From contig NZ_CP022600.1 in the NCBI RefSeq assembly GCF_002952215.1, forward strand, positions 2,666,001 through 2,730,000: a stretch of 64,000 nucleotides of DNA. Reading direction: 5' to 3'. Under the pieces are notes generated by a model, which saw nothing but the letters and a program-made list of their open reading frames with translations, searched no databases and was not told the origin of the DNA. The number at the start of each line of letters is the position of its first letter. Position 1 is the first letter of the stretch. Below are positions 1 through 64,000 of this stretch, one piece after another. Made by a program: the position numbers and the translations under genes. Origin of the DNA: Porphyrobacter sp. HT-58-2 (lineage in GTDB: Bacteria; Pseudomonadota; Alphaproteobacteria; Sphingomonadales; Sphingomonadaceae).

Positions 1-642
1 GTGAACCCTACCGTCCTCACCCCGATCCTCGATTGGCTCGATATCGCCGGGATCGCGCTGTTTGCCCTGTCAGGCGCGGTGCTGGCGGCACGTCTTCAGC
101 AAACCTTCGTGACGATGGGATTCTTCGCGCTGGTGACGGGTGTCGGCGGCGGCACGGTGCGCGATCTGCTGATCGGAGCGCCGGTGTTCTGGATCACCGA
201 CCCATGGGTTGCAGCGGTTTGCCTCGGCACGGCGCTGATCGCCTGGTTCACGCCGGTCAGTTGGTGGGAAGGCAAGGGTTTCGCCTATGCCGATGGCGCC
301 GGGCTGGCGGCCTATGCCGTGCTCGGCAGCGCCAAGGCGCTCGCCTATGGCATACCGCCAGTGCCGGCTGCCTTGATGGGGGTCATTACCGGCTGCGTGG
401 GCGGGATCATCCGCGATGTGGTGGCAGGACGCCCCTCGATCATCATGAGCCCCGAGCTTTACGTCACCCCTGCTGCCCTGACGGCAGTGCTGACTGTTGC
501 CGGGATGATCGCTGCGCCGTGGCTGGGGGTCGGCAAGGAATGGGCCTGGGCAGCGGGCTTTGCCTGCGGCTTTGCCCTGCGCACGGCAGCGATCCGGTGG
601 GAATGGGGCCTGCCGAGTTACGGCGGCAGGCCCGAGAATTAG
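1..642 (+). CDS. TRIC/YadS-type trimeric cation channel family membrane protein
   Basis: A 213-residue hydrophobic protein with about seven membrane segments in two halves, each containing a G-G-x-x-R-D motif (VGGGTVRDLL near residues 47-56 and VGGIIRDVV near 133-141). This duplicated glycine-rich motif is the hallmark of the UPF0126/TRIC family (YadS, YicG), whose members act in the inner membrane as cation or amino-acid channels. The frame opens with GTG at the first base of the window, and the N-terminus looks like that of full-length family members, so the gene is probably complete; an upstream start outside the window cannot be excluded. It converges on the secreted-protein gene that ends at 652. 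Substrate unknown. Confidence 0.85.
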   Translation: MNPTVLTPILDWLDIAGIALFALSGAVLAARLQQTFVTMGFFALVTGVGGGTVRDLLIGAPVFWITDPWVAAVCLGTALIAWFTPVSWWEGKGFAYADGAGLAAYAVLGSAKALAYGIPPVPAALMGVITGCVGGIIRDVVAGRPSIIMSPELYVTPAALTAVLTVAGMIAAPWLGVGKEWAWAAGFACGFALRTAAIRWEWGLPSYGGRPEN

Positions 643-651
643 AGCGCGGGC

Positions 652-1557
652 CTAGCCCCCGGTCGCCTCTTCCAGCGTTTCAGGGATAGCCTCACCCGGG
701 ATCGGGCCGCCGGGATAGGCCGGCATGGCCGCAACCGTCGCCGTTGTTACCGCGCGCATGGGCGCCTGCGCACCGGCAGGGGTGAAGCGCGCCTCCTGCA
801 CGGCCATGTCAGGCCGCACGGCGCCGCCAACGGCCTGGCGCGCCGCGATGTAGCGATCATCCTGCCACTGGCGGTCATTGCCCGGAGCGATGCTACCATC
901 AGCCGAACCGGTGAACCCAATTCCGGAAAAGCCCGCCGAATAATCGATCCCGTCGATCTGGCCGCCATTGCCGATCCGGCACTGGAACGGCGCGCCGTTG
1001 AACAGCACCCCGCTCACCTGCCAGCCTGCACCATTGCGCTCGACATTGTCGACACTGTCCACCCGGACATCGCGCTCGATCCGGTCGAGGCACTGGTTCA
1101 CCGCATTATCCAGACCAGAGGCCCCGGTCCCGCGCGGGCCAGCCCTGCGGTCGGTGCGGCGATCATCAAAGCGCCGGTCATCCCAGTCGCGCTGATCACG
1201 CTCGACGATGACCACGTCCCGGTCACGCTGACGGCGATTGTTGGAATTGGCAATCGCGACCGCTCCGCCGATGATCGCGGCACCGATCAGCACATCGCCG
1301 GCGTCGATCCGGTTGCGACGCCAGCCGCCTCCCCAGCCGCCACCCCATCTTCCGCCCCAGCCGCAGCGACGTCCCCAGCCGCAACGACGCCAGTCGGCGA
1401 CGCTGTCAGCCGCGTTGTACCGGCTGGCATCGAAGCTCGCCGAGGCAGTGGGCATGACAGGGGTCTCGGGAAGGGCCGCCGCCGATGCGGGGGCCGCGAG
1501 GATGGTGGTGCCGAAAAGCGCACTGGCGAGCGCCAGAACGCGGGTATTCAGAGCCAT
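652..1557 (-). CDS. Secreted glycine/arginine-rich protein (unknown function)
   Basis: Not a family I can name. The ATG at 1557 starts a clear signal peptide (MALNTRVLALASALFGTTIL, then cleavage after ASA), giving 301 residues. Order of parts: signal peptide, a tract rich in Cys-Gly-Trp-Gly-Arg, a glycine-rich hydrophobic segment (AGDVLIGAAIIGGAVAIA), an Arg/Asp-rich charged tract, then a folded C-terminal domain with AVNQCLDRIE and FQCRIGNGGQIDGIDY. The same order and the same C-terminal domain recur in the next gene (1767-2282), so the two are diverged paralogues. The open frame extends upstream to 1770, but that extension lacks a signal peptide and is probably not translated. Probably periplasmic or envelope-associated. 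Confidence 0.7.
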   Translation of the reverse strand: MALNTRVLALASALFGTTILAAPASAAALPETPVMPTASASFDASRYNAADSVADWRRCGWGRRCGWGGRWGGGWGGGWRRNRIDAGDVLIGAAIIGGAVAIANSNNRRQRDRDVVIVERDQRDWDDRRFDDRRTDRRAGPRGTGASGLDNAVNQCLDRIERDVRVDSVDNVERNGAGWQVSGVLFNGAPFQCRIGNGGQIDGIDYSAGFSGIGFTGSADGSIAPGNDRQWQDDRYIAARQAVGGAVRPDMAVQEARFTPAGAQAPMRAVTTATVAAMPAYPGGPIPGEAIPETLEEATGG

Positions 1558-1766
1558 AATGCTCCCTCCTGCTACTATGCGAGCGGCCACCAATCGCCCA
1601 GATGATCGCAAGATTAACGCGTAGAGGCTTGCGCGCGGCTGAATGAAGGGCCTTTGTCCCACACCCCAGAGACCCAACGAAAGACCGCCCCGCCATCCGG
1701 TGCCGGATAGCGGAGCGGCAGAAGTGGGCGCGCCAAAGGGGAGAGGGAGCGCGCCGAGGAGAGCAC

Positions 1767-2282
1767 TCAACGCAGGCCGCGGATGCCGTCAAAATCGATC
1801 CGCGGTGCGCCGCGACCGTCAATCCGGCAGGTAAAGCGCCCGCGATCATTACGGTTCCAGCCGCCACCAACCTCGATCCGGCCGCGAACACGGAAACCAT
1901 TGCGCGTGCGGTCGATGTCGCGCACGTCGATCACGTCGGCAAAACGATAGCCACCAAAGCGCCGCGCCTGGTTTTCCGCGCCACGCACACAGCGATCCAC
2001 CGCTGCACGCGGGCCAAAGCCGAACCCGCCGCGATCCCAGCCGCCCCGGCGATCCCAGCGGTCGCGGCCGCGGTCACCATCAAAGGCACCCGCAAGCGCA
2101 GCAATGCCGCCGATCACCACCGCGCCGGCGATGATCTCGCCCGCGCTGATCCCGCCGCGATCGCGGTGGTCGTCAGCCAGAGCAGGGGTGGCAGAGGCTA
2201 CCGTCAGCGCAGTCGCAGCGACCGCGCCGAGCATGAGCCTGGCCGATTTGCCGGAGGCCAGCCGGTTGGTCATGGTGGTCAT
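1767..2282 (-). CDS. Secreted Asp/Arg-rich small protein, paralogue of neighbour
   Basis: A 171-residue protein with a signal peptide (cleavage near PALA|DDH), a glycine-rich hydrophobic stretch (AGEIIAGAVVIGGIAALAGA), a D/R/W/G-rich tract and a C-terminal domain with AVDRCVRGAE and FTCRIDGRGAPRIDFD. The two cysteines and the x-CRI-x-G-x-x-x-IDF ending match the downstream gene at 652-1557, whose start lies about 210 bases away on the same strand. Function unknown; the glycine-rich segment resembles those of small envelope proteins. Codirectional with the downstream paralogue, possibly one transcript. Confidence 0.7.
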   Translation of the reverse strand: MTTMTNRLASGKSARLMLGAVAATALTVASATPALADDHRDRGGISAGEIIAGAVVIGGIAALAGAFDGDRGRDRWDRRGGWDRGGFGFGPRAAVDRCVRGAENQARRFGGYRFADVIDVRDIDRTRNGFRVRGRIEVGGGWNRNDRGRFTCRIDGRGAPRIDFDGIRGLR

Positions 2283-2417
2283 CGAATTGATCCTCGTCTG
2301 GCACCGCGGGCGGGATTGCCTTGCGGTGTCGAGGACAGTTCTGACCGATTCGGCGTGAGACTTTCCTGAATCGGGATGTCAGGCGCCGTTAATTTTCAGA
2401 GCGATTCTGATGAACAA

Positions 2418-3830
2418 TTATCCGCTCGGTAGCGCGGCCAGCACATCGCGCGTGAAGGCGGCGATATCGAACCGCGCGCCAACCGGATCTTCGCCCCGGC
2501 GCACGATCACCACCTGCCGCGAAGGGACGATGACGACATATTGCCCGCGATTGCCGAAAGCGGCGAAGGTATCGGGCGGCACGCCCTCGGACTTGTTCAT
2601 CAGCCAGAAGCCCGCGCCATATCCGAACTCACCTCCGGGCTGCGGGCCGCTCGGGGTGGTGACGTAGCGGACCCAGCCTTCCGGCAGCACCCGCTCACCC
2701 GTGGGCAGCACCCCGTCGTTAAGATAGAGCTGACCGAAGCGGATCAGGTCCATGGTGCTGGCCCAGACCTGACTGGAAAGGACATAATCGCCCTGCCAGT
2801 CGGTCTCGGCGATGGTGTCCTGCATCCCGATCTTCGCGAACAGCTCTGCCGGAGGATGCTCTACGAAGGTGTGGGCGATGGCCGCGACCGCCGCCAGCGT
2901 GTCATTATTGGCATAGCGGAAAACGCTGCCCGGCTGGTGAACGACTGGCCAGTGCAGCGCCGTCTCCCGCACAGTCGATCCGCCGAAATAGAGCGCGTCG
3001 GTGCGATTGCCGGGGGTATCGGAATAGCGGCCCGATGCCATGCGCAGCAGATGATCCATCGTGACATCGCGGCGCGGGTCGCGCAGATCGCCGCCGTACC
3101 AGTTGAAGATCGCCAGCGGCGGCGCAGAAGCGGCGTGGGTGTCCCCCGAAACCACCAGCCCCGCCCCGCGATGCTCGTTCGCGCCCACCAGCGTTGCGGC
3201 AAGGCTCTTGGCGACCGACCAGGTGCGCTGCGGCGTGAACGGCGTGAACCCCTCGGCAAAGCGCCAGTCCCAGCCATTCTCGCCCCAATTGACTGAAACC
3301 GCCGTGGTGCGCGCCTTTGCGCCATAGGCTCCGCTCATCGCGGCCTCCAGCACCGGTGTGACCTTCCCGGGTATGCGCATATGCCAGGTGGTGATCATCT
3401 CGGGGCGCGCTGGCGGCGGGGAATGGATGAGAGCACCCGCCTTCATCCCTATTGGGGCGAGCGAGCACCCGCCGCCGCTGCGCTGGAAGGCGATCCGTGG
3501 CGGCATGTCGTCAGCCCAGTCAACCGTGACATGGCGGATCGGCTTGTCCCCGTCCGACCAGCGGGTGATCCGGTAAGGCAGCCCTGCAACAATTTCGTCG
3601 AGCGGCGCCTGAATTCCAGCCAGCTCCCACTGATGCACGCTGTCAGGCGTCCGGGTGGCCGCGCCGGAATTGCGCTCCGCATTGGCGATGGCGCTGCACA
3701 GGAACAGCGCCTTGTAGCCCGCCGCGAGTGCGCGGTTGTAGCGGGCGTCGAGCGCCTCCTGCTGGCTCTGGGCGGTGGCAGGAATGGCGGCGAGGAGCAG
3801 CGTTGCGGCTGCGATGGACTGGCGGATCAT
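2418..3830 (-). CDS. Periplasmic serine hydrolase, beta-lactamase/class C PBP fold
   Basis: A 470-residue protein from the ATG at 3830 (seven residues inside the longest frame), chosen because it starts directly on a signal peptide ending PATA|QSQQ. The SxxK nucleophile motif is S205-V-A-K208 (RTWSVAKSL) and a Y-A-N motif (FRYANND) follows about 100 residues later, as in class C beta-lactamases, esterases EstB and 6-aminohexanoate-dimer hydrolase. A C-terminal block with GYGAGFWLMN and GNRGQYVVIVPSRQVVIVRRG fits the same family. An N-terminal domain of about 150 residues precedes the catalytic part. Substrate cannot be told from sequence; a true beta-lactamase is less likely than an esterase or peptidase-like enzyme. 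Confidence 0.85.
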   Translation of the reverse strand: MIRQSIAAATLLLAAIPATAQSQQEALDARYNRALAAGYKALFLCSAIANAERNSGAATRTPDSVHQWELAGIQAPLDEIVAGLPYRITRWSDGDKPIRHVTVDWADDMPPRIAFQRSGGGCSLAPIGMKAGALIHSPPPARPEMITTWHMRIPGKVTPVLEAAMSGAYGAKARTTAVSVNWGENGWDWRFAEGFTPFTPQRTWSVAKSLAATLVGANEHRGAGLVVSGDTHAASAPPLAIFNWYGGDLRDPRRDVTMDHLLRMASGRYSDTPGNRTDALYFGGSTVRETALHWPVVHQPGSVFRYANNDTLAAVAAIAHTFVEHPPAELFAKIGMQDTIAETDWQGDYVLSSQVWASTMDLIRFGQLYLNDGVLPTGERVLPEGWVRYVTTPSGPQPGGEFGYGAGFWLMNKSEGVPPDTFAAFGNRGQYVVIVPSRQVVIVRRGEDPVGARFDIAAFTRDVLAALPSG

Positions 3831-3856
3831 GTGGCGCACCCTAGCCCGCAAGCATC

Positions 3857-3893
3857 AAAAGGAAAGGGCCGGAAAGCGTCTCCGCCCCGGCCC
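3857..3893 (-). terminator. Rho-independent terminator after rplQ
   Basis: On the minus strand GGGCCGG (3887-3893) pairs with CCGGCCC (3866-3872) across a 14-base loop and is followed by TTTCCTTTT. It lies 26 bases beyond the rplQ stop codon, ends the alpha ribosomal unit and separates it from the serine hydrolase gene. Confidence 0.65.
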
Positions 3894-3918
3894 CTGCCCT
3901 GTTCATGCGAAGCGCGGC

Positions 3919-4338
3919 TTACGCGTCTTCGTATTCTTCTTCCGACTGCACCGGGCCGCTGTCCTGGCCCTTGGCGTCTTCGTCGCGGTCGACGAGCTCG
4001 ATGATCGCCATCTGCACCGCGTCGCCCGCACGCACACCGGCGCGCAGCACGCGGGTGTAGCCGCCATCACGATCAGCATAACGCTCCGCCAGAACGTCGA
4101 ACAGCTTCTTGAGCTGCGCTTCATCACCCAGACGAGCCATCGCCAGACGACGGTTCGACAGGCCGCCACGCTTGGCCAGCGTGATCAGCTTTTCGACATA
4201 GGGGCGCAGTTCCTTGGCCTTGGGCAGCGTGGTGGTGATCTGCTCGTGCTTGATCAGCGCAGCGGCCATGTTGCGGAACAGGGCGTTGCGATGACCCGTC
4301 TTGCGGCCGAGCTTACGGCCGGAAATACCATGACGCAT
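3919..4338 (-). CDS. rplQ: 50S ribosomal protein L17
   Basis: bL17, 139 residues, last gene of the alpha unit (rpsM-rpsK-rpoA-rplQ). The N-terminus [20 protein letters not shown] is diagnostic for L17, which binds domain III of 23S rRNA near the exit tunnel. The tail carries an acidic extension (DRDEDAKGQ...SEEEYEDA) beyond the conserved core. It follows rpoA after a 257-base hairpin-rich gap, unusual because the two genes are usually close. Confidence 0.98.
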
Positions 4339-4491
4339 TATAATCTTCCTTTGCTTTGCTGACCCTTCCGGGCGGGAAACCGGTTCCCACTTTCCCTGAA
4401 GGGATCAGCGGTTCGAAAAGGGGCCGTTTCAGGTACCCCAGTGCTGGTTCGGATCAGGGCTCCGAACCTTCGCCCATCTCTTTGGCAAGGC

Positions 4492-4608
4492 CGACACGGG
4501 AGTAAATCCCGTGTCGTCAGACGAGCTTCGCTCGCTGGCCGGCAGGCCGCCGTCCGTCGGCAACCTGCGGTTGCCTCTGGCGGCTGCTTTTGGGCTTAGC
4601 CCAAAAGC
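4492..4608. repeat. Cluster of five hairpins between rpoA and rplQ
   Basis: Five perfect inverted repeats lie end to end: CGACACGGG/CCCGTGTCG (4492-4500 with 4508-4516, loop AGTAAAT), CGAGC-TTC-GCTCG (4522-4534), GGCC-GGCA-GGCC (4537-4548), GGCAACC-TGC-GGTTGCC (4559-4575) and GCTTTTGGGC-TTA-GCCCAAAAGC (4586-4608). The last overlaps the end of rpoA, and its three-base loop is exactly the rpoA stop codon. None has a T-tract, so these are more likely processing or stability structures, or a repeat family, than terminators. Confidence 0.75.
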
Positions 4609-5651
4609 TCCTGCTCGAGCTTCTTGGCCATTTCCTCGATGTTCTCGGGCGGCCAGCCCGGGATGTCCATGCCAAGACGCAGACCCATGCTGGAGAGCAC
4701 TTCCTTGATCTCGTTCAAGGACTTGCGGCCGAAGTTCGGCGTGCGCAGCATCTCGGCTTCGGTCTTCTGAACCAGGTCGCCAATGTAGATAATGTTGTCG
4801 TTCTTGAGGCAGTTGGCCGAACGCACCGACAGTTCCAGCTCGTCCACCTTCTTGAGGAGGTAGCGGTTGAGCTGGTTGGCGTCGCTTTCTTCCGGCTGCA
4901 CGGCGTGGCCGATCATCTGGCCGACCGGCTGCGGGATGCCGTCTTCGAAGTGGACGAACAGCGTCAGCTGGTCCTGCAGGATGCGCGCGGCATAGGCCAC
5001 GGCGTCTTCCGGGGTTACGGTGCCATCGGTCTCGACGGTCAGCGAGAGCTTGTCATAGTCAAGCTCCTGCCCGACGCGGGCGTTCTCGACCTTGTAGCTC
5101 ACCTGACGCACGGGCGAGTAGAGCGAGTCGACCGGGATCAGCCCGATCGGCGCATCGGCCGGACGGTTCGAGACCGCCGGGCTGTAACCCTTGCCGGTGT
5201 CTGCGGTCAGCTCCATATTGAGCGTCGCGCCTTCGTCGAGGTGGCAGATCACCAGATCCTTGTTCATCACCTCGATGTCGCCGGTAACAGCGATGTCGCC
5301 CGCGCGCACTTCACCCGGGCCGGTGGCCGAGAGCTGGAGCCGCTTGGGGCCTTCGCCTTCCATCTTCAGCGCGATCTGCTTCACGTTGAGGACGATGTCG
5401 GTGACGTCTTCACGCACGCCCGCGAGCGAGGAGAATTCGTGCAGCACGTTCTCGATCTTGATCGAGGTGATAGCTGCGCCCTGAAGGCTGGACAGCAGCA
5501 CCCGGCGAAGCGCGTTGCCGAGCGTCAGACCAAAGCCGCGCTCGAGCGGTTCGGCCACGAAGGTCGCCTTGCGCTGACGATCGCCGCCATCCTTGATTTC
5601 GAGGGAGTTGGGTTTCTTGAGTTCCTGCCAGTTCTTCGTGTTGACGGACAT
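4596..5651 (-). CDS. rpoA: DNA-directed RNA polymerase subunit alpha
   Basis: 351 residues (E. coli 329). The N-terminal assembly domain has [33 protein letters not shown], and the C-terminal domain that contacts UP elements and activators has [23 protein letters not shown] followed by [12 protein letters not shown]. Alpha dimerises to nucleate beta and beta-prime. It sits between rpsK and rplQ as in most bacteria. The stop codon is placed in the loop of a 10-bp hairpin (see the cluster at 4492-4608). Confidence 0.98.
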
Positions 5652-5778
5652 GGATTTCCCCTAATTCGCCCTTGGCGGGCGGTTCAAATTCTGGGTGGGC
5701 CGGAAGCTCTGCGAGGCGGCGCTGCTTCTGGCCCCTTCGGGCGGCGACGGCACGGATTGCCGCCGCCATCCCGGCGGA

Positions 5779-6168
5779 TCAGACGCGGCGACGCTTGGAC
5801 GGACGGACCCCGTTGTGCGGGATCGGAGTCACGTCGCGGATCGAGGTGATGTTGAAGCCCACCGCAGCAAGGCCGCGCAGCGCACTTTCACGGCCCGAGC
5901 CCGGACCCTTCACTTCGACTTCGAGCGTGCGCACGCCGTGTTCGGCGGCCTTCTTGCCGGCATCGTCCGCAGCCACCTGAGCGGCATAGGGGGTCGACTT
6001 GCGGCTGCCCTTGAAGCCCATCATCCCGGCGGACGACCACGAAATGGCGTTGCCCTGCGCATCGGTGATGGTGATCATGGTATTGTTGAAGCTGGCGTTG
6101 ATATGCGCAACGCCGCTGGTGATATTCTTCTTGTCACGACGCCGGATACGGCCTGGTTCGCGTGCCAT
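5779..6168 (-). CDS. rpsK: 30S ribosomal protein S11
   Basis: uS11, 129 residues. Contains the diagnostic [22 protein letters not shown] and the ending [21 protein letters not shown]11 lies on the 30S platform and contacts mRNA near the E site. Lies 57 bases after rpsM in the alpha unit. Confidence 0.98.
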
Positions 6169-6225
6169 TTTTTGAATTCCTCTAGCTCGTCAGAAGGAAA
6201 AAGCGTGGAAGCCTGAGCCGCCAGC

Positions 6226-6594
6226 TTACTTCTTCTTGCCCGCAATGGGCTTGGCCTTGCCCTTGCGGGTGCGGGCGTTGGTGTGAGTGCGCTGGCCGCG
6301 AACGGGCAGACCGGCACGATGACGCAGACCGCGATAGGCGCGCAGATCCATCAGGCGCTTGATATTCATCGCAGTGTTGCGACGCAGGTCGCCTTCCACG
6401 GTGAAATCGGCGTCGATCGTCTCGCGGATCCGCAGCACTTCCTCGTCGGTGAGGTCCTGCACACGCGCAGTATGAGGAATGCCAAGCTTGTCAGCGATCT
6501 GGACAGCCGTGGTGCGGCCAATCCCGTGAATATAGGTCAGCGCGATGATCACGCGCTTGTTGGTGGGGATATTGACCCCGGCAATACGAGCCAC
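6226..6594 (-). CDS. rpsM: 30S ribosomal protein S13
   Basis: uS13, 122 residues, first gene of the alpha unit. The N-terminus [20 protein letters not shown] and the basic C-terminal tail ([21 protein letters not shown]) are typical; S13 forms head contacts with the 50S subunit and the P-site tRNA. An approximately 180-base leader runs from the promoter at 6783-6811; in E. coli the corresponding leader binds S4, but no equivalent fold was verified here. Confidence 0.98.
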
Positions 6595-6782
6595 TTATTT
6601 CTCCATGCTCCACAGGGATCTGGCACCCGAAGGGATACCGCCCCTATCTCAACGCTCATTCATTCGGACGTTCCAAGCCGCTGGACCCGCACCATGACGG
6701 GAACGCAAACGGCAAAAAGTCCGGTCGGCATCCGCAGAGGAATGCCTGCCGAACGAGGTTCGAACGTGTCGAATGAGCCGCG

Positions 6783-6811
6783 CGCATAGGCTGATTCGCA
6801 CAAGGCGTCAA
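6783..6811 (-). promoter_or_regulatory. Promoter for the alpha unit (rpsM-rpsK-rpoA-rplQ)
   Basis: Read on the minus strand: TTGACG (6806-6811), 17-base spacer, TATGCG (6783-6788), about 190 bases upstream of rpsM. A perfect 7-bp hairpin (AAGCCGC-GCGA-GCGGCTT, 6816-6833) lies just before it. The 314-base gap 6595-6908 holds this promoter and the rpsM leader; no gene was seen there. Confidence 0.6.
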
Positions 6812-6908
6812 CCGCAAGCCGCGCGAGCGGCTTTATCCCCGGAACATCACCCGATGGAAACCCTCGGAACGCGCATCGCGCGGCGCTCCCACCCTTTCAT
6901 GCAGCAAC

Positions 6909-7694
6909 CTAACGCCGCGCTCCGTCCTCAAGATCGCTGAAGGCATCGTCAACGCTTGTCGGCTTGGGTGCCGGCTCCGGAGCGGGTCTGGCCGCGGGCT
7001 TGGCAGCAGGCGGGGTGGTCGCCTTAGGCGCATCTTTCGGCGCGGGGGCGGCTGGTGGCTTGGGGGCAGACGCAGGCTTCGGGTCAGGTCTATCACCAGA
7101 AGGCTCTGCCTCTGCGGCGCGCGGCGGTGCTGCGACCGGCCCGAGCGGCTTGGCAAGCGCGTCAAGTTGCGCGCCCATCACCCCATCCACCACCTTGGCA
7201 ATGACCGGCACTTCGTAGCGCATCGGCCCGCCGACATTATACTCCCACACGATCCGGGTACCCGCCTCAACCTTCGAGATCGCGATGGTGAGGATGCCCG
7301 TCACGGGTTCGCTCTGGAGTGGTCCGAGCGAACCGATCATTCGCAGCGCCGCCTCGGGATAGGCTTGCACCACGCGCATATGCTCGACGCTCCCCTGCAA
7401 GGTGAAGCGCCCCGGTTCATCGACTTCAGGGATGGTCTCGCAGAAACAGCCACCTGCCTGCGGCATGAGGGTCAGGTTCTTCGCATCCCCCGACCAGGTG
7501 TGCTCGGAACGCCACCATCCTCCGGGCGAGATCAAGGCCAGCCAGACGTCCTTGGGTGTGGCCTCGACGATCACTTCATGGCGAGAGACAAAGCTGCTGT
7601 CGGTGGTGCGGGTAAGCTCGGCGGCGGCCGGAGCCGTGCTGACGATGGCAACCAGTCCCGCCAGGACAACGGGGGCGCTCACACGAAGCTTCAT
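6909..7694 (-). CDS. Secreted SRPBCC-fold protein with Pro/Ala/Lys-rich tail
   Basis: 261 residues from the ATG at 7694, chosen because it begins a signal peptide ending APAAA|ELT; the frame extends further upstream without one. Residues about 25-175 look like the SRPBCC/START-type lipid-binding fold (VSRHEVIVEATPKDVWLALISPGGWW, then EYNVGG). Then comes a low-complexity tail rich in Pro, Ala and Lys (PAPKDAPKATTPPAAKPAARP), like periplasm-spanning linkers. Ligand unknown. It sits between adk and the alpha promoter, 71 bases after adk on the same strand, so it may be read from the spc unit. Confidence 0.7.
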   Translation of the reverse strand: MKLRVSAPVVLAGLVAIVSTAPAAAELTRTTDSSFVSRHEVIVEATPKDVWLALISPGGWWRSEHTWSGDAKNLTLMPQAGGCFCETIPEVDEPGRFTLQGSVEHMRVVQAYPEAALRMIGSLGPLQSEPVTGILTIAISKVEAGTRIVWEYNVGGPMRYEVPVIAKVVDGVMGAQLDALAKPLGPVAAPPRAAEAEPSGDRPDPKPASAPKPPAAPAPKDAPKATTPPAAKPAARPAPEPAPKPTSVDDAFSDLEDGARR

Positions 7695-7765
7695 GCCAGG
7701 AATCTCCCATGCAGACATGACACGAGGCTGAGGCAATTTGGCCGGGCGCACAAGCCCAAGCAGAC

Positions 7766-8413
7766 TCAGCCCTTGAGGATGGCGTCGATCTGCCCGGCGA
7801 CCGTGTCGATTGCGCCCATGCCGTCGATGCGGGTAACGATCCCGCGCGCTTCATAGCCGGGCAGGATCGGCGCGGTCTTGGCGCGATATTCCTGCATGCG
7901 GGTGCGCACGGTGTCCTCGTTGTCATCCGGGCGGCGCTTGAATTCGGTGCTGCCGCAAGCATCGCACACGCCGTCCTGCTCGGGCGGATTGGCGGTGTCG
8001 TGATAAAGCGCCCCGCAATTGCCGCAGGAAAAGCGGCCGGTGATGCGCTCGACGAGGGCATCCTCGTCCACTTCGAGCTCGATCACATGGTCAAGCACGC
8101 GGCCATTCTTGGCGAGGATCGCATCCAGCGCATCGGCCTGAGCGGCGGTACGCGGATAGCCATCGAAGATCGCGCCGGTTTCAGCGGACATTCCGGCGAG
8201 TTCCGCATCAATCAGGTCGGACACGATTTCGTCGGAGACGAGCTCGCCCCGCGCCATAACTTCCTTGGCGCGCAGGCCCACGGGCGTCCCCGCCTTGACC
8301 GCCGCACGCAGCATGTCCCCGGTCGAAAGCTGGCGCATGCCATGCCGCTCTACCAGGCCAGCGCTTTGGGTACCCTTGCCTGCTCCGGGAGGGCCAAGAA
8401 GAATGATGTTCAC
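7766..8413 (-). CDS. adk: Adenylate kinase
   Basis: 215 residues. P-loop GPPGAGKGTQ at residues 7-16, NMP-binding segment with STGDMLRAAV, and a LID carrying four cysteines (CGNCGALYHDT...CDACG), so the zinc-binding long form. Catalyses ATP + AMP to 2 ADP. Its position after secY is standard for alphaproteobacteria. Confidence 0.97.
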   Translation of the reverse strand: MNIILLGPPGAGKGTQSAGLVERHGMRQLSTGDMLRAAVKAGTPVGLRAKEVMARGELVSDEIVSDLIDAELAGMSAETGAIFDGYPRTAAQADALDAILAKNGRVLDHVIELEVDEDALVERITGRFSCGNCGALYHDTANPPEQDGVCDACGSTEFKRRPDDNEDTVRTRMQEYRAKTAPILPGYEARGIVTRIDGMGAIDTVAGQIDAILKG

Positions 8414-8515
8414 GAACCGTCCCCCATTACACCGCCGGATCCACGCCCGGGGCTTTGTTCAGATATGCGGGTTCAACCATGCGCGCAGCGGCGTCAAGTG
8501 TACTTGCGAAGGAGT

Positions 8516-9880
8516 TCAGCGCAGGCGGCCCTTGAGCTTCGCCTTCTTGATCAGATCGCCATACTGGTGCGCCAGCAAGTGCGACTGGATCTGGCTGATC
8601 GTGTCAACCGTGACGTTGACCACAATCAGCAAGCTGGTGCCGCCAAGGAACAGCGGAATACCTGTCTGCGCGATCATGTATTCAGGCACGACGCAAACCA
8701 CCGTCAGATAGATCGCACCAACCACCGTGATGCGCGTCAGCACATATTCCAGATAGTCCGCCGTCCGCTTGCCCGGCCGGATGCCCGGCACAAAACCGCC
8801 ATTCTTCTTGAGGTTGTCCGCGGTCTCCTCGGGGTTGAACACAACCGCCGTGTAGAAGAAGCAGAAGAAGATGATCCCGATGGCGTAAAGCGTCATGTAG
8901 ACCGGCTGGCCATGCGCGAGATACTGGTTGAGCGTCACAATCGCCGAGCCGAAGCCGCTGTCGGTATCGACAGAACTGCCCGCGAACTGGGAAATCGTGA
9001 GCGGCAGCAGCAGCAGCGAGCTGGCAAAGATCGGCGGGATGACGCCTGCAGTATTGATCTTCAGCGGCAGGTGCGAACGCTCTGCCTGCATCATGCCACG
9101 CTGCGTCGCGCGCTTGGGATACTGGATCGGCAAACGGCGCTGGGCGCGCTCGAAGAAGCTGATGCCGAGGATCAGCACCACCACCATCACGATGAAGCCA
9201 ATGATCACCAGCGACGAGATCGAACCCGTGCGGCCGCCCTCGAACAGGTTGCCGGCAAAGCTCGGGAACTGGGCAACAATCCCCGCCATGATGATCAGCG
9301 AAATGCCGTTGCCGATGCCGCGGCTGGTGATCTGCTCACCGAGCCACAGCAGGAACATGGTCCCGCCGACAAGGTTGATGACGGCCACGATGCGGAACAT
9401 GTAGCCCGGATCGACCACCGCCTGAAGACCGCTTTGCGCCGCAAAGCTTTCGAGGCCCACGGCGAGGAAGTAGCCCTGGATGGCGCACAGGAGAACCGCA
9501 CCATAGCGCGTGTACTGGTTGATCTTCTGCCGCCCGCTCGCGCCTTCCTTCTTCAGCGCGGCAAGCGAAGGATGCAGTGCCGAGGCCATCTGCACGACGA
9601 TCGATGAGGTGATGTAGGGCATCACGCCGAGCGCAATCAGGCTCATGCGCTCAAGGCTGCCGCCCGAAAAGGCGTTGAACAGGTCGAGGATCCCGCCGCG
9701 GGTCTGGTCGTAAAGCTCGCTCAGGATAAGCGGGTTGACGCCCGGCAGCGGCACGAAGCTCAGGAAGCGGAAGACAATCAGCGCTCCGATCGTGAACCAG
9801 ATCCGCTGCTTGAGCTCGGTTGCCTTGGCAAAATTGCCGAGGTTGAGATTGCTCGCGATATTGTCGGCGCGTGATGCCAT
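8516..9880 (-). CDS. secY: Protein translocase subunit SecY
   Basis: 454 residues with ten membrane segments. Recognisable: NLGNFAKATELKQRIWFTIGALIVFRFLSFVPLPGV at the N-terminus, the cytosolic loop LGISFFERAQRRLPIQYPKR, and the pore-region GNGISLIIMAGI. SecY forms the SecYEG channel for secreted and membrane proteins. It follows rplO after 130 bases and precedes adk by about 100 bases. Confidence 0.98.
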   Translation of the reverse strand: MASRADNIASNLNLGNFAKATELKQRIWFTIGALIVFRFLSFVPLPGVNPLILSELYDQTRGGILDLFNAFSGGSLERMSLIALGVMPYITSSIVVQMASALHPSLAALKKEGASGRQKINQYTRYGAVLLCAIQGYFLAVGLESFAAQSGLQAVVDPGYMFRIVAVINLVGGTMFLLWLGEQITSRGIGNGISLIIMAGIVAQFPSFAGNLFEGGRTGSISSLVIIGFIVMVVVLILGISFFERAQRRLPIQYPKRATQRGMMQAERSHLPLKINTAGVIPPIFASSLLLLPLTISQFAGSSVDTDSGFGSAIVTLNQYLAHGQPVYMTLYAIGIIFFCFFYTAVVFNPEETADNLKKNGGFVPGIRPGKRTADYLEYVLTRITVVGAIYLTVVCVVPEYMIAQTGIPLFLGGTSLLIVVNVTVDTISQIQSHLLAHQYGDLIKKAKLKGRLR

Positions 9881-10010
9881 GGGGATTGGTCGATCCTAGC
9901 TCTTGGTCCGGGCGCGCCCTACCCTTCGCAAAGGGTCGCTCTGGCGCGCGAGAGCGTAAATAGGGAGCGCGGAGGCTCTTGTCGAACCCCCGCGCGTCAC
10001 CTTTTGTCGA

Positions 10011-10535
10011 TTAGTTCGCCTTTGCCGCCTTGTTGGCGTCGCGGCGGGCAAGCTTCTTCTCATGCTCGGGGGTCGGGGCCGGAGCCACCTCCACCTTGCC
10101 GCCAGCCTTTTCGACCGCAGCGATCGCGCCCTTGGTCGCGCCGGTCACAGCGAAGGTCACCTTGGCAGTGATCTCACCCTTGCCCAGCAGACGCACACCG
10201 TCCTTGCCACCGCGAACGAGGCCAGCAGCGCGCAGCACTTCCTCGGTGATGGTGGCCTTGGCGTCGAGCTTGCCGGCGTCGATGAACTTCTGGACCATGC
10301 CAGTGTTCACTTCGGCATAGTCCTTGCCGAACGGGTTGTTGAAGCCGCGCTTCGGCAGGCGCATGTGGAGCGGCATCTGGCCGCCTTCGAAGCCCTTGAT
10401 GGCCACGCCCGAACGGGCCTTCTGGCCCTTCTGGCCGCGTGCCGAGGTCTTGCCCTTGCCCGAGCCGATACCACGGCCGACACGGACGCGGCCCTTGCGG
10501 GCACCGGCGTTGTCGCGGATGTCATTCAGTTTCAT
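10011..10535 (-). CDS. rplO: 50S ribosomal protein L15
   Basis: uL15, 174 residues. N-terminus [38 protein letters not shown] is diagnostic; the C-terminus has a lysine/alanine-rich extension ([18 protein letters not shown]). L15 is a late-assembling 23S-binding protein. Lies 73 bases after rpmD in the spc unit. Confidence 0.97.
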
Positions 10536-10608
10536 AGTTCTGCACTCGCTTTCGCTTTTGTCGCGCTGATAGAAAGGAAGGCCCCGACGATGCGGGGCCT
10601 GCCTGGAT

Positions 10609-10785
10609 TTAGTCGATCACCTGCACCAGATGCGGGATCTTGGCGATTGCGCCGCGCACCTCGGGGGTGTCCTGACGCTCGACGATCTTGTGCATCTTGT
10701 TCAGCCCCAGACCGATGAGGATCTGGCGCTGACTGGCGGGGCGACGAATCGGCGAGCCGATCTGCTTGATCTTGATGGTAGCCAT
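10609..10785 (-). CDS. rpmD: 50S ribosomal protein L30
   Basis: uL30, 58 residues, from the ATG at 10785 to the TAA at 10609. Translation starts [20 protein letters not shown] and contains [19 protein letters not shown], the L30 signature. It lies between rpsE (7 bases upstream) and rplO, exactly where L30 is expected. Confidence 0.96.
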
Positions 10786-10791
10786 CTCGGA

Positions 10792-11499
10792 TTACTCCAC
10801 AATCGCGGCAGCGTCGGCTTCCGCCTCGGCTGCGCTGGCCCCGCCCCGACCCAGCAGGTCGGCAACCTTCTTGCCGCGACGCTGGGCGACCGACTTCGGC
10901 GAAGTCTGGTCAGCGAGCGCGTCGAAGGTGGCGCGGATCATGTTGTAGGGGTTCGAGGTGCCGACCGACTTGGTCACCACGTCGGCAACGCCGAGGCTCT
11001 CGAACACGGCGCGCATCGGACCGCCGGCGATAATGCCGGTCCCCGGAGGCGCGGTGCGGACGGTGACCTTGCCCGCGCCGAAACGACCATTGCCGTCATG
11101 GTGCAGGGTGCGGCCTTCCTTGAGCGGCACGCGGATCATCTTCTTGCGCGCGGCAGCGGTTGCCTTGGTGATGGCTTCCGGCACTTCGCGGGCCTTGCCG
11201 TGGCCAAAGCCGACGCGGCCCTGACCGTCGCCAACAACCACGAGCGCCGCAAAACCGAAGCGCTTGCCGCCCTTAACCGTCTTGGAGACGCGGTTGATGT
11301 GAACCAGCTTTTCGATGATGCCGTCGTCTTCTTCCGGCTTGGCGCCGCGACGGTCGTCACGACCGCCCCGCCCGCGACCGCGTTCACCGCCTTCACGGTT
11401 GCCGCCACGGCCACGGCCACGACGGCCCTGGGTCTCACCGGCATCGCCGCCGATGTCGCCCGCCACTTCCGGCGTTTCGATGGTGTTTTCGTCAGCCAT
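10792..11499 (-). CDS. rpsE: 30S ribosomal protein S5 with Arg-Gly-rich N-terminal extension
   Basis: uS5, 235 residues against about 166 in E. coli. The conserved core starts near residue 60 ([20 protein letters not shown]) and holds the S5 double-stranded-RNA-binding fold and [17 protein letters not shown]. The first 58 residues are a disordered acidic then RG-rich tract ([22 protein letters not shown]). There is also an acidic alanine-rich C-terminal tail. S5 takes part in mRNA helicase activity and decoding accuracy. The RG tract is shown by sequence; its role is unknown. Confidence 0.97.
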
Positions 11500-11501
11500 G
11501 A

Positions 11502-11846
11502 TCAGAACTCCAGCCCGCCTTCACGGGCGGCATCGGCCAGCGCCTTGACGCGGCCATGGAACAGGAACCCGCCGCGATCGAACACGACAGTCGTCACGCC
11601 AGCCTTCTTGGCGGCCTCGGCGATCGCCTTGCCGACTTCGGCAGCGGCGTCGACATTCGCGCCGCTCGTCTTGGCGCCGAGGGTCGAAGCAGCAGCCACG
11701 GTCTTGCCAGCCGCATCGTCGATGATCTGGGCATAGATGTGACGGCCGGTGCGATGCACCGACAGACGGGGCTTGCCACCGGCACGCGCACGAAGCGCAG
11801 TACGAACCCGGCGACGGCGACGTTCGAAAAGGGAAAGCTTTGCCAT
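11502..11846 (-). CDS. rplR: 50S ribosomal protein L18
   Basis: uL18, 114 residues from the ATG at 11846 ([19 protein letters not shown]); the longer open frame upstream overlaps rplF and is not supported. It contains [18 protein letters not shown] and ends [23 protein letters not shown]. L18 binds 5S rRNA. It is immediately followed by rpsE (2-base gap). Confidence 0.97.
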
Positions 11847-11847
11847 C

Positions 11848-12381
11848 TTATCTCTTCTTCCCTTCCTTGCGGAAGATGTACTCGCCGCGATAGGCGATCC
11901 CCTTGCCCTTGTAGGGCTCGGGCTTGCGCCAGCGGCGGATTTCGGCAGCAAACTGGCCAACGGCCTGCTTGTCGGTGCCGGAAATCTCGATCGTGGTCTG
12001 GTCCGGGGTCTTCACTTCGAGACCTTCGGGAACGGCCAGGTCGACATCGTGGCTGTAGCCGAGCTGCAGCTTCAGATTGCGACCCTGAGCATTGGCACGG
12101 TAGCCCACGCCCTTGATGTCGAGGATCTTGGTGAAGCCGGCGCTGACGCCTTCCACCAGGTTCGACACCAGCGTGCGCTGCATGCCCCAGAAGGCGCGTG
12201 CCTGCTTGCTGTCATTGGCCGGCTTGACCGAAATCGCACCATCCTCAAGCGAGTAGGTGATGAGGTCGGACAGGCCCATGGTGAGGGTGCCCTTCGGCCC
12301 CTTCACGCTGAGCGTGCCGTTTTCGATGGTGGCCGTCACCCCGCCAGGGATCGCCACCGGCTTCTTGCCGATGCGGCTCAT
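11848..12381 (-). CDS. rplF: 50S ribosomal protein L6
   Basis: uL6, 177 residues: [22 protein letters not shown] at the N-terminus, [12 protein letters not shown] mid-protein and the signature [23 protein letters not shown] at the end. L6 sits by the factor-binding site. Its start codon shares one base with the rpsH stop (TGATG), suggesting translational coupling. Confidence 0.98.
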
Positions 12382-12776
12382 CAGAACACCTCCGCCAGCA
12401 CTTCGCCGCCGACGTTGTGGCTGCGTGCTTCGGCATCCGAGAGCACGCCCTTGGGCGTCGAGACGATGGTGATGCCGAGACCATTGCGGACAGTCGGAAG
12501 CTCCTTCGAGCCCGAATAGATCCGGCGGCCAGGCTTCGAGACGCGGGCCACGTGCTTGATCGCGGGTTCGCCTTCGAAATACTTCAGTTCGATCCGCAGC
12601 GCCTTGTGCTTGCCCGAATTGTCTTCGCTGAAGCCACGAATGTAGCCTTCACGCTGAAGCACTTCGAGCACGCTCGCACGCAGGTTGCTCGCCGGAGTCA
12701 GGACAGAGTCCTTCTTGGCGCGCTGGCCGTTGCGGATACGGGTGAGCATGTCACCCAGAGGATCGGTCATTGCCAT
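12381..12776 (-). CDS. rpsH: 30S ribosomal protein S8
   Basis: uS8, 131 residues: [22 protein letters not shown] at the start and the C-terminal [29 protein letters not shown] signature. S8 binds the central domain of 16S rRNA and in E. coli represses the spc operon; whether that control operates here is not visible. Confidence 0.98.
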
Positions 12777-12787
12777 TGCTTAAGTCC

Positions 12788-13093
12788 TCACCAGCTCGAC
12801 TTGGTCAGGCCCGGAATCAGGCCCTTGTTGCCAAGGTCGCGCAGTTCGATACGGTTGATGCCGAACTTGCGGTAATAGCCGCGGGGGCGGCCGGTGGTGG
12901 CGCAACGGTTGCGCACCCGGGTCGGGTTCGCGTTGCGCGGAAGCTCCGCCATCTTCAGCCGGGCCATCAGGCGCTCGGTTTCGTCAAGCGATTCATCGGC
13001 AGCGATCGCCTTCAGCTTCTCGTACTTCGCAGCGTACTGCTTGACGAGCTTCTTGCGACGCTCATTCTTGTTGATGGAACTCAGTTTCGCCAT
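12788..13093 (-). CDS. rpsN: 30S ribosomal protein S14
   Basis: uS14, 101 residues, the zinc-free long form. Contains [27 protein letters not shown] near the C-terminus, without the paired cysteines of the zinc form. Between rplE and rpsH in the spc order. Confidence 0.98.
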
Positions 13094-13135
13094 GGACTTA
13101 AGCTCTCTGCTTTCGTGTCTCTAACGGGAAGCAGC

Positions 13136-13717
13136 TCACGCCGCCTCCTTCTGTTCGGTCTTGGCCTCACCTGCGAAGGGGAAGCCGAACAGGCGCAGCA
13201 GTTCGCGCGCCTCTTCGTCGGTCTTGGCGGTGGTGGTGACGATAATGTCCATCCCACGCACCTTCTCGATCTTGTCGTAGCTGATTTCGGGGAACACGAT
13301 CTGTTCCTTCAGCCCCATCGCGTAATTGCCGCGACCGTCGAACGACTTGGGGTTCAGCCCGCGGAAGTCACGGATGCGCGGCATGGCCACGGTCACCAGA
13401 CGATCGAGGAATTCGTACATGCGTTCGCGGCGCAGGGTCACCTTGCAACCGATCGGCATGCCTTCACGCAGCTTGAACTGCGCGATCGACTTCTTGGCGA
13501 TGGTGATAACCGGCTTCTGGCCGGCGATCAGCGCCATTTCCTCAGCGGCAGTCTGAACCTTCTTCTTGTCCTGGCTTGCTTCGCCCACGCCCATGTTGAG
13601 CGTGATCTTTTCGAGCTTCGGCACTTCGAGACGGTTCTTGTAGCCGAACTTCTCGGTCATGGCCTTGACGATCTCGTTGTCGTACTTGGCCTTCAGACGA
13701 GCGGTATAATCAGCCAT
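13136..13717 (-). CDS. rplE: 50S ribosomal protein L5
   Basis: uL5, 193 residues from the ATG at 13717 ([20 protein letters not shown]). This start overlaps the last eight bases of rplX (ATGGCTGA), a common coupling arrangement. Diagnostic segments: [12 protein letters not shown] and [25 protein letters not shown]5 binds 5S rRNA and contacts P-site tRNA and S13. The tail adds a short Glu/Lys/Ala extension. Confidence 0.97.
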
Positions 13718-14030
13718 CGATGGTCTCCCCACTCTTGACGGCGACGCGCACCTTCTTGCCGTCCTTCACTTCGAAGCGGACGCGGGTGGCCTTGCCGGTC
13801 TTGGGATCAGCGAGCGCAACCTTGGAAATGGCCATCGGCGCCGCGAAACGGTCGATGCCACCCTGCGGGTTCTGCTGGCTGGGCTTGCGGTGACGGGCGA
13901 CGACATTCACGCCTTCAACGACAACCTTGCCGTCCTTGGGAAGAACCTGCGCAACCGTACCGGTGCGGCCCTTGTCCTTGCCCGACAGCACGACGACGCT
14001 GTCACCCTTCTTGATCTTCGCGGCAGCCAT
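13710..14030 (-). CDS. rplX: 50S ribosomal protein L24
   Basis: uL24, 106 residues from the ATG at 14030 ([21 protein letters not shown], the KOW motif); the longer frame runs through rplN and is a shadow. The start shares its first base with the last base of rplN. L24 is an assembly initiator for the 50S subunit. Confidence 0.97.
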
Positions 14031-14398
14031 TACAGCACCTCCGGAGCGAGCGAGATGATCTTCATGAAGCCCTTGCCGCGCAGTTCGCGCACCACCGGGC
14101 CAAAGATACGGGTGCCGATCGGCTCCTCGTTCTTGTTCACGAGCACCGCCGCGTTGCTGTCGAAGCGGATGACGGTGCCATCCGGACGACGCACGTCCTT
14201 CTTGGTGCGCACGATCACCGCGCGGTGAACGTCGCCCTTCTTGACCTTGGTGCGCGGCTGCGCCTCCTTGATGGAGACGACGATCACATCGCCGACGCCT
14301 GCGGTACGACGCTTCGACCCGCCCAGCACCTTGATGCACTGGACGCGCTTGGCGCCGCTGTTGTCCGCGACGTCGAGATTGGATTGCATCTGGATCAT
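14030..14398 (-). CDS. rplN: 50S ribosomal protein L14
   Basis: uL14, 122 residues: [27 protein letters not shown] and [29 protein letters not shown] are family signatures. L14 forms bridge B8 to the 30S subunit and is the binding site of silencing factor RsfS. Confidence 0.98.
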
Positions 14399-14470
14399 TG
14401 ATCCGTTTTCCTTCTCATTGGCTTACCGGGACACCCGATCCGACCGGGGCCCGGCAGTTCCGTCCACGTT

Positions 14471-14761
14471 TCAGTTACCCGCAGCCGCCACGTCGAGGTC
14501 GGCTTCCACCGCCTGCACGCCGCCTGCCACGACCCGGTCCTTGACGATCCAGGTCTTGGTCTTGGACATCGGGCGGGTCTCTTCGATCCGCACCACGTCA
14601 CCCACGGTGTATTCATTCGCTTCGTCGTGAGCATGATACTTCTTCGAACGACGGATGATCTTCCCGTAGAGCGGGTGCTTCACCTTGCGTTCGACCAGCA
14701 CGGTCACGGTCTTGTCAGTCTTGTCGGAGGTCACAGTCCCGACGAGGATACGCTTGGGCAT
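14471..14761 (-). CDS. rpsQ: 30S ribosomal protein S17
   Basis: uS17, 96 residues: [49 protein letters not shown]-terminal stretch ([20 protein letters not shown]) extends past the usual end. Lies between rpmC and rplN. Confidence 0.97.
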
Positions 14762-14773
14762 TGTGCTTACTCC

Positions 14774-14986
14774 TTACGCCTTCGCGGCGGCGGCCTTTGC
14801 CGCACGCTCGCTTTGCAGCGTCTTGATCTGCGCGATGGTCCGGCGCACCTGACGGATGCGCGACGGGGCTTCGAGCTGGTTGGTCGCAGCCTGGAACCGC
14901 AGATTGAACTGTTCGCGCTTGAGCTCGGTGAGCTCTGCGGTCAGCTGATCATCGGTCTTGGTGCGAAGGTCCGCGATATCGGCCAT
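14774..14986 (-). CDS. rpmC: 50S ribosomal protein L29
   Basis: uL29, 70 residues, two-helix protein at the tunnel exit: [33 protein letters not shown], then [15 protein letters not shown]. Its ATG shares a base with the rplP stop (TAATG). Confidence 0.97.
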
Positions 14987-15420
14987 TATTCGCCTCCCAG
15001 GTGGCTGGTGTCGCCAAGACGGGCAACAACCTTGGTCTTGATCGGCAGCTTCATCGCTGCGCGCTCGAACGCTTCAGCGGCCAGCGGACCGGCAACGCCA
15101 TCGAGTTCGAACAGGATGCGGCCCGGCTTCACGCGCGCCGCCCAGTATTCGACCGAACCCTTGCCCTTACCCTGACGGACTTCGGCAGGCTTCTTCGACA
15201 CCGGCACATCCGGGAACACGCGGATCCACAGACGACCCTGGCGCTTGATGTGACGGGTAATGGCACGACGCGCCGCTTCGATCTGGCGCGCGGTGACCCG
15301 CTCGGGTTCCAGAGCCTTCAGCCCGTAGGAGCCGAAGTTGAGGGTGGTGCCGCCCTTGGCGTCGCCCTTGATCCGGCCCTTGAACTGCTTGCGGAACTTG
15401 GTCTTTTTCGGTTGCAACAT
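14986..15420 (-). CDS. rplP: 50S ribosomal protein L16
   Basis: uL16, 144 residues: [39 protein letters not shown] and the [22 protein letters not shown] segment. L16 lines the A-site tRNA corridor. Follows rpsC by 11 bases. Confidence 0.98.
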
Positions 15421-15431
15421 GGCTATCTACC

Positions 15432-16127
15432 TCAGCGAGCCGGACGGACACCGGAAGTCTGCGCTTCCATCATCAGGCGGTCCTGCGCGGTCGGATCATG
15501 AGCGAGAATCTCGCCCTTGAAGATCCACACCTTGATCCCGATGATCCCGTAGGCGGTGAGCGCCTCGGTCTCGGCGTAATCGATGTTCGCACGCAGGGTG
15601 TGGAGCGGCACGCGGCCTTCGCGGTACCACTCGACGCGGGCGATTTCCGCCCCACCGAGACGGCCGCCGCACACGATCTTGATGCCCTCGGCACCCAGAC
15701 GCAGCGCCGACTGCACCGCGCGCTTCATCGCCCGGCGGAACGCCACGCGGCGCACCAGCTGATCGGCGATGCCCTGCGCGACGAGCTTCGCGTCGATTTC
15801 CGGCTTGCGGATCTCGACGATGTTCAGCTTCACGTCGCTGTCGGTCATGGTCGCCAGCTTCGAGCGCAGCTTTTCGATGTCCGCGCCCTTCTTACCGATG
15901 ATGACACCGGGACGCGCCGCATAGATCGACACCCGGCACAGCTTGGCCGGACGCTCGATCACCACCTTGGAAACCGCCGCCTGGGGCAGGTTCGTCATGA
16001 TGTACTTGCGGATCGCGATGTCTTCCTTGAGCAGCTGCGCATAGTCACGCCCTTCGGCGTACCAGCGGCTGTCCCAGGTGCGGTTGATCTGCAGGCGCAG
16101 ACCGATCGGATTGCTCTTCTGACCCAT
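15432..16127 (-). CDS. rpsC: 30S ribosomal protein S3
   Basis: uS3, 231 residues from the ATG at 16127 ([24 protein letters not shown]). KH domain with [16 protein letters not shown] and the C-terminal [37 protein letters not shown]3 forms part of the mRNA entry helicase. The frame extension to 16208 lies inside rplV and is not used. Confidence 0.98.
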
Positions 16128-16128
16128 C

Positions 16129-16506
16129 TTACGCCTCCTCTGCTTCGCGAACGACGATCCGCAGACGCGAGAACGGCTTGAGGATCCGGGTCGACTTGCC
16201 GCGGCCACGGGTGTGGAAGCGCTTCATCGTCACCGACTTGCCCACGCTCGCTTCAGCGACGACCAGCGCGTCGACATCGAGGTTGTGGTTGTTTTCCGCA
16301 TTGGCGATCGCCGAAGCGAGCACCTTGCTCGCATCGCGCGCCATCGCCCGCTTCGAAAAGGCGAGGATATTCATCGCCTCTTCGGCCTTCTTGCCGCGGA
16401 TCAGGGCCGCGACGAGGTTGAGCTTCTGCGCCGAACCACGGATCGTGGTGCCGACGGCCAGCGCCTCGTTATCGCCCACGCGGCGGGGTGCCTTTGCCTT
16501 GCCCAT
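16129..16506 (-). CDS. rplV: 50S ribosomal protein L22
   Basis: uL22, 125 residues; the extended hairpin that lines the exit tunnel is visible as [34 protein letters not shown]. Start shares a base with the rpsS stop. Confidence 0.97.
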
Positions 16507-16781
16507 TAGCGCTTGCCCTTCTTGTCGGCAGCGTGGCCCGGGAAGGTGCGCGTGGGCGCAAATTCACCAAGCTTGTGGCCGACCATTTCTTCCGAAACCG
16601 AAACGGGAATGAACTTGTGCCCGTTGTAGACATTGAAGGTGAGCCCGACGAACTGCGGCAGGATCGTCGAACGCCGCGACCAGGTCTTGATCGGCTTGGC
16701 GTTGCTCGCTTCCTGCGCGCTTTCAGCCTTCTTCAGCAGGCTCAGCTCGACAAACGGACCTTTCCAGACGGAACGTGCCAT
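16506..16781 (-). CDS. rpsS: 30S ribosomal protein S19
   Basis: uS19, 91 residues: [20 protein letters not shown] and [22 protein letters not shown], the C-terminal signature. S19 forms an S13/S19 head complex contacting the 50S subunit. Confidence 0.98.
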
Positions 16782-16787
16782 CGTCTC

Positions 16788-17624
16788 TTACCTCTTCTTC
16801 TTCGCGTGACGCGAACGGATGATCATCTTGTCCGTCTGCTTGTTGTGGCGCGTGCGAGCACCCTTGGTCGGCTTGCCCCACGGGGTCACCGGATGGCGAC
16901 CACCGGAGGTCCGGCCTTCACCACCACCGTGCGGGTGGTCGACCGGGTTCTTCGCAACGCCGCGGGTCAGCGGACGCTTGCCCATCCAGCGCGAACGGCC
17001 GGCCTTGGCAAAGTTCTGGTTGGCGTTGTCGGGGTTCGACACCGCACCCACCGTGCCCATGCAATCGGCGCGCAGGTAACGCTGCTCACCCGAATTGAGG
17101 CGGACGATGACCATCGCGCGGTCACGACCGACGACCTGCACATAGGTGCCGGCCGAACGGGCGATCTGACCGCCCTTGCCCGGCTTCATCTCGACGTTGT
17201 GGCAGATCGTGCCGACCGGCATCTGACCGAGCAGCATCGCGTTGCCCGGCTTGGTGTCGGTCTTCTCACCGGCCACCACCGTGTCGCCGACAGCAAGACG
17301 CTGCGGAGCAATGATGTAGGCCTGCTCGCCGTCCTCGTACTTCACCAGCGCGATGAAGGCGGTACGGTTCGGGTCATACTCCAGACGCTCGACGGTCGCC
17401 GGCATGTCCCACTTGCGACGCTTGAAGTCGATGAAGCGGTACTTCTGCTTGTGACCACCGGCGATGCCACGCGAGGTGACATGGCCCTTGTTGTTGCGGC
17501 CACCGGTCTTGCGCTTGCCTTCGGTAAGCACCTTGACCGGCTTGCCCTTGTAGAGCGCCGACTTGTCGACCAGAATCAGACCGCGGCGCGCGGGACTGGT
17601 CGGCTTGTAGTTCTTGAGTGCCAT
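16788..17624 (-). CDS. rplB: 50S ribosomal protein L2
   Basis: uL2, 278 residues. The highly conserved [38 protein letters not shown] is intact, including the histidine implicated in peptidyl transferase support. One of the primary 23S-binding proteins. Located between rplW and rpsS. Confidence 0.98.
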
Positions 17625-17647
17625 TGTTCGTGTCCTGTCCCTTGGCC

Positions 17648-17956
17648 TCAGATACCGCTGGTGATGTCGATCATTTCACCCTCGGCGAGGGTGACAATGG
17701 CCTTCTTCACGTCGCTGCGCTGATAGGCCTTGCCCTTCCAGCGCTTGGTCTTGCCCTTCTGCACCAGGGTGTTCACGGCGACGACCTTCTTGTCGTAGAT
17801 CGCCTCGATCGCTTCCTTGATCTGGGGCTTGGTCGCGTCCTTGGCGACCTTGAAGACCACGGCGTTCTGTTCCGACGCGAGGGTCGACTTTTCCGTGATG
17901 TGCGGCGCGATGATCACGTCATAGTGACGCGCATCGACAGTCTGCTTCTTAGCCAT
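17648..17956 (-). CDS. rplW: 50S ribosomal protein L23
   Basis: uL23, 102 residues: [27 protein letters not shown] is typical. L23 at the tunnel exit docks trigger factor and SRP. The start overlaps the end of rplD by eight bases. Confidence 0.97.
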
Positions 17957-18575
17957 TGAAGCGCGCCTCCAGCTTTTCGACAGCGGCCTTGGTCAGCACC
18001 AGCGTGTCGTGGTTGAGGATGTCGTAGACATTGGCGCCGATCGCCGGGAGCACGTTGATGCCCGGCAGGTTGCCAGCGGCCTTTTTGAAGCCTGCATCGA
18101 CCTGCTCGCCATCAATCACCAGCACCTTGCCGGTCAGGCCAGCCTTGGTCAGGTGACCCTTGAGCGCCTTGGTCTTGGCGTCCTTCAGCTCAAGGCTGTC
18201 GACAACGATCAGGCCATCCTTGGCCTTGCTCGAAAGCGCCATCTTCAGACCGAGCGCGCGAACCTTCTTGTTGAGCGACTGCTCGAAATCACGCTTGCGC
18301 GCACCGTGAGCCTTGCCGCCGCCGATGAAGATCGGAGCCGCACGGTCGCCGTGACGGGCGGTACCACCACCCTTCTGACGACCGAACTTCTTGCCGGTGC
18401 GGGCCACGTCCGAACGCTCACGCGTCGGGCGGGCGGTGCCGCGGCGGTTTTCGAGCTGCCAGGTCACGACGCGGTGGAGGATGTCGGCGCGCGGCTCGAT
18501 GCCGAACACGTCATTCGACAGCTCGACTTCGCCCGAGGCCTTGCCGCCTGCGATGTTCTGAACCTTGATCTTCAT
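17949..18575 (-). CDS. rplD: 50S ribosomal protein L4
   Basis: uL4, 208 residues, with the tunnel loop [46 protein letters not shown]. In E. coli L4 represses its own S10 operon; no L4 target was demonstrated in the leader here. Confidence 0.97.
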
Positions 18576-18578
18576 GGC

Positions 18579-19373
18579 TCAGCCTTCCTTGTTTTCTTCA
18601 GTGGCCTCGGCGCCGGCTTCGGCACCTTCGGTCACGATGGCGTCTTCGGCAGCGGCCTCGACGACCGAGGGAGTCTCGTCGGCAACCGGAGCGTGCTTCT
18701 GGAGCACGGCGCCGGGGAACGGCAGACCCTCGGGGAGCGGCAGCTTCACGGCATCGCGCACAAGGAGCCAGCCGTTCTTCGCGCCCGGGACCGAGCCCTT
18801 GACGAACAGCAGGCCGCGCTCGGCGTCGGTGCGGACGATTTCGAGGTTCTGCTGGGTGCGCTGACGGTCGCCCATGTGGCCGGCCATCTTCTTGCCCTTG
18901 AACACGCGTCCCGGATCCTGACGGTTACCCGTCGAACCATGGGCGCGGTGCGAGATCGACACGCCGTGGGTGGCGCGCATACCACCGAAGCCCCAGCGCT
19001 TCATGGCACCGGCAAAGCCCTTGCCCTGCGTGTGGCCGGTGATGTCGACCATCTGGCCAGCGACGAAATGCTCGGCACTGATCGTGGCGCCGACGGGGAC
19101 GAGCGCATCTTCGCTGTCCACGCGGAATTCGGCGACCTTCTTCTTCAGCCCGACATCGGCCTTGGCGAAATGTTCACGCTGCGGCTTGGCAACGTTCTTC
19201 TGCTTGGCTTCGCCCGCGCCGAGCTGGACAGCGTAGTAGCCATCGCGGTCAGCAGTGCGGTGCGAGACCACCTGGCAATCTTCCAGCGCGAGAACGGTCA
19301 CAGGCACGTGCCGTCCGTCCTCCTGGAAGAGGCGGGTCATCCCGACTTTCTTTGCGATAACGCCGGTGCGCAT
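18579..19373 (-). CDS. rplC: 50S ribosomal protein L3
   Basis: uL3, 264 residues from the ATG at 19373 ([20 protein letters not shown]). The signature [49 protein letters not shown] is complete. The last 35 residues are an acidic Glu/Ala extension not found in E. coli. The upstream frame extension to 19631 is non-coding by lack of conservation with L3. Confidence 0.97.
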
Positions 19374-19649
19374 CGTCAGTTCACTCCTCGACAGAGGCAC
19401 CCTACGGACCATCCGCAAGGTGCGTGTGAGACCGCGACACCGAAATGGCATCGCGGCCCCGTTCAGCCCGAATTTGATGCATCGCCCCGTCCGGGCTGAG
19501 TGCTCCTGCCAGCCATGTGGCTTCGGGAGCGAGACGGGGGACGCAGCCCGGAGAGTTCCTCCGGCGGTATCCACCCTATCGTCAGGCGGAGCTTTCAGAG
19601 CTCCAACGATAGAGGCCCCTCGCGCTAGCAAGGGGCATTTCGGCTAGCC
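19374..19649. other. Long rpsJ-rplC spacer
   Basis: Between rpsJ and rplC lie 276 bases without a gene. A perfect hairpin GGAGCT-TTCAG-AGCTCC sits near 19589-19605. No promoter with both boxes or T-rich terminator was found. A spacer this long inside an S10 operon hints at an internal regulatory or processing element. Confidence 0.45.
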
Positions 19650-19961
<312 letters not shown>

Positions 19962-20115
19962 GTCCTACTACCGATGCGAAAGAGCCAAGGAGCCGCCGGT
20001 TACCCGGCTTTTCCCAAAAACAAAGACCGCCCCGCGTCCTTCCGGTTTCCCGTGAGCGGGCGGCCTTCTTCAAAACTCGTGTCCCATAGAGACGAATCTC
20101 GTCCGGGGATGCGCG

Positions 20116-20144
20116 CCTATACGGGGCGTGCCGCCGTATGGCAA
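20116..20144 (-). promoter_or_regulatory. Promoter for the S10-spc unit
   Basis: Minus strand: TTGCCA (20139-20144), exactly 17 bases, TATAGG (20116-20121), about 150 bases upstream of rpsJ. The transcribed leader (roughly 19962-20108) includes a GC-rich hairpin region before rpsJ. Together with the terminator of tuf this separates str from S10. Confidence 0.7.
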
Positions 20145-20218
20145 GGGGGTGGAGACCGAAAATTACATGACCGTGAAACGACCACGAACCCGGCAATACA
20201 CCATTACCCTGCCCTCAC

Positions 20219-20255
20219 AAAAAAGGCCCGGTAGCTCCCAGGAGCTCCGGGCCTT
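20219..20255 (-). terminator. Rho-independent terminator after tuf
   Basis: On the minus strand AAGGCCCGGAGCTCC pairs with GGAGCTACCGGGCCTT (one irregular base), followed by six T (complement of A 20219-20224). It lies 37 bases beyond the tuf stop and ends the str unit. Confidence 0.9.
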
Positions 20256-20291
20256 TTCGCGTTCAGTTTCGCTCCTTACCGGAGCAACACC

Positions 20292-21482
20292 TTACTTGGT
20301 GATCTTGGCAACGACGCCCGAACCCACGGTGCGGCCACCTTCGCGGATCGCGAAGCGCAGACCTTCGTCCATGGCGATCGGCGCGATCAGCTTGACGCCG
20401 ATGGTCACGTTGTCGCCCGGCATCACCATTTCGGTGCCTTCGGGAAGGATCACTTCGCCGGTCACGTCAGTGGTGCGGAAGTAGAACTGCGGACGATAGT
20501 TGGCGAAGAACGGCGTGTGACGGCCGCCTTCATCCTTCGACAGCACGTAGACTTCGGCGCTGAATTCGGTGTGCGGCGTAACCGAACCCGGCTTGGCCAG
20601 AACCTGACCGCGCTCCACTTCTTCACGGGCAACGCCGCGGATCAGGGCGCCGACGTTGTCGCCAGCTTCACCGCGATCGAGCAGCTTGCGGAACATTTCC
20701 ACGCCGGTGACGGTGGTCTTGCGGGTGTCCTTGATGCCGACGATTTCGACTTCGTCGCCAACGTTCACAACGCCGGTTTCGATACGGCCGGTCACAACCG
20801 TGCCGCGACCCGAGATCGAGAACACGTCTTCGATCGGCATCAGGAAGTTCTTGTCGATCGGACGATCCGGCTGCGGGATGTACTCGTCAACGGCTTCGAT
20901 CAGCTTGATGACCGAGTCCTTGCCGATGGCGTCATCGCGACCTTCGAGAGCGGCCAGCGCCGAACCCTTGATGATCGGAATATTGTCGCCGTCGAAGTCG
21001 TACGAGCTCAGCAGTTCGCGGACTTCCAGTTCGACGAGCTCGAGGATTTCCTCGTCGTCAACCTGGTCGACCTTGTTCATGTACACGACCAGCGCCGGCA
21101 CGCCGACCTGACGGGCGAGCAGGATGTGCTCGCGGGTCTGCGGCATCGGGCCGTCGGCAGCGTTCACCACCAGGATCGCGCCGTCCATCTGGGCGGCACC
21201 GGTGATCATGTTCTTCACGTAGTCGGCGTGACCCGGGCAGTCGACGTGCGCGTAGTGACGGTTGGCGCTTTCGTATTCGACGTGCGCGGTCGAGATGGTG
21301 ATCCCGCGCTCACGCTCTTCCGGAGCCTTGTCGATGTTGGCGAAGTCCACGGCGCTGCCGCCATAGGTTTCAGCCATCACCTTGGTGATTGCGGCAGTCA
21401 GCGTGGTCTTGCCGTGGTCGACGTGACCGATGGTGCCGATGTTGCAGTGCGGCTTGTTCCGCTGGAATTTTTCCTTGGCCAT
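20292..21482 (-). CDS. tuf: Translation elongation factor Tu
   Basis: 396 residues. G1 GHVDHGKT (residues 18-25), switch I RGITIS, G3 DCPGHADY, G4 NKVD, and domain 2/3 with [10 protein letters not shown] and the C-terminal [11 protein letters not shown]. Delivers aminoacyl-tRNA to the ribosome. Only one tuf gene is in the window; a second copy elsewhere is possible. Confidence 0.99.
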
Positions 21483-21576
21483 TTCTCTGGTGTACCTTCT
21501 TGAATGAAACGATGTGTTCGCGGGAGAAAGGCAGCGCCCGCTGAATCAGGCGCCGCCCCTAGACCGATCGCTCGGC

Positions 21577-23709
<2,133 letters not shown>

Positions 23710-23819
23710 ATCAGGTTCCTTAGCTGTGAGAGGGCCGCCGGGTCGCGGTCAGGGCCCCATATAGGGATGATTGTGACAGCCGGAAGACCAAACGCCCCGG
23801 CTGTCCCCAATCAGCGATT

Positions 23820-24290
23820 TTACCAGCGGTAATGCGAGAAGGCGCGGTTGGCGTCCGCCATGCGGTGCGTGTCTTCGCGCTTCTTGACGGCGTTGCCGCG
23901 GTTGTTGGCCGCATCGAGCAGCTCACCCGACAGACGCGCTGCCATGGTGGTTTCCGGACGACCGCGCGCGGCGGTGATCAGCCAGCGGATCGCGAGGGCC
24001 TGAGCACGCTCGGGGCGCACTTCCACCGGCACCTGATAGGTCGCACCACCCACACGGCGGCTGCGCACTTCGACCTGCGGCTTCACGTTGTTCAGCGCAT
24101 CGTGGAACAGCTGGATGGGATCGGCCTTGGCCTTGGCTTCGACCGTGGCGAGCGCGCCATAGACGATCTTTTCGGCAACAGCCTTCTTACCGTCGAGCAT
24201 GAGGTTGTTCATGAACTTCGACAGGATCTGATCCCCGTACTGGGGATCGGGCAGGATGACCCGCTTTTCGGGACGACGACGACGTGACAT
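23820..24290 (-). CDS. rpsG: 30S ribosomal protein S7
   Basis: uS7, 156 residues from the ATG at 24290 ([21 protein letters not shown]); the longer frame upstream runs through the large inverted repeat and is not coding. Contains [26 protein letters not shown]7 nucleates the 30S head and contacts E-site tRNA. Confidence 0.98.
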
Positions 24291-24316
24291 GTTTTCGAAC
24301 TCCTTCGTCGTTGGGG

Positions 24317-24398
24317 GCCTTGCCAGCCCGCGCCCCCGCCCTTCCACCCGGAAGGATACCATCAAGGGCGGAAGGGCGGGGGCGCGGGCTGGCAAGGC
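24317..24398. repeat. Perfect 29-bp inverted repeat between rpsL and rpsG
   Basis: The left arm 24317-24345 (starting GCCTTGCCAGCCCGCG) is the exact reverse complement of the right arm 24370-24398, separated by a 24-base loop. It would form a very stable stem in the rpsL-rpsG transcript. No T-tract follows, and fusA/tuf downstream must be expressed, so simple termination is unlikely. A second hairpin lies right beside it at 24405-24424. Confidence 0.95.
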
Positions 24399-24404
24399 AC
24401 CAAG

Positions 24405-24424
24405 CCCCGGGCGGATGCCCGGGG
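24405..24424. repeat. Second hairpin in the rpsL-rpsG spacer
   Basis: CCCCGGGC-GGAT-GCCCGGGG, a perfect 8-bp stem with a four-base loop, six bases from the 29-bp inverted repeat and 20 bases after the rpsL stop. Confidence 0.8.
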
Positions 24425-24443
24425 CGCACCCAACAAAAACTTC

Positions 24444-24815
24444 TTACTTCGGACGCTTGGCGCCGTACTTCGAACGCGACTGCTTGCGGTCCTTCACGCC
24501 CTGCGTGTCGAGCACGCCGCGCAGCACGTGATAGCGCACGCCGGGAAGGTCGCGCACACGCCCGCCGCGGATCAGCACGACGCTGTGCTCCTGCAGGTTG
24601 TGGCCTTCGCCCGGGATGTAGCTGATGACTTCGCGCTGGTTGGTCAGGCGGACCTTGGCCACCTTGCGCAGCGCCGAGTTCGGCTTCTTCGGGGTCGTCG
24701 TGTAGACGCGGGTGCAGACGCCGCGCTTCTGCGGGTTCTGCTCCATCGCAGGGACCTTGCTCTTGGCCTTCTGCGGAACGCGGCCCTTGCGGACCAGCTG
24801 GTTGATCGTCGGCAT
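24444..24815 (-). CDS. rpsL: 30S ribosomal protein S12 (Arg88 variant)
   Basis: uS12, 123 residues, first gene of the str unit. [15 protein letters not shown] is standard, with Lys43 present. The PGVRYH loop reads [13 protein letters not shown], so residue 88 (Met as 1) is arginine where E. coli has lysine. Changes at this lysine, including to arginine, are classical streptomycin-resistance alleles; here it appears to be the natural state. S12 controls decoding fidelity at the A site. Confidence 0.98.
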
Positions 24816-24944
24816 TAAGTTCTCACTTCACCAGAACGACCCGTCAGCCAAAGTGGGCACCGGTTTGGCGCCCGGACGGGTCGAAGTTAAATGGTGAGCA
24901 CGGGTGCCGGACGATGTGGGGAGGAAGGTCGAAAACCCGAGCCC

Positions 24945-24968
24945 GTCATCCCGGGCTTGACCCGGGAC
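24945..24968 (+). repeat. Palindromic repeat, copy 1
   Basis: GTCATCCCGGGCTTGACCCG plus GGAC: a CCCGGG-centred hairpin of the REP-like family common in alphaproteobacterial intergenic DNA. Related copies lie at 25220-25243 and, inverted, at 27704-27726. Confidence 0.7.
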
Positions 24969-25219
24969 CGCTGGCAGCAAGCGCCACATCACGTAGCGCG
25001 AACACCCTTGCCTCGCGGCAAGGTCAGGCCGAAACGCTCCACCCAATCGACGCGGCCCTTCGGCCACCGGGTTACTTTGACGACTGCCCCTCGTGGAAGG
25101 GACGAGGCCGCCAATGTTCAGCTCTTTCCGAGGGGGATACCCCCGGAGGATGCGCGCCCTTAGGCGGGTTTGGTCGGGGGGTCAAGGGTGGAGGTTGGAT
25201 GGCGAGCGATGCCCTGCCC

Positions 25220-25243
25220 GTCACCCCGGACTTGATCCGGGGT
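25220..25243 (+). repeat. Palindromic repeat, copy 2, beside methyltransferase 3' end
   Basis: GTCACCCCGGACTTGATCCG plus GGGT, 14 bases beyond the methyltransferase stop codon. It is the inverted partner of the copy at 27704-27726 on the other side of the gene. Confidence 0.7.
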
Positions 25244-25256
25244 TGGGCTTTCTTCA

Positions 25257-27659
25257 CTAGGCTGGCAGGAAGCCCAGTTCATAGACCATCGGGCGCAGCT
25301 TTTCGGTGAGCGCGGCGTAGGCGGATTTGAACGGATCGAAATCGGTGAGTTCGTTGTCGCCATAGGCTTCAAGCGCGCGGCGCACCTGATACCAGCCCGC
25401 ATCCGCGCGGTTCAGCTTGTATTCCTGCCTGATCTTGTTGGGGAAACTGATGGCGTGGAAGCGCTGGAACAGCTTGCGGCCTTCATCGAGCACCGCTTGC
25501 GCCTCGGGCGAAAACGCCATGCCCTTCATGTAGCGCACCATGAAGTCGCTTTCGAACCGCGCCTTGGCCCCGACTTCTGCTTCGGTGTAGGGGATGAAGT
25601 GATTGGTGAGGCTCCAGTCGCGATCATTCCAATGCAGCCCGTCTGCGCCTGCGGTAAGGTTGCTGCCGTTGAACAGCATCCAGACGAGGCAATCGGATTT
25701 GAACTCGTCCGAGAGCGGCTGCGAGGGTTGCAGGAACTGGTCGCGGTCGTTTAGCCATGTGGGCTTGATGAGCAGGCGCACAGTGAAGACCACAGCGGCC
25801 TGCCACAGGTTGTCCGGGGTAACGAAGAAGCCTCTTGCACTGCTATAGCCAGATGAGAGGAGGAAGGTTTTCGCAACGGCGTTCTGGAAGTCGTTACCCG
25901 CGCAATTTAGCCATGCAATAGCGCCCTCAGACCAGCGTGTTCCTCGCAAGTCTGCGCTCGATGTTGCCGGAGTGATCGCACCCTTGAGCGGGATGACCTC
26001 TTGCTTGTTCGATGGTTGCCTAACGACCCAATCGGTCAGAAGCTTCCGGCCATCGTAATTCAGGAATGTCTTCTCGCCGATCTGATTGCCTGCCTTGTCG
26101 AGCGCAACCGAAGTGACGTGGTTGATCGGCGTGCTCCCCGCCGTGTCCCAGATGAAAAAGCTGATAGGGAAATTGCCCTTCAGGCCTTCGAATGTGCGGC
26201 TGTGAACAGCAAAACCACCAAGGAAATCTGCGCGCCAAACATTTCGGAACTCGTTCAGTGTCGGGGTGCAAATGTATTTAACCTTGCTAAAGATCGCCAG
26301 TTTTGCGGTTGGCATCTCTTGGTAGGCGCGAGCGATGAACTGCATGAACAATTCATTGGTGGCCTTTCCGTATTGGGCCATTGCCGTTCGCGCAAACTGG
26401 GTGTTGGCTACGCCTAGCTTGTTTTCTCCGCCCGCCATTGGAACGGCGAGACCGCCACCCGTTGCCTCGGCGTATGGTGGATTGATTAGCACCAAGATCG
26501 GCTTTGCGCCCTTCTTGCCCTCGCGCGCATCGGCAATCGCCTGTCGCAGCGCCTGCGGCACCTTGCCCGACAGATCGTAATCAATCTCGCCGAAATCGGT
26601 CACATCGTCGTTGAGGTAATCATACTGGAAAATCTCGGCCCCGGCGAAGGCGGGGTTGCTGCGCATGATCGTCACGTCCTCTTCATCGAGCGTGGACATG
26701 AACACATTGCGCAGGTTGGAATGCTTGGCCTCCAGATTGCCGACGCCAGCGCACATGTCCCAGACGATGTATTTCTCCTGCCAGTTCGCGCCCAAAGTGG
26801 CGTTCAGCTGGTCATAGGCTTTGTCGACGATGTGCAGCGGGGTGTAGAAGGCGCCCTTGAACTTCTGATCGTCCATCGGCAGCAGGCTGTCGCGCCGTTC
26901 GAGCAGGTAGTGCCGGTGCTTCTGTTCCGGCGGGCGGTGGTAGATGTTCCAGAAATTGCGATAGCCGCGCTCGCTGGCGAGTTCGTATTGCTCGGCCCCG
27001 ATGATGAACACCGGCTTGTCGCCGCTGAACAGCAGGCGCGCGGGCAGGTTGCGCATCGCTTCGTTGCGGCCATCATGCATGATGTCGGCAAAGAACAGCA
27101 CGGCGTAATCGGCCTCGCGCTTCACGCCCAATTCCACCCCCACCATGGCCACCCATTTATCGAACACCTGCCGCAAATTGTTCGGCGTGATCGGCGTGCG
27201 GATGATGCGCCCCTCGCGCACGGCATCCTTCGCAGCCTTGATGAATTCGTCCTCGTAACCGTCGATCTGATAGAGGATGAAGTGGGTTTCGATGGTGGGG
27301 GCAATCTGGGCGGCGAGCGCCTTGTCGGCGGCAGAGCCGGACTTGGGCCAGACAATCGACTTGTCATCTAGGATTGGCAGGGCGTGTTCGGTCGCCATCA
27401 GGGCGGCTTTTTCGCGGTCGATCACGCACAGGAAGCCGGGGATAGGCTCACCGCGCTTTCGTGCGGCGCGGACGTAGACCAGCAATTGCGCGAACATCAG
27501 CAATGGCGGTGTTGGAGCCTCCTTTGCTTCGAACCAGATCTCGGGGGTCTGGATATCGACCAGCCCCTTGAACACGCTCTTGAGGCCAAGCGCCTTGATG
27601 TAGGCGTCCTTGACGTCTTCTTCCGTGCGGGCGCGTTGCAGTTCTTCGAGCAGGCTCAA
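25257..27659 (-). CDS. Solitary N6-adenine DNA methyltransferase, possible type IIG restriction-modification enzyme
   Basis: 800 residues. The methyltransferase core is clear: FYTP at 271-274, the SAM-binding DMCAGVGNLE at 301-310 and the catalytic NPPY at 393-396. The N-terminus has D35...E44-A-K46 (VDIQTPEIWFEAKEAP), which fits a PD-(D/E)xK nuclease motif, so one chain may cut and methylate as in type IIG enzymes. The C-terminal 400 residues probably hold target recognition. No separate endonuclease or specificity gene is adjacent. Start: TTG at 27659 with GGAG eight bases upstream. The middle of the gene is visibly less GC-rich than its neighbours, and it is flanked by inverted palindromic repeats, both suggesting transfer. 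Methyltransferase assignment firm; nuclease part inferred. Confidence 0.85.
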   Translation of the reverse strand: MSLLEELQRARTEEDVKDAYIKALGLKSVFKGLVDIQTPEIWFEAKEAPTPPLLMFAQLLVYVRAARKRGEPIPGFLCVIDREKAALMATEHALPILDDKSIVWPKSGSAADKALAAQIAPTIETHFILYQIDGYEDEFIKAAKDAVREGRIIRTPITPNNLRQVFDKWVAMVGVELGVKREADYAVLFFADIMHDGRNEAMRNLPARLLFSGDKPVFIIGAEQYELASERGYRNFWNIYHRPPEQKHRHYLLERRDSLLPMDDQKFKGAFYTPLHIVDKAYDQLNATLGANWQEKYIVWDMCAGVGNLEAKHSNLRNVFMSTLDEEDVTIMRSNPAFAGAEIFQYDYLNDDVTDFGEIDYDLSGKVPQALRQAIADAREGKKGAKPILVLINPPYAEATGGGLAVPMAGGENKLGVANTQFARTAMAQYGKATNELFMQFIARAYQEMPTAKLAIFSKVKYICTPTLNEFRNVWRADFLGGFAVHSRTFEGLKGNFPISFFIWDTAGSTPINHVTSVALDKAGNQIGEKTFLNYDGRKLLTDWVVRQPSNKQEVIPLKGAITPATSSADLRGTRWSEGAIAWLNCAGNDFQNAVAKTFLLSSGYSSARGFFVTPDNLWQAAVVFTVRLLIKPTWLNDRDQFLQPSQPLSDEFKSDCLVWMLFNGSNLTAGADGLHWNDRDWSLTNHFIPYTEAEVGAKARFESDFMVRYMKGMAFSPEAQAVLDEGRKLFQRFHAISFPNKIRQEYKLNRADAGWYQVRRALEAYGDNELTDFDPFKSAYAALTEKLRPMVYELGFLPA

Positions 27660-27703
27660 GACGATAACTCCGACGATTGAAGGTGAAACAGCAGGAAGCC
27701 TAG

Positions 27704-27726
27704 CCCCGGGTCAAGCCCGGGGTGAC
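27704..27726 (-). repeat. Palindromic repeat, copy 3, upstream of methyltransferase
   Basis: On the minus strand GTCACCCCGGGCTTGACCCG plus GGG, in the opposite orientation to the copies at 24945 and 25220. It lies in the leader between the promoter and the methyltransferase start. Confidence 0.7.
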
Positions 27727-27891
27727 GAAAGGGGAAAAGAAATTTCCTACTCCCCCGCCCTGTGCCACCCTGCCCGGCATGACCCTCCCCGCCCGGCCTC
27801 ACGCACCACGCGCTCAGGATCGCGCCGCAGCCGTTACCAGCGCAAAACAAGCCCCCCTTCCCCTGTCCGTCAAGCGCGGGGAATCCTCACG

Positions 27892-27920
27892 ATTATCAAT
27901 GCAAATCAGGAATTTATCAA
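27892..27920 (-). promoter_or_regulatory. Promoter for the methyltransferase
   Basis: Minus strand: TTGATA (27915-27920), 17 bases, GATAAT (27892-27897), in an unusually A+T-rich patch. The leader to the TTG start would be about 225 bases. The 309-base gap 27660-27968 has no other gene. Confidence 0.6.
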
Positions 27921-27931
27921 AACTGCGCCAG

Positions 27932-27957
27932 CTTGACAGGGTGTCAAGTTTGTCAAG
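27932..27957. promoter_or_regulatory. Operator-like repeat CTTGACA/TGTCAAG x3
   Basis: CTTGACA (27932-27938), GGG, TGTCAAG (27942-27948), TT, TGTCAAG (27951-27957): one inverted pair plus a direct copy at nine-base spacing, just upstream of the methyltransferase promoter and 12 bases beyond the LysR stop. It could be a regulator site or, less likely, a terminator. Confidence 0.5.
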
Positions 27958-27968
27958 TGCGCCGCGCC

Positions 27969-28769
27969 TCAGGGGGCGAGGTAGCTTACCAGCGCGCGCA
28001 CCTTCTTTGATCGCCATTGCGGCGCGGGGGCGAGCAGCCAGTAGCTGCGGATCGCGGGTTCAGGCTCGGTGAGGGCGATGAGGCTCCCGCGCGCAATCGC
28101 GCTCTCGGCAAGGGCCAGCGGCAGGATCGTGCGCCCCATTCCGGCGAGCGCCGAGGCGAGCGCCTGTCCGGGGCTGCCGGCCTTGATGCAGGGGTTCACG
28201 CCTTGCGGAAGCGGCATCCCCGGCCAGTCGATCCACGCGTCCCGATGCTCGGGCGCGGCGACGGTGACGCGCAAGGCGGGGGCGAGCTGGACGCCTTGCA
28301 GATCCCCCGGCCCGTCGACCAGCCGGATCGCGAGATCGAGATTGGCCTCGGTGAAATCGGCGTGTTCGTCAGGGGCGAGGATGTATTGCACGCCGCCCGA
28401 ATCCCTGGTCGTTTCGGACTGGAACTTCGCGAGGCGGGGGGCGAGCCATTCGGCGTAGAATTCGCGGGGGGTCGCGATGGTGTAGCGGTCGGAGGCCTGG
28501 CCCGCCTGCATCGCCGCGACGCTCTCCTCGAAGCGGAGGAAGCCCTCGCGCAAGGGATCGAGCCCGGCCTCGCCCTCGGGGGTCAGCTCGAGGCCCTTGG
28601 AGGTGCGGCGGAACAGGACGACGCCGAGCACGTCCTCCAATGCGCGGATCTGCTGGCCGACGGCGGCGGGGGTGACGGCAAGCTCGTCCGCGGCGCGGGT
28701 GAAGGACAGGTGCCGGGCGGCGGCATCGAACACGCGCAGGGCGTTGAGGGGCAGATGGGTGCGCTTCAC
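27969..28769 (-). CDS. LysR-family regulator, GcvA-like
   Basis: 266 residues from the GTG at 28769, giving MKRTHLPLNALRVFDAAARHLSFTRAADELAVTPAAVGQQIRALE, the normal N-terminus of GcvA/AmpR-like regulators; an in-frame TTG at 28805 would add 12 residues. The helix-turn-helix covers residues about 20-40 and an effector-binding domain follows. It comes directly after apaG on the same strand, so its expression is probably tied to apaG. Target genes are not evident; members of this branch often control a neighbour. Confidence 0.85.
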   Translation of the reverse strand: MKRTHLPLNALRVFDAAARHLSFTRAADELAVTPAAVGQQIRALEDVLGVVLFRRTSKGLELTPEGEAGLDPLREGFLRFEESVAAMQAGQASDRYTIATPREFYAEWLAPRLAKFQSETTRDSGGVQYILAPDEHADFTEANLDLAIRLVDGPGDLQGVQLAPALRVTVAAPEHRDAWIDWPGMPLPQGVNPCIKAGSPGQALASALAGMGRTILPLALAESAIARGSLIALTEPEPAIRSYWLLAPAPQWRSKKVRALVSYLAP

Positions 28770-28808
28770 GCTCCCGCGATTAGGCGCGCCCGCCCCGCCC
28801 TGCAAGCC

Positions 28809-29222
28809 TCAACGGGGGCTGCGGCCTTCGGCGGTCTCGGGCGCGGCGAGGGGGAAGAAGGGGATGCGGACTTCGGCCGGAGAACCGTCGGCGCGTTCGA
28901 AGGTGTAGAAGCCCTCCATCGAGCCGAACGGCGTCGTCAGCGGGCAACCGGAGACATAGTCGTGGCTTTCTCCGGGCTGGAGCAAGGGTTGCTCACCCAC
29001 CACGCCCTCGCCATCGACGTGGTTGACCATGCCGCGCCCATCGGTGATCCGCCAGTGCCGGGTGCGCAGGCGCAGGGCTTCGTGCGAGGCGTTCTCGATG
29101 CGGATGTGATAGACCCAGAACCACTTTCCCGCTTCCGGATGCGACTGCTCCGGCAGGTAGTTGACGGCGACCCTCACGGTGACCCCGTCGGTGGTGGCGG
29201 CGTGCTGGAAGAATTCTTTCAT
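28809..29222 (-). CDS. apaG: ApaG domain protein (Co2+/Mg2+ efflux-associated)
   Basis: 137 residues, full length for ApaG, a fibronectin-III-like beta-sandwich. Segments YHIRIENASHEALRLRTRHWRITDGRG and the glycine-rich QPLLQPGESHDYVSGCPLTTPFGSMEGFY are characteristic. In enterobacteria linked to cobalt/magnesium resistance; biochemical role uncertain. Divergent from the dipeptidase gene at 29339. Confidence 0.93.
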   Translation of the reverse strand: MKEFFQHAATTDGVTVRVAVNYLPEQSHPEAGKWFWVYHIRIENASHEALRLRTRHWRITDGRGMVNHVDGEGVVGEQPLLQPGESHDYVSGCPLTTPFGSMEGFYTFERADGSPAEVRIPFFPLAAPETAEGRSPR

Positions 29223-29338
29223 GTCGCCCCCAAACTAGCGATTCTCTGATGGCTCACAAGACCCTCAACGCGCTTAACCACGGCTGTATCCCGACAGCCC
29301 GGTCGATTTCCTGATGGGCGCGCCGGGTCGTTCAGCCT

Positions 29339-30085
29339 ATGCGTCGTTCGGGCAAGAGAAGGCGCATGGCGATGAAGGTGGACGTGGTCGGGCAGCTTTC
29401 ACGGCGGAAGGCGCTGCGGGCAGGAGGAGCGGGCGTGATCGCGGGCTGGCTGAATGCCTGTGCGCCGCGCGTGCTGACCGGAGCCCCTGCCTCGGTTGTC
29501 ATGCCGGTCGATCCGGCAGCAACCGCTGCGCCCGATCTGGTCGATCTGGCCCGCTTCGATCCGCGCTTCCGGTTCGACATCCGCTATGCCACGAGCGCCA
29601 ATTTCATGGGCCGGGTGCTCTACCCCGTGGCCCGCGCCGTCGCGCAGCGCCCGGTGGCCGAGGCGCTTTCGCGCGTCCAGACCCGCGCCGAGGCCGTCGG
29701 ATATGGCCTCCTGATCTTCGACGCCTATCGCCCCTGGCGCATCACGAAAATGATGTGGGACGAGACCCCGCCCGAAAAGCGCGAATTCGTCGCCGACCCG
29801 CGCACCGGATCGCGCCACAATCGCGGCTGTTCGATCGACCTGTCGCTGCACCGCGACGGCGCGGAGGTGGCGATGCCCAGCCCCTATGACGATTTCACCG
29901 CGGCCGCCTATCGCAGCAACACCGATGCTTCGCTCGAGGCGCTGGCCGCCAGCCGATTGTTGGAGGAATGGATGGTGGCCGAAGGCTTCGTCCCGCTCGC
30001 CAATGAATGGTGGCACTACGACTGGAAGGACTGGCGACGCTACCCGATCATGGATGTGCCGCTGGAGGATGTGACGGCGCGGTAA
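29339..30085 (+). CDS. D-Ala-D-Ala dipeptidase-like M15D peptidase (VanX-type), exported lipoprotein
   Basis: 248 residues from the first ATG; starts at 29366 or 29372 are also possible. N-terminus SRRKALRAGGAGVIAG...LNAC looks like a twin-arginine signal with a lipobox cysteine. The catalytic domain has the VanX zinc motif S-x-H-x-x-G-x-x-x-D (GSRHNRGCSIDL) and the E-x-x-H motif (NEWWHYDW), with FDAYRPWR preceding. VanX-type enzymes cleave D-alanyl-D-alanine or related cell-wall dipeptides. Without van neighbours it probably serves peptidoglycan recycling, not glycopeptide resistance. Confidence 0.88.
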   Translation: MRRSGKRRRMAMKVDVVGQLSRRKALRAGGAGVIAGWLNACAPRVLTGAPASVVMPVDPAATAAPDLVDLARFDPRFRFDIRYATSANFMGRVLYPVARAVAQRPVAEALSRVQTRAEAVGYGLLIFDAYRPWRITKMMWDETPPEKREFVADPRTGSRHNRGCSIDLSLHRDGAEVAMPSPYDDFTAAAYRSNTDASLEALAASRLLEEWMVAEGFVPLANEWWHYDWKDWRRYPIMDVPLEDVTAR

Positions 30086-30328
30086 GCGCCCTATGAAGGA
30101 CATCCGCGCACAGTGGTATCCGAGCGAAGCCATGCCTGCGTTTGGCGCCAAGGGCATAGATATTGCCATGCAAGAATCGTCGCCATTTGCTACGCGAATA
30201 AATGCTTTTTCCATTTTTTTGACCAAAAAAGGCGTATTCGGCGGCGAAAAAATTACGCGAAATTCAAGCGAGCGTCTTTATCCATCGCGTCAGGCGCGTT
30301 ATCAAGCGCGGCGCATTGGGAGATCGCG
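30086..30328. other. A+T-rich intergenic region
   Basis: 243 bases without a gene, with runs of T and A (30199-30230, 30246-30262) that contrast with the GC-rich surroundings. A TTGACC box lies at 30219-30224, but no matching -10 at standard distance was found. It precedes the orphan secreted protein. Confidence 0.4.
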
Positions 30329-31990
30329 ATGTTGAAGCTTGCTGTCATGTCCGCTGCCCTTTCGGGCGCGGCTCTGCCGCCTGAAAACCCATTCCTTTCG
30401 GAAGGCGCGCCATCGGTCACGCACAATGATTCCGGGGCATCGGATGCGGTCGTCTTCGAAGGCCCGCGCGAGATCGGAGTGGTCGAACCCAGTCGGGTCA
30501 AGCGCATCCCAACGGGCCTGCTGACCATAAATTATGCCGGCCTGCTGCGCTATCCCGACGGAACGCAGGCAACCTGGAACACCAACAACAACCGCGTCAC
30601 CAAGATCCGTATCGACAACGGGCGCTGGGAAGAACTCGCTTCTCTCCCGCTGGAGGGGATGAACCTGCTTTCGGCATTGCAGGTCGAAGCCCATCTCGGC
30701 GCCTTCGATGCCGCGCGCAGCGAAGCCGAACTGCGCGAATATCTGGCCAAGAACCTGCCTTACTATGCCGAAACCCAGGCACGCGAGGCCGGGATTTATT
30801 CGCTCGCCGACAACCGCGGGCATTTCTACGTCCTGACCCGCAAGGACATCCAGGTCTTCGGCCAGGTCGATCTGGACGATCCGCGCTCGGCGATCGTGTT
30901 GCTTCGCAAATGGGAGATCCCCGCCTCGCTCAAGCGCGACGCGGAGGCCCAGGCGCTGATGATCAGGCGGCTGGAGGCTGCCAGCATTCCGGTGACGGAG
31001 GAATTCCGCAAGGGGCTGGCGATGCTGCGCGACTTTCCGCTCGGTATCAACATGACCTATGATGGCCATCTGGTGTTCTCGATGGTGGGCGGGACGGTCG
31101 CGGTGATCGACCGCGATTTCACCGCGCCCCCGCAGGTCATCAAAGTGGATGGCGAGCTCTTCACCAATTCGCTCTCGGTCGATCCGCAAGGCGGGATTTA
31201 CGCGGTCGGCGACCGGGAGATGCACAAGTTCGTATGGAAGAACGGAAGGCTGTCTGACAAGGAAAGCGACGGGGCCTGGTCATCGCCCTACGACCTTACC
31301 CAGAACCCGCTTCCCGGCGTGCGCGGAGGCGGCACCGGGTCGGGCACCACCGCCACGCTGCTCGGCTTCGGGCCCGACGAGGATCAACTGGTGGTGATCG
31401 CCGACGGCATGGAGCAGATGAATCTGGTCGCGTTCTGGCGCAACGCCATCCCCGAGGATCACCAGCAGCAGCCCGGCACGAAGTCGCGCCGGATCGCGGG
31501 ACAGATAGCGGTGCGGATGGGCGGGGTCGATGCACCCTACATCCAGACCGAAGCCTCGCTGGGCGTGGCTGGCCCCTATGTCTTCGTGGTCAACGGCATG
31601 GCACCGGAGAATATCAAGCCGGACCTCGACAATCTTTTGGTGCAAGGGCCGTTCCGCACGCCGCCCAACGGGATCGAGATGTTCCGTTGGGATCATCAGG
31701 CGCATCGTTTCGACAGCCTGTGGGCGCGCAGCGATCTGAGCACGCCGGCCGCGATCATTCCGGTGCTGAGCACCACCAGTCGCCAAGCCTATGTCATGAC
31801 CTGGGACGCGCGCGGCTGGAACATCACGGGTCTCGACTTCGACAGCGGCAAGACCGAAACCCAGATGACGCTCGGCCGCAGTCAGCAGTTCAATGGTGCC
31901 TGGGGCATCCTGCAATTGCTGCCCAATGGCGACGTTTTCATTCCGGGGCTGGCAGGGCCCGTGCGTGTCAGCAAGCAGCCCGAGCCCTAG
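30329..31990 (+). CDS. Predicted secreted protein of unknown function
   Basis: 553 residues from the ATG at 30329, preceded by GGGAG at about the right spacing and starting with a short hydrophobic leader (MLKLAVMSAALSGAALPP). I do not recognise the family. Repeated short hydrophobic strands separated by G/D-rich turns (HLVFSMVGGTVAVIDRDF, GGIYAVGDREMHKFVW, YVFVVNGMAPENI, NGDVFIPGLAGPVRV) suggest a beta-propeller-like extracytoplasmic domain. The longest frame starts at 30113, but the added part is A+T-rich and unlikely to be coding. Stands alone. Confidence 0.65.
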   Translation: MLKLAVMSAALSGAALPPENPFLSEGAPSVTHNDSGASDAVVFEGPREIGVVEPSRVKRIPTGLLTINYAGLLRYPDGTQATWNTNNNRVTKIRIDNGRWEELASLPLEGMNLLSALQVEAHLGAFDAARSEAELREYLAKNLPYYAETQAREAGIYSLADNRGHFYVLTRKDIQVFGQVDLDDPRSAIVLLRKWEIPASLKRDAEAQALMIRRLEAASIPVTEEFRKGLAMLRDFPLGINMTYDGHLVFSMVGGTVAVIDRDFTAPPQVIKVDGELFTNSLSVDPQGGIYAVGDREMHKFVWKNGRLSDKESDGAWSSPYDLTQNPLPGVRGGGTGSGTTATLLGFGPDEDQLVVIADGMEQMNLVAFWRNAIPEDHQQQPGTKSRRIAGQIAVRMGGVDAPYIQTEASLGVAGPYVFVVNGMAPENIKPDLDNLLVQGPFRTPPNGIEMFRWDHQAHRFDSLWARSDLSTPAAIIPVLSTTSRQAYVMTWDARGWNITGLDFDSGKTETQMTLGRSQQFNGAWGILQLLPNGDVFIPGLAGPVRVSKQPEP

Positions 31991-32215
31991 GGCGCCCGCG
32001 TGTCGCTGAACGGTGCCACCGCGCAAGGGGGCACTGAACAGGTGCACGGCTTGGCAATGGCTGGCTAGCGGCTGGCCTTAAGGATAATCGGGGGTAGCGG
32101 TCGCAACCTCGCCAACCGTCCGGCTCGGCCAGCCCTGCCCTTCGGCTTGCCGCCGACCTGCTGGCGTTCTCGACCGGAAGAATAGCGCGCCGAAGCTGCC
32201 CCGGCCTCTTGCCCC

Positions 32216-32821
32216 TCACCCCTTCGCCAGTTCTTCCTCGACCTGCCCCAGCCGTTCCTTGCCGAAGAACATCTCGTCGCCCACCCACATCGTCGGGATG
32301 CCGAAGGCGCCGCGTTCGACCACGGCGTCGGTGTTGGCGGCAAGGCCCTGCTTGACCGCGTCGGTCTGAGCGCGGGCGAAGAGGTCGGCGGCGTCGAAGC
32401 CCGCTGCTGCCAGCACCGCGCCGATTGCCTGCGGATCGAACACGTCGAGCCCGTCTTCCCAGATCGGGCGCAGCAGCGCCTCGACGAACTGTACCCCTCG
32501 CCCGTCCTCGCAGGCGGCCTGGAGCATCCGCTGCAACGTGATCGAATTGAACGGGAATTGCGGGTGGAGGCGGTATCTCGTCAGGCCGTGCTTGGCGATG
32601 AAGCGGTCCATCTCCAGCTGGGCATAGGCGTTCTTGCCCTTGACCTCGGCATCGCGGATCATCGGCGGGGCATTGCCGGTAAGCTTGTGCATCCCGGCAA
32701 GGAACACCGGAATGACGTCCAGTTCCGCCTCATACTGATCGACCAGCTCGCGCAGCGGCCACCACACAAGGTAGGCATTGGGGGATACGAAATCGAAGAC
32801 GAGTTCCACGCGTTTGGTCAT
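32216..32821 (-). CDS. 2-hydroxychromene-2-carboxylate isomerase family protein
   Basis: 201 residues of the DsbA/kappa-GST thioredoxin fold: VELVFDFVSPNAYLVWWPLRELVDQYEAELDVIPVFLAG with the serine-proline active-site SPNAY instead of CxxC, and the C-terminal GAFGIPTMWVGDEMFFGKERL (cis-proline, then the family end motif). Enzymes of this family use glutathione in aromatic degradation, but many have other substrates. It follows the sulfhydrylase by 12 bases in one operon. Confidence 0.85.
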   Translation of the reverse strand: MTKRVELVFDFVSPNAYLVWWPLRELVDQYEAELDVIPVFLAGMHKLTGNAPPMIRDAEVKGKNAYAQLEMDRFIAKHGLTRYRLHPQFPFNSITLQRMLQAACEDGRGVQFVEALLRPIWEDGLDVFDPQAIGAVLAAAGFDAADLFARAQTDAVKQGLAANTDAVVERGAFGIPTMWVGDEMFFGKERLGQVEEELAKG

Positions 32822-32833
32822 GTGTCGTTCCCC

Positions 32834-34051
32834 TCAGATCCCCGCCGCGGCCAACGCCTGATCCATGTCCTCGACGAGGTCTTCGATGTCCTCCAGTCCG
32901 ACGTTGATCCGAAGCAGCCCCTCGGTCACGCCCATCGCCGCGCGCGCTTCGTCTGTGAGGCCCGCATGGGTGGTCGAGGCCGGGTGGCACATCAGGCTGC
33001 GCGCATCGCCGATATTGTTCGAGATGTCGATCAGCCTCAGCGCGTCGAGGATCGCGAAGGCACGCGCCCGCGTGCCGACATCGAGCGCGAAGATCGGGCC
33101 GGTCGCGTCCATCTGCGCTTTCGCCAGATCGTGGCGCGGATGGCTCGGCAGGCCAGGGTGGAGCAGGTGTCCGCCTGCCGCCGTCACCCGCGGTTCAAGA
33201 AATTCGCCCAACGCCACGGCCTGTTCGGATTGCTTGAAGGCGCGCAAGGGGAGTGTCTCGAGCCCTTTCATCACCACCCAGGCGTTGAAGGCGCTGAGCG
33301 TCGGGCCGGTGTTGCGCTGGAACGGCATCAGCACCTCGTCGATCCACTGCTTGCTCGCGCAGATCGCGCCCGCCAGCACGCGGCCCTGCCCGTCCATCAG
33401 CTTGGTCGCCGAATAGGCCACCACATCCGCGCCGAACGCCATCGGACGCTGCAAGACGGGCGAGGCGAAGGCATTGTCGACCATCGTGGTGATCCCGTGC
33501 GCGCGGGCAAGGCCGCAGACATGCTTGAGATCGACGATATCGAGAGTCGGATTGGCCGGAGTCTCGAAGAAGAACACCTTGGTATTGGGCCGGATCGCGG
33601 CTTCCCATGCGGCATTGTCGGCGCTGTCGATCACGGTGGTGGCGATGCCGAACTTGGGCAGCAGGTTGTCCACCAGCCAGCGGCAGCTCCCAAAGGCGGC
33701 GCGCGCCGCAACCACATGATCGCCCGCCGAAAGCTGGCACAGCAGCGCCGCTGTCATCGCCGCCATCCCGCTTGCCTGCGTACGGCAGGCCTCTGCCCCC
33801 TCCATCAGCGCGATGCGTTCTTCGAGCATGGCGACGGTGGGGTTCTGAAGCCGCGAATAGGTCATGCCCACCGCCTCGCCCGCGAAGCGGTCGGCGACAG
33901 TCTGGGCATCGTCGTAGGTATAGCCCGAGGTGAGGAACAGCGCCTCGCTGGTCTCCCCATGCTCGCTGCGCCAGGTGCCGCCGCGCAGCGCGCGGGTAGC
34001 GGGGCGCCATTTGGCCGTGGCGGCGCGGTCCATGCCGGTGGTCTTCTTCAT
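32834..34051 (-). CDS. metZ: O-succinylhomoserine sulfhydrylase (PLP enzyme)
   Basis: 405 residues of the Cys/Met-metabolism PLP family. Internal aldimine lysine is K217 (AYSATKLMDGQGR), cofactor aspartate D192 (VDNAFASP). Residues TSGYTYDDAQTVADRF and TYSRLQNPTV fit the MetZ branch, which makes homocysteine from O-succinylhomoserine and sulfide. A cystathionine gamma-synthase role cannot be excluded. Lies 11 bases after the TetR gene and before the isomerase. Confidence 0.88.
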   Translation of the reverse strand: MKKTTGMDRAATAKWRPATRALRGGTWRSEHGETSEALFLTSGYTYDDAQTVADRFAGEAVGMTYSRLQNPTVAMLEERIALMEGAEACRTQASGMAAMTAALLCQLSAGDHVVAARAAFGSCRWLVDNLLPKFGIATTVIDSADNAAWEAAIRPNTKVFFFETPANPTLDIVDLKHVCGLARAHGITTMVDNAFASPVLQRPMAFGADVVAYSATKLMDGQGRVLAGAICASKQWIDEVLMPFQRNTGPTLSAFNAWVVMKGLETLPLRAFKQSEQAVALGEFLEPRVTAAGGHLLHPGLPSHPRHDLAKAQMDATGPIFALDVGTRARAFAILDALRLIDISNNIGDARSLMCHPASTTHAGLTDEARAAMGVTEGLLRINVGLEDIEDLVEDMDQALAAAGI

Positions 34052-34062
34052 GGCGCGGCTCT

Positions 34063-34623
34063 CTAGGACGGCATGAGGCCGCTCGCAAGCAGGCCGTCGC
34101 GCGCGGTGGCTTCATGGCCGATTGCGGCAAGCATCATCGCGCCCTCGATCATGGTCAGCAGATAGCGCGCGCCGCCCTCCGGATCGGGATCGCCTGCCGG
34201 CATCTGCCCTTCGAGCCAGCCGAGCAGCTCGTCCATCATCGTCTGCGCGGCGGGGAGATAACCCGGCACCCCGCGCGCAGAACCCGCCACGATCTCCCAC
34301 CACAGCACCGCAAAGGGCCGCATCTCCGGTGCCTCACCCTGCGCGAGGATCCGCGCCAGCACCTCGCCGCGCGTGTTCGCTCTGGCCTCCCCCAGGGCTG
34401 CATCCAGCGCGCCGGCATAGGCCCGGGCGAGATAGGCCAGAAGATCCGATATCAACGCTTCCTTGGTGCCAAAATGGTAGAGCAGCATCCGATCGCTCGT
34501 TCCTGCCGCCTTGGCCAGTGGTCGCAGGCTTGCTCCGCCCAGACCGTGCGCGAGCACGTGGGAAGCAAGCAGCGGCAGCAGGGTGTCCTTTGACATTGGA
34601 GGCTTTTGGGCAGGCTTGACCAT
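34063..34623 (-). CDS. TetR-family regulator, likely autoregulated
   Basis: 186 residues from the ATG at 34623 (MVKPAQKPPMSKD; an alternative start is at 34596). Helix-turn-helix at ASLRPLAKAAGTSDRMLLYHFGTKEALISDLL. The start is flanked by tandem palindromes (34631-34678) lying between it and a divergent membrane-protein gene, so both are probably controlled by this protein. metZ lies 11 bases downstream and may be cotranscribed, linking methionine supply to this regulator. Inducer unknown. Confidence 0.85.
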   Translation of the reverse strand: MVKPAQKPPMSKDTLLPLLASHVLAHGLGGASLRPLAKAAGTSDRMLLYHFGTKEALISDLLAYLARAYAGALDAALGEARANTRGEVLARILAQGEAPEMRPFAVLWWEIVAGSARGVPGYLPAAQTMMDELLGWLEGQMPAGDPDPEGGARYLLTMIEGAMMLAAIGHEATARDGLLASGLMPS

Positions 34624-34630
34624 ACCGCTC

Positions 34631-34678
34631 TTGTAGCGCCTGCTACAACTGGCTACAAGCAGACGTAGCAATCGCTAC
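34631..34678. promoter_or_regulatory. Tandem operator GTAGC-N4-GCTAC for the TetR regulator
   Basis: TTGTAGC-GCCT-GCTACAA (34631-34648) and GTAGC-AATC-GCTAC (34665-34678) share the same core and spacing; an extra half site GCTACAA sits between them (34652-34658). Centres are 32 bases apart, about three helical turns. The position in the 76-base divergent gap is what a TetR dimer pair would use. Confidence 0.75.
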
Positions 34679-34699
34679 ATGAGTCGGAGATACATCACC

Positions 34700-35104
34700 A
34701 TGCCCGAAAGCCTGACCCCATTTCTCGCTCTCGCCGGCGGCGGCCTGATCTGTGCCGTGGCGGCAATCCTTGCGATCATGCTGCGTCCCACGGCTCCGGG
34801 CAGCGCCTTGTTGGCGGCCGCGCTGGCGGCAGGCTTGGCAGCCTTTTCGGCGGTCACGATTTTCGCAGAAGGTGTCGTTCCTGTGATCCTCAACCACACC
34901 AGCAACCTGTGGGGCGTGCAGGTGTGGTGGGACTTGCTGCTGTCGCTCTCGGTTGCCTTTTTTCTTATCGTCCCGCGCGCCCGGGCGCAGGGCATGAACC
35001 TGTTGCCATGGACGATCTTCATCCTCGCCACGGCGAGCATCGGGTTGCTGGCGATGTGCGCGCGGCTGTTCTGGCTGGAACGACAGGCCGCCGCTTCGAC
35101 GTGA
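34700..35104 (+). CDS. Small four-helix membrane protein divergent from TetR
   Basis: 134 residues from the ATG at 34700, which has GGAG about ten bases upstream; the earlier ATG at 34679 abuts the operator. Four predicted membrane helices (about residues 8-30, 38-60, 78-95, 105-125) and a conserved-looking loop HTSNLWGVQVWWDLL. It resembles small uncharacterised membrane proteins of the DUF2834 type, which is uncertain. Probably the TetR target. Confidence 0.6.
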   Translation: MPESLTPFLALAGGGLICAVAAILAIMLRPTAPGSALLAAALAAGLAAFSAVTIFAEGVVPVILNHTSNLWGVQVWWDLLLSLSVAFFLIVPRARAQGMNLLPWTIFILATASIGLLAMCARLFWLERQAAAST

Positions 35105-35146
35105 TCGCGCTTGCCCTCGTGCGCAGCCCTGCCTAAGCGCCGGGCC

Positions 35147-36481
35147 ATGGCCGAGGCGCAAGCACCCCTCTCCGCTCCCGCACAGCCGCCGCAGCACCCG
35201 AGCGAGCCGCTGGTTTGGGCCGCCGCCCTGACGGGGCTCTACGCGCTGCTTGCGGGCTGGCGGCTGACGACGCCTTCCATCCCGTATTTTGATGAGGTGC
35301 ATTACCTGCCCGCCGCGCGCGAGATGCTGGCGGCATGGGAGACGGGACAAGGCCTCTATCTCAACCGCGAACACCCGCTGCTTGGCAAGGCGCTGATGGC
35401 AGCTGGCATGGCGCTGGCGGGCGACAACCCGCTGGGCTGGCGGATCATGCCGCTGCTGGCGGGGACGCTGGCCTTGTTCGCGAGCATGCGCGCGCTGTGG
35501 CACGCGAGCGGCGACCGGTTCGCCGCAATCGCCTTCGGCGTGCTGCTGGCAACCGGCTTTCATCTTTTCGTGCAATCGCGCATCGCCATGCTCGACATTT
35601 TCATGGCCGCCTTCCTTGCGGTTGCAGCGTGGCAGTTTGCCGGGGCCTGTGCCGAGCCGGAAAAGGGCCGCTGGCGACTGGCGCTGACCGGCATCGCGCT
35701 AGGCTGTGCGATGGGGGCGAAGTGGAACGCGATAACGCTGGCGATGTTGCCGGGGCTGGCGTTTCTTGCAGCCCGCCTGTCCGCCGGACGCCGCCGTCTG
35801 CTGCTCTCGCGCCGCGGTGCGCCGGTGCCGGGGATTCGGCTGATCGAGGCCTTCGTATGGCTCGGCATCTTGCCGCTTGGCGTCTACGCAGCGACCTTTG
35901 CGCCGGGATACTGGTTGGCCGACACGCTCGGCCCCTCGCCGCTCGCGCAAAATGGCCTGATCGCTCTGCACCGCGAAATCTTCGCCCTTCAGAGCCAGCT
36001 GATGACCCCGCACACCTATATGAGCACCTGGGATCAGTGGGTGCTGAACACGCGCGGGATCTGGTATCTTTATGAAGCGGTGGATGGGGCGCAGCGCGGC
36101 CTGCTGCTGATCGGAAATCCGTTGACGATGCTGCTGGGCCTGCCCGCGCTGGCATGGTGCCTGGCAAGCGGCGCGTGGCGCGGTGACTGGGCGAAGCTGG
36201 CCGTGGTGATCGGCTATGCCGCAAGCCTAGGCCTGTGGCTGATCGCCCCCAAGCCGGTGCAGTTCTATTATCATTATTTCGTGCCGAGTGCCTTTCTGTT
36301 GGCGGCGCTGGCACTGGCGCTGTCAGACCTGCGCCGTGCGGGATGGGGCGCGTGGCTGGCGTGGGGAACGCTGGCAGGCTCTGCGGCGCTGTTCGCTGTG
36401 TTCCACCCGATCCTCAGCGCCGCCCCGCTCGACGCCCCGGACAGCTTCGTCACATGGATGTGGATCGAAGGGTGGCGGTGA
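35147..36481 (+). CDS. Protein O-mannosyltransferase-like GT39 membrane enzyme
   Basis: 444 residues from the ATG at 35147 (the frame begins at a TTG at 35111). Multi-spanning GT-C glycosyltransferase: the acidic DE motif in the first periplasmic loop is F48-D49-E50-V-H-Y53, followed by EHPLLGK at 75-81 and a second loop with MLDIFMAAF, all typical of PMT/dolichyl-phosphate-mannose protein mannosyltransferases. Uses polyprenyl-phosphate-linked sugar at the outer face of the membrane. The convergent gene at 36613 likely makes that donor. The acceptor protein is unknown. Confidence 0.82.
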   Translation: MAEAQAPLSAPAQPPQHPSEPLVWAAALTGLYALLAGWRLTTPSIPYFDEVHYLPAAREMLAAWETGQGLYLNREHPLLGKALMAAGMALAGDNPLGWRIMPLLAGTLALFASMRALWHASGDRFAAIAFGVLLATGFHLFVQSRIAMLDIFMAAFLAVAAWQFAGACAEPEKGRWRLALTGIALGCAMGAKWNAITLAMLPGLAFLAARLSAGRRRLLLSRRGAPVPGIRLIEAFVWLGILPLGVYAATFAPGYWLADTLGPSPLAQNGLIALHREIFALQSQLMTPHTYMSTWDQWVLNTRGIWYLYEAVDGAQRGLLLIGNPLTMLLGLPALAWCLASGAWRGDWAKLAVVIGYAASLGLWLIAPKPVQFYYHYFVPSAFLLAALALALSDLRRAGWGAWLAWGTLAGSAALFAVFHPILSAAPLDAPDSFVTWMWIEGWR

Positions 36482-36494
36482 TTTTTTCGTTTTC

Positions 36495-36588
36495 CGCACG
36501 CCATCCGGCGTGCGAAATCCTCGCTCATGCGGGCTGACACCCGCGTCGCTGCGGGCGGCCGGTCGGCCTTGCGGTCGCTATGCGACCG
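36495..36588. repeat. Hairpin cluster between the two glycosylation genes
   Basis: CGCACGCC-ATCC-GGCGTGCG (36495-36514) and CGGTCGC-TAT-GCGACCG (36572-36588), with further GC-rich partial palindromes between them. The second has the same 7-bp stem as the hairpin at 42255-42271. It sits at the 3' ends of two convergent genes. Confidence 0.6.
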
Positions 36589-36612
36589 AAGTTCACAATC
36601 GGCCCCGCTCTT

Positions 36613-37704
36613 TCAGAACCTCCCCCAGACGAAGCGGCTGGACAGGGCGTAGTTCCACACGGATCCCACCACGATCCCCGCCAGCGCCGCGAATGCCCAG
36701 AATAGGCCCTGCCCTTCCAGAAAGGTCGCAATCGCAACATTGGCGAAGGCCCCCACCGCGCAGGTCGCGCAGAACCCCAGCCAGCCACGCAGCAGCGCAC
36801 CCCAGCCCTTCAGCCGCTTGTCGCGATAGGTCAGCCAGTTGTTGAGCCAGAAGTTGAAGCTCATCGCTACCAGTACCGCCGCGGTTTGCGCCAGCGCAAA
36901 CCGCTCGCCAAAGCTGAACAGCAGGCTGGTCAGCACCGCAAAATGTACCACCACGCCCAGCGCACCGACGGTGCCGAACAGGGCAAAGCGGGTGGGGATC
37001 ACCCGGCCAAGGGTCTTGTCGTAAAGCCCGGCAAGGAAATCGAACAGCACGGCACGGTCCAGCTTGCTTTCTCCCTCACGGCGGGCGGCGAATTGCAGCG
37101 GGAGTTCCTTCACCCGCAGCGGCCTGTCCGATGTCGCCAGCAGGTCGAGCAGGATCTTGAACCCGATCCCTGACAGGCGCGGCACCAGCGCCCGGGCGTG
37201 GGCGGCAGAGAGCATGAAATAGCCGCTCATCGGATCGCTGAGCGCCACGCCCGTCAAGCGGCGCGCCACCCGGTTGGCGAAGGCCGACAGCCGCTCGCGT
37301 TCGGGCGCGGCCCAATTGGCTGTACTGGCCCCCTGCATGAAGCGGCTGGCGACGCAGACCTCGGCCTCGCCCGCCTTCAAACTCGCCAGCATCGCGGGGA
37401 GCAGCGCGGGATCGTGCTGGTGATCGGCGTCCATCACCGCCACGAAAGGCGCCGCCGTGGCGCAAAAGCCTTCAATCGCCGCACTGGCAAGGCCCCGCCG
37501 TCCGATACGCTGGATCACCCGCACGCGCGGGTCGCTGACCGCCAGCGCACGCGCCTCGTCGGCAGTCCCATCGCGGCTGTCATCATCGACAATGATGACT
37601 TCCCACGCGGTATCGCCCATCGCTGCATCAATCCGATCGACCAGCGGCGCGAGGTTCCCGCGCTCGTTGAGGGTCGGCAGGATGATTGCAAGGTCGAGCG
37701 GCAT
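36613..37704 (-). CDS. Polyprenyl-phosphate mannose synthase-like GT2 fused to GtrA domain
   Basis: 363 residues. The N-terminal 230 residues are a GT2/DPM1-type transferase: [11 protein letters not shown], nucleotide-binding [11 protein letters not shown] (D40-D42) and catalytic MDADHQHDP (D92, D94), then the [12 protein letters not shown] acceptor segment. The C-terminal 120 residues are a four-helix GtrA domain ([36 protein letters not shown]). It charges a lipid carrier with sugar and may flip or position it. Four bases after leuB in the operon tspO-ubiK-recO-leuB. Confidence 0.88.
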
Positions 37705-37708
37705 CCGC

Positions 37709-38767
37709 TTACAGGCGCGCGCGCACCGCCTCGCCGATTGCCGCCGTGCCGTGGCTGCCGCCGAGATCGCCGCCGAGAATTCCGTCGGCCAGAGCCATCG
37801 CCACCGCGTTCTCGATCCGTGCGGCCTCGGTCTCCATCCCGAAGGAATGGCGCAGCATCATTGCGGCGGAAAGGATCGTCGCCATCGGATTGGCCTTGCC
37901 CTGCCCGGCAATATCAGGCGCGCTGCCGTGGATCGGCTCGTAAAGGCCGAAGGTGCCGAACGCGGTCTCGCGCTCGCCCAGCGAGGCGCTCGGCAAAAGC
38001 CCGATGGAACCGACCGCCGCGCTGGCAAGGTCGGACAGAATGTCGCCGAACAGGTTGCCCGTCAGCACCACGCCGAAGCGGTCGGGGTGGCTCACGACCT
38101 GCATTGCGGCGTTATCGACATACATGTGATCAAGCGTCACATCCGGATATCCGGCAGCGACTTCCAGCACCACATCGCGCCACAGCTGGCTGGTTTCGAG
38201 CACATTGGCCTTGTCGACACTGGTGAGCGGCAGGCCTGCCGATTGCGCCGCGCGGAAGGCGACATGGGCGATGCGGCGCACCTCGCGTTCGGCATAGGAC
38301 ATCGCGTCCCACCCCTCACGCTCGCCCGCATCCGTGGTGCGCTGGCCCTTGGCGCCGAAATAGACATCGCCCGTCAGCTCGCGCACGATCAGCATGTCGA
38401 GCCCGGAGGCAATGTCGGCGCGCAGGGGCGAAAGACGCTCCAGCCCTGCGAACACCCGCGCCGGGCGCAGATTGGCGAACAGGCCCAGGTGTTTCCTCAG
38501 GCCAAGGATTGCCTGTTCCGGGCGCAGGTGGCGCTCCAACGCGTCGCAGGTCGGATCACCCACCGCACCGAACAGGATCGCGTCGGCCTCACGCGCCATC
38601 GCCAGCGTTTCTTCGGGCAGGGGGTGGCCATGGCGGTGGTACGCCGCGCCGCCGACATCGCCGGTGAACAGGGTCAGGCCGGGGAGCGCGAGGCTTTCGA
38701 GCACAGCGACCGCCTCAGCTGTCACTTCCGGGCCGATCCCGTCGCCGGGCAGGACTGCAATCTTCAT
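37709..38767 (-). CDS. leuB: 3-isopropylmalate dehydrogenase
   Basis: 352 residues from the ATG at 38767 ([20 protein letters not shown]). Leucine-pathway step 3: NAD-dependent oxidative decarboxylation of 3-isopropylmalate. Active-site segments [53 protein letters not shown] and [16 protein letters not shown] are intact. Lies 13 bases after recO. Confidence 0.97.
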
Positions 38768-38780
38768 GGGTGTTCCACTT

Positions 38781-39380
38781 TCACACAAGGCGCGCGAGCC
38801 GCTCGGTCAGCAGTCGCCGCGCGGCCATAACATCGCCTTTGCGCCCTGCAAGCAGGTAGTGTTCCAGCTGCCGCTCCAGCAACGCCAGTGCCTCAAGCTG
38901 CGCAGGCAGATCGGGCGCATCGGGCAAGGGACCGCCGCCATAGCCCAACTCGCGCAGCAGCATCGTTTCATAGGCGATCAGCCCGCTCACCCACCCGCGC
39001 GCCGACGGGGCAAGCGCAATCGCATCAAGCAGCGCATCGAGCGCGTCGACAAGTGCCGGGTAAGGCTGGCGTTCCGGCAGCGCGGCAGCGGCCAGCGCAC
39101 AAACCCACTGGATCGCGGCAGCAGGCAGGGGCTCCGTCATCAGCGCGGCGCGCGAATGTTCCAGCTCCAGCCGTGCAAAGGGCAACTGGCTGGCCGAACG
39201 GGTCGTGAGTTCGCAAGCGACGCGGTTACCCGGCACCATTACCGCGCGCATCTGCCGTCCGCGCCCGCCTGCGACATAGGCGGCGACAAGGCCATGATCA
39301 GTGGTAAGCAGCCGTGCGATGGCGCCGGTCTCTCCCTGAGGGCGAGCCGCCAGCAGGATGGCAGAGGCGCGCAGGTTCAT
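38781..39380 (-). CDS. recO: DNA repair protein RecO (short form)
   Basis: 199 residues against about 240 in E. coli. The N-terminal OB fold is clear (ASAILLAARPQGETGAIARLLTTDHGLVAAYVAGGRG), then an alpha-helical part with ALPERQPYPALVDALDALLDA. No C4 zinc cluster is present in the C-terminal half, as in other short proteobacterial forms. RecO loads RecA with RecR on SSB-coated DNA. In the ubiK-recO-leuB operon. Confidence 0.9.
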   Translation of the reverse strand: MNLRASAILLAARPQGETGAIARLLTTDHGLVAAYVAGGRGRQMRAVMVPGNRVACELTTRSASQLPFARLELEHSRAALMTEPLPAAAIQWVCALAAAALPERQPYPALVDALDALLDAIALAPSARGWVSGLIAYETMLLRELGYGGGPLPDAPDLPAQLEALALLERQLEHYLLAGRKGDVMAARRLLTERLARLV

Positions 39381-39418
39381 CGCCAGCCGCGCCTCTTACC
39401 TCTGCTCGCGCCGGGGCG

Positions 39419-39670
39419 TTACTTCTTGGCCGACTTGGCTTCCAGCGCAGCGAGGCGCGCTTCGAGCGCGTCGGCCTGTTCGCGCGCCTTCTGCGCCATG
39501 GCCTTGACCGTCTCGAACTCCTCGCGGGAGACGAAATCGATCCCGCCGAAGGCTTCGCGCAGCCGCTCACGCGCGCTTTCGCGGGCTTCGCGGCTCATGC
39601 CCGCCATGGTTCCGGCGGCCGAGTTGGCGAGTTTGACGAGGTCGGCGATGATCGGGTTCTGGCTTTGCAT
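39419..39670 (-). CDS. ubiK: UbiK-family accessory factor (BMFP/YqiC)
   Basis: 83 residues from the ATG at 39670 (MQSQNPIIADLVKLANSAAGTMAGMSREA). Two parts: an amphipathic N-terminal helix and a C-terminal coiled coil (EFETVKAMAQKAREQADALEARLAALEAK) that trimerises; UbiK supports ubiquinone biosynthesis with UbiJ and binds membranes. Lies 38 bases upstream of recO. Confidence 0.85.
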   Translation of the reverse strand: MQSQNPIIADLVKLANSAAGTMAGMSREARESARERLREAFGGIDFVSREEFETVKAMAQKAREQADALEARLAALEAKSAKK

Positions 39671-39716
39671 GGCTGCTCTTTGGAGATGGGCAGCGCGCTT
39701 GTCCAGTCCGCCAAAG

Positions 39717-40265
39717 TCACAATTCCACCCGGGTCTCCGCGCCGTTGCCGCCGCGCGGGCCGCCATCCGGGTTCGCCGTGATGAACTGGTAGTTCAGCAC
39801 CCCGGCAAAGCACAGCCACGCCAGATAGGGCAGCAGCAGATACACCGCCCCGCGCCGCACCCGCCAGATCAGCGCCAGCGCGACCGCCAAGCTGGCAATG
39901 CCGAAGCCCAGCACCATCAGCCCGGCGATCATGTCCTGCATCCCGAAAAACACCGCCGTCCAGCTCTGTGTGCCGATGAAGTGGATGGCAAAGACGATCA
40001 GCGCCAGCCCACGGCCCTGCGCGCCCCAGGCGCTGGCGACCAAGGCCAGGGCAAGGCCGATGGCCACGAACAGGATGCTCCAGACGATCCCGAAGGCTGC
40101 CGGCGGGGGATAGATCCCCGGCTTTGTCAGCCCCGCAAACCATGCCGTGTTCGGCCCACCCAATTGCCCTGCGGCAAAGCCGATCAGCACGATCAGCGGC
40201 ACCGTGAACAGCGCCCAGCGCAGGAAACTCGCACGCAATTGTTCTTTGGAAGCAAGGACGTTCAT
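39717..40265 (-). CDS. tspO: TspO/MBR-family membrane protein
   Basis: 182 residues from the ATG at 40265; five membrane helices. Family motifs: WFAGLTKPGIYPPPAAFGIVWSILF, then ALIVFAIHFIGTQSWTAVFFG and LPYLAWLCFAGVLNYQFITANP. TspO binds porphyrins and in photosynthetic alphaproteobacteria affects pigment gene expression. First gene of the minus-strand operon ending with the GT2-GtrA gene. The 310 bases upstream of it hold no gene. Confidence 0.9.
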   Translation of the reverse strand: MNVLASKEQLRASFLRWALFTVPLIVLIGFAAGQLGGPNTAWFAGLTKPGIYPPPAAFGIVWSILFVAIGLALALVASAWGAQGRGLALIVFAIHFIGTQSWTAVFFGMQDMIAGLMVLGFGIASLAVALALIWRVRRGAVYLLLPYLAWLCFAGVLNYQFITANPDGGPRGGNGAETRVEL

Positions 40266-40575
40266 GGACCCTCCAGGTGTCCCGTCAGCGCCGCTGCGAC
40301 AGCAAGCGCCCCGTGCCGGACGGCGCCGCGTTACCAGAGCCAGCGGCCAAGGCCAATCTCTTGCCGCATAATTGCCCCGCTCTGGGCCACCACCCGAGGC
40401 GCACTGCAAAAATTGTGGTGAAAATCGGGCAGAGGTGCAGGAAAGGCTTTGGGCAGCGCGAAAGTCTCTGCTAGAGCTTGCCACATTCCTGCCGCGATTC
40501 GAAAGCGCGGTGGCGGTGGGATGTGCAAGAATTCGCGCTTTTGCTCATTACGGCCCGCAAGGGTCTTAGGGGAAA
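40266..40575. other. Divergent intergenic region tspO / lipoprotein
   Basis: 310 bases without a gene, shared by two divergent genes. A plus-strand promoter candidate for the lipoprotein is TTGGGC, 17 bases, TAGAGC with an extended TG (about 40450-40478); weak. No operator palindrome was seen. Confidence 0.35.
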
Positions 40576-40806
40576 ATGACCATGAAGAAGATCGCTATCG
40601 TCGCCGTCGCCGGCCTCGCTCTCGCCACCGCCGCTTGCTCGCAGCCGGCTGAAGAAGCCGCCACCGAAGCTGACACCACCGCCGTCGCTGAAGAGCCCGC
40701 CGCTGAAGAAGCTGCTCCGGCTGAAGGCGATGCCATGGCTCCGGCCGCTGAAGGCGAAGCTGCTGCTGAAGCCGCTCCGGCTGAAGAAGCTCCGGCTGCC
40801 GAGTAA
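40576..40806 (+). CDS. Small Ala/Glu-rich lipoprotein
   Basis: 76 residues (or 74 from the ATG at 40582). Lipoprotein signal MKKIAIVAVAGLALATAAC with the lipobox ATAAC, then a low-complexity tail of A, E and P (EEAATEAD, AEEPAAEEAAPAEG). No folded domain. GC-rich Ala/Glu codons repeat (gctgaagaa), which may be slippage-prone. Followed by two UUCG-capped hairpins, so it is a monocistronic gene and probably well expressed. Function unknown. Confidence 0.75.
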   Translation: MTMKKIAIVAVAGLALATAACSQPAEEAATEADTTAVAEEPAAEEAAPAEGDAMAPAAEGEAAAEAAPAEEAPAAE

Positions 40807-40825
40807 TCCTTTACGGATTGCCGGT

Positions 40826-40890
40826 CCCGGCTTCGGCCGGGAAACGGACAGAAAGACCGGTAGCAATCTTCGGATTGCTGCCGGTTTTTT
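40826..40890 (+). terminator. Double UUCG hairpin terminator after the lipoprotein
   Basis: First hairpin CCCGGC-TTCG-GCCGGG (40826-40841); second ACCGGTAGCAATC-TTCG-GATTGCTGCCGGT (40856-40885, one G-U pair) running into TTTTTT. UUCG tetraloops make both unusually stable. Confidence 0.92.
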
Positions 40891-40899
40891 ATTTTGTCC

Positions 40900-41664
40900 C
40901 TAGCCCCGACAGGCCGAGATCAGGAACTCGACATTGCCCTGCGGCCCGGTGATCGGGCTTTCCACGATCCCGGCGACACACCAGCCAAGCCCTTCAAGCC
41001 AGCCGCGCACTTCCTCGCACACGCGCTGATGCAGCGCCGGATCGCGCACTACCCCGCCCTTGCCCACCTCCTCGCGCCCCACTTCGAACTGCGGCTTGAT
41101 CAGCGCGACCAGCTGGCACTGCGGCGCGGTGAGGCGGAGCGGCACTTCCAGCACCTTCGACAGGCTGATGAAGCTCGCATCGCACACCACCCAGTTGCAG
41201 GGACGGTTGATGTGGTCAGACGTGAGCAGCCGGGCGGAGAGCTGTTCGAGCACCGTCACCCGCGGGTCCTCGCGCAGCTTCCACGCGAGTTGGTTGGTGC
41301 CGCTGTCGACACAGAACACATGCGCCGCGCCGTGGGTCAGCAGGACATCGGTGAAACCGCCGGTGGAGGAGCCGATATCCATCGCACTCGCGCCTGCTGG
41401 ATCGAGGCCGAAATGTTCGATCGCGTGCGCCAGCTTGATCCCGCCCCGGCTGACCCACGGATGATCGCGCCCGCGCACCTCCAGCGCCGCATCCTCGGCG
41501 ATCTGGTGGCCGGGCTTGTCGATCTTCGTCTCGCCCGCAAACACCAGCCCCGCCATCACCAATGCTTGCGCCCGCGCACGGCTTTCGGCGAGGCCGCGCT
41601 CGACCAAAAGCTGATCGACACGGCGCTTTTGCGCTTTCGGGGGACGAGGTGGGTGGTCAGGCAT
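40900..41664 (-). CDS. tlyA: TlyA-family RNA methyltransferase
   Basis: 254 residues from the ATG at 41664 (a TTG two codons earlier opens the frame). N-terminal S4 RNA-binding domain (RVDQLLVERGLAESRARAQALVMAGLVFAG) and FtsJ-like Rossmann domain with SAM motif AMDIGSSTGGFTDVLL and DASFISLSKVL, LIKPQFEVGRE. TlyA homologues 2'-O-methylate 16S and/or 23S rRNA; the name hemolysin is historical. Converges on the lipoprotein terminator. Confidence 0.93.
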   Translation of the reverse strand: MPDHPPRPPKAQKRRVDQLLVERGLAESRARAQALVMAGLVFAGETKIDKPGHQIAEDAALEVRGRDHPWVSRGGIKLAHAIEHFGLDPAGASAMDIGSSTGGFTDVLLTHGAAHVFCVDSGTNQLAWKLREDPRVTVLEQLSARLLTSDHINRPCNWVVCDASFISLSKVLEVPLRLTAPQCQLVALIKPQFEVGREEVGKGGVVRDPALHQRVCEEVRGWLEGLGWCVAGIVESPITGPQGNVEFLISACRG

Positions 41665-41699
41665 GGACAACCACAGCCTCTAGCGCGCAAAGTGCAGGC

Positions 41700-42227
41700 A
41701 TGAAAGCTGCTCTCCTGTCGATCGTTCTGCCCGCTCTTGCACTTGCGACCCACGCCCCTGCGCCCGCCCCGGTTGCGCTCCCGCTTTCAATTCTCACGCC
41801 TGCTCCGCTGCCAGTGGTGCAGGCCATGCCGAACGATATGTGGATGGACGCGCCAGCGACGCCGGGGGAGTGGCGCTATGAAATCAACGGTGAGGGATCG
41901 GCAGCGCTGTTTCTTGATGACCGGCAAAGTGCGAGTTTTTCGCTCTGGTGCGAGGCTCGGTCAGGCAGTGTTGCGCTTGTGCGCTATGGCACCGCACGGG
42001 AACCGCACGTCATTACAGTGCGCAGCGAGACCACCACTCGCAGCATATCGGCTGAGCAGACCCAAAGCCCATATCCCTATCTGGTCACAGCATTGAGACC
42101 ATCCGACCCGCTGCTCGATGCGATAGCGCTGTCCAAGGGTCGCTTTGCGGTCGAGGTCGATGGCCTCCCGCCGCTCTACCTCCCCAGCCATGCCGAGGTC
42201 AGCCGCGTGATCGAGGATTGTAGATAA
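41700..42227 (+). CDS. Hypothetical secreted protein
   Basis: 175 residues from the ATG at 41700, beginning with a signal peptide (MKAALLSIVLPALALATHAP). The rest is a beta-rich domain without recognised motifs: WRYEINGEGSAALFLDDRQSASFSLWCE, then DPLLDAIALSKGRFAVEVDGLPPLYLP. One cysteine pair (in SLWCEAR and at the C-terminal EDCR) could bond. Divergent from tlyA. The longest frame starts at 41562 but overlaps tlyA on the other strand. Confidence 0.6.
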   Translation: MKAALLSIVLPALALATHAPAPAPVALPLSILTPAPLPVVQAMPNDMWMDAPATPGEWRYEINGEGSAALFLDDRQSASFSLWCEARSGSVALVRYGTAREPHVITVRSETTTRSISAEQTQSPYPYLVTALRPSDPLLDAIALSKGRFAVEVDGLPPLYLPSHAEVSRVIEDCR

Positions 42228-42254
42228 GGGGACATAGGCACGACCTGAGCGGAT

Positions 42255-42352
42255 CGGTCGCGCAGCGACCGCAAGCGCGACCGCGCGCCCGCAGGCGCTC
42301 GATCCTGCAAGGATCGAAACGCGCCGAGGACGTGCCCGCGGAGGCGGGCACG
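42255..42352. repeat. Four consecutive short hairpins
   Basis: CGGTCGC-GCA-GCGACCG (42255-42271), GCGCC-CGCA-GGCGC (42285-42298), CGATCCT-GCA-AGGATCG (42300-42316) and CGTGCCCGC-GGAG-GCGGGCACG (42331-42352), all perfect, three of them with GCA-type loops. Their role is unknown; they lie 28 bases after the secreted protein's stop. Confidence 0.75.
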
Positions 42353-42626
42353 CTCACAAGGACTCCCGATTCCATACATTAATATCCACAGGCCCATGCA
42401 CAGGACATCCCCAATCTGTCCACACCCCGGCCCTGAAACGAAAAACGCCCAAGGAAACCCCGGACGTTCAGGCCGCAGTGTTACGCGGCGAGGAATGAGT
42501 ATGACGGCGGAAAAGATTATTTCAAGACTTGTCTCGCCCCCTTGGATGACTCACATTGCTGCTTGAGGCCAGCGGCGAACGCGGCTCTCGGCCCCCGGTG
42601 AAACGCGGGGTCTGGCTCACAAGCGC

Positions 42627-42641
42627 GAAAGGAGGTGATCC
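42627..42641 (+). promoter_or_regulatory. Extreme Shine-Dalgarno, 15 bases complementary to the 16S 3' end
   Basis: GAAAGGAGGTGATCC is the full complement of the universal 16S rRNA ending GGATCACCTCCTTTC. Normal sites match four to eight bases. An ATG follows at 42643. Confidence 0.8.
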
Positions 42642-42642
42642 G

Positions 42643-42699
42643 ATGTCTCATGGTTCAGTAGCGAGGTCGGTGAAGATCCCTACGGAGCATACTCGGTAA
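42643..42699 (+). CDS. 18-residue micro-ORF behind the extreme Shine-Dalgarno
   Basis: ATG at 42643, TAA at 42697-42699: MSHGSVARSVKIPTEHTR. The start is one base after the 15-base anti-16S match and seven bases after its AGGAGG core, an ideal spacing. No family recognised. It may be a real micropeptide, a regulatory leader peptide, or a by-product of an RNA that titrates ribosomes. Both readings are inference. Confidence 0.4.
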   Translation: MSHGSVARSVKIPTEHTR

Positions 42700-42754
42700 T
42701 TCTCCATCTGAGTAAGGCTACGTGAGCGGCACTTCCGGCCGCTGACCATGTCAA

Positions 42755-42792
42755 GGGCGTCTCCACCGACGGGCTGGAGACGCCCTTTTCAT
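42755..42792 (+). terminator. Strong terminator after the micro-ORF
   Basis: GGGCGTCTCC (42755-42764) pairs perfectly with GGAGACGCCC (42776-42785), then TTTTCATTTTTGG and a further T-run. Ten base pairs plus U-tract. Confidence 0.9.
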
Positions 42793-42881
42793 TTTTGGTT
42801 TTTTTCGCCCTCAAACGCCGGGCGGCGGACGTCCGTCCGCCTTGGCTTCGCGGCATAAGCCGCGGCGGGCGGTCGCCCTTG

Positions 42882-42920
42882 CGGGCCTGCGGCCCGTTTG
42901 ATCCTCCCCTTCAGGGGAGG
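42882..42920. repeat. Short hairpins upstream of ilvE
   Basis: CGGGCC-TGC-GGCCCG (42882-42896) and CCTCCCC-TTCA-GGGGAGG (42903-42920), both perfect, about 90-125 bases before the ilvE start. They belong to the same type of triloop hairpins seen at 4492 and 42255. An ilv attenuator was considered but there is no branched-chain-rich leader peptide in view. Confidence 0.55.
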
Positions 42921-43008
42921 GGGACCATCCGCAGGATGTTGGAGGGGCGGGCGCCGTTGCTTCAATAGTCATCTTGCCCTGAGAGGCGCGCAGGATTAGG
43001 CGCGTGCC

Positions 43009-44085
43009 ATGCAACTCACCCGCCTGCCCCACCCCTCGCCCACGCCTGACGCCACCCGCGAGAGCCTGATCGCCGATCCGGGCTTCGGCACCGTGTTCAC
43101 CGATCACATGGTGATGATCGATTATGACGAGGCGGCAGGCGGCTGGCAGACCCCGGTGCTGGGGCCGCGCGAGCCGATCGCGCTCGATCCTGCCGCCAGC
43201 GTGCTGCACTATGCGCAGGAGATCTTCGAAGGCCTCAAGGCCTATCGCCACCCCGATGGCGGGCTCGGCCTGTTCCGGCCCGAGGCCAATGCCGCGCGTT
43301 TCAACGCCTCGGCCGAACGGCTCGCCATGCCCGCGCTGCCGGAAGAGCTATTCCTTGGCGCGATCCGCGCGCTGCTGGAAGTCGACGGCAGTTGGTACCC
43401 GGCGGTCGAGGGCGGCTCGCTCTACCTGCGGCCCTTCATGATCGCGACCGAGGCCTTCCTCGGCGTGCGTCCGGCGAAGAAGTACAAGTTCATCGTCATC
43501 GCCTCGCCGGCGGGCAACTATTTCAAGTCGGGCGCGAAGGCGGTGAGCATCTGGATTTCCGACTACACCCGCGCTGCCCCCGGCGGGACGGGCGCGGCCA
43601 AGTGCGGCGGCAATTACGCCGCCAGCCTCGTGCCGACCGGACAGGCCTTCGCCAAGGGCCACGATCAGGTGCTGTTCCTCGACGCCGCCGAGCACAAGTG
43701 GGTCGAGGAGCTGGGCGGCATGAACCTGTTCTTCGTGTTCGCCGATGGCACCGTCGTCACCCCGCCGCTGACCGGCACGATCCTGCCCGGCATCACCCGC
43801 AACTCGCTGATCACCCTGCTGACCGAGCAGGGGCTGAAGGTGTCGGAGGCCCCCTATTCCATCGACCAGTGGCGCGCAGATGCGGCCAGCGGCCATCTGG
43901 TCGAGGTGATGGCCTGCGGTACGGCGGCGGTCGTCACCGCGGTGGGCAAGGTCGCGGGGCCGGATGGCGAATTCACCATCGGCGCAGGCGGGATCGGCCA
44001 GACCACCGCCGCCTTGCGCGAAACGCTGGTGGGCATCCAGACCGGCCGGATCGCCGACACGCATGGCTGGGTGATGCGGGTGTAA
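43009..44085 (+). CDS. ilvE: Branched-chain amino-acid aminotransferase
   Basis: 358 residues, fold-type IV PLP enzyme of the long BCAT2-like form. Landmarks: LHYAQEIFEGLKAYRHPDGGLGLFRPEANAARFN, YLRPFMIATE, the PLP lysine in GAAKCGGNYAASLVP, and GMNLFFVFADGTVVTPPLTGTILPGITR. Transfers amino groups between glutamate and the keto acids of leucine, isoleucine and valine. Works with leuB (37709-38767) in leucine synthesis, although not in one operon. Confidence 0.97.
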   Translation: MQLTRLPHPSPTPDATRESLIADPGFGTVFTDHMVMIDYDEAAGGWQTPVLGPREPIALDPAASVLHYAQEIFEGLKAYRHPDGGLGLFRPEANAARFNASAERLAMPALPEELFLGAIRALLEVDGSWYPAVEGGSLYLRPFMIATEAFLGVRPAKKYKFIVIASPAGNYFKSGAKAVSIWISDYTRAAPGGTGAAKCGGNYAASLVPTGQAFAKGHDQVLFLDAAEHKWVEELGGMNLFFVFADGTVVTPPLTGTILPGITRNSLITLLTEQGLKVSEAPYSIDQWRADAASGHLVEVMACGTAAVVTAVGKVAGPDGEFTIGAGGIGQTTAALRETLVGIQTGRIADTHGWVMRV

Positions 44086-44088
44086 TCC

Positions 44089-45093
44089 TTATCGGCGCCC
44101 GGCGACGGTGCCGACGAAGAACAGCTCGTTCGCCCCGTCAAAGTTCTGATCGAGCCGATAGTTGAAGACATAGGCGAATTCGCTGCCCTGCGGGCCGAAA
44201 AAGCCGCCGTCGATGCTGCCCAATCCGCCGCCGGTGTCGAAATTGCCGGCCAATCCGGACGTCGCCTCGTTCAGCCCTCCGCTTCCCTGATAGGTGCCGA
44301 TGCGGGTGGGTGTGCCGCCGAAACTGGTGTCGACGGCAAAGGAGAAATTGGCGTTGCCGGTCGTCAGGTCGACGACCAGCGCGGCCTCGGTGCCGTTGAT
44401 GGTGCCGATCCGCAGCGTGCCGTTGCGGGCATCGAAGACCGTCCCGCGCACCTCGAATCCGGTGAAGGTGACCGTCGGCCCGGGGGGCAGATCGGTGTTG
44501 ATCGTCGGCACGCCGGTGACGCAGAAAGCCTGAGTGCGGGCCTGCGTGCCGGTGGTCTCATCCCCCTCGATGTTGATGAAGGCCCCGCGGGTATAGACGA
44601 AGCCCTGGCCGCCGACGACGGGTGTGGCGATAAAGAAGTTCTCGGTCGCCCCCGGGGTTCGCGGCGAAGGCTTGGTGTAGCGGATCACGTTGGGATCGGT
44701 CTGGGTCTGCAAGGCGCTCGGCCCGAAGACGCTGCTGACGTTGTTGGGCGTGAAAACGCGGTAGGATTCGGTCGCCTGTGTGAAGGTGATGAGCCCGTTA
44801 TTGCCGAAACTTGCAAAGCCCTCGACGCCCGGAACACCCAGCGGCGGACGACCGACATAGGCGGTGCATCCGACAGCCAGCGAACGGTCACCGGTTAGAT
44901 TGGCGAAGGGCGTGTAAGTCGGCGACGGGGTTGGCGATGGCGTCGGCGTGGGGCTTGGTGAGGGACTGGGTGTCGGCGTCGGGGCCGGGCCTGACGAAGG
45001 CGGCGGCCCGCCTGAATCGCCGCCCCCGCAAGCACTCAAAGCGAGCACGAGCGCCAAACTGGCGCCATTACGAAGCCTGCGACCCATTTCCAT
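44089..45093 (-). CDS. TbpB-like surface lipoprotein
   Basis: 334 residues from the ATG at 45093. Lipoprotein signal with lipobox LSAC (ALVLALSACGGG), then a low-complexity PT/PS linker (PTPTPSPSPSPTPTPSPTPSP), then a beta-rich domain ending with GGFFGPQGSEFAYVFNY. The G-x-FFGP-x-x-x-E motif is the C-terminal beta-barrel signature of transferrin-binding-protein-B-like, Slam-exported lipoproteins. Ligand unknown; no TonB receptor or Slam gene is adjacent. Confidence 0.7.
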   Translation of the reverse strand: MEMGRRLRNGASLALVLALSACGGGDSGGPPPSSGPAPTPTPSPSPSPTPTPSPTPSPTYTPFANLTGDRSLAVGCTAYVGRPPLGVPGVEGFASFGNNGLITFTQATESYRVFTPNNVSSVFGPSALQTQTDPNVIRYTKPSPRTPGATENFFIATPVVGGQGFVYTRGAFINIEGDETTGTQARTQAFCVTGVPTINTDLPPGPTVTFTGFEVRGTVFDARNGTLRIGTINGTEAALVVDLTTGNANFSFAVDTSFGGTPTRIGTYQGSGGLNEATSGLAGNFDTGGGLGSIDGGFFGPQGSEFAYVFNYRLDQNFDGANELFFVGTVAGRR

Positions 45094-45268
45094 GTCCCCC
45101 CCAATCAATACAAGCGCGTCAGCTAACACAATGCCAACTGCGGTCAATCCAGGTCTCTGTTGAAATTGCAGAAGTTTACACAGCTTTCCCAACCCATCAG
45201 AGCGACGGCAAGACGCCGCCACATAACGCGGCATTGTCACAGGCGCGCCACCCGCGATAAGAGCGCGC

Positions 45269-46069
45269 ATGGCCCATTTGCCCTGCCACGTTGCCGCGCT
45301 CTACCAGTTCACGCGCTTCGACGATCCTCACGCCCTGCAAGCCCCGCTGCTCGCCGCCTGCGAGGCATTGGGCATCAAAGGCACGCTGCTGCTCGCGCAG
45401 GAAGGGATCAACGGCACCATCGCCGGAACCGACAATGCGCTCGCCGCGGCGCTCGGCCACATCCGCGCGCTGCCGGGCTGCGCCGACCTCGACGTGAAGT
45501 TCTCCGCCGCGCCCGCCACGCCCTTTGGGCGCCTCAAGGTGCGGGTAAAGCGCGAGATCGTCACTATGGGCGAGCCGGATATCGACCCTACCTTGAGCGT
45601 CGGCACCTATGTCGATCCGCAGGACTGGAACGCGCTGATCGCTGATCCCGATACGCTCGTGATCGACACCCGCAATGATTACGAAGTGGCGATCGGCACC
45701 TTCGCCGGAGCGGTCGATCCGGCAACCCCCTCCTTCCGCGACTTTCCTGCCTGGTTCCGCGACAATCGCAAGGAATTGCTGGCAGGCAAGAAAAGGATCG
45801 CGATGTTCTGCACCGGCGGCATCCGCTGCGAGAAATCGACCTCTTTTCTGCGGTCGGAAGGCGTGGATGCGGTCTATCACCTCAAGGGCGGCATCCTCAA
45901 ATATCTCGAACAGGTGCCTGAAAGCGAAAGCCTGTGGCAGGGCGAATGCTTCGTCTTCGATGAACGCGTCAGCCTCGGCCATGGCCTCGCCCAAGGCACC
46001 CACACCCGCTGCCAGCCTTGCGGACGGCCCTTTCCGGTGGGCGAGGCTTGCTCGGTGTGCGGGCCGTGA
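45269..46069 (+). CDS. trhO: tRNA uridine(34) hydroxylase, rhodanese domain
   Basis: 266 residues, YceA/TrhO family. N-terminal acylphosphatase-like domain ([44 protein letters not shown]) and a rhodanese domain with catalytic cysteine in [16 protein letters not shown]. The C-terminus adds [18 protein letters not shown], a four-cysteine metal-like motif. Forms 5-hydroxyuridine at the tRNA wobble base. The downstream GST gene overlaps its stop (GTGA). Confidence 0.93.
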
Positions 46070-46695
46070 GCCTGCCGGTCCTCTATTCCTTCCGCCGCTG
46101 CCCCTATGCCATGCGGGCGAGAATGGCCTTGTGGGCGGCGGGGGTGACGGTGGAACTGCGCGAGGTGAAGCTCGCCGCCAAGCCGCCGGCTCTGCTTGCC
46201 GCCAGCCCCAAGGGGACTGTGCCGGTGCTGGTTCTTCCCGATGGAACCGTGATTGACGAAAGCCTCGACATCATGCGCTGGGCGCTGGCGCAGGACGATC
46301 CCGAAGGCTGGCTGGCGGGGGACGACACAGACCTGATCGCGGCGAACGACGGGGTGTTCAAGCACCACCTCGACCGCGCGAAATATCCGGGGCGCTATGA
46401 CGAGGACGGCGTTACCGATCACCGCGCCGAGGCCCTCGCCCTGCTGTCGCCGCTGGAGGCGCGGCTGGCTGAGGCGCCCTTCCTGTGCGGCGAGACCCGC
46501 AGCCTCACCGACATCGCGCTGCTGCCCTTCATCCGTCAGTTTGCCGCGATTGATCCGGCGTGGTTCGCCGCGCAGTCCTTGCCGCATCTGCTCGGCTGGC
46601 TCGACGGCCTGCTCGCCTCCGACCTGTTCGCCGCCGTCATGCCCAAGTTCGCTCCGTGGGCCGAGGGCGATGCGCCGGTGCTGTTCGGGCCTTAG
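46066..46695 (+). CDS. Glutathione S-transferase family protein
   Basis: 209 residues from the GTG at 46066, four bases overlapping the trhO stop, so translationally coupled. N-terminal thioredoxin-like domain starts [20 protein letters not shown], an R-x-CPY redox-type motif rather than a classic Tyr/Ser GST site, then [28 protein letters not shown] (cis-Pro, glutathione-binding E-S). Helical C-terminal domain. The pairing with trhO is by position only. Confidence 0.85.
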
Positions 46696-47585
46696 CCCCC
46701 CAACCCCTCCCGGAACGCATCGACCAGCCAACTCGCCGCCGGCCCCAGCCGCGTGTCGCGCCGCCACAGGGCATTGAGGCCGTAATGCGCGCCGGGCTTC
46801 TCCGGCAGGTCGAGCTCCACCAGCGCGCCGCTCGCCAGATCATCGGCCACCATCGCGCGCGGCATGTTGCCCCAGCCCAGCCCCTCCTTGAGCAGCGAGT
46901 GCTTGGCCCCCAGATCCCCCAGCCGCCATGTCAGCGGACTAAGCACGGAGAATTCGCGGCCTTCGGTCAGCGGCGAACGATCGGTGAGCACCAGTTGCAG
47001 GTGACGGCGGCTTTCCCCCGGCGTCACATCCGGGCGCGCCAGCGGGTGCGCGGGCGCAGCAACGGGTATCAGTTCAATCTCGCCCACCGCCTGACGTTCG
47101 AGTGTGGGCTGGTCACCGATCACCGGCCCGCCGATGGCGAGATCGGCCCCGCCCTCGATCAGGCAGGCCGCGACCGCGCCGAGCCCCTCGATCCGCAGGG
47201 TGAGCGCGCAGGTCGGGAATATCAGGCGGAAAGTCCCCAGCACCCGCGCGGTGACCTCGCCCGGCACCATGACATCGACCACCAGCGTCAGCGAAGGCTC
47301 CTGTCCGGCATGGAGCGAACGGGCCTTGGCAAGCAGCGCGTCCGCCCCGTCGGCCACGGCCCGCGCCTCGGCCAGCAGGCCAGCCCCCGCCGCTGTCAGA
47401 ACCGGACGGCGCGATCCTTCCCGCTCGAACAGGCTAAGGCCAAGCTGCGCTTCGAGCTGCGCAATACCGTAGGAAATCGCCGAGACCGCGCGCCCCATTG
47501 CCTTGGCCGCGCCGCCGAAGCTGCCCTGTTCCGCCACGGCAAGGAAGATGCGCAACTGATCGAGGGTGGGTTCGCCGAGTTTCAC
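46692..47585 (-). CDS. LysR-family regulator divergent from pirin
   Basis: 297 residues from the GTG at 47585, which has GGGGA upstream; the longer GTG at 47627 lies inside a palindromic repeat and is less likely. HTH: LDQLRIFLAVAEQGSFGGAAKAMGRAVSAISYGIAQLEAQLGLSLFEREG. Divergent from the pirin-azoreductase pair with a palindrome in between (47701-47717), so it is likely to control them and itself. The 3' end overlaps the GST gene end by four bases. Confidence 0.87.
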   Translation of the reverse strand: MKLGEPTLDQLRIFLAVAEQGSFGGAAKAMGRAVSAISYGIAQLEAQLGLSLFEREGSRRPVLTAAGAGLLAEARAVADGADALLAKARSLHAGQEPSLTLVVDVMVPGEVTARVLGTFRLIFPTCALTLRIEGLGAVAACLIEGGADLAIGGPVIGDQPTLERQAVGEIELIPVAAPAHPLARPDVTPGESRRHLQLVLTDRSPLTEGREFSVLSPLTWRLGDLGAKHSLLKEGLGWGNMPRAMVADDLASGALVELDLPEKPGAHYGLNALWRRDTRLGPAASWLVDAFREGLGG

Positions 47586-47605
47586 TTCACTGTCCCCATC
47601 CGTTC

Positions 47606-47659
47606 GTGTCGAGCGCAGTCGAGACACCTGCGCTTTTGCCTCTCGACTACGCTCGAGGC
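47606..47659. repeat. Inverted pair of TCGAGCGnAGTCGAGA repeats
   Basis: Copy A 47606-47627 (core TCGAGCGCAGTCGAGA) and copy B 47638-47659 in opposite orientation (core TCGAGCGTAGTCGAGA on the minus strand), ten bases apart. Each copy is itself palindromic. This core is a known type of interspersed repeat in many bacteria. It sits in the LysR leader. Confidence 0.75.
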
Positions 47660-47700
47660 GAAAGGGGAATGGTGAGGCACGGCAGTCATCAGGCGTTTAT

Positions 47701-47717
47701 GTTCGGATAATCTGAAC
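47701..47717. promoter_or_regulatory. LysR-type operator palindrome
   Basis: GTTCGGATAATCTGAAC: GTTC-x-GAT-A-ATC-x-GAAC, with a T-N11-A core, 80 bases upstream of the pirin start and 116 bases upstream of the LysR start. Confidence 0.6.
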
Positions 47718-47796
47718 ATCTTGGCAAGTTTTATCGCACTTATCCGTTCACATCCGCTCGCCTATCTTCGTCTCAACGCAAGACAGGAGACACCCC

Positions 47797-48498
47797 ATGA
47801 TCGAACTCCGCCCCTTCAATACCCTCGGCGCTGCCAACCACGGGTGGCTGGATGCGCATCATCACTTCTCTTTCGCCAATTACCATGACCCCGCCCGCGT
47901 CCACTGGGGCGCCCTGCGCGTCTGGAACGATGACAAGATCGCGCCCGGCACCGGCTTTCCCACCCATCCGCACAGCGACATGGAGATCATCACCTATGTC
48001 CGCACCGGCGCGATCACGCACCGCGACAGCATGGGCAACGAAGGCCGCACCGAAGCGGGCGACGTGCAGGTGATGAGCGCCGGGACGGGCGTGCGCCATT
48101 CGGAATACAACCTCGAAGGCACCGACACGACGCTGTTCCAGATCTGGATCATCCCCGACGCGCGCGGCGGCGAGCCGAGCTGGGGCGCGCGCCAGTTCCC
48201 CAAGGACGACCGCAACGGCGCCTTCGTCCCGCTCGCAAGCGGGGCGGCGGATGATGATGACGCGCTGAAGATCCGTGCCGATGCCCGCGTGCTCGGCGCG
48301 ACCATCCGGGCAGGCGAGAGCGTGACCTACACGCCGCGCTCGGCCGATCGCCACCTCTACCTCGTCCCCGCCACCGGCAAGCTGCGGATCGGCGATGTGG
48401 AAGCCTACGCCCGCGACGGCGTGGCGATCACGAAGCTGGCAAGCATCACCATCACCGCGCTCGAAGACAGCGAGGTGGTGCTGGTCGACGCGGCCTGA
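47797..48498 (+). CDS. Pirin family protein
   Basis: 233 residues, two cupin halves. The metal-binding segment is FPTHPHSDMEIITYVRTGAITHRDSMGNEG (His, His, His/Glu set), and the QVMSAGTGVRHSEYN motif closes the site. Bacterial pirins such as YhhW have quercetinase activity. Followed by an azoreductase gene 84 bases on, divergent from a LysR regulator: a typical quinone/electrophile response set. Confidence 0.93.
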   Translation: MIELRPFNTLGAANHGWLDAHHHFSFANYHDPARVHWGALRVWNDDKIAPGTGFPTHPHSDMEIITYVRTGAITHRDSMGNEGRTEAGDVQVMSAGTGVRHSEYNLEGTDTTLFQIWIIPDARGGEPSWGARQFPKDDRNGAFVPLASGAADDDDALKIRADARVLGATIRAGESVTYTPRSADRHLYLVPATGKLRIGDVEAYARDGVAITKLASITITALEDSEVVLVDAA

Positions 48499-48582
48499 AC
48501 CTTTCCCCGGAGCCGGCCGGTTCCCCCCATCCCCTCTCCACTGGCCGGCTCCACCCCCTCTCAACCTCGAAGGATCAACACA

Positions 48583-49179
48583 ATGAGCAACATCCTCTAC
48601 CTCACCGCCAGCATCCGCTCCGAGGCCCATTCCGTCTCGCGCGGGCTCGGCCAGCGGCTGGTCGACGGGCTTGCCGCGAAGACCGGCGCGAGTGTCACCA
48701 CCCGCGATCTCGCCGCCAATGATCTGCCTTTCGTCAGCGCCGAACGCTTCGCCGCGAACCTCACTCCGGCCGCCGAGCGCACCGCGGAGCAGGCGGAGCT
48801 TGCCGCCATCGCCGACACGCTGATCGCCGAATTGCAGGCCGCCGATACCATCGTGATTGCCAGCCCGATCTACAATTTCGGCCCGCCCGCCGTGCTCAAG
48901 GCCTGGGCCGATCTGGTCGCCCGTGCCGGAACGACCTTCCGCTACACTCCGACCGGCCCGGAAGGTCTGCTGACCGGCAAGACTGCCTATCTCGCGATTG
49001 CCTCAGGTGGCACCCCGGTGGGCGCCGACTTCGACTTCATGAGCCGCTGGCTGACGTTCTTCCTCGGCTTCATCGGCATCACCGATGTCGAAGTGGTCGC
49101 CGCTGACGGGATCATGGGTCAGGACGGCGAGGCCAAGATCGCCGCCGCGCAGGAAGCTGCGCAGAAGCTGGCGGCATGA
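48583..49179 (+). CDS. azoR: FMN-dependent NADH:quinone/azo reductase
   Basis: 198 residues, flavodoxin-like AzoR family: MSNILYLTASIRSEAHSVSRGLG phosphate loop, ASPIYNFGPPAVLKAWADLVARAGTTFRYT and the C-terminal IGITDVEVVAADGI. Reduces quinones and azo compounds with NADH. Likely cotranscribed with pirin. Confidence 0.92.
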   Translation: MSNILYLTASIRSEAHSVSRGLGQRLVDGLAAKTGASVTTRDLAANDLPFVSAERFAANLTPAAERTAEQAELAAIADTLIAELQAADTIVIASPIYNFGPPAVLKAWADLVARAGTTFRYTPTGPEGLLTGKTAYLAIASGGTPVGADFDFMSRWLTFFLGFIGITDVEVVAADGIMGQDGEAKIAAAQEAAQKLAA

Positions 49180-49224
49180 TTTTTTGGCCCTCCGCCAGCC
49201 CGCCTTCGCTGGCGCTTCGGTGCC

Positions 49225-49279
49225 TGCCAGACCTCGGTTAGACGCCGGTCAGACCCCTGCCAGACCCCCTCCAGACCCC
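49225..49279 (-). repeat. 11-base tandem array A beside a parS-like site
   Basis: Five contiguous 11-base units. Minus strand, from the parS side: GGGGTCTGGAG, GGGGTCTGGCA, GGGGTCTGACC, GGCGTCTAACC, GAGGTCTGGCA. Unit length about one helical turn. It lies 12 bases from the parS-like site at 49292-49307. Lies in the convergent gap between azoR and the EamA gene. Confidence 0.9.
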
Positions 49280-49291
49280 GGTCTGCGAGGG

Positions 49292-49307
49292 GGTTTCACG
49301 TGGAACA
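49292..49307. promoter_or_regulatory. parS-like site A
   Basis: GGTTTCACGTGGAACA on the plus strand; its reverse complement TGTTCCACGTGAAACC differs from the parS consensus TGTTNCACGTGAAACA in the last base only (15 of 16). Intergenic. No parA or parB is in the window. Confidence 0.65.
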
Positions 49308-49316
49308 CGGCGCCGC

Positions 49317-50219
49317 TCAGAGCTTGGGCCGCATCAGCTGCCATTTGAAGATCGTGCGGCTCGGGCGGATGACGATGATCGCCACCCCGATCAGCGCCAT
49401 CGTCCCGCCGACGATCAGCGGCCAGTGGATCGTGTCCCCCGTCAGCCATGTCCCGAAGGCAATCGTCAGCAGCGGGGTCAACAGGGTCAGCGGCACGATC
49501 AGGTTCGCATCATGGGCCTGAAACAGCCGGAAATAGGCCGAATGCGCGCCGACCGAAACCACCACGCCGGCGAACAGGACACAGCCCGCCACGGCCAGCG
49601 GCGCAGCGGTAACTGCCTCTATTTGCCCGCTTTCCAGCACCAGTGACCCCGGCAGCATCACCCCCAGAGAGGCCAGCGCCGCCCAGGCCTGAAGGCTCAC
49701 CGCGCCGACCTCCAGACGCTTTACAAAGACCGAGGCGAAGGCGCCGATGAAGACCCCGGCAAAGGCGAAGCCGAGGCCCACCGGATCACCCGCCTCCGAC
49801 GGCGCGCCGATCGCAAGGCCCACGCCCCCCAGCGCCAGCGCCATGCCGAGGCCCCGCCGCCAGCGCACCTCCTCGCCCAGAAAGAAAATCGCAAACAACA
49901 CGGTCAGCGGCGCGCCCGATAGGTTGACGATCCCCACGGCCGAAGGGCTCGCGGTCTGCAAGCCTATGAATTGCAAGCCGAAGCTCCCTCCGGTGATGGC
50001 AAATCCGATCAGCAGCACCAATCCCAGCCGCGCCGGCCGCCCGCGCATCAGCAGCGGGAACAGCACCGCCAAGACTACGCCCGAGCGCAGCACGGTATAG
50101 AACAGCGGCGGCAGGCCAAGGCTCGATACCGCGATCTTTGAGACCACGACATTCATCGCCCAGGCCACGTTGCAAAACAGCATGATCCCGAGCGCGGAGA
50201 GAGGCAGGCTTTTTGGCAT
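49317..50219 (-). CDS. EamA/DMT-family exporter
   Basis: 300 residues with ten membrane helices in two EamA repeats (GIMLFCNVAWAMNVVVSKIAV; LAIGAPSEAGDPVGLGFAFAGVFIGAFASVFVKRL). Drug/metabolite transporter superfamily, substrate unknown. Start shares its first base with the nadE stop (TGATG), so it is coupled to NAD synthetase, perhaps by chance. Confidence 0.9.
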   Translation of the reverse strand: MPKSLPLSALGIMLFCNVAWAMNVVVSKIAVSSLGLPPLFYTVLRSGVVLAVLFPLLMRGRPARLGLVLLIGFAITGGSFGLQFIGLQTASPSAVGIVNLSGAPLTVLFAIFFLGEEVRWRRGLGMALALGGVGLAIGAPSEAGDPVGLGFAFAGVFIGAFASVFVKRLEVGAVSLQAWAALASLGVMLPGSLVLESGQIEAVTAAPLAVAGCVLFAGVVVSVGAHSAYFRLFQAHDANLIVPLTLLTPLLTIAFGTWLTGDTIHWPLIVGGTMALIGVAIIVIRPSRTIFKWQLMRPKL

Positions 50220-52300
50220 CAGGCAGGCAGGTTTCGCGCCACCTCGTCAGGCAGGGCTTCGCGCAGTTCCTCGCGCCACACCGTTGCCACCGCATCGGAC
50301 GGCGCACGCCAGTCACCCCGCGGCGAAAGTGCGCCCGCCGAGGAAACCTTCGGCCCATTGGGCAGTGCCGAACGCTTGAACTGCGAAAAGCCGAAGAACC
50401 GAGCACAGAACTTGTCGAGCCAGCGCGCTATGGTGGGAAGATTATATGCGTTTTTAGAGGTTTGCGGGAAACCAGCCGGCCACAGTCCGCCATTCGCATC
50501 CTTCCACGCATGCCACGCGAGGAAGGCGACCTTCGAGGGACGCTGGCCGTAGCGGATCACGTGGTGGAGGAAGAAGTCGTTCAATTCGTACGGCCCGATG
50601 ATGCTCTCGGTCGACTGGATCGCCCCGTCCGCGTCGGGCGGCACCAGCTCGGGGGAAATCTCCGTCGCCAACACATCGCCCAGCACTTTCCCGCAAGTCT
50701 CGGTGAACTGGCCGGTGCTGATGACCCAGCGGATCAGGTATTGAATCAAGGTCTTTGGCACGCCTGCATTGACCCCGTAATGGCTCATGTGGTCACCTAC
50801 GCCATAGGTGCACCAGCCGAGCGCCAGCTCGGAAAGATCGCCGGTGCCGACGACAAAGCCGCCATGCTGGCTGGCGAGGCGGAACAGGTAGTCCGTGCGA
50901 AGCCCGGCCTGCACGTTCTCGAAGGTCACGTCATGCACCGGCTCGCCGCCCGCAAAGGGATGGCCGATGTCTTCGAGCATTTTCAGCGCCGCCGGACGAA
51001 TGTCGATTTCGTCCGCGGTGATCTCCATCGCCGTCATCAGGCGGTGGGCGTTGGCCCTCGTCCCCTCCGAGGTGCCGAAGCCGGGCATTGTGTAGCCGCG
51101 AATGGTCGTGCGCGGCAGGCCCAGCCGGTCACACGCCTTGGCCGCCACGATCAGCGCATGGGTGGAATCGAGCCCGCCCGAAATCCCGATCACGAGGCTT
51201 TTCGCACCAGTCGATTCGATCCGCCGCATCAGCGCATCGACCTGGATGTTGAACGCCTCGTAGCAATCCTCGTCGAGCCTCTCCGGCCGGTCAGGCACGA
51301 AGGGGAAACGCGCGACCGGGCGCACGAGGCCGATGTTGCCTGCCGCATAGGTGTGTTCGAACACGATCCGGCGATAGGTGTCAGCGGGGCTCCCGGCCCA
51401 TTCCGCAGCGTCGGCAAAGGTCTGGTTGCGCATCCGCTCCGCCGCCAGGCGTTCGGTGTCGATATCGACAACGCACAGCTCGCCTGTCCGGTCGAACCGC
51501 TCCGACTGCGCGAGCAGATCGCCCATCTCGTAGATCACGCCCTGCCCGTCCCACGCGAGATCGGTGGTGCTCTCGCCGTGACCGCTGGCCGAATAGACAT
51601 AGGCCGCGATGGCGCGCGAGGCCGAGGAGCGGCAGTGCAGGTGGCGATCATCCGCGCGCCCGATGGTGACGGGCGAGGCCGAAAGGTTGCACAAGATCAG
51701 CGCGCCGGCCAGCGCGGCCTGCATCCCCGGCGGCACTGGCGCCCAGAAATCCTCACAGATTTCAACGCCGAAGCGGAAGCCGGGGAGATTGGCGGCGGCA
51801 AACACCAGATCGGTGCCGAACGGCACTTCCTCGCCCGCCACCCCGATCCAAAGGTCGGTGCAGCCGCGCCCATGGGCGAAGTGCCGTTTTTCATAGAACT
51901 CGCGATAATTGGGCAGAAAACTCTTGGGAACGACACCCAGAATCTGTCCGCCTGCAATGACCACCGCGCAGTTATAGAGCTTGTCTGCCCGCCTGAGCGG
52001 GGCGCCCACCACCAGCACCGGCGTCAGCTCCGCTGAAGCAGCCACCACCTCGGCCAGAGCCTGCTCGACCCGCTCGATCAGCGCGTGCTGGAGCAGAAGA
52101 TCGTCAATCGCGTAGGAGGATAGGGTCAGTTCGGGAAACACGACCAGATCGACGTTCGCCTCATGAGCCTTCCTCGCCTCGGCCAGCACGCCGGCCGTGT
52201 TGTGGGCGACATCGGCGGTGCGGCTCGCAGGCGTCGCGGTTGCCACGCGCACGAAGCCATGGTCATGGCAGTCGAAGAAGGGGTGCGAGGTCTCGCTCAT
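50219..52300 (-). CDS. nadE: Glutamine-dependent NAD+ synthetase
   Basis: 693 residues in two domains. N-terminal nitrilase-type glutaminase ([14 protein letters not shown] with Glu, [17 protein letters not shown] with Lys, [10 protein letters not shown] with Cys). C-terminal ATP-pyrophosphatase with the P-loop [19 protein letters not shown] and [26 protein letters not shown]. Makes NAD+ from deamido-NAD, ATP and glutamine-derived ammonia. Stop codon couples to the EamA gene. Confidence 0.97.
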
Positions 52301-52480
52301 GATGCTTCACGCGCTCCGGGTGGGCCTTGCCACAGGCTCTAGCGGCTAATCCTTGCCGTTCCTAGCAGCCCCCCAAAAAGTCCTGCTTCGCGCGCCCCAA
52401 GCCAATTTGCTGTCACCGGCGCTTGCGGAGCGGCGAAGGAGGCTTCAAGTGTCCCCCACATCATCAAGGAGCCGCACGCC

Positions 52481-53341
52481 ATGGCCGATGCCACCTACAC
52501 CCCGCCCGCCGTCTGGAGCGCCGACACCGTTTCAGGCGGGCGCTTCGCCAGCATCAACCGCCCGACGGCGGGCGCGCGTGAGGAGAAAGAACTCCCGCTC
52601 GGCGAAAACCCATTCCAGCTCTATTCGCTCGCCACGCCCAACGGGGTGAAGGCGACGATCATGCTCGAGGAATTGCTCGAAGCCGGACATAACGGCGCGG
52701 AATATGACGCCTGGACAATCAACATCGGCGCAGGCGAGCAGTTCGGCAGCGGGTTTGTCGACATCAACCCCAATTCCAAGATCCCCGCCCTGCTCGATCG
52801 TAGCAACCCGCAAGCCCCGTTTCGCGTGTTCGAGAGCGGCGCGATCCTTGTCCACCTGGCGGAAAAGTTCGGGATGTTCCTCCCCACCGATCCGCAGGCC
52901 CGCGCCGAGGTGCTGAGCTGGGTGTTCTGGCAAGTGGCAAGCGGCCCCTTCATCGGCGGCGGCTTCGGCCATTTTTACGCCTACGCACCCGAAAAATACG
53001 AATATCCGATCAATCGCTATGCGATGGAAACAAAGCGGATCTTCGACGTCGCCGACCGGCGGCTGGCGGAGAGCCGGTTCCTGGCGGGCGACGAATACAC
53101 CATCGCCGACATCGCCAACTTCCCGTGGCTTGCCCCCTTCACCGAAGGGACGATCTACAATGACGCAAAGACTTTCCTCAGCATCGACGAATACCGCAAC
53201 GTCGCGCGCTGGGTGGCCGAGATCAAGGCCCGCCCCGCCGTGCAGCGCGGGCGGATCGTCAACAAGGTGTGGGGCGATGAGGACACGCAGCTCAAGGAAC
53301 GCCACTCCGCCGCCGACTTCGCAGGCAAGCGGCTCGATTAG
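52481..53341 (+). CDS. GST-family disulfide oxidoreductase, YghU-like
   Basis: 286 residues with a long N-terminal arm (STINRPTAGAREEKELPLGENPFQLYS-like) ahead of the thioredoxin fold, as in YghU. NGVKATIMLEELLE, INPNSKIPALLDRSNPQAPFRVFESGAILVHLAEKF (cis-Pro, E-S glutathione site) and the helical domain with YTIADIANFPWL. YghU acts on glutathione disulfides and hydroperoxides. Single gene. Confidence 0.92.
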   Translation: MADATYTPPAVWSADTVSGGRFASINRPTAGAREEKELPLGENPFQLYSLATPNGVKATIMLEELLEAGHNGAEYDAWTINIGAGEQFGSGFVDINPNSKIPALLDRSNPQAPFRVFESGAILVHLAEKFGMFLPTDPQARAEVLSWVFWQVASGPFIGGGFGHFYAYAPEKYEYPINRYAMETKRIFDVADRRLAESRFLAGDEYTIADIANFPWLAPFTEGTIYNDAKTFLSIDEYRNVARWVAEIKARPAVQRGRIVNKVWGDEDTQLKERHSAADFAGKRLD

Positions 53342-53425
53342 GTGCAGGCACGAAAAAAGGGGGCAATTGGCTGTTTTCGCCCCCTTCACAACGCCGTTGG
53401 AGCCGTTATAGAGCGCGGCTCTTGC

Positions 53426-53500
53426 TGGGGCGTAGCCAAGCGGTAAGGCAGCGGTTTTTGGTACCGCCATGCGAAGGTTCGAATCCTTCCGCCCCAGCCA
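53426..53500 (+). tRNA. tRNA-Gln (anticodon TTG)
   Basis: Acceptor TGGGGCG (53426-53432) pairs with CGCCCCA (53490-53496); D arm GCC...GGC; anticodon arm GCGGT-TTTTGGT-ACCGC, anticodon TTG; T arm GAAGG-TTCGAAT-CCTTC; discriminator G and encoded CCA at 53498-53500. Reads glutamine codons. Confidence 0.97.
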
Positions 53501-53619
53501 CGAACATTTTCCGCCTTATGAAGCACCGCGCTGCTGAACTGCAATCGCCTTGAGGCCATCCGCATCATTGCACGCGTAACTGCTCGACACAGCAGGGCGC
53601 TTCGATCAGTTTCTGTGCA

Positions 53620-54351
53620 ATGACGCTCATCCCCCTTGAACGGCCTCGGGTTCGGTCCACCGTGCCGTGGATCATTGTGTCGCTTGCCGGTGTGATCGTA
53701 CCAGCCCTAGCCCTGCTGCTGCTGTTTGGCACGCCAACCGCTCCTGCAATGCTTGCTCTGGCAGCCGGGCCGGTTCTTGCGATTGGACTGATGGGCGCAG
53801 GCATGATTGCAGCCGCGACCGACGGGCGGCTGTGGGTGGGCGTTCTGCTGGCCTTGCTGTCGGGGATGGTGCTTAGTGTGGTGGCGCGGACGCTTGGGTT
53901 GCTGCCCTTGCCTGACCCGGTTTCGGCCACGCTCGCGCTTGTCATTGCCAGCGTCAGCTTTGCTGCAAGGGGCGCGCTGTTTGCCAGGTCTGCTGCCGAG
54001 CGAGGATGGTGGATCGCCGTTGCGGTGGTTGCAGGCGAGGCGGCGATCGTGGTGACTGCCTGGGCCAAGCCCGATGCCTTGCCGCAATGGCTTTTGGCAC
54101 TGCTTCCAGCGCAGTGGGCAACCACTGCGATCCAGATGGCGATCAGCGGTTCAGGCACCCGTGGAGCGGTCCCGGCACTGGTGGCGCTGGGCGGCACGGC
54201 GGCAACCACGCTGCTGGTGGCAATGCTGTGGCCACGCCGCTGGCCCTATCTCCTGATGTTCTCGGCATGGCTCGGCCTGTCGGCACTGGTTTATCATCAG
54301 CCTGCACCGCCAGAACCCATCGAAGCGGCCAGGACAGTCAGAGGTTCTTAA
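53620..54351 (+). CDS. Hypothetical polytopic membrane protein
   Basis: 243 residues with about seven or eight hydrophobic segments (VPWIIVSLAGVIVPALALLLL, LALAAGPVLAIGLMGAGMIAA, ALLSGMVLSVVARTLGLLP, ...). No known motifs. Codon use matches its neighbours. Precedes the nuclease gene by 38 bases on the same strand, so possibly one transcript. Function unknown. Confidence 0.6.
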   Translation: MTLIPLERPRVRSTVPWIIVSLAGVIVPALALLLLFGTPTAPAMLALAAGPVLAIGLMGAGMIAAATDGRLWVGVLLALLSGMVLSVVARTLGLLPLPDPVSATLALVIASVSFAARGALFARSAAERGWWIAVAVVAGEAAIVVTAWAKPDALPQWLLALLPAQWATTAIQMAISGSGTRGAVPALVALGGTAATTLLVAMLWPRRWPYLLMFSAWLGLSALVYHQPAPPEPIEAARTVRGS

Positions 54352-54398
54352 GATCATTCGGCAAGACTGCGGCCTCCAGCCCTTGAAGGATGCCGCAC

Positions 54399-55109
54399 AT
54401 GTTCCGGTCCGCAAAGATCCACGCTCTCGCCGCTGTTGTTGCCCTCGGCGCGCCTGCGACCGCCAAGGCCAACGTCATCGAGGGGACCGCCGAGGTAATC
54501 GACGGGGATTCGCTCAGGGTGGGCGGCAGCGAGGTGCGGCTGTTCGGGGTCGACGCCCCAGAATTCACTCAGACCTGCTACAGCGACGGAGCGCCGGTCG
54601 CCTGCGGGATTATGGCCAAGGAGGCGCTGGAGGGCATGATCGGCGGCGGCCGACTGGTCTGCACGCCGCAGGACACCGATGCATTTGGCCGCGTTGTCGC
54701 CCGCTGCAGGACATCTGGCGTCGATGTCGGCGATGCACTTGTAGCTTCCGGATGGGCCACGGCCTTCAGGCGCTATGGTGATGATTATATCGCCGCAGAG
54801 GCCCGCGCCCGGGCATCGCGCGCGGGGATCTGGCGATGGGATTTCCAGCGTCCGGAGGACTTCAGGGCAAGCCAGCAGTCCGCACCAGAGCCCCGACGCA
54901 CCACTCGTACCGGTACGCTGGCAATCGCGGCGCCGCGCCGGTACGAGAGCGGCGGGATGTGCAGGATCAAGGGCAATCATTCACGCCGGGGCGACTGGAT
55001 CTACCATCTTCCGGGCATGCCCTATTATGATGCAACTCGCGCCGAAGTATACTTCTGCACCGAAGCGCAGGCTCAAGCAGCCGGTTATCGCCGGGCAATT
55101 GTGCGATAA
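54399..55109 (+). CDS. Secreted staphylococcal-nuclease-like protein with C-terminal sunset domain
   Basis: 236 residues from the ATG at 54399 (a start three codons earlier is possible). Signal peptide MFRSAKIHALAAVVALGAPATAKA. SNase/thermonuclease core: VIEGTAEVIDGDSLRVGGSEVRLFGVDAPE (Ca and catalytic Asp/Glu region), DAFGRVVARC, and DALVASGWATAFRRYGDDYIAAEARARASRAGIW. The C-terminal part CRIKGNHSRRGDWIYHLPGMPYYDAT...YFCTEAQAQAAGYRRA matches the sunset domain, often attached to secreted nucleases. Confidence 0.88.
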   Translation: MFRSAKIHALAAVVALGAPATAKANVIEGTAEVIDGDSLRVGGSEVRLFGVDAPEFTQTCYSDGAPVACGIMAKEALEGMIGGGRLVCTPQDTDAFGRVVARCRTSGVDVGDALVASGWATAFRRYGDDYIAAEARARASRAGIWRWDFQRPEDFRASQQSAPEPRRTTRTGTLAIAAPRRYESGGMCRIKGNHSRRGDWIYHLPGMPYYDATRAEVYFCTEAQAQAAGYRRAIVR

Positions 55110-55241
55110 TCGGCAGCAGCACGCGCTCGACCTAATGGTCGGCGCGATCGAACCTTGTGGCTGAGCCCTTACGATTGTTCCGAGGGATGGTCGCAACATC
55201 GTAAACGCGGCGTCGTGTGTTGTGTCTCCTCAACTGCGAAT

Positions 55242-56348
55242 CTATCCAGAGCCGGGATGACCTCCCTTGTCGGGCTGCGCAGGATCGGCCAGCCCGGTAA
55301 GCCCCAGCGGCACGTAATCGCCAATGGCAAGCTGTTCAAAGACGCCCATTCCCGTCTCGCCGTCAGTCCCTTCCACCCGGCAAAGCATCTGTACGTGAAG
55401 ATTGTCCGGTCGGGCGGGATCGATGCTAGCAAGATCAATATCCTCGCGCTCCACCTCCAGTTCCCCGTGGTCGAGCCCATGGCCCCATTTGGGCGAGGTA
55501 TAGCCCAGCCCTCGCATCTGGAATCGGGCAAGCGGCGTCAGGCGGAATTGCTCAGCGCCGACCGTCAATACGCTCGACCCCGGCCACCGGCTGCCAGCAA
55601 CAAGGGTAGCTGCCATCTGCGGGGCGTGGTGCTCGATGAAGCTTGCGACCCCGCCGCCATCCGGCGCAATCACCGCACGCGTGTTCCAGGCCGTGCCATC
55701 GGCATGGGCGTTGAGGTGAAAGAACAGGCTGCGCCCCGGCAGGTTGATCGGAGTCCACTGCCAGAAGAACTGCGGCACTGCGCGTCCGGCGAATTGCGGA
55801 TCAGCCGCGCCGATGGGCCGCACACCCCAGCTGCGATCGCGCGTCCCCATTGTGCCAGAGGCCAGCACCTCGCGTGAACCGTCCACTTCAATCCAGCCGG
55901 TATAATGTCCGTTCTGGGTAAGGCGGGTGTAATCCATCACCGTTCGCGGGCCGATGCGCCAGGTGAAGCGTGGCTCCTCGATCGGGAAGGCGCGCCCGGC
56001 AAAGGTGATGTCGGCGGCAATCCCCTCGCCCTCGACCATCAGACGAAGCGACTGAAGTGGCTCGACAATTTCGATACGGACAGGCCCGCACTCCAGCCCC
56101 ATGCGCTCCATCCCGAGCCGGCGACTGGCGTGGAGGCAATGCTGCACGCCGTCTCGAACAACGCAGAAATGCGCGTCCGCCACGTCGAGATGCGGATAGA
56201 CCCCGAAGGCCGCGGCAAAGAAGCTGCTGCCATCAGGCGCATAGCCGTTGAAGAAATAGCGGTCGTAGAAATTGCGATCGGTCCCCGCATAGGCGACCGG
56301 ATCGGGAGTCTGGTGGATCGGGTAATCATCCCCGCGGCTCAGAGCCAT
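55242..56348 (-). CDS. AttH/CrtC-like lipocalin-fold hydratase-related protein
   Basis: 368 residues. Two beta-rich halves, with FYDRYFFNGYAPDGSSFFAAAFGVYPHLDVADAHFCVV at the start and SWGVRPIGAADPQ in the middle, features shared with the AttH/hydroxyneurosporene-synthase (CrtC) superfamily. No signal peptide. The gene starts four bases after the phosphotransferase gene ends, so the two are translationally linked. An enzymatic role on a hydrophobic substrate is inferred only. Confidence 0.65.
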   Translation of the reverse strand: MALSRGDDYPIHQTPDPVAYAGTDRNFYDRYFFNGYAPDGSSFFAAAFGVYPHLDVADAHFCVVRDGVQHCLHASRRLGMERMGLECGPVRIEIVEPLQSLRLMVEGEGIAADITFAGRAFPIEEPRFTWRIGPRTVMDYTRLTQNGHYTGWIEVDGSREVLASGTMGTRDRSWGVRPIGAADPQFAGRAVPQFFWQWTPINLPGRSLFFHLNAHADGTAWNTRAVIAPDGGGVASFIEHHAPQMAATLVAGSRWPGSSVLTVGAEQFRLTPLARFQMRGLGYTSPKWGHGLDHGELEVEREDIDLASIDPARPDNLHVQMLCRVEGTDGETGMGVFEQLAIGDYVPLGLTGLADPAQPDKGGHPGSG

Positions 56349-56352
56349 CGCA

Positions 56353-57402
56353 TCATCCCTTTTTCAGCATGGCAAGGCTGTCGTGCTGGCAGGCCAAAGC
56401 GCAGGCACCGCGGGCCATCGACAGGAAATTGTCATCGCCCCGTTCGGTGCGCACAACGAAGGCGGCGCTGAACACGGCAGTCGAGACACCGTGGAGCGCT
56501 CCTACCACATAGTCGCGCCAGATTTCCTCCACGCTGAGTGGTACCCCGCGCGCGGTCATTTCAGCGCAGTAAAGCTCGAGCAATTCGCGTTCATGCGTGC
56601 GGCGCAACACGTCCCCGATCCCGCAGCCGAGGAAATAGCCTAAATCTGTCAGACCATTACCGACAGTAAGCGTCTGCCAGTCGAGCACGGCGATCGGCTC
56701 TGCTCCGCCCTTGATATCGAACAGCAGATTGTCGAGCCGGAAGTCGCCATGGACCAGGCTGGTCTTCTCTACCGCCCGGTCGGTCGTGGCGGTGATCTCT
56801 GCCAACTCCTCGCATAGTGCCATGTATTCAGGTTCCAGCACCCCGGCGTAACGCTCGCGGAAGATGGCCTGAGCCTGAGGGTAGAGCGCCTTCACCTGTG
56901 CAGCGGCAGTGGGATCGGGCTGGAGCCAGTCAGCATCGAGGATCGCCGGATTGTGCCAGCTTGGCGCGTGGAGCGCTGCGGCCTGACGCACGCCTTCGCG
57001 CGCATCCTCCAGCGAGCATCCCGCAATCTGGTTCCCACCCCGCGCCGGACCAAGATCTTCAAACAGAAGGAAAAACGTCGCCCCGTCCGGCGCTATTTCG
57101 GCAAACAGGACCCGGGGGGTGCGCACCGGCAATTGCGGCGCAAGCTCGCGGTAGAAGCGCACTTCCTTGGCATAGAGCCCCAGCATCGCCGCTGTGCCGC
57201 GGCTGGTGGGATCGGCAGCAGCGAACTTGCCCGCCAGGGTCACCGGCCCTGCCTCATCGCCAAAATCCAGGGTGAAACGCACCGAGTCGCCCACCTGCCC
57301 GGTGCCGATCGGCTCCCAGTGCCAGTCACTTGGCGCACGGCCCAGCACCGCTTCCCACCAACCGGGGGTGATTGCGTCCGGGTGCGCCGGAAATCCGTTC
57401 AT
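56353..57402 (-). CDS. Aminoglycoside/choline-kinase-fold phosphotransferase
   Basis: 349 residues of the APH superfamily: SLVHGDFRLDNLLFD with catalytic D220 and N225 (H218-G-D220), and IAVLDWQTL (D241 metal ligand). The branch resembles choline/ecdysteroid-kinase-like proteins of unknown substrate, often paired with acyl-CoA dehydrogenases or AttH-like proteins in alphaproteobacteria. Here it is paired with the AttH-like gene. Not a resistance enzyme as far as sequence shows. Confidence 0.8.
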   Translation of the reverse strand: MNGFPAHPDAITPGWWEAVLGRAPSDWHWEPIGTGQVGDSVRFTLDFGDEAGPVTLAGKFAAADPTSRGTAAMLGLYAKEVRFYRELAPQLPVRTPRVLFAEIAPDGATFFLLFEDLGPARGGNQIAGCSLEDAREGVRQAAALHAPSWHNPAILDADWLQPDPTAAAQVKALYPQAQAIFRERYAGVLEPEYMALCEELAEITATTDRAVEKTSLVHGDFRLDNLLFDIKGGAEPIAVLDWQTLTVGNGLTDLGYFLGCGIGDVLRRTHERELLELYCAEMTARGVPLSVEEIWRDYVVGALHGVSTAVFSAAFVVRTERGDDNFLSMARGACALACQHDSLAMLKKG

Positions 57403-57461
57403 TTCGTCCTCTCCCGCTTACGGGATAGGCAGCACAGCCGAGCTCGGCAATGGGCTTGGCG

Positions 57462-57477
57462 TGTTTCACATGAAACA
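57462..57477. promoter_or_regulatory. parS-like site B
   Basis: TGTTTCACATGAAACA: matches the parS palindrome TGTTTCACGTGAAACA at 15 of 16 bases (A for G at position 9). It lies in the divergent gap between the phosphotransferase and psd. Confidence 0.65.
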
Positions 57478-57498
57478 CCGCGCAAGCGCGCGCGGGAG

Positions 57499-57586
57499 GG
57501 GGTCTGGACGCGGGCTAAGCAGGGTCTAAACGGAGCAAGACCCGATCAAGCGGAGGTTTGACACCGGGTAAGACGCGTTTGGCTCT
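57499..57586 (+). repeat. 11-base periodic array B beside parS-like site B
   Basis: Starts 21 bases past the site: GGGGTCTGGAC (57499), GCGGGCTAAGC (57510), AGGGTCTAAAC (57521) are clear 11-base units; the phase continues more weakly to CGGGTAAGACG (57565, exactly 66 bases from the first). The unit closely resembles that of array A (GGGGTCTGGAG), and the array is on the same side of its parS-like site. Confidence 0.75.
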
Positions 57587-57679
57587 GGCCGGGCGAGGAG
57601 GTTCAGACTAGAGCAACCCCGCCTTTTCCCACTCCCGGCCTGCCACGCGTGGGCCATCACACAGCGACCCCCCAAATCC

Positions 57680-58531
57680 ATGTCCTCAGCTTTCATCGCG
57701 CTCCAGCACCTTTTGCCCCAGCACGCTCTGTCGCGGCTTGCCGGACGGCTCGCCGACAGCCGCCGCCCGTGGCTGCGCGATCGCCTGATCCGCCGCTTTG
57801 CCGCCGCCTATGCGGTCGACCTTTCCGAAGCCGAGCGCCAGATCGGCCAGTTTGCCAGCTTCAACGACTTCTTCACCCGCGAGCTGAAGCCGGGCGCCCG
57901 CCCGCTGGCGGATGCGGCGCAGTTCATCCTCTCGCCTGCCGACGGCGCGATCAGCCAGTGCGGCACGATTACCGCCGGGCGCATCCTGCAAGCCAAGGGG
58001 CGCGATTACAGCGTGACCGAAATCCTTGGCGGCGATGAGGCAGAGGCAGCGCGGTTCGAAGGCGGGACGTGGATGACGATCTACCTCTCCCCGCGCGATT
58101 ACCACCGCGTGCACATGCCCGCTGCCGGAACGCTGGCAGCCACGACCTACCTTCCGGGCAAGCTGTTTTCGGTCAACACCGCCACCGCTGACGGGGTCGA
58201 CAGGCTGTTCGCCCGCAACGAACGCCTCGCTTGCCTGTTCGACGGGCCGGATGGGCGCTTTGCGAGCATCATGGTGGGCGCGATGATCGTCGCCGGGATT
58301 GATACCGTCTGGCCGAGCAAGCACCGGACCCACGGCGCTGCATTGCTGCATGAGGATTTCGGCGGCACCGGCCCGGTGCTCGCGGCAGGGGCGGAAATGG
58401 GCCGCTTCTACCTTGGCTCCACCGTAGTCTTGCTGTTCGAGCCCGGACGGGTGCAATGGCTCGACGGGCTGGAGGCGGGAACTGCCTTGCGCATGGGGCA
58501 GGCAATCGGACGACGGCTTGGCGCCGGGTGA
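57680..58531 (+). CDS. psd: Phosphatidylserine decarboxylase
   Basis: 283 residues, the bacterial membrane-type proenzyme. Pyruvoyl self-cleavage motif L-G-S-T at 245-248 (FYLGSTVVLLFEPG), with SPADGAI at 86-91 and the HRVHMP segment near 142-147 of the Asp-His-Ser charge relay. Makes phosphatidylethanolamine. Begins about 200 bases after parS-like site B. Confidence 0.97.
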   Translation: MSSAFIALQHLLPQHALSRLAGRLADSRRPWLRDRLIRRFAAAYAVDLSEAERQIGQFASFNDFFTRELKPGARPLADAAQFILSPADGAISQCGTITAGRILQAKGRDYSVTEILGGDEAEAARFEGGTWMTIYLSPRDYHRVHMPAAGTLAATTYLPGKLFSVNTATADGVDRLFARNERLACLFDGPDGRFASIMVGAMIVAGIDTVWPSKHRTHGAALLHEDFGGTGPVLAAGAEMGRFYLGSTVVLLFEPGRVQWLDGLEAGTALRMGQAIGRRLGAG

Positions 58532-58606
58532 CGGGCGGCGTTTGACAATCTCCGGCCGCTCTCGCAGACAAGCGCGCGAGAGAGGCTCTCGAAGGGGATC
58601 ATTATC

Positions 58607-59062
58607 GTGCAAGCGCAAATTCTCGCGCCCGCTGCCGTGCTGGTGGTGTGGTCGCTGGTGGTGTTGTTGTGGATCATTCCGGCGCGTTTCGGCGCGGTGG
58701 CGAAGCTGGAAGACAAGTCCGCGCTGGCGGGCAAGGTGGGGGTCCGGGGGGCCGACCTTGAAGGCGTATTGCCCGACAAGGCCAACTGGCCTGCGCATAA
58801 CTTCACCCACCTGATGGAACAGCCGACCGTGTTCTACGCGACGGTGATGATCCTTGCGATCATGGGGCCGGGCGCGCTCGATGTGACGCTGGCGTGGATC
58901 TATGTCGGCGTGCGGATCCTGCATTCGCTGTGGCAGAACCTGGTCAACACCATTCCGGTGCGCTTCGGCCTGTTCCTCATCAGCACCACCGCGCTGATCG
59001 TGCTGGCGGTGCGTGCGGTGATGGCAACCCTGCTGGCCGATCCTTCGGCCCTGCCCGCCTGA
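58607..59062 (+). CDS. MAPEG-family membrane protein 1
   Basis: 151 residues from the GTG at 58607. Four helices. MAPEG features: IPARFGAVAKLE...NFTHLMEQPTVFYATVMIL with the N-x-x-x-x-x-EQPxxFY motif, and VGVRILHSLWQNLVNTIPVRFGLFLISTTAL. MAPEG proteins are membrane glutathione-dependent enzymes. A paralogue follows ten bases later. Confidence 0.85.
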   Translation: MQAQILAPAAVLVVWSLVVLLWIIPARFGAVAKLEDKSALAGKVGVRGADLEGVLPDKANWPAHNFTHLMEQPTVFYATVMILAIMGPGALDVTLAWIYVGVRILHSLWQNLVNTIPVRFGLFLISTTALIVLAVRAVMATLLADPSALPA

Positions 59063-59072
59063 GGAGAGCACC

Positions 59073-59513
59073 ATGATCGGAATGGATATTCTGCAACCCG
59101 TCGTGGTGCTGCTGGCGTGGACGATGGTAATGTGGGTGTGGATGTATGCGGTGCGCCTGCCCGCGCTGACGGCTTCAGGGCTGAAGCCCGATGACGCGCG
59201 CAACACCAAGACGCTCGACGGAGTTCTGCCGGAAAAAGCGCAGTGGAAAGCGCATAATTACAACCATCTGCACGAAGCACCTACAGTCTTTTATGCAGTA
59301 GCGATCGTGCTGGCGCTTATCGGGCATGGCGATGGCATGAACGCGACCATCGCGTGGGCCTATGCCGCCTTGCGGATCGCGCATTCGATCGTACAGGCAA
59401 CGATCAACAAGGTGGCGCTGCGTTTTGCGCTCTATGCCCTGTCGAGCATCGCCCTGATGGTGCTGATCTTCCACGCGGCGATCCCGGTGTTTGATCTGCA
59501 CCTGTTCGGTTGA
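59073..59513 (+). CDS. MAPEG-family membrane protein 2
   Basis: 146 residues, paralogue of the gene just upstream (NYNHLHEAPTVFYAVAIVLALIG; ALRIAHSIVQATINKVALRFALYALSSIALM). The glutamate in HEAPTVFY replaces EQPTVFY of protein 1. Same order of four helices. Likely arose by tandem duplication; probably one operon. Confidence 0.85.
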   Translation: MIGMDILQPVVVLLAWTMVMWVWMYAVRLPALTASGLKPDDARNTKTLDGVLPEKAQWKAHNYNHLHEAPTVFYAVAIVLALIGHGDGMNATIAWAYAALRIAHSIVQATINKVALRFALYALSSIALMVLIFHAAIPVFDLHLFG

Positions 59514-59539
59514 GGAACAGACACAGACGGGGCGGCGGG

Positions 59540-60511
59540 CTATTCCGCCGCTTCGGTTTCCTTGGCTGCATGGGCGCGGGCTGCAAGATAGCGTTCGGCA
59601 TCGAGCGCGGCCATGCAGCCCATCCCCGCCGCCGTCACTGCCTGCCGGTAGACGTGATCGGTTACGTCGCCTGCGGCAAACACGCCGGGGATCGCGGTCT
59701 TGGGCGTGCCGGGTTCGGTCAGCAGATAGCCGCTCTCGTCCATCGGAAGCTTGCCCTTGAACAACTCGGTCGCGGGTGCGTGACCGATGGCGACAAAGGC
59801 CCCGTCGACCTCAAGCGTTGATGCCTCGCCCGTCACCGTATCGGTCAGCGCAAGGTGGTGGAGCATGCCGTTTTCGCCCGCCTCGAAGCTGTCCACGGCC
59901 TTGTTCCACAGCACCGTGATCTTGGGATTGGCGAACAATCGCTCCTGCAAAATCTTCTCGGCGCGCAAGCTATCGCGGCGGTGGATCAGGGTGACGTTGT
60001 CCGAGTGGTTGGTGAGATAGAGCGCCTCTTCCACGGCGGTGTTGCCACCGCCGATCACCGCAACCTTCTTGCCGCGATAGAAGAACCCGTCGCAGGTCGC
60101 GCAGGCGCTGACGCCCTTGCCGCCCAGCGCCTGTTCGCCCGGAACGCCGAGCCATTTGGCCTGCGCCCCGGTGCAGATCACCACGCAATCAGCGATATAT
60201 TCATCCCCGCTGTCCCCGATGGCGCGGAACGGAGAACCGTTGTCGAAATCGACCGAGACAATGGTATCCCAGATCATTCGCGTGCCGACATGCTCGGCCT
60301 GCGCCTTCATCTCCTCCATCAGCCATGGCCCTTGCACCACATCGCGAAAGCCGGGGTAGTTCTCGACATCGGTGGTGATGGTGAGCTGGCCGCCGGGCTG
60401 AAGCCCTTGCACAACAATGGGTTCCAGCATCGCCCGGGCCGCGTAAATGGCGGCGGAATAGCCCGCCGGGCCGGAGCCGATGATGAGCATCTTGGTGGTG
60501 TGGGTCGCCAT
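59540..60511 (-). CDS. trxB: Thioredoxin reductase
   Basis: 323 residues from the ATG at 60511 (MATHTTKMLIIGSGPAGYSAAIYAARA). FAD-binding GSGPAG, redox motif C137-A-T-C140 (SACATCDGFF), NADPH-binding GGGNTAVEEALYLT, and C-terminal GVFAAGDVTDHVYRQAVTAAGMGCMAALDAERYL. Reduces thioredoxin with NADPH. Frame extension upstream to 60616 is not needed. Confidence 0.97.
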   Translation of the reverse strand: MATHTTKMLIIGSGPAGYSAAIYAARAMLEPIVVQGLQPGGQLTITTDVENYPGFRDVVQGPWLMEEMKAQAEHVGTRMIWDTIVSVDFDNGSPFRAIGDSGDEYIADCVVICTGAQAKWLGVPGEQALGGKGVSACATCDGFFYRGKKVAVIGGGNTAVEEALYLTNHSDNVTLIHRRDSLRAEKILQERLFANPKITVLWNKAVDSFEAGENGMLHHLALTDTVTGEASTLEVDGAFVAIGHAPATELFKGKLPMDESGYLLTEPGTPKTAIPGVFAAGDVTDHVYRQAVTAAGMGCMAALDAERYLAARAHAAKETEAAE

Positions 60512-60566
60512 GGGTTGTCTTCCGGTGAATCTCAGGGGAGCGATATGGAGGCGCTGCGCGCGATTG

Positions 60567-61382
60567 TCACGCCACCAGCCTGGCTCTGAGGCGCTGCTTG
60601 CGGGCCTCGTCCACACCTAATTGCGTGGCGAGATAGGTGTCGAGCGAGCCGTGATCTTCTGTCACCTTTGCGATGTAAGTGTCTATATATTCTGGCAGAA
60701 CGCCCATGAGATTATGGAGCGCCTCTGGCTCTATGGTGCCATAATGCGCCTCCATCCGGGGAAGCGACTGGCGTTCGAGGATGGCGCGGGTGGGTGCGGC
60801 ATTAGTCAGCAGGAATTCTTCAACAATATCATCATGATGCACCCCGAGCACATGGAGCAGCAGGCTCGCCGCGATCCCGGTGCGGTCTTTCCCAGCGAAG
60901 CAATGCACCAGGCTGCCGCCGTCATTTTCGTCCAAGGCCTTGAAATAGCGACTGAACATATCGATCATCGCGGGGTTGACCGGCATCCGCGTATAGACCG
61001 CCAGCATCCGTTCACGTGCCTTCTGCGGGGTCATCACCACGCGCCCGCCCCCGCCTTCATGCGGCGGTGAGTTCGACGTTTCCCCATCATAGGCAAGGAC
61101 TTGTGCGGCAAACTTCGGATGGCGTCTGCACGGAAATCCCGCCCGCTCGCTCACCCCGCGCAAGTCGATCACGGTACGGATATCGAGCGCATGGAGCAGA
61201 TCGAGGTCGGCGTCGCTGGCTTCCATGTGCTGACCCGAGCGCAGCAGCACGCCGGTCCGCACGCGCCCGCCCCCCGGCACCGCATATCCACCATAATCGC
61301 GAAGATTATGAATGCCTTGGGTGACAAAGAACGGGCCGATCCGGGCCGTGTTGGTATCTGTATCGAGAGAATCGCTGGTCAT
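60567..61382 (-). CDS. Protein tyrosine/serine phosphatase, dual-specificity fold
   Basis: 271 residues from the ATG at 61382; the longer frame to 61916 overlaps the response regulator on the other strand and is rejected. P-loop C161-F-A-G-K-D-R167-T-G (HCFAGKDRTG), with the lysine-x-arginine form typical of bacterial LipA/PTP-like enzymes that also hydrolyse phosphoinositides. IHNLRDYGGY at the N-terminus is family-typical. Substrate unknown. Confidence 0.88.
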   Translation of the reverse strand: MTSDSLDTDTNTARIGPFFVTQGIHNLRDYGGYAVPGGGRVRTGVLLRSGQHMEASDADLDLLHALDIRTVIDLRGVSERAGFPCRRHPKFAAQVLAYDGETSNSPPHEGGGGRVVMTPQKARERMLAVYTRMPVNPAMIDMFSRYFKALDENDGGSLVHCFAGKDRTGIAASLLLHVLGVHHDDIVEEFLLTNAAPTRAILERQSLPRMEAHYGTIEPEALHNLMGVLPEYIDTYIAKVTEDHGSLDTYLATQLGVDEARKQRLRARLVA

Positions 61383-61532
61383 CGCGAACAACCCTTGCAG
61401 GTGCGCAGGGCCGGGGCAAGCCGGGGCTGACTGGGGTCTAGGGGATGATGCGGAGGGTTCGGGCAGGCCCGACAAAACCGGCGGGCGGCTAGACCGGCAC
61501 GATCCAACAGCCAAGTACGAGGCCCCGCCCCC

Positions 61533-61994
61533 ATGGCCCGAATCCTGATCGCCGATGATGACGAACTGATCGCTGCCCTCGCCAGCGAGGTGCTGATTGA
61601 TGCTGGCCACGCTTGCGGCTGGGTGACAAGCGCCGAGGAGGCCTGGCGCTGCATCGGCCGCAAGCGTCCCGACATCCTGTTGCTCGACCAGTCGATGCCG
61701 GGCGAATCCGGCATGAGCCTGCTGCGCCGCCTGCGCCGCTCTGCACAATTCTACGATCTGCCGGTGATGATGTTCACCACCATGCAGGGCGAACAGGACG
61801 AGCTTCAGGCGATCTATGCCGGCGCTCAGGATTTCGTCTCCAAACCCTTCGACCCGGTCAATCTGGTCGCGCGGATCAGCCGCATGATCAAGCTGCGCGC
61901 CGGCCGCCCGCGCCATGTCGATCTGGTGAGCGCAGTGCGCGAGCAGAGCCTTGCCGCTCCCCTCGCAACACCGCCTCTGCGCCGGATGATCTAG
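61533..61994 (+). CDS. Stand-alone response regulator (CheY-like)
   Basis: 153 residues; single receiver domain: acidic D8-D9-D10, phospho-acceptor D52 (LLLDQSMPGE), T82/T83 (MFTTM) and K104 (FVSKPFDP). No DNA-binding output domain; the tail of about 35 residues is unstructured. The histidine kinase is not in the window, so it is an orphan regulator; many alphaproteobacterial single-domain regulators act in stress phosphorelays. Confidence 0.92.
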   Translation: MARILIADDDELIAALASEVLIDAGHACGWVTSAEEAWRCIGRKRPDILLLDQSMPGESGMSLLRRLRRSAQFYDLPVMMFTTMQGEQDELQAIYAGAQDFVSKPFDPVNLVARISRMIKLRAGRPRHVDLVSAVREQSLAAPLATPPLRRMI

Positions 61995-62051
61995 GCAGCT
62001 TCGGTTGCCTCGCCTTCCGAGCGGCCGGGTGCTCCACCCGGCTCGAACACG

Positions 62052-63710
62052 CTACGCCGCAGCTGCCCGGCGCTGCGCGTCCAGCAGCCCGCGCCCGATC
62101 ACTTGTGCCTGGATCTCCGCTGCGCCTTCGAAGATGTTGAGGATCCGCGCATCGCACAACACCCGGCTGATCGGATATTCCAGCGCGTAGCCATTGCCGC
62201 CGTGGATCTGCACCGCATTATCCGCCGCGCTCCATGCGGCGCGCGCGGCGAGGAGCTTGGCCATCCCGGCCTCGATGTCGCAGCGGCTGCGGCGATCCTT
62301 GGCCCGCGCCGCGAAATAGGTAAGTTCACGCGCCATCACCGTCTCTGCCGCCATCAGCGACAGTTTGTCAGCCACCCTTGGAAAGGCGACCAAGCTCTCG
62401 CCGAACTGCTTGCGGCTCAGCGCATAGTCCAGGGCAAGGTCAAAGGCGTTCCACGCCACGCCCACGGCCCGCGCGGCGGTCTGAATGCGGGCGCCCTCGA
62501 AAGTCCGCATCAGTTGCTTGAAGCCCTGCCCCTCGCGCCCGCCGAGCAGGCCGTCCGCAGCCACGGCAAAGCCATCAAACCCGAGCGCGTATTCTTTCAT
62601 GCCCCGGTAGCCGAGCACTTCGATCTCGCTGCCCTCGATCCCCGCGTCGGGGAACGGCACGGCGTCGGTGCCGCGGGTCTTCTCTGCCAGCAGCATCGAC
62701 AGGCCGGCATAGCCAGCCTCGCCCGGATCGGTGCGCACCAGCATGGTCATCAGATCAGCGCGGGCGGCGTGGGTGATCCAGGTCTTGGCCCCCGTCACCC
62801 GCCAGCTGCCGTCGCTCTGGCGTTCCCCGCGCGTGCGGACAGCAGCAAGATCGCTGCCGGTATCAGGTTCGGTGAACACCGCGGTCGGCAGGCACGAGCC
62901 ATCAGCAATGCGCGGGAGCCAGCGCGCCTTCTGCTCGTCCGTACCGTTCTCCCCGATCAGTTCGCCCGCGATCTCCGACCGCGTGCCAAGGCTGCCGGCA
63001 CAGATCCACCCGCGCGACAGCTCCTCGGACACCACCGCCATTGCCAGCTTGCCCAGCCCCAGCCCGCCATGGCTTTCCGGGATGCAGACGCCGAACACGC
63101 CGAGCGCGGCCATTTCGGCGATCACCGCATCGGGGATCAGCGCATCGGCAAGGTGCCATTGATGGGCAAAGGGTGTAATCTTCTCGGCGGTAAAGGCGCG
63201 GAAGCTTTCGCGCACCAGATCGAGCGTCTGGTCCCCCAGAGCCTCGCAGGGGCGCACGCCGTCCGCCAGCAGTGCCGCACAGCGGGCACGGGTTTCAGGG
63301 GTACTGCCTTCAGCGAGCAGGCGCGCGGTCGCCGGGTGCGCGGCAAGGTTGCGCGCGGCGCTTTCGAGCCCGAAGGCCGACGGGCGCACCACCTCGTGGG
63401 CGCTCATTGGCACGCCGCTGGTGATCTGCGCGAGGTATTCGCCGAACCCGATCCTCAGCGTCAGCGCCTCGATCTCACCGAACGCCCCGTCATGCTCGGC
63501 GCGCACCGCCCAGTCGAGCGTGGCTTCCAGCGCAGTGATCGTGGCCGCGATCCACGCCATGCCGTGCAGCCTGTGCTGTTCACGCGCAATCAGCGCCGGC
63601 TGCGGCACCCCGTCAGGCGCCACCACCTGCCCCGCAACGGCGCGCACCTGTTCTGCATATTCCCGCGCCGCGCCCAGACTCGCGCGCGCCAGACCGATCC
63701 ATTCACTCAT
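62052..63710 (-). CDS. mcd: Acyl-CoA dehydrogenase, methylsuccinyl-CoA dehydrogenase-like
   Basis: 552 residues from the ATG at 63710. It has the extra N-terminal domain of about 150 residues seen in (2S)-methylsuccinyl-CoA dehydrogenase ([22 protein letters not shown]), then a standard FAD acyl-CoA dehydrogenase: [33 protein letters not shown], and the catalytic base glutamate in [21 protein letters not shown]. Mcd acts in the ethylmalonyl-CoA pathway for C2 assimilation. Another acyl-CoA substrate is possible; family resemblance is from memory. Confidence 0.82.
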
Positions 63711-64000
63711 GCCCCCTTCGCTAGCAGAGGCGCAGGGCCAATGCGAAGCCGCAAGTTTGGTGAAAGGCAAACGATCACAGCCCAAGCAATGTTGCTTCAG
63801 GGTGACAGTGGGCGCACAAAAATGGCGTTGACAAGGGCTTGGAGCCATTTGCCCCTTAACCCGGCGTGTCAAAAGCGCGATACGTCAAATGCGCCATTGG
63901 ATCGCCAATGTGCGCCAACTTGGATGGGGGCGATGCGGACAAGGGAAAGCCTTGCCGCGTGGTCTTGCGCAGGAAGAACCGCGAAAGCGAAGCCTTCCGG
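63711..64000. other. Window end upstream of mcd
   Basis: 290 bases without a supported gene. It must hold the mcd promoter (minus strand). On the plus strand TTGACA is at 63828-63833, but no good -10 at 16-18 bases follows. The last 170 bases may be the leader of a gene outside the window. Confidence 0.4.

Follow-up and report, generated by a model that had tools for sequence, protein, structure and literature searches.

The closest described relatives of the elements reported here are the parS sites of chromosomal ParABS systems, which are reported as restricted to the ori region, whereas NBS are widespread (PMC7383237). Counts of 20-23 parS sites near the origin are described as high (PMC7333895, PMC5815017), and in Caulobacter extra parS clusters are reported to be tolerated mainly in a zone of ~500 kb (PMC5815017). 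Another account likewise places most parS in the ori domain and also mentions half-parS binding (PMC7022226), a property reported for ParB of Pseudomonas aeruginosa as well (PMC10419367). A search of openly accessible papers, at the level of titles and the opening lines of abstracts, found no report of dispersed parS with 11-bp arrays.

In plasmids, the ParR-type iterons of parC are 11-bp direct repeats that stand in tandem next to a partition function. The arrays of Porphyrobacter sp. HT-58-2 resemble them in their repeats, but the units are degenerate and dispersed at ~50 chromosomal loci. Rut sites share with them a C-rich RNA strand, an 11-nt repeat and a position 3' of genes in the HT-58-2 lineage; unlike rut sites, the arrays have a sequence-specific unit and a DNA phase with parS, and in one relative (G041) they are not C-rich. 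With chromosomal ParABS the elements have in common the reported 16-bp consensus (PMC7383237), a parAB locus with a parS cluster and a joint change of par-locus and dispersed sites, whereas the ~50 sites round the HT-58-2 chromosome and the 11-bp array on one side set them apart. Noc and NBS are similar in having a ParB-family reader and sites described as scattered over the chromosome (PMC7383237). However, the NBS consensus given there is TATTTCCCGGGAAATA and the HT-58-2 sites follow that of parS; moreover, NBS are described as absent near the terminus and Noc as confined to Firmicutes, whereas HT-58-2 sites occur in every quarter of the chromosome. Finally, ParB of P. aeruginosa is reported to contact scattered half-sites outside the origin (PMC10419367, PMC7022226), but these are described as heptamers, whereas here we find full palindromes, some of which have a GAAC resembling a third half-site at a constant distance.

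The window, by which we mean the whole stretch of 64,000 nucleotides of HT-58-2 DNA that was analysed, holds two copies of the element, with the following features:

48583..49179, plus strand: flavodoxin-fold reductase-type gene whose end faces the array of the 49292 copy
49225..49279, minus strand: 11-bp array of the 49292 copy, held-out score 44.4; minus-strand units GGGGTCTGGAG GGGGTCTGGCA GGGGTCTGACC GGCGTCTAACC GAGGTCTGGCA
49292..49307, no strand: second dispersed parS-like site GGTTTCACGTGGAACA, 2 mismatches
49317..50219, minus strand: gene for an EamA-family transporter, with 9 bp between its end and the 49292 site
56353..57402, minus strand: gene of the phosphotransferase family (Pfam APH) that starts 59 bp away from the 57462 site
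57462..57477, no strand: dispersed parS-like site TGTTTCACATGAAACA, 1 mismatch to TGTTTCACGTGAAACA
57478..57498, plus strand: 21-bp spacer, the first strong unit lying at offset 21 (phase 10 of 11)
57499..57542, plus strand: 11-bp phased array, 4 scored units, held-out score 32.8, with weaker units to ~57586; units GGGGTCTGGAC (57499-57509), GCGGGCTAAGC (57510-57520), AGGGTCTAAAC (57521-57531), then GGAGCAAGACC
57680..58531, plus strand: phosphatidylserine decarboxylase gene (psd), on the array side of the 57462 copy

The sequence-only reading had described the 57462 site as matching parS at 15 of 16 positions, with three 11-base units and then weaker ones beginning 21 bases past it, and had placed a second element ~8.2 kb away on the opposite strand, all of which was borne out. 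The 15/16 match that it implied for the 49292 site is actually 14/16. The 57462 array also differs from shuffled sequence: the lag-11 self-match of 57478-57587 is 0.404 versus 0.281 (P 0.005), and 11 is the best of the lags from 5 to 25. Sites within 3 mismatches number two in the window (49292 and 57462), compared to 0.08 expected from 100 shuffles. When both strands were scanned with a unit matrix trained on 44 HT-58-2 arrays, the two window copies being left out, these copies ranked first (44.4 at 49236, minus strand) and second (32.8 at 57499, plus strand), followed by an array scoring 9.6; the maximum of 100 Markov simulations was 16.9. Two adjoining units of like kind also occur at 61401-61443 (CGGGGCTGACT GGGGTCTAGGG at 61422, with a low held-out score of 5.8), and no parS-like site was found with them. 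Rfam at gathering scores returned nothing but a tRNA in the window.

The 49292 copy has a convergent context and the 57462 copy lies between a divergent gene pair, a minority context. No relative's site was found at the position of the 57462 copy, for which no orthologous position was traced. In the regions upstream of psd in relatives (66 loci scored of 80), the best site has 4 mismatches and the best array scores 11.5. Orthologues of psd were tried as an age test of the 57462 copy and rejected: psd alone aligns (blastn, 13 loci), and the comparison is therefore uninformative on the age of the copy. Synteny is broken at 57402-57680, where the neighbours of psd differ from those in the 13 relatives compared.

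The HT-58-2 genome, a single contig of 3,279,145 bp, contains 55 parS-like sites at up to 2 mismatches, compared to 1 for a reversed-pattern control; 47 places have at most 1 mismatch and 12 carry the exact consensus. Only 7 of the dispersed sites are exact, most having 1-2 mismatches. The 55 sites examined for arrays (54 of those at up to 2 mismatches plus one 3-mismatch site) include 46 with a one-sided, 11-bp-phased array scoring 15 or more, and the opposite flank scores below 8 in all 46. Counted from the site end, 39/46 arrays begin in phase 10, 0 or 1 modulo 11 (P 6e-16). A de novo period-11 model gave the unit GGGGKCTRRMS, at 27.3 bits per locus versus 6.9 in shuffles. Nothing evident is common to the copies outside the site and the degenerate units. 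The earlier suggestion of a two-part composite of fixed order that is not due to chance thus holds genome-wide. Site and array go together at 46 of the 55 sites, but both parts are also found apart. The six par-locus sites (482-487 kb, beside parA and parB) have no array, the period-11 model giving 12.9 versus 12.4 in shuffles for this cluster, and neither do three of the 49 dispersed sites examined (655086, 799219 and 1590933). Conversely, among the stretches examined at least seven arrays scoring 30 or more, at 470630, 1058074, 2401744, 2618315, 2643964, 2879664 and 3181874, lack any site of up to 3 mismatches over a distance of 120 bp.

Two features were seen beside individual sites. At 177223, a hairpin followed by a T-run (ggcgccgcgagcattcgcggcgcccttttt), resembling an intrinsic terminator, lies between the array and the site of one composite. 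At 1353681, 1368225, 2264449 and others, a short G+C-rich inverted repeat, noted by eye, adjoins the site on the array side.

We also examined how widely such sites occur. At up to 1 mismatch, TGTTYCACGTGRAACA is present 1-8 times in 32 and 10-89 times in 29 of the 61 genomes of the genus, the higher class including 28 of the 60 congeners. In a draw of 397 genomes from the phylum, which contained one other congener, HT-58-2 had 51 sites and none of the other 396 had more than 12. ParB was searched for in 30 genomes, of which 3 gave no match and G041 gave fragments only. In a midpoint-rooted ParB tree of HT-58-2 and 26 relatives picked by class, all 21 genomes that have at least 12 sites cluster together (100/100), and the 6 genomes that have 3-8 sites fall outside this cluster. 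The array unit is not in clean agreement with this tree, as G013 (22 sites, 2 own-type array matches, 74% complete) pairs with G011 (57 sites, 41 matches).

Many sites of the relatives lie at the positions of HT-58-2 sites. By a rule requiring a flank match of E<=1e-10 within 400 bp, this holds for 18/23 in G034, 19/23 in G041, 11/18 in G022, 12/16 in G003 and 4/8 in G025; the HT-58-2 DNA compared consisted of selected loci, and the unmatched sites are not to be read as absences. A looser rule added G058 (3/5), but two G022 matches and one G003 match obtained with it rest on 32-63 bases and the stricter counts are preferred. Requiring an array in both genomes left 41 of the 64 orthologous pairs for a comparison of array side, and in 39 of these 41 both genomes have it on the same flank, across three unit spellings. 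The fixed geometry proposed for the two window copies is therefore found in array phase and array side alike. By relative, the same-side counts are 11/11 in G022, 12/12 in G003, 1/1 in G025, 4/4 in G034 and 11/13 in G041, where those for G034 and G041 rest on motif lists made after inspection and are post hoc, as are the C/G and GAAC-side counts given below for these two genomes, and some of the G041 arrays look weak.

The unit itself changes in place. At HT-58-2 670369, 1812008 and 2264449, three lineages have three different units. Period-11 models exceeded shuffles in G003 (41.2 vs. 8.9), G022 (46.4 vs. 8.5) and G025 (27.5 vs. 11.4), and in G041 (24.8 vs. 8.3), where the unit is GCWACGACNNS and 18/23 loci are over 12 bits. 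The arrays of G034 are moderate (13.3 vs. 8.1), with GCAAAGC-type units in the 7/23 loci over 12 bits, and an array in G058 is weak at most (13.0 vs. 10.5); G038 gave 18.1 vs. 12.1, but there period 10 scores higher than 11. Period 11 outscores 9, 10, 12 and 13 in HT-58-2, G003, G022, G025, G034 and G041. At unit position 7, A prevails in G022 (71%), G in G003 (73%) and, slightly, G in HT-58-2 (54%). With the HT-58-2 unit as the sole query, an array was detected at 3/23 G034 and 0/5 G041 loci; the arrays of these genomes look mostly absent by that measure because their unit differs. All site loci of G022 (18/18) and G003 (16/16) have an array, but they were drawn by the array pattern, and the frequency of array-less sites is not estimable from them; an array without a site occurs at four loci in each. 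At one G041 site (L143) the parS palindrome is the core of a longer, perfect one of 36 bp (AAAATGGCAA...TTGCCATTTT) that could serve as a bidirectional terminator too.

The 38 intergenic composites of HT-58-2 comprise 20 in convergent gaps, 13 in tandem gaps with the array first, next to the upstream stop, 2 in tandem gaps with the order reversed and 3 in divergent gaps; gene calls came from a codon-usage script, by which 8/46 composites fall in a called ORF. When all 80-600 bp gaps of this DNA are compared, those with a site are convergent in 20/37 cases and those without one in 21/156. Convergent sites number 12/18 in G022, 8/16 in G003, 3/8 in G025, 15/23 in G034 and 11/23 in G041, and 5/10 and 4/7 in the further relatives G058 and G038.

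This context bears on an RNA-level reading, in which the array would be a Rho utilisation site, ParB at parS a roadblock and the composite a terminator: transcription of the array-side gene would yield a C-rich 3' RNA with cytosines every 11 nt, on which Rho would load. The array side faces a gene stop in 33/38 intergenic HT-58-2 composites, and the array-first excess in tandem gaps (13 to 2) becomes 21 to 4 with G022 and G003 included (P 0.0009). RhoTermPredict is described as using C/G>1 and cytosines every 11-13 nt over 78 nt (PMC6407284). Measured as C/G over 78 nt of the transcribed strand rather than by the whole of that procedure, the RNA strand is above 1 in 43/46 arrays of HT-58-2, 16/16 of G003, 18/18 of G022 and 6/6 of G034. 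However, the G041 arrays share their loci, and mostly (11/13) their side, with those of HT-58-2, yet C/G exceeds 1 in only 3/15 of them, and the most fixed base of the HT-58-2 unit, a C on the G-strand (93%), is a G in that RNA. Rho loading would also neither need nor explain the fixed DNA phase with parS, and the 57462 copy sits between divergent genes. The Rho-site reading therefore fits the HT-58-2 lineage well but fails in G041; it is weakened, and we regard it as unlikely, though deserving of weight.

A separate matter is which protein reads the dispersed palindromes. A single ParB_N match in HT-58-2 is strong, at 118 bits; it is parB, which lies with parA next to the cluster at 482-487 kb. 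In G022 the palindrome is exactly TGTTCCACGTGGAACA at 52/61 sites and at none is it TGTTTCACGTGAAACA; the changed spelling is found at 7/8 sites of the par cluster (418-423 kb) and 45/53 dispersed sites. Since both arms have changed at dozens of G022 loci as well as at the par locus, it is likely that one protein, ParB, reads the dispersed and the par-locus sites alike. This co-change is the strongest evidence at the sequence level that the dispersed sites are true parS, although it is no proof of occupancy. Thus the HT-58-2 family has the palindrome (55 sites), a cognate parB and, from the spelling shift in G022, a shared specificity, but not the location near the origin that is usual for parS, dispersed sites being present in all four quarters. 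The genome has two more ParB_N-domain matches, scoring 45 and 28 bits; their open frames, 680 and 765 codons long, lie at 1851587 and 591228.

The dispersed palindromes might instead be read by a different factor, either a regulator or a paralogue akin to Noc. Several of these have central changes (CATG, CGCG) that are absent from the six par-cluster sites, and the two additional ParB_N-domain proteins would be candidates. However, their matches are weaker than that of ParB, the Noc consensus differs, Noc is reported in Firmicutes only (PMC7383237), and a second factor does not account for the joint shift in G022. We consider a reader other than ParB improbable.

With the par locus taken as ori, the dispersed sites fall into successive distance quarters as 15/10/15/9 in HT-58-2 and 17/12/13/11 in G022. 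Exclusion from the terminus, as for Noc, was considered and is not supported, the far quarter holding 9/49 and 11/53 sites, respectively. Directional loading was likewise considered, and strand bias by replichore gave no indication of it (10/8 and 15/13 arrays). The largest gap between HT-58-2 sites is 1812-2068 kb (P 0.69). Regular spacing along the HT-58-2 chromosome is not claimed (P 0.19 with the 49 dispersed sites and 0.10 with the composites); in G022, with length taken as 2.96 Mb, P was 0.02.

A third half-site accompanies some palindromes. At 63 sites of G034, G041, G058 and G038, GAAC lies exactly 6 bases past the palindrome in 38/126 flanks, against an expectation of 0.67 for any one offset, and it is never present near both ends of a site. 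With this spacing, GAACR and the GAAACA half are one 11-bp turn apart. At up to 2 mismatches, the resulting 26-base pattern occurs in 21/41 genus genomes, mostly in several copies, and as a single copy in each of 7/355 other genomes of the order; some of the genus matches are par-locus sites whose echo is weaker (GAAT, GACC). GAAC at that offset is rarer in array-rich genomes (8/182 flanks), and its relation to the array side is mixed (2 same and 4 opposite in G041, 3 same and 1 opposite in G034). It is possible that the array units are in-phase echoes of half-parS; such an echo can be seen in part in HT-58-2 and in GAAC but not in the G041 units.

The composites might also be a dispersed repeat family, mobile or REP-like, in which palindrome and repeats spread as a unit without a role. 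The many copies, their very variable number between species and the absence of the 57462 copy upstream of psd in the 66 relatives scored would agree with this, although synteny is broken there. Yet the copies are alike only in the site and the degenerate units, orthologous positions are kept while the unit changes in place, and the composites are enriched in convergent gaps, so that we hold such a family to be very unlikely. G-rich runs can seem periodic in G+C-rich DNA, but the reversed-pattern control (1 vs. 55) and the held-out, simulation and shuffle controls leave chance or a composition artefact practically no standing.

The explanation that we favour, by a modest degree, is that the composites are dispersed ParB-loading stations whose array provides a platform for a fast-evolving DNA-binding partner. 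It addresses what we observe, namely the distribution, the composite geometry, the orthologous conservation, the same-side arrays with changed units and the co-change; ParB occupancy, a reader for the array and a function of the composites are what we infer. The cell's single canonical ParB would load at each of ~50 chromosomal parS sites. The array, on one defined side and in helical register with one unit per 11-bp turn, would form a cooperative binding platform, bound either by a sequence-specific partner or by ParB itself touching degenerate half-sites, and the unit preferred by the partner would evolve quickly between lineages. The stations would be distributed over the whole chromosome, chiefly in gaps in which few promoters are affected, convergent 3' gaps presumably being safe places away from promoters, and may serve chromosome organisation beyond the origin through ParB/SMC loading or anchoring. 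Against ParB-loading stations are the known restriction of parS to the origin, the mostly inexact dispersed sites and the existence of some arrays without sites and of some dispersed sites without arrays. The weak array signal of G058, the preference for period 10 in G038, the imperfect agreement of array unit and ParB tree, the fit of G-type arrays to the Rho-site rules and the lack of strand bias by replichore also count against them. A more far-reaching version, which we offer tentatively, is a genome-wide centromere network of ~50-90 ParB-loaded parS stations with one-sided, helically phased satellites, in which the unit would be replaced between species while the place, side and period of the satellite stay fixed.

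If this is true, bacteria would have a counterpart of those centromeric satellites that evolve quickly in step with a reader protein of their own. The contrast between 10-89 and 1-8 sites within one genus makes the reason for the clustering of parS near ori testable in close relatives. Should a reader that co-evolves with the arrays exist, the ParB/SMC machinery would gain a new partner, and the rapid co-evolution between a DNA satellite and the protein that binds it could be studied in a simple system.
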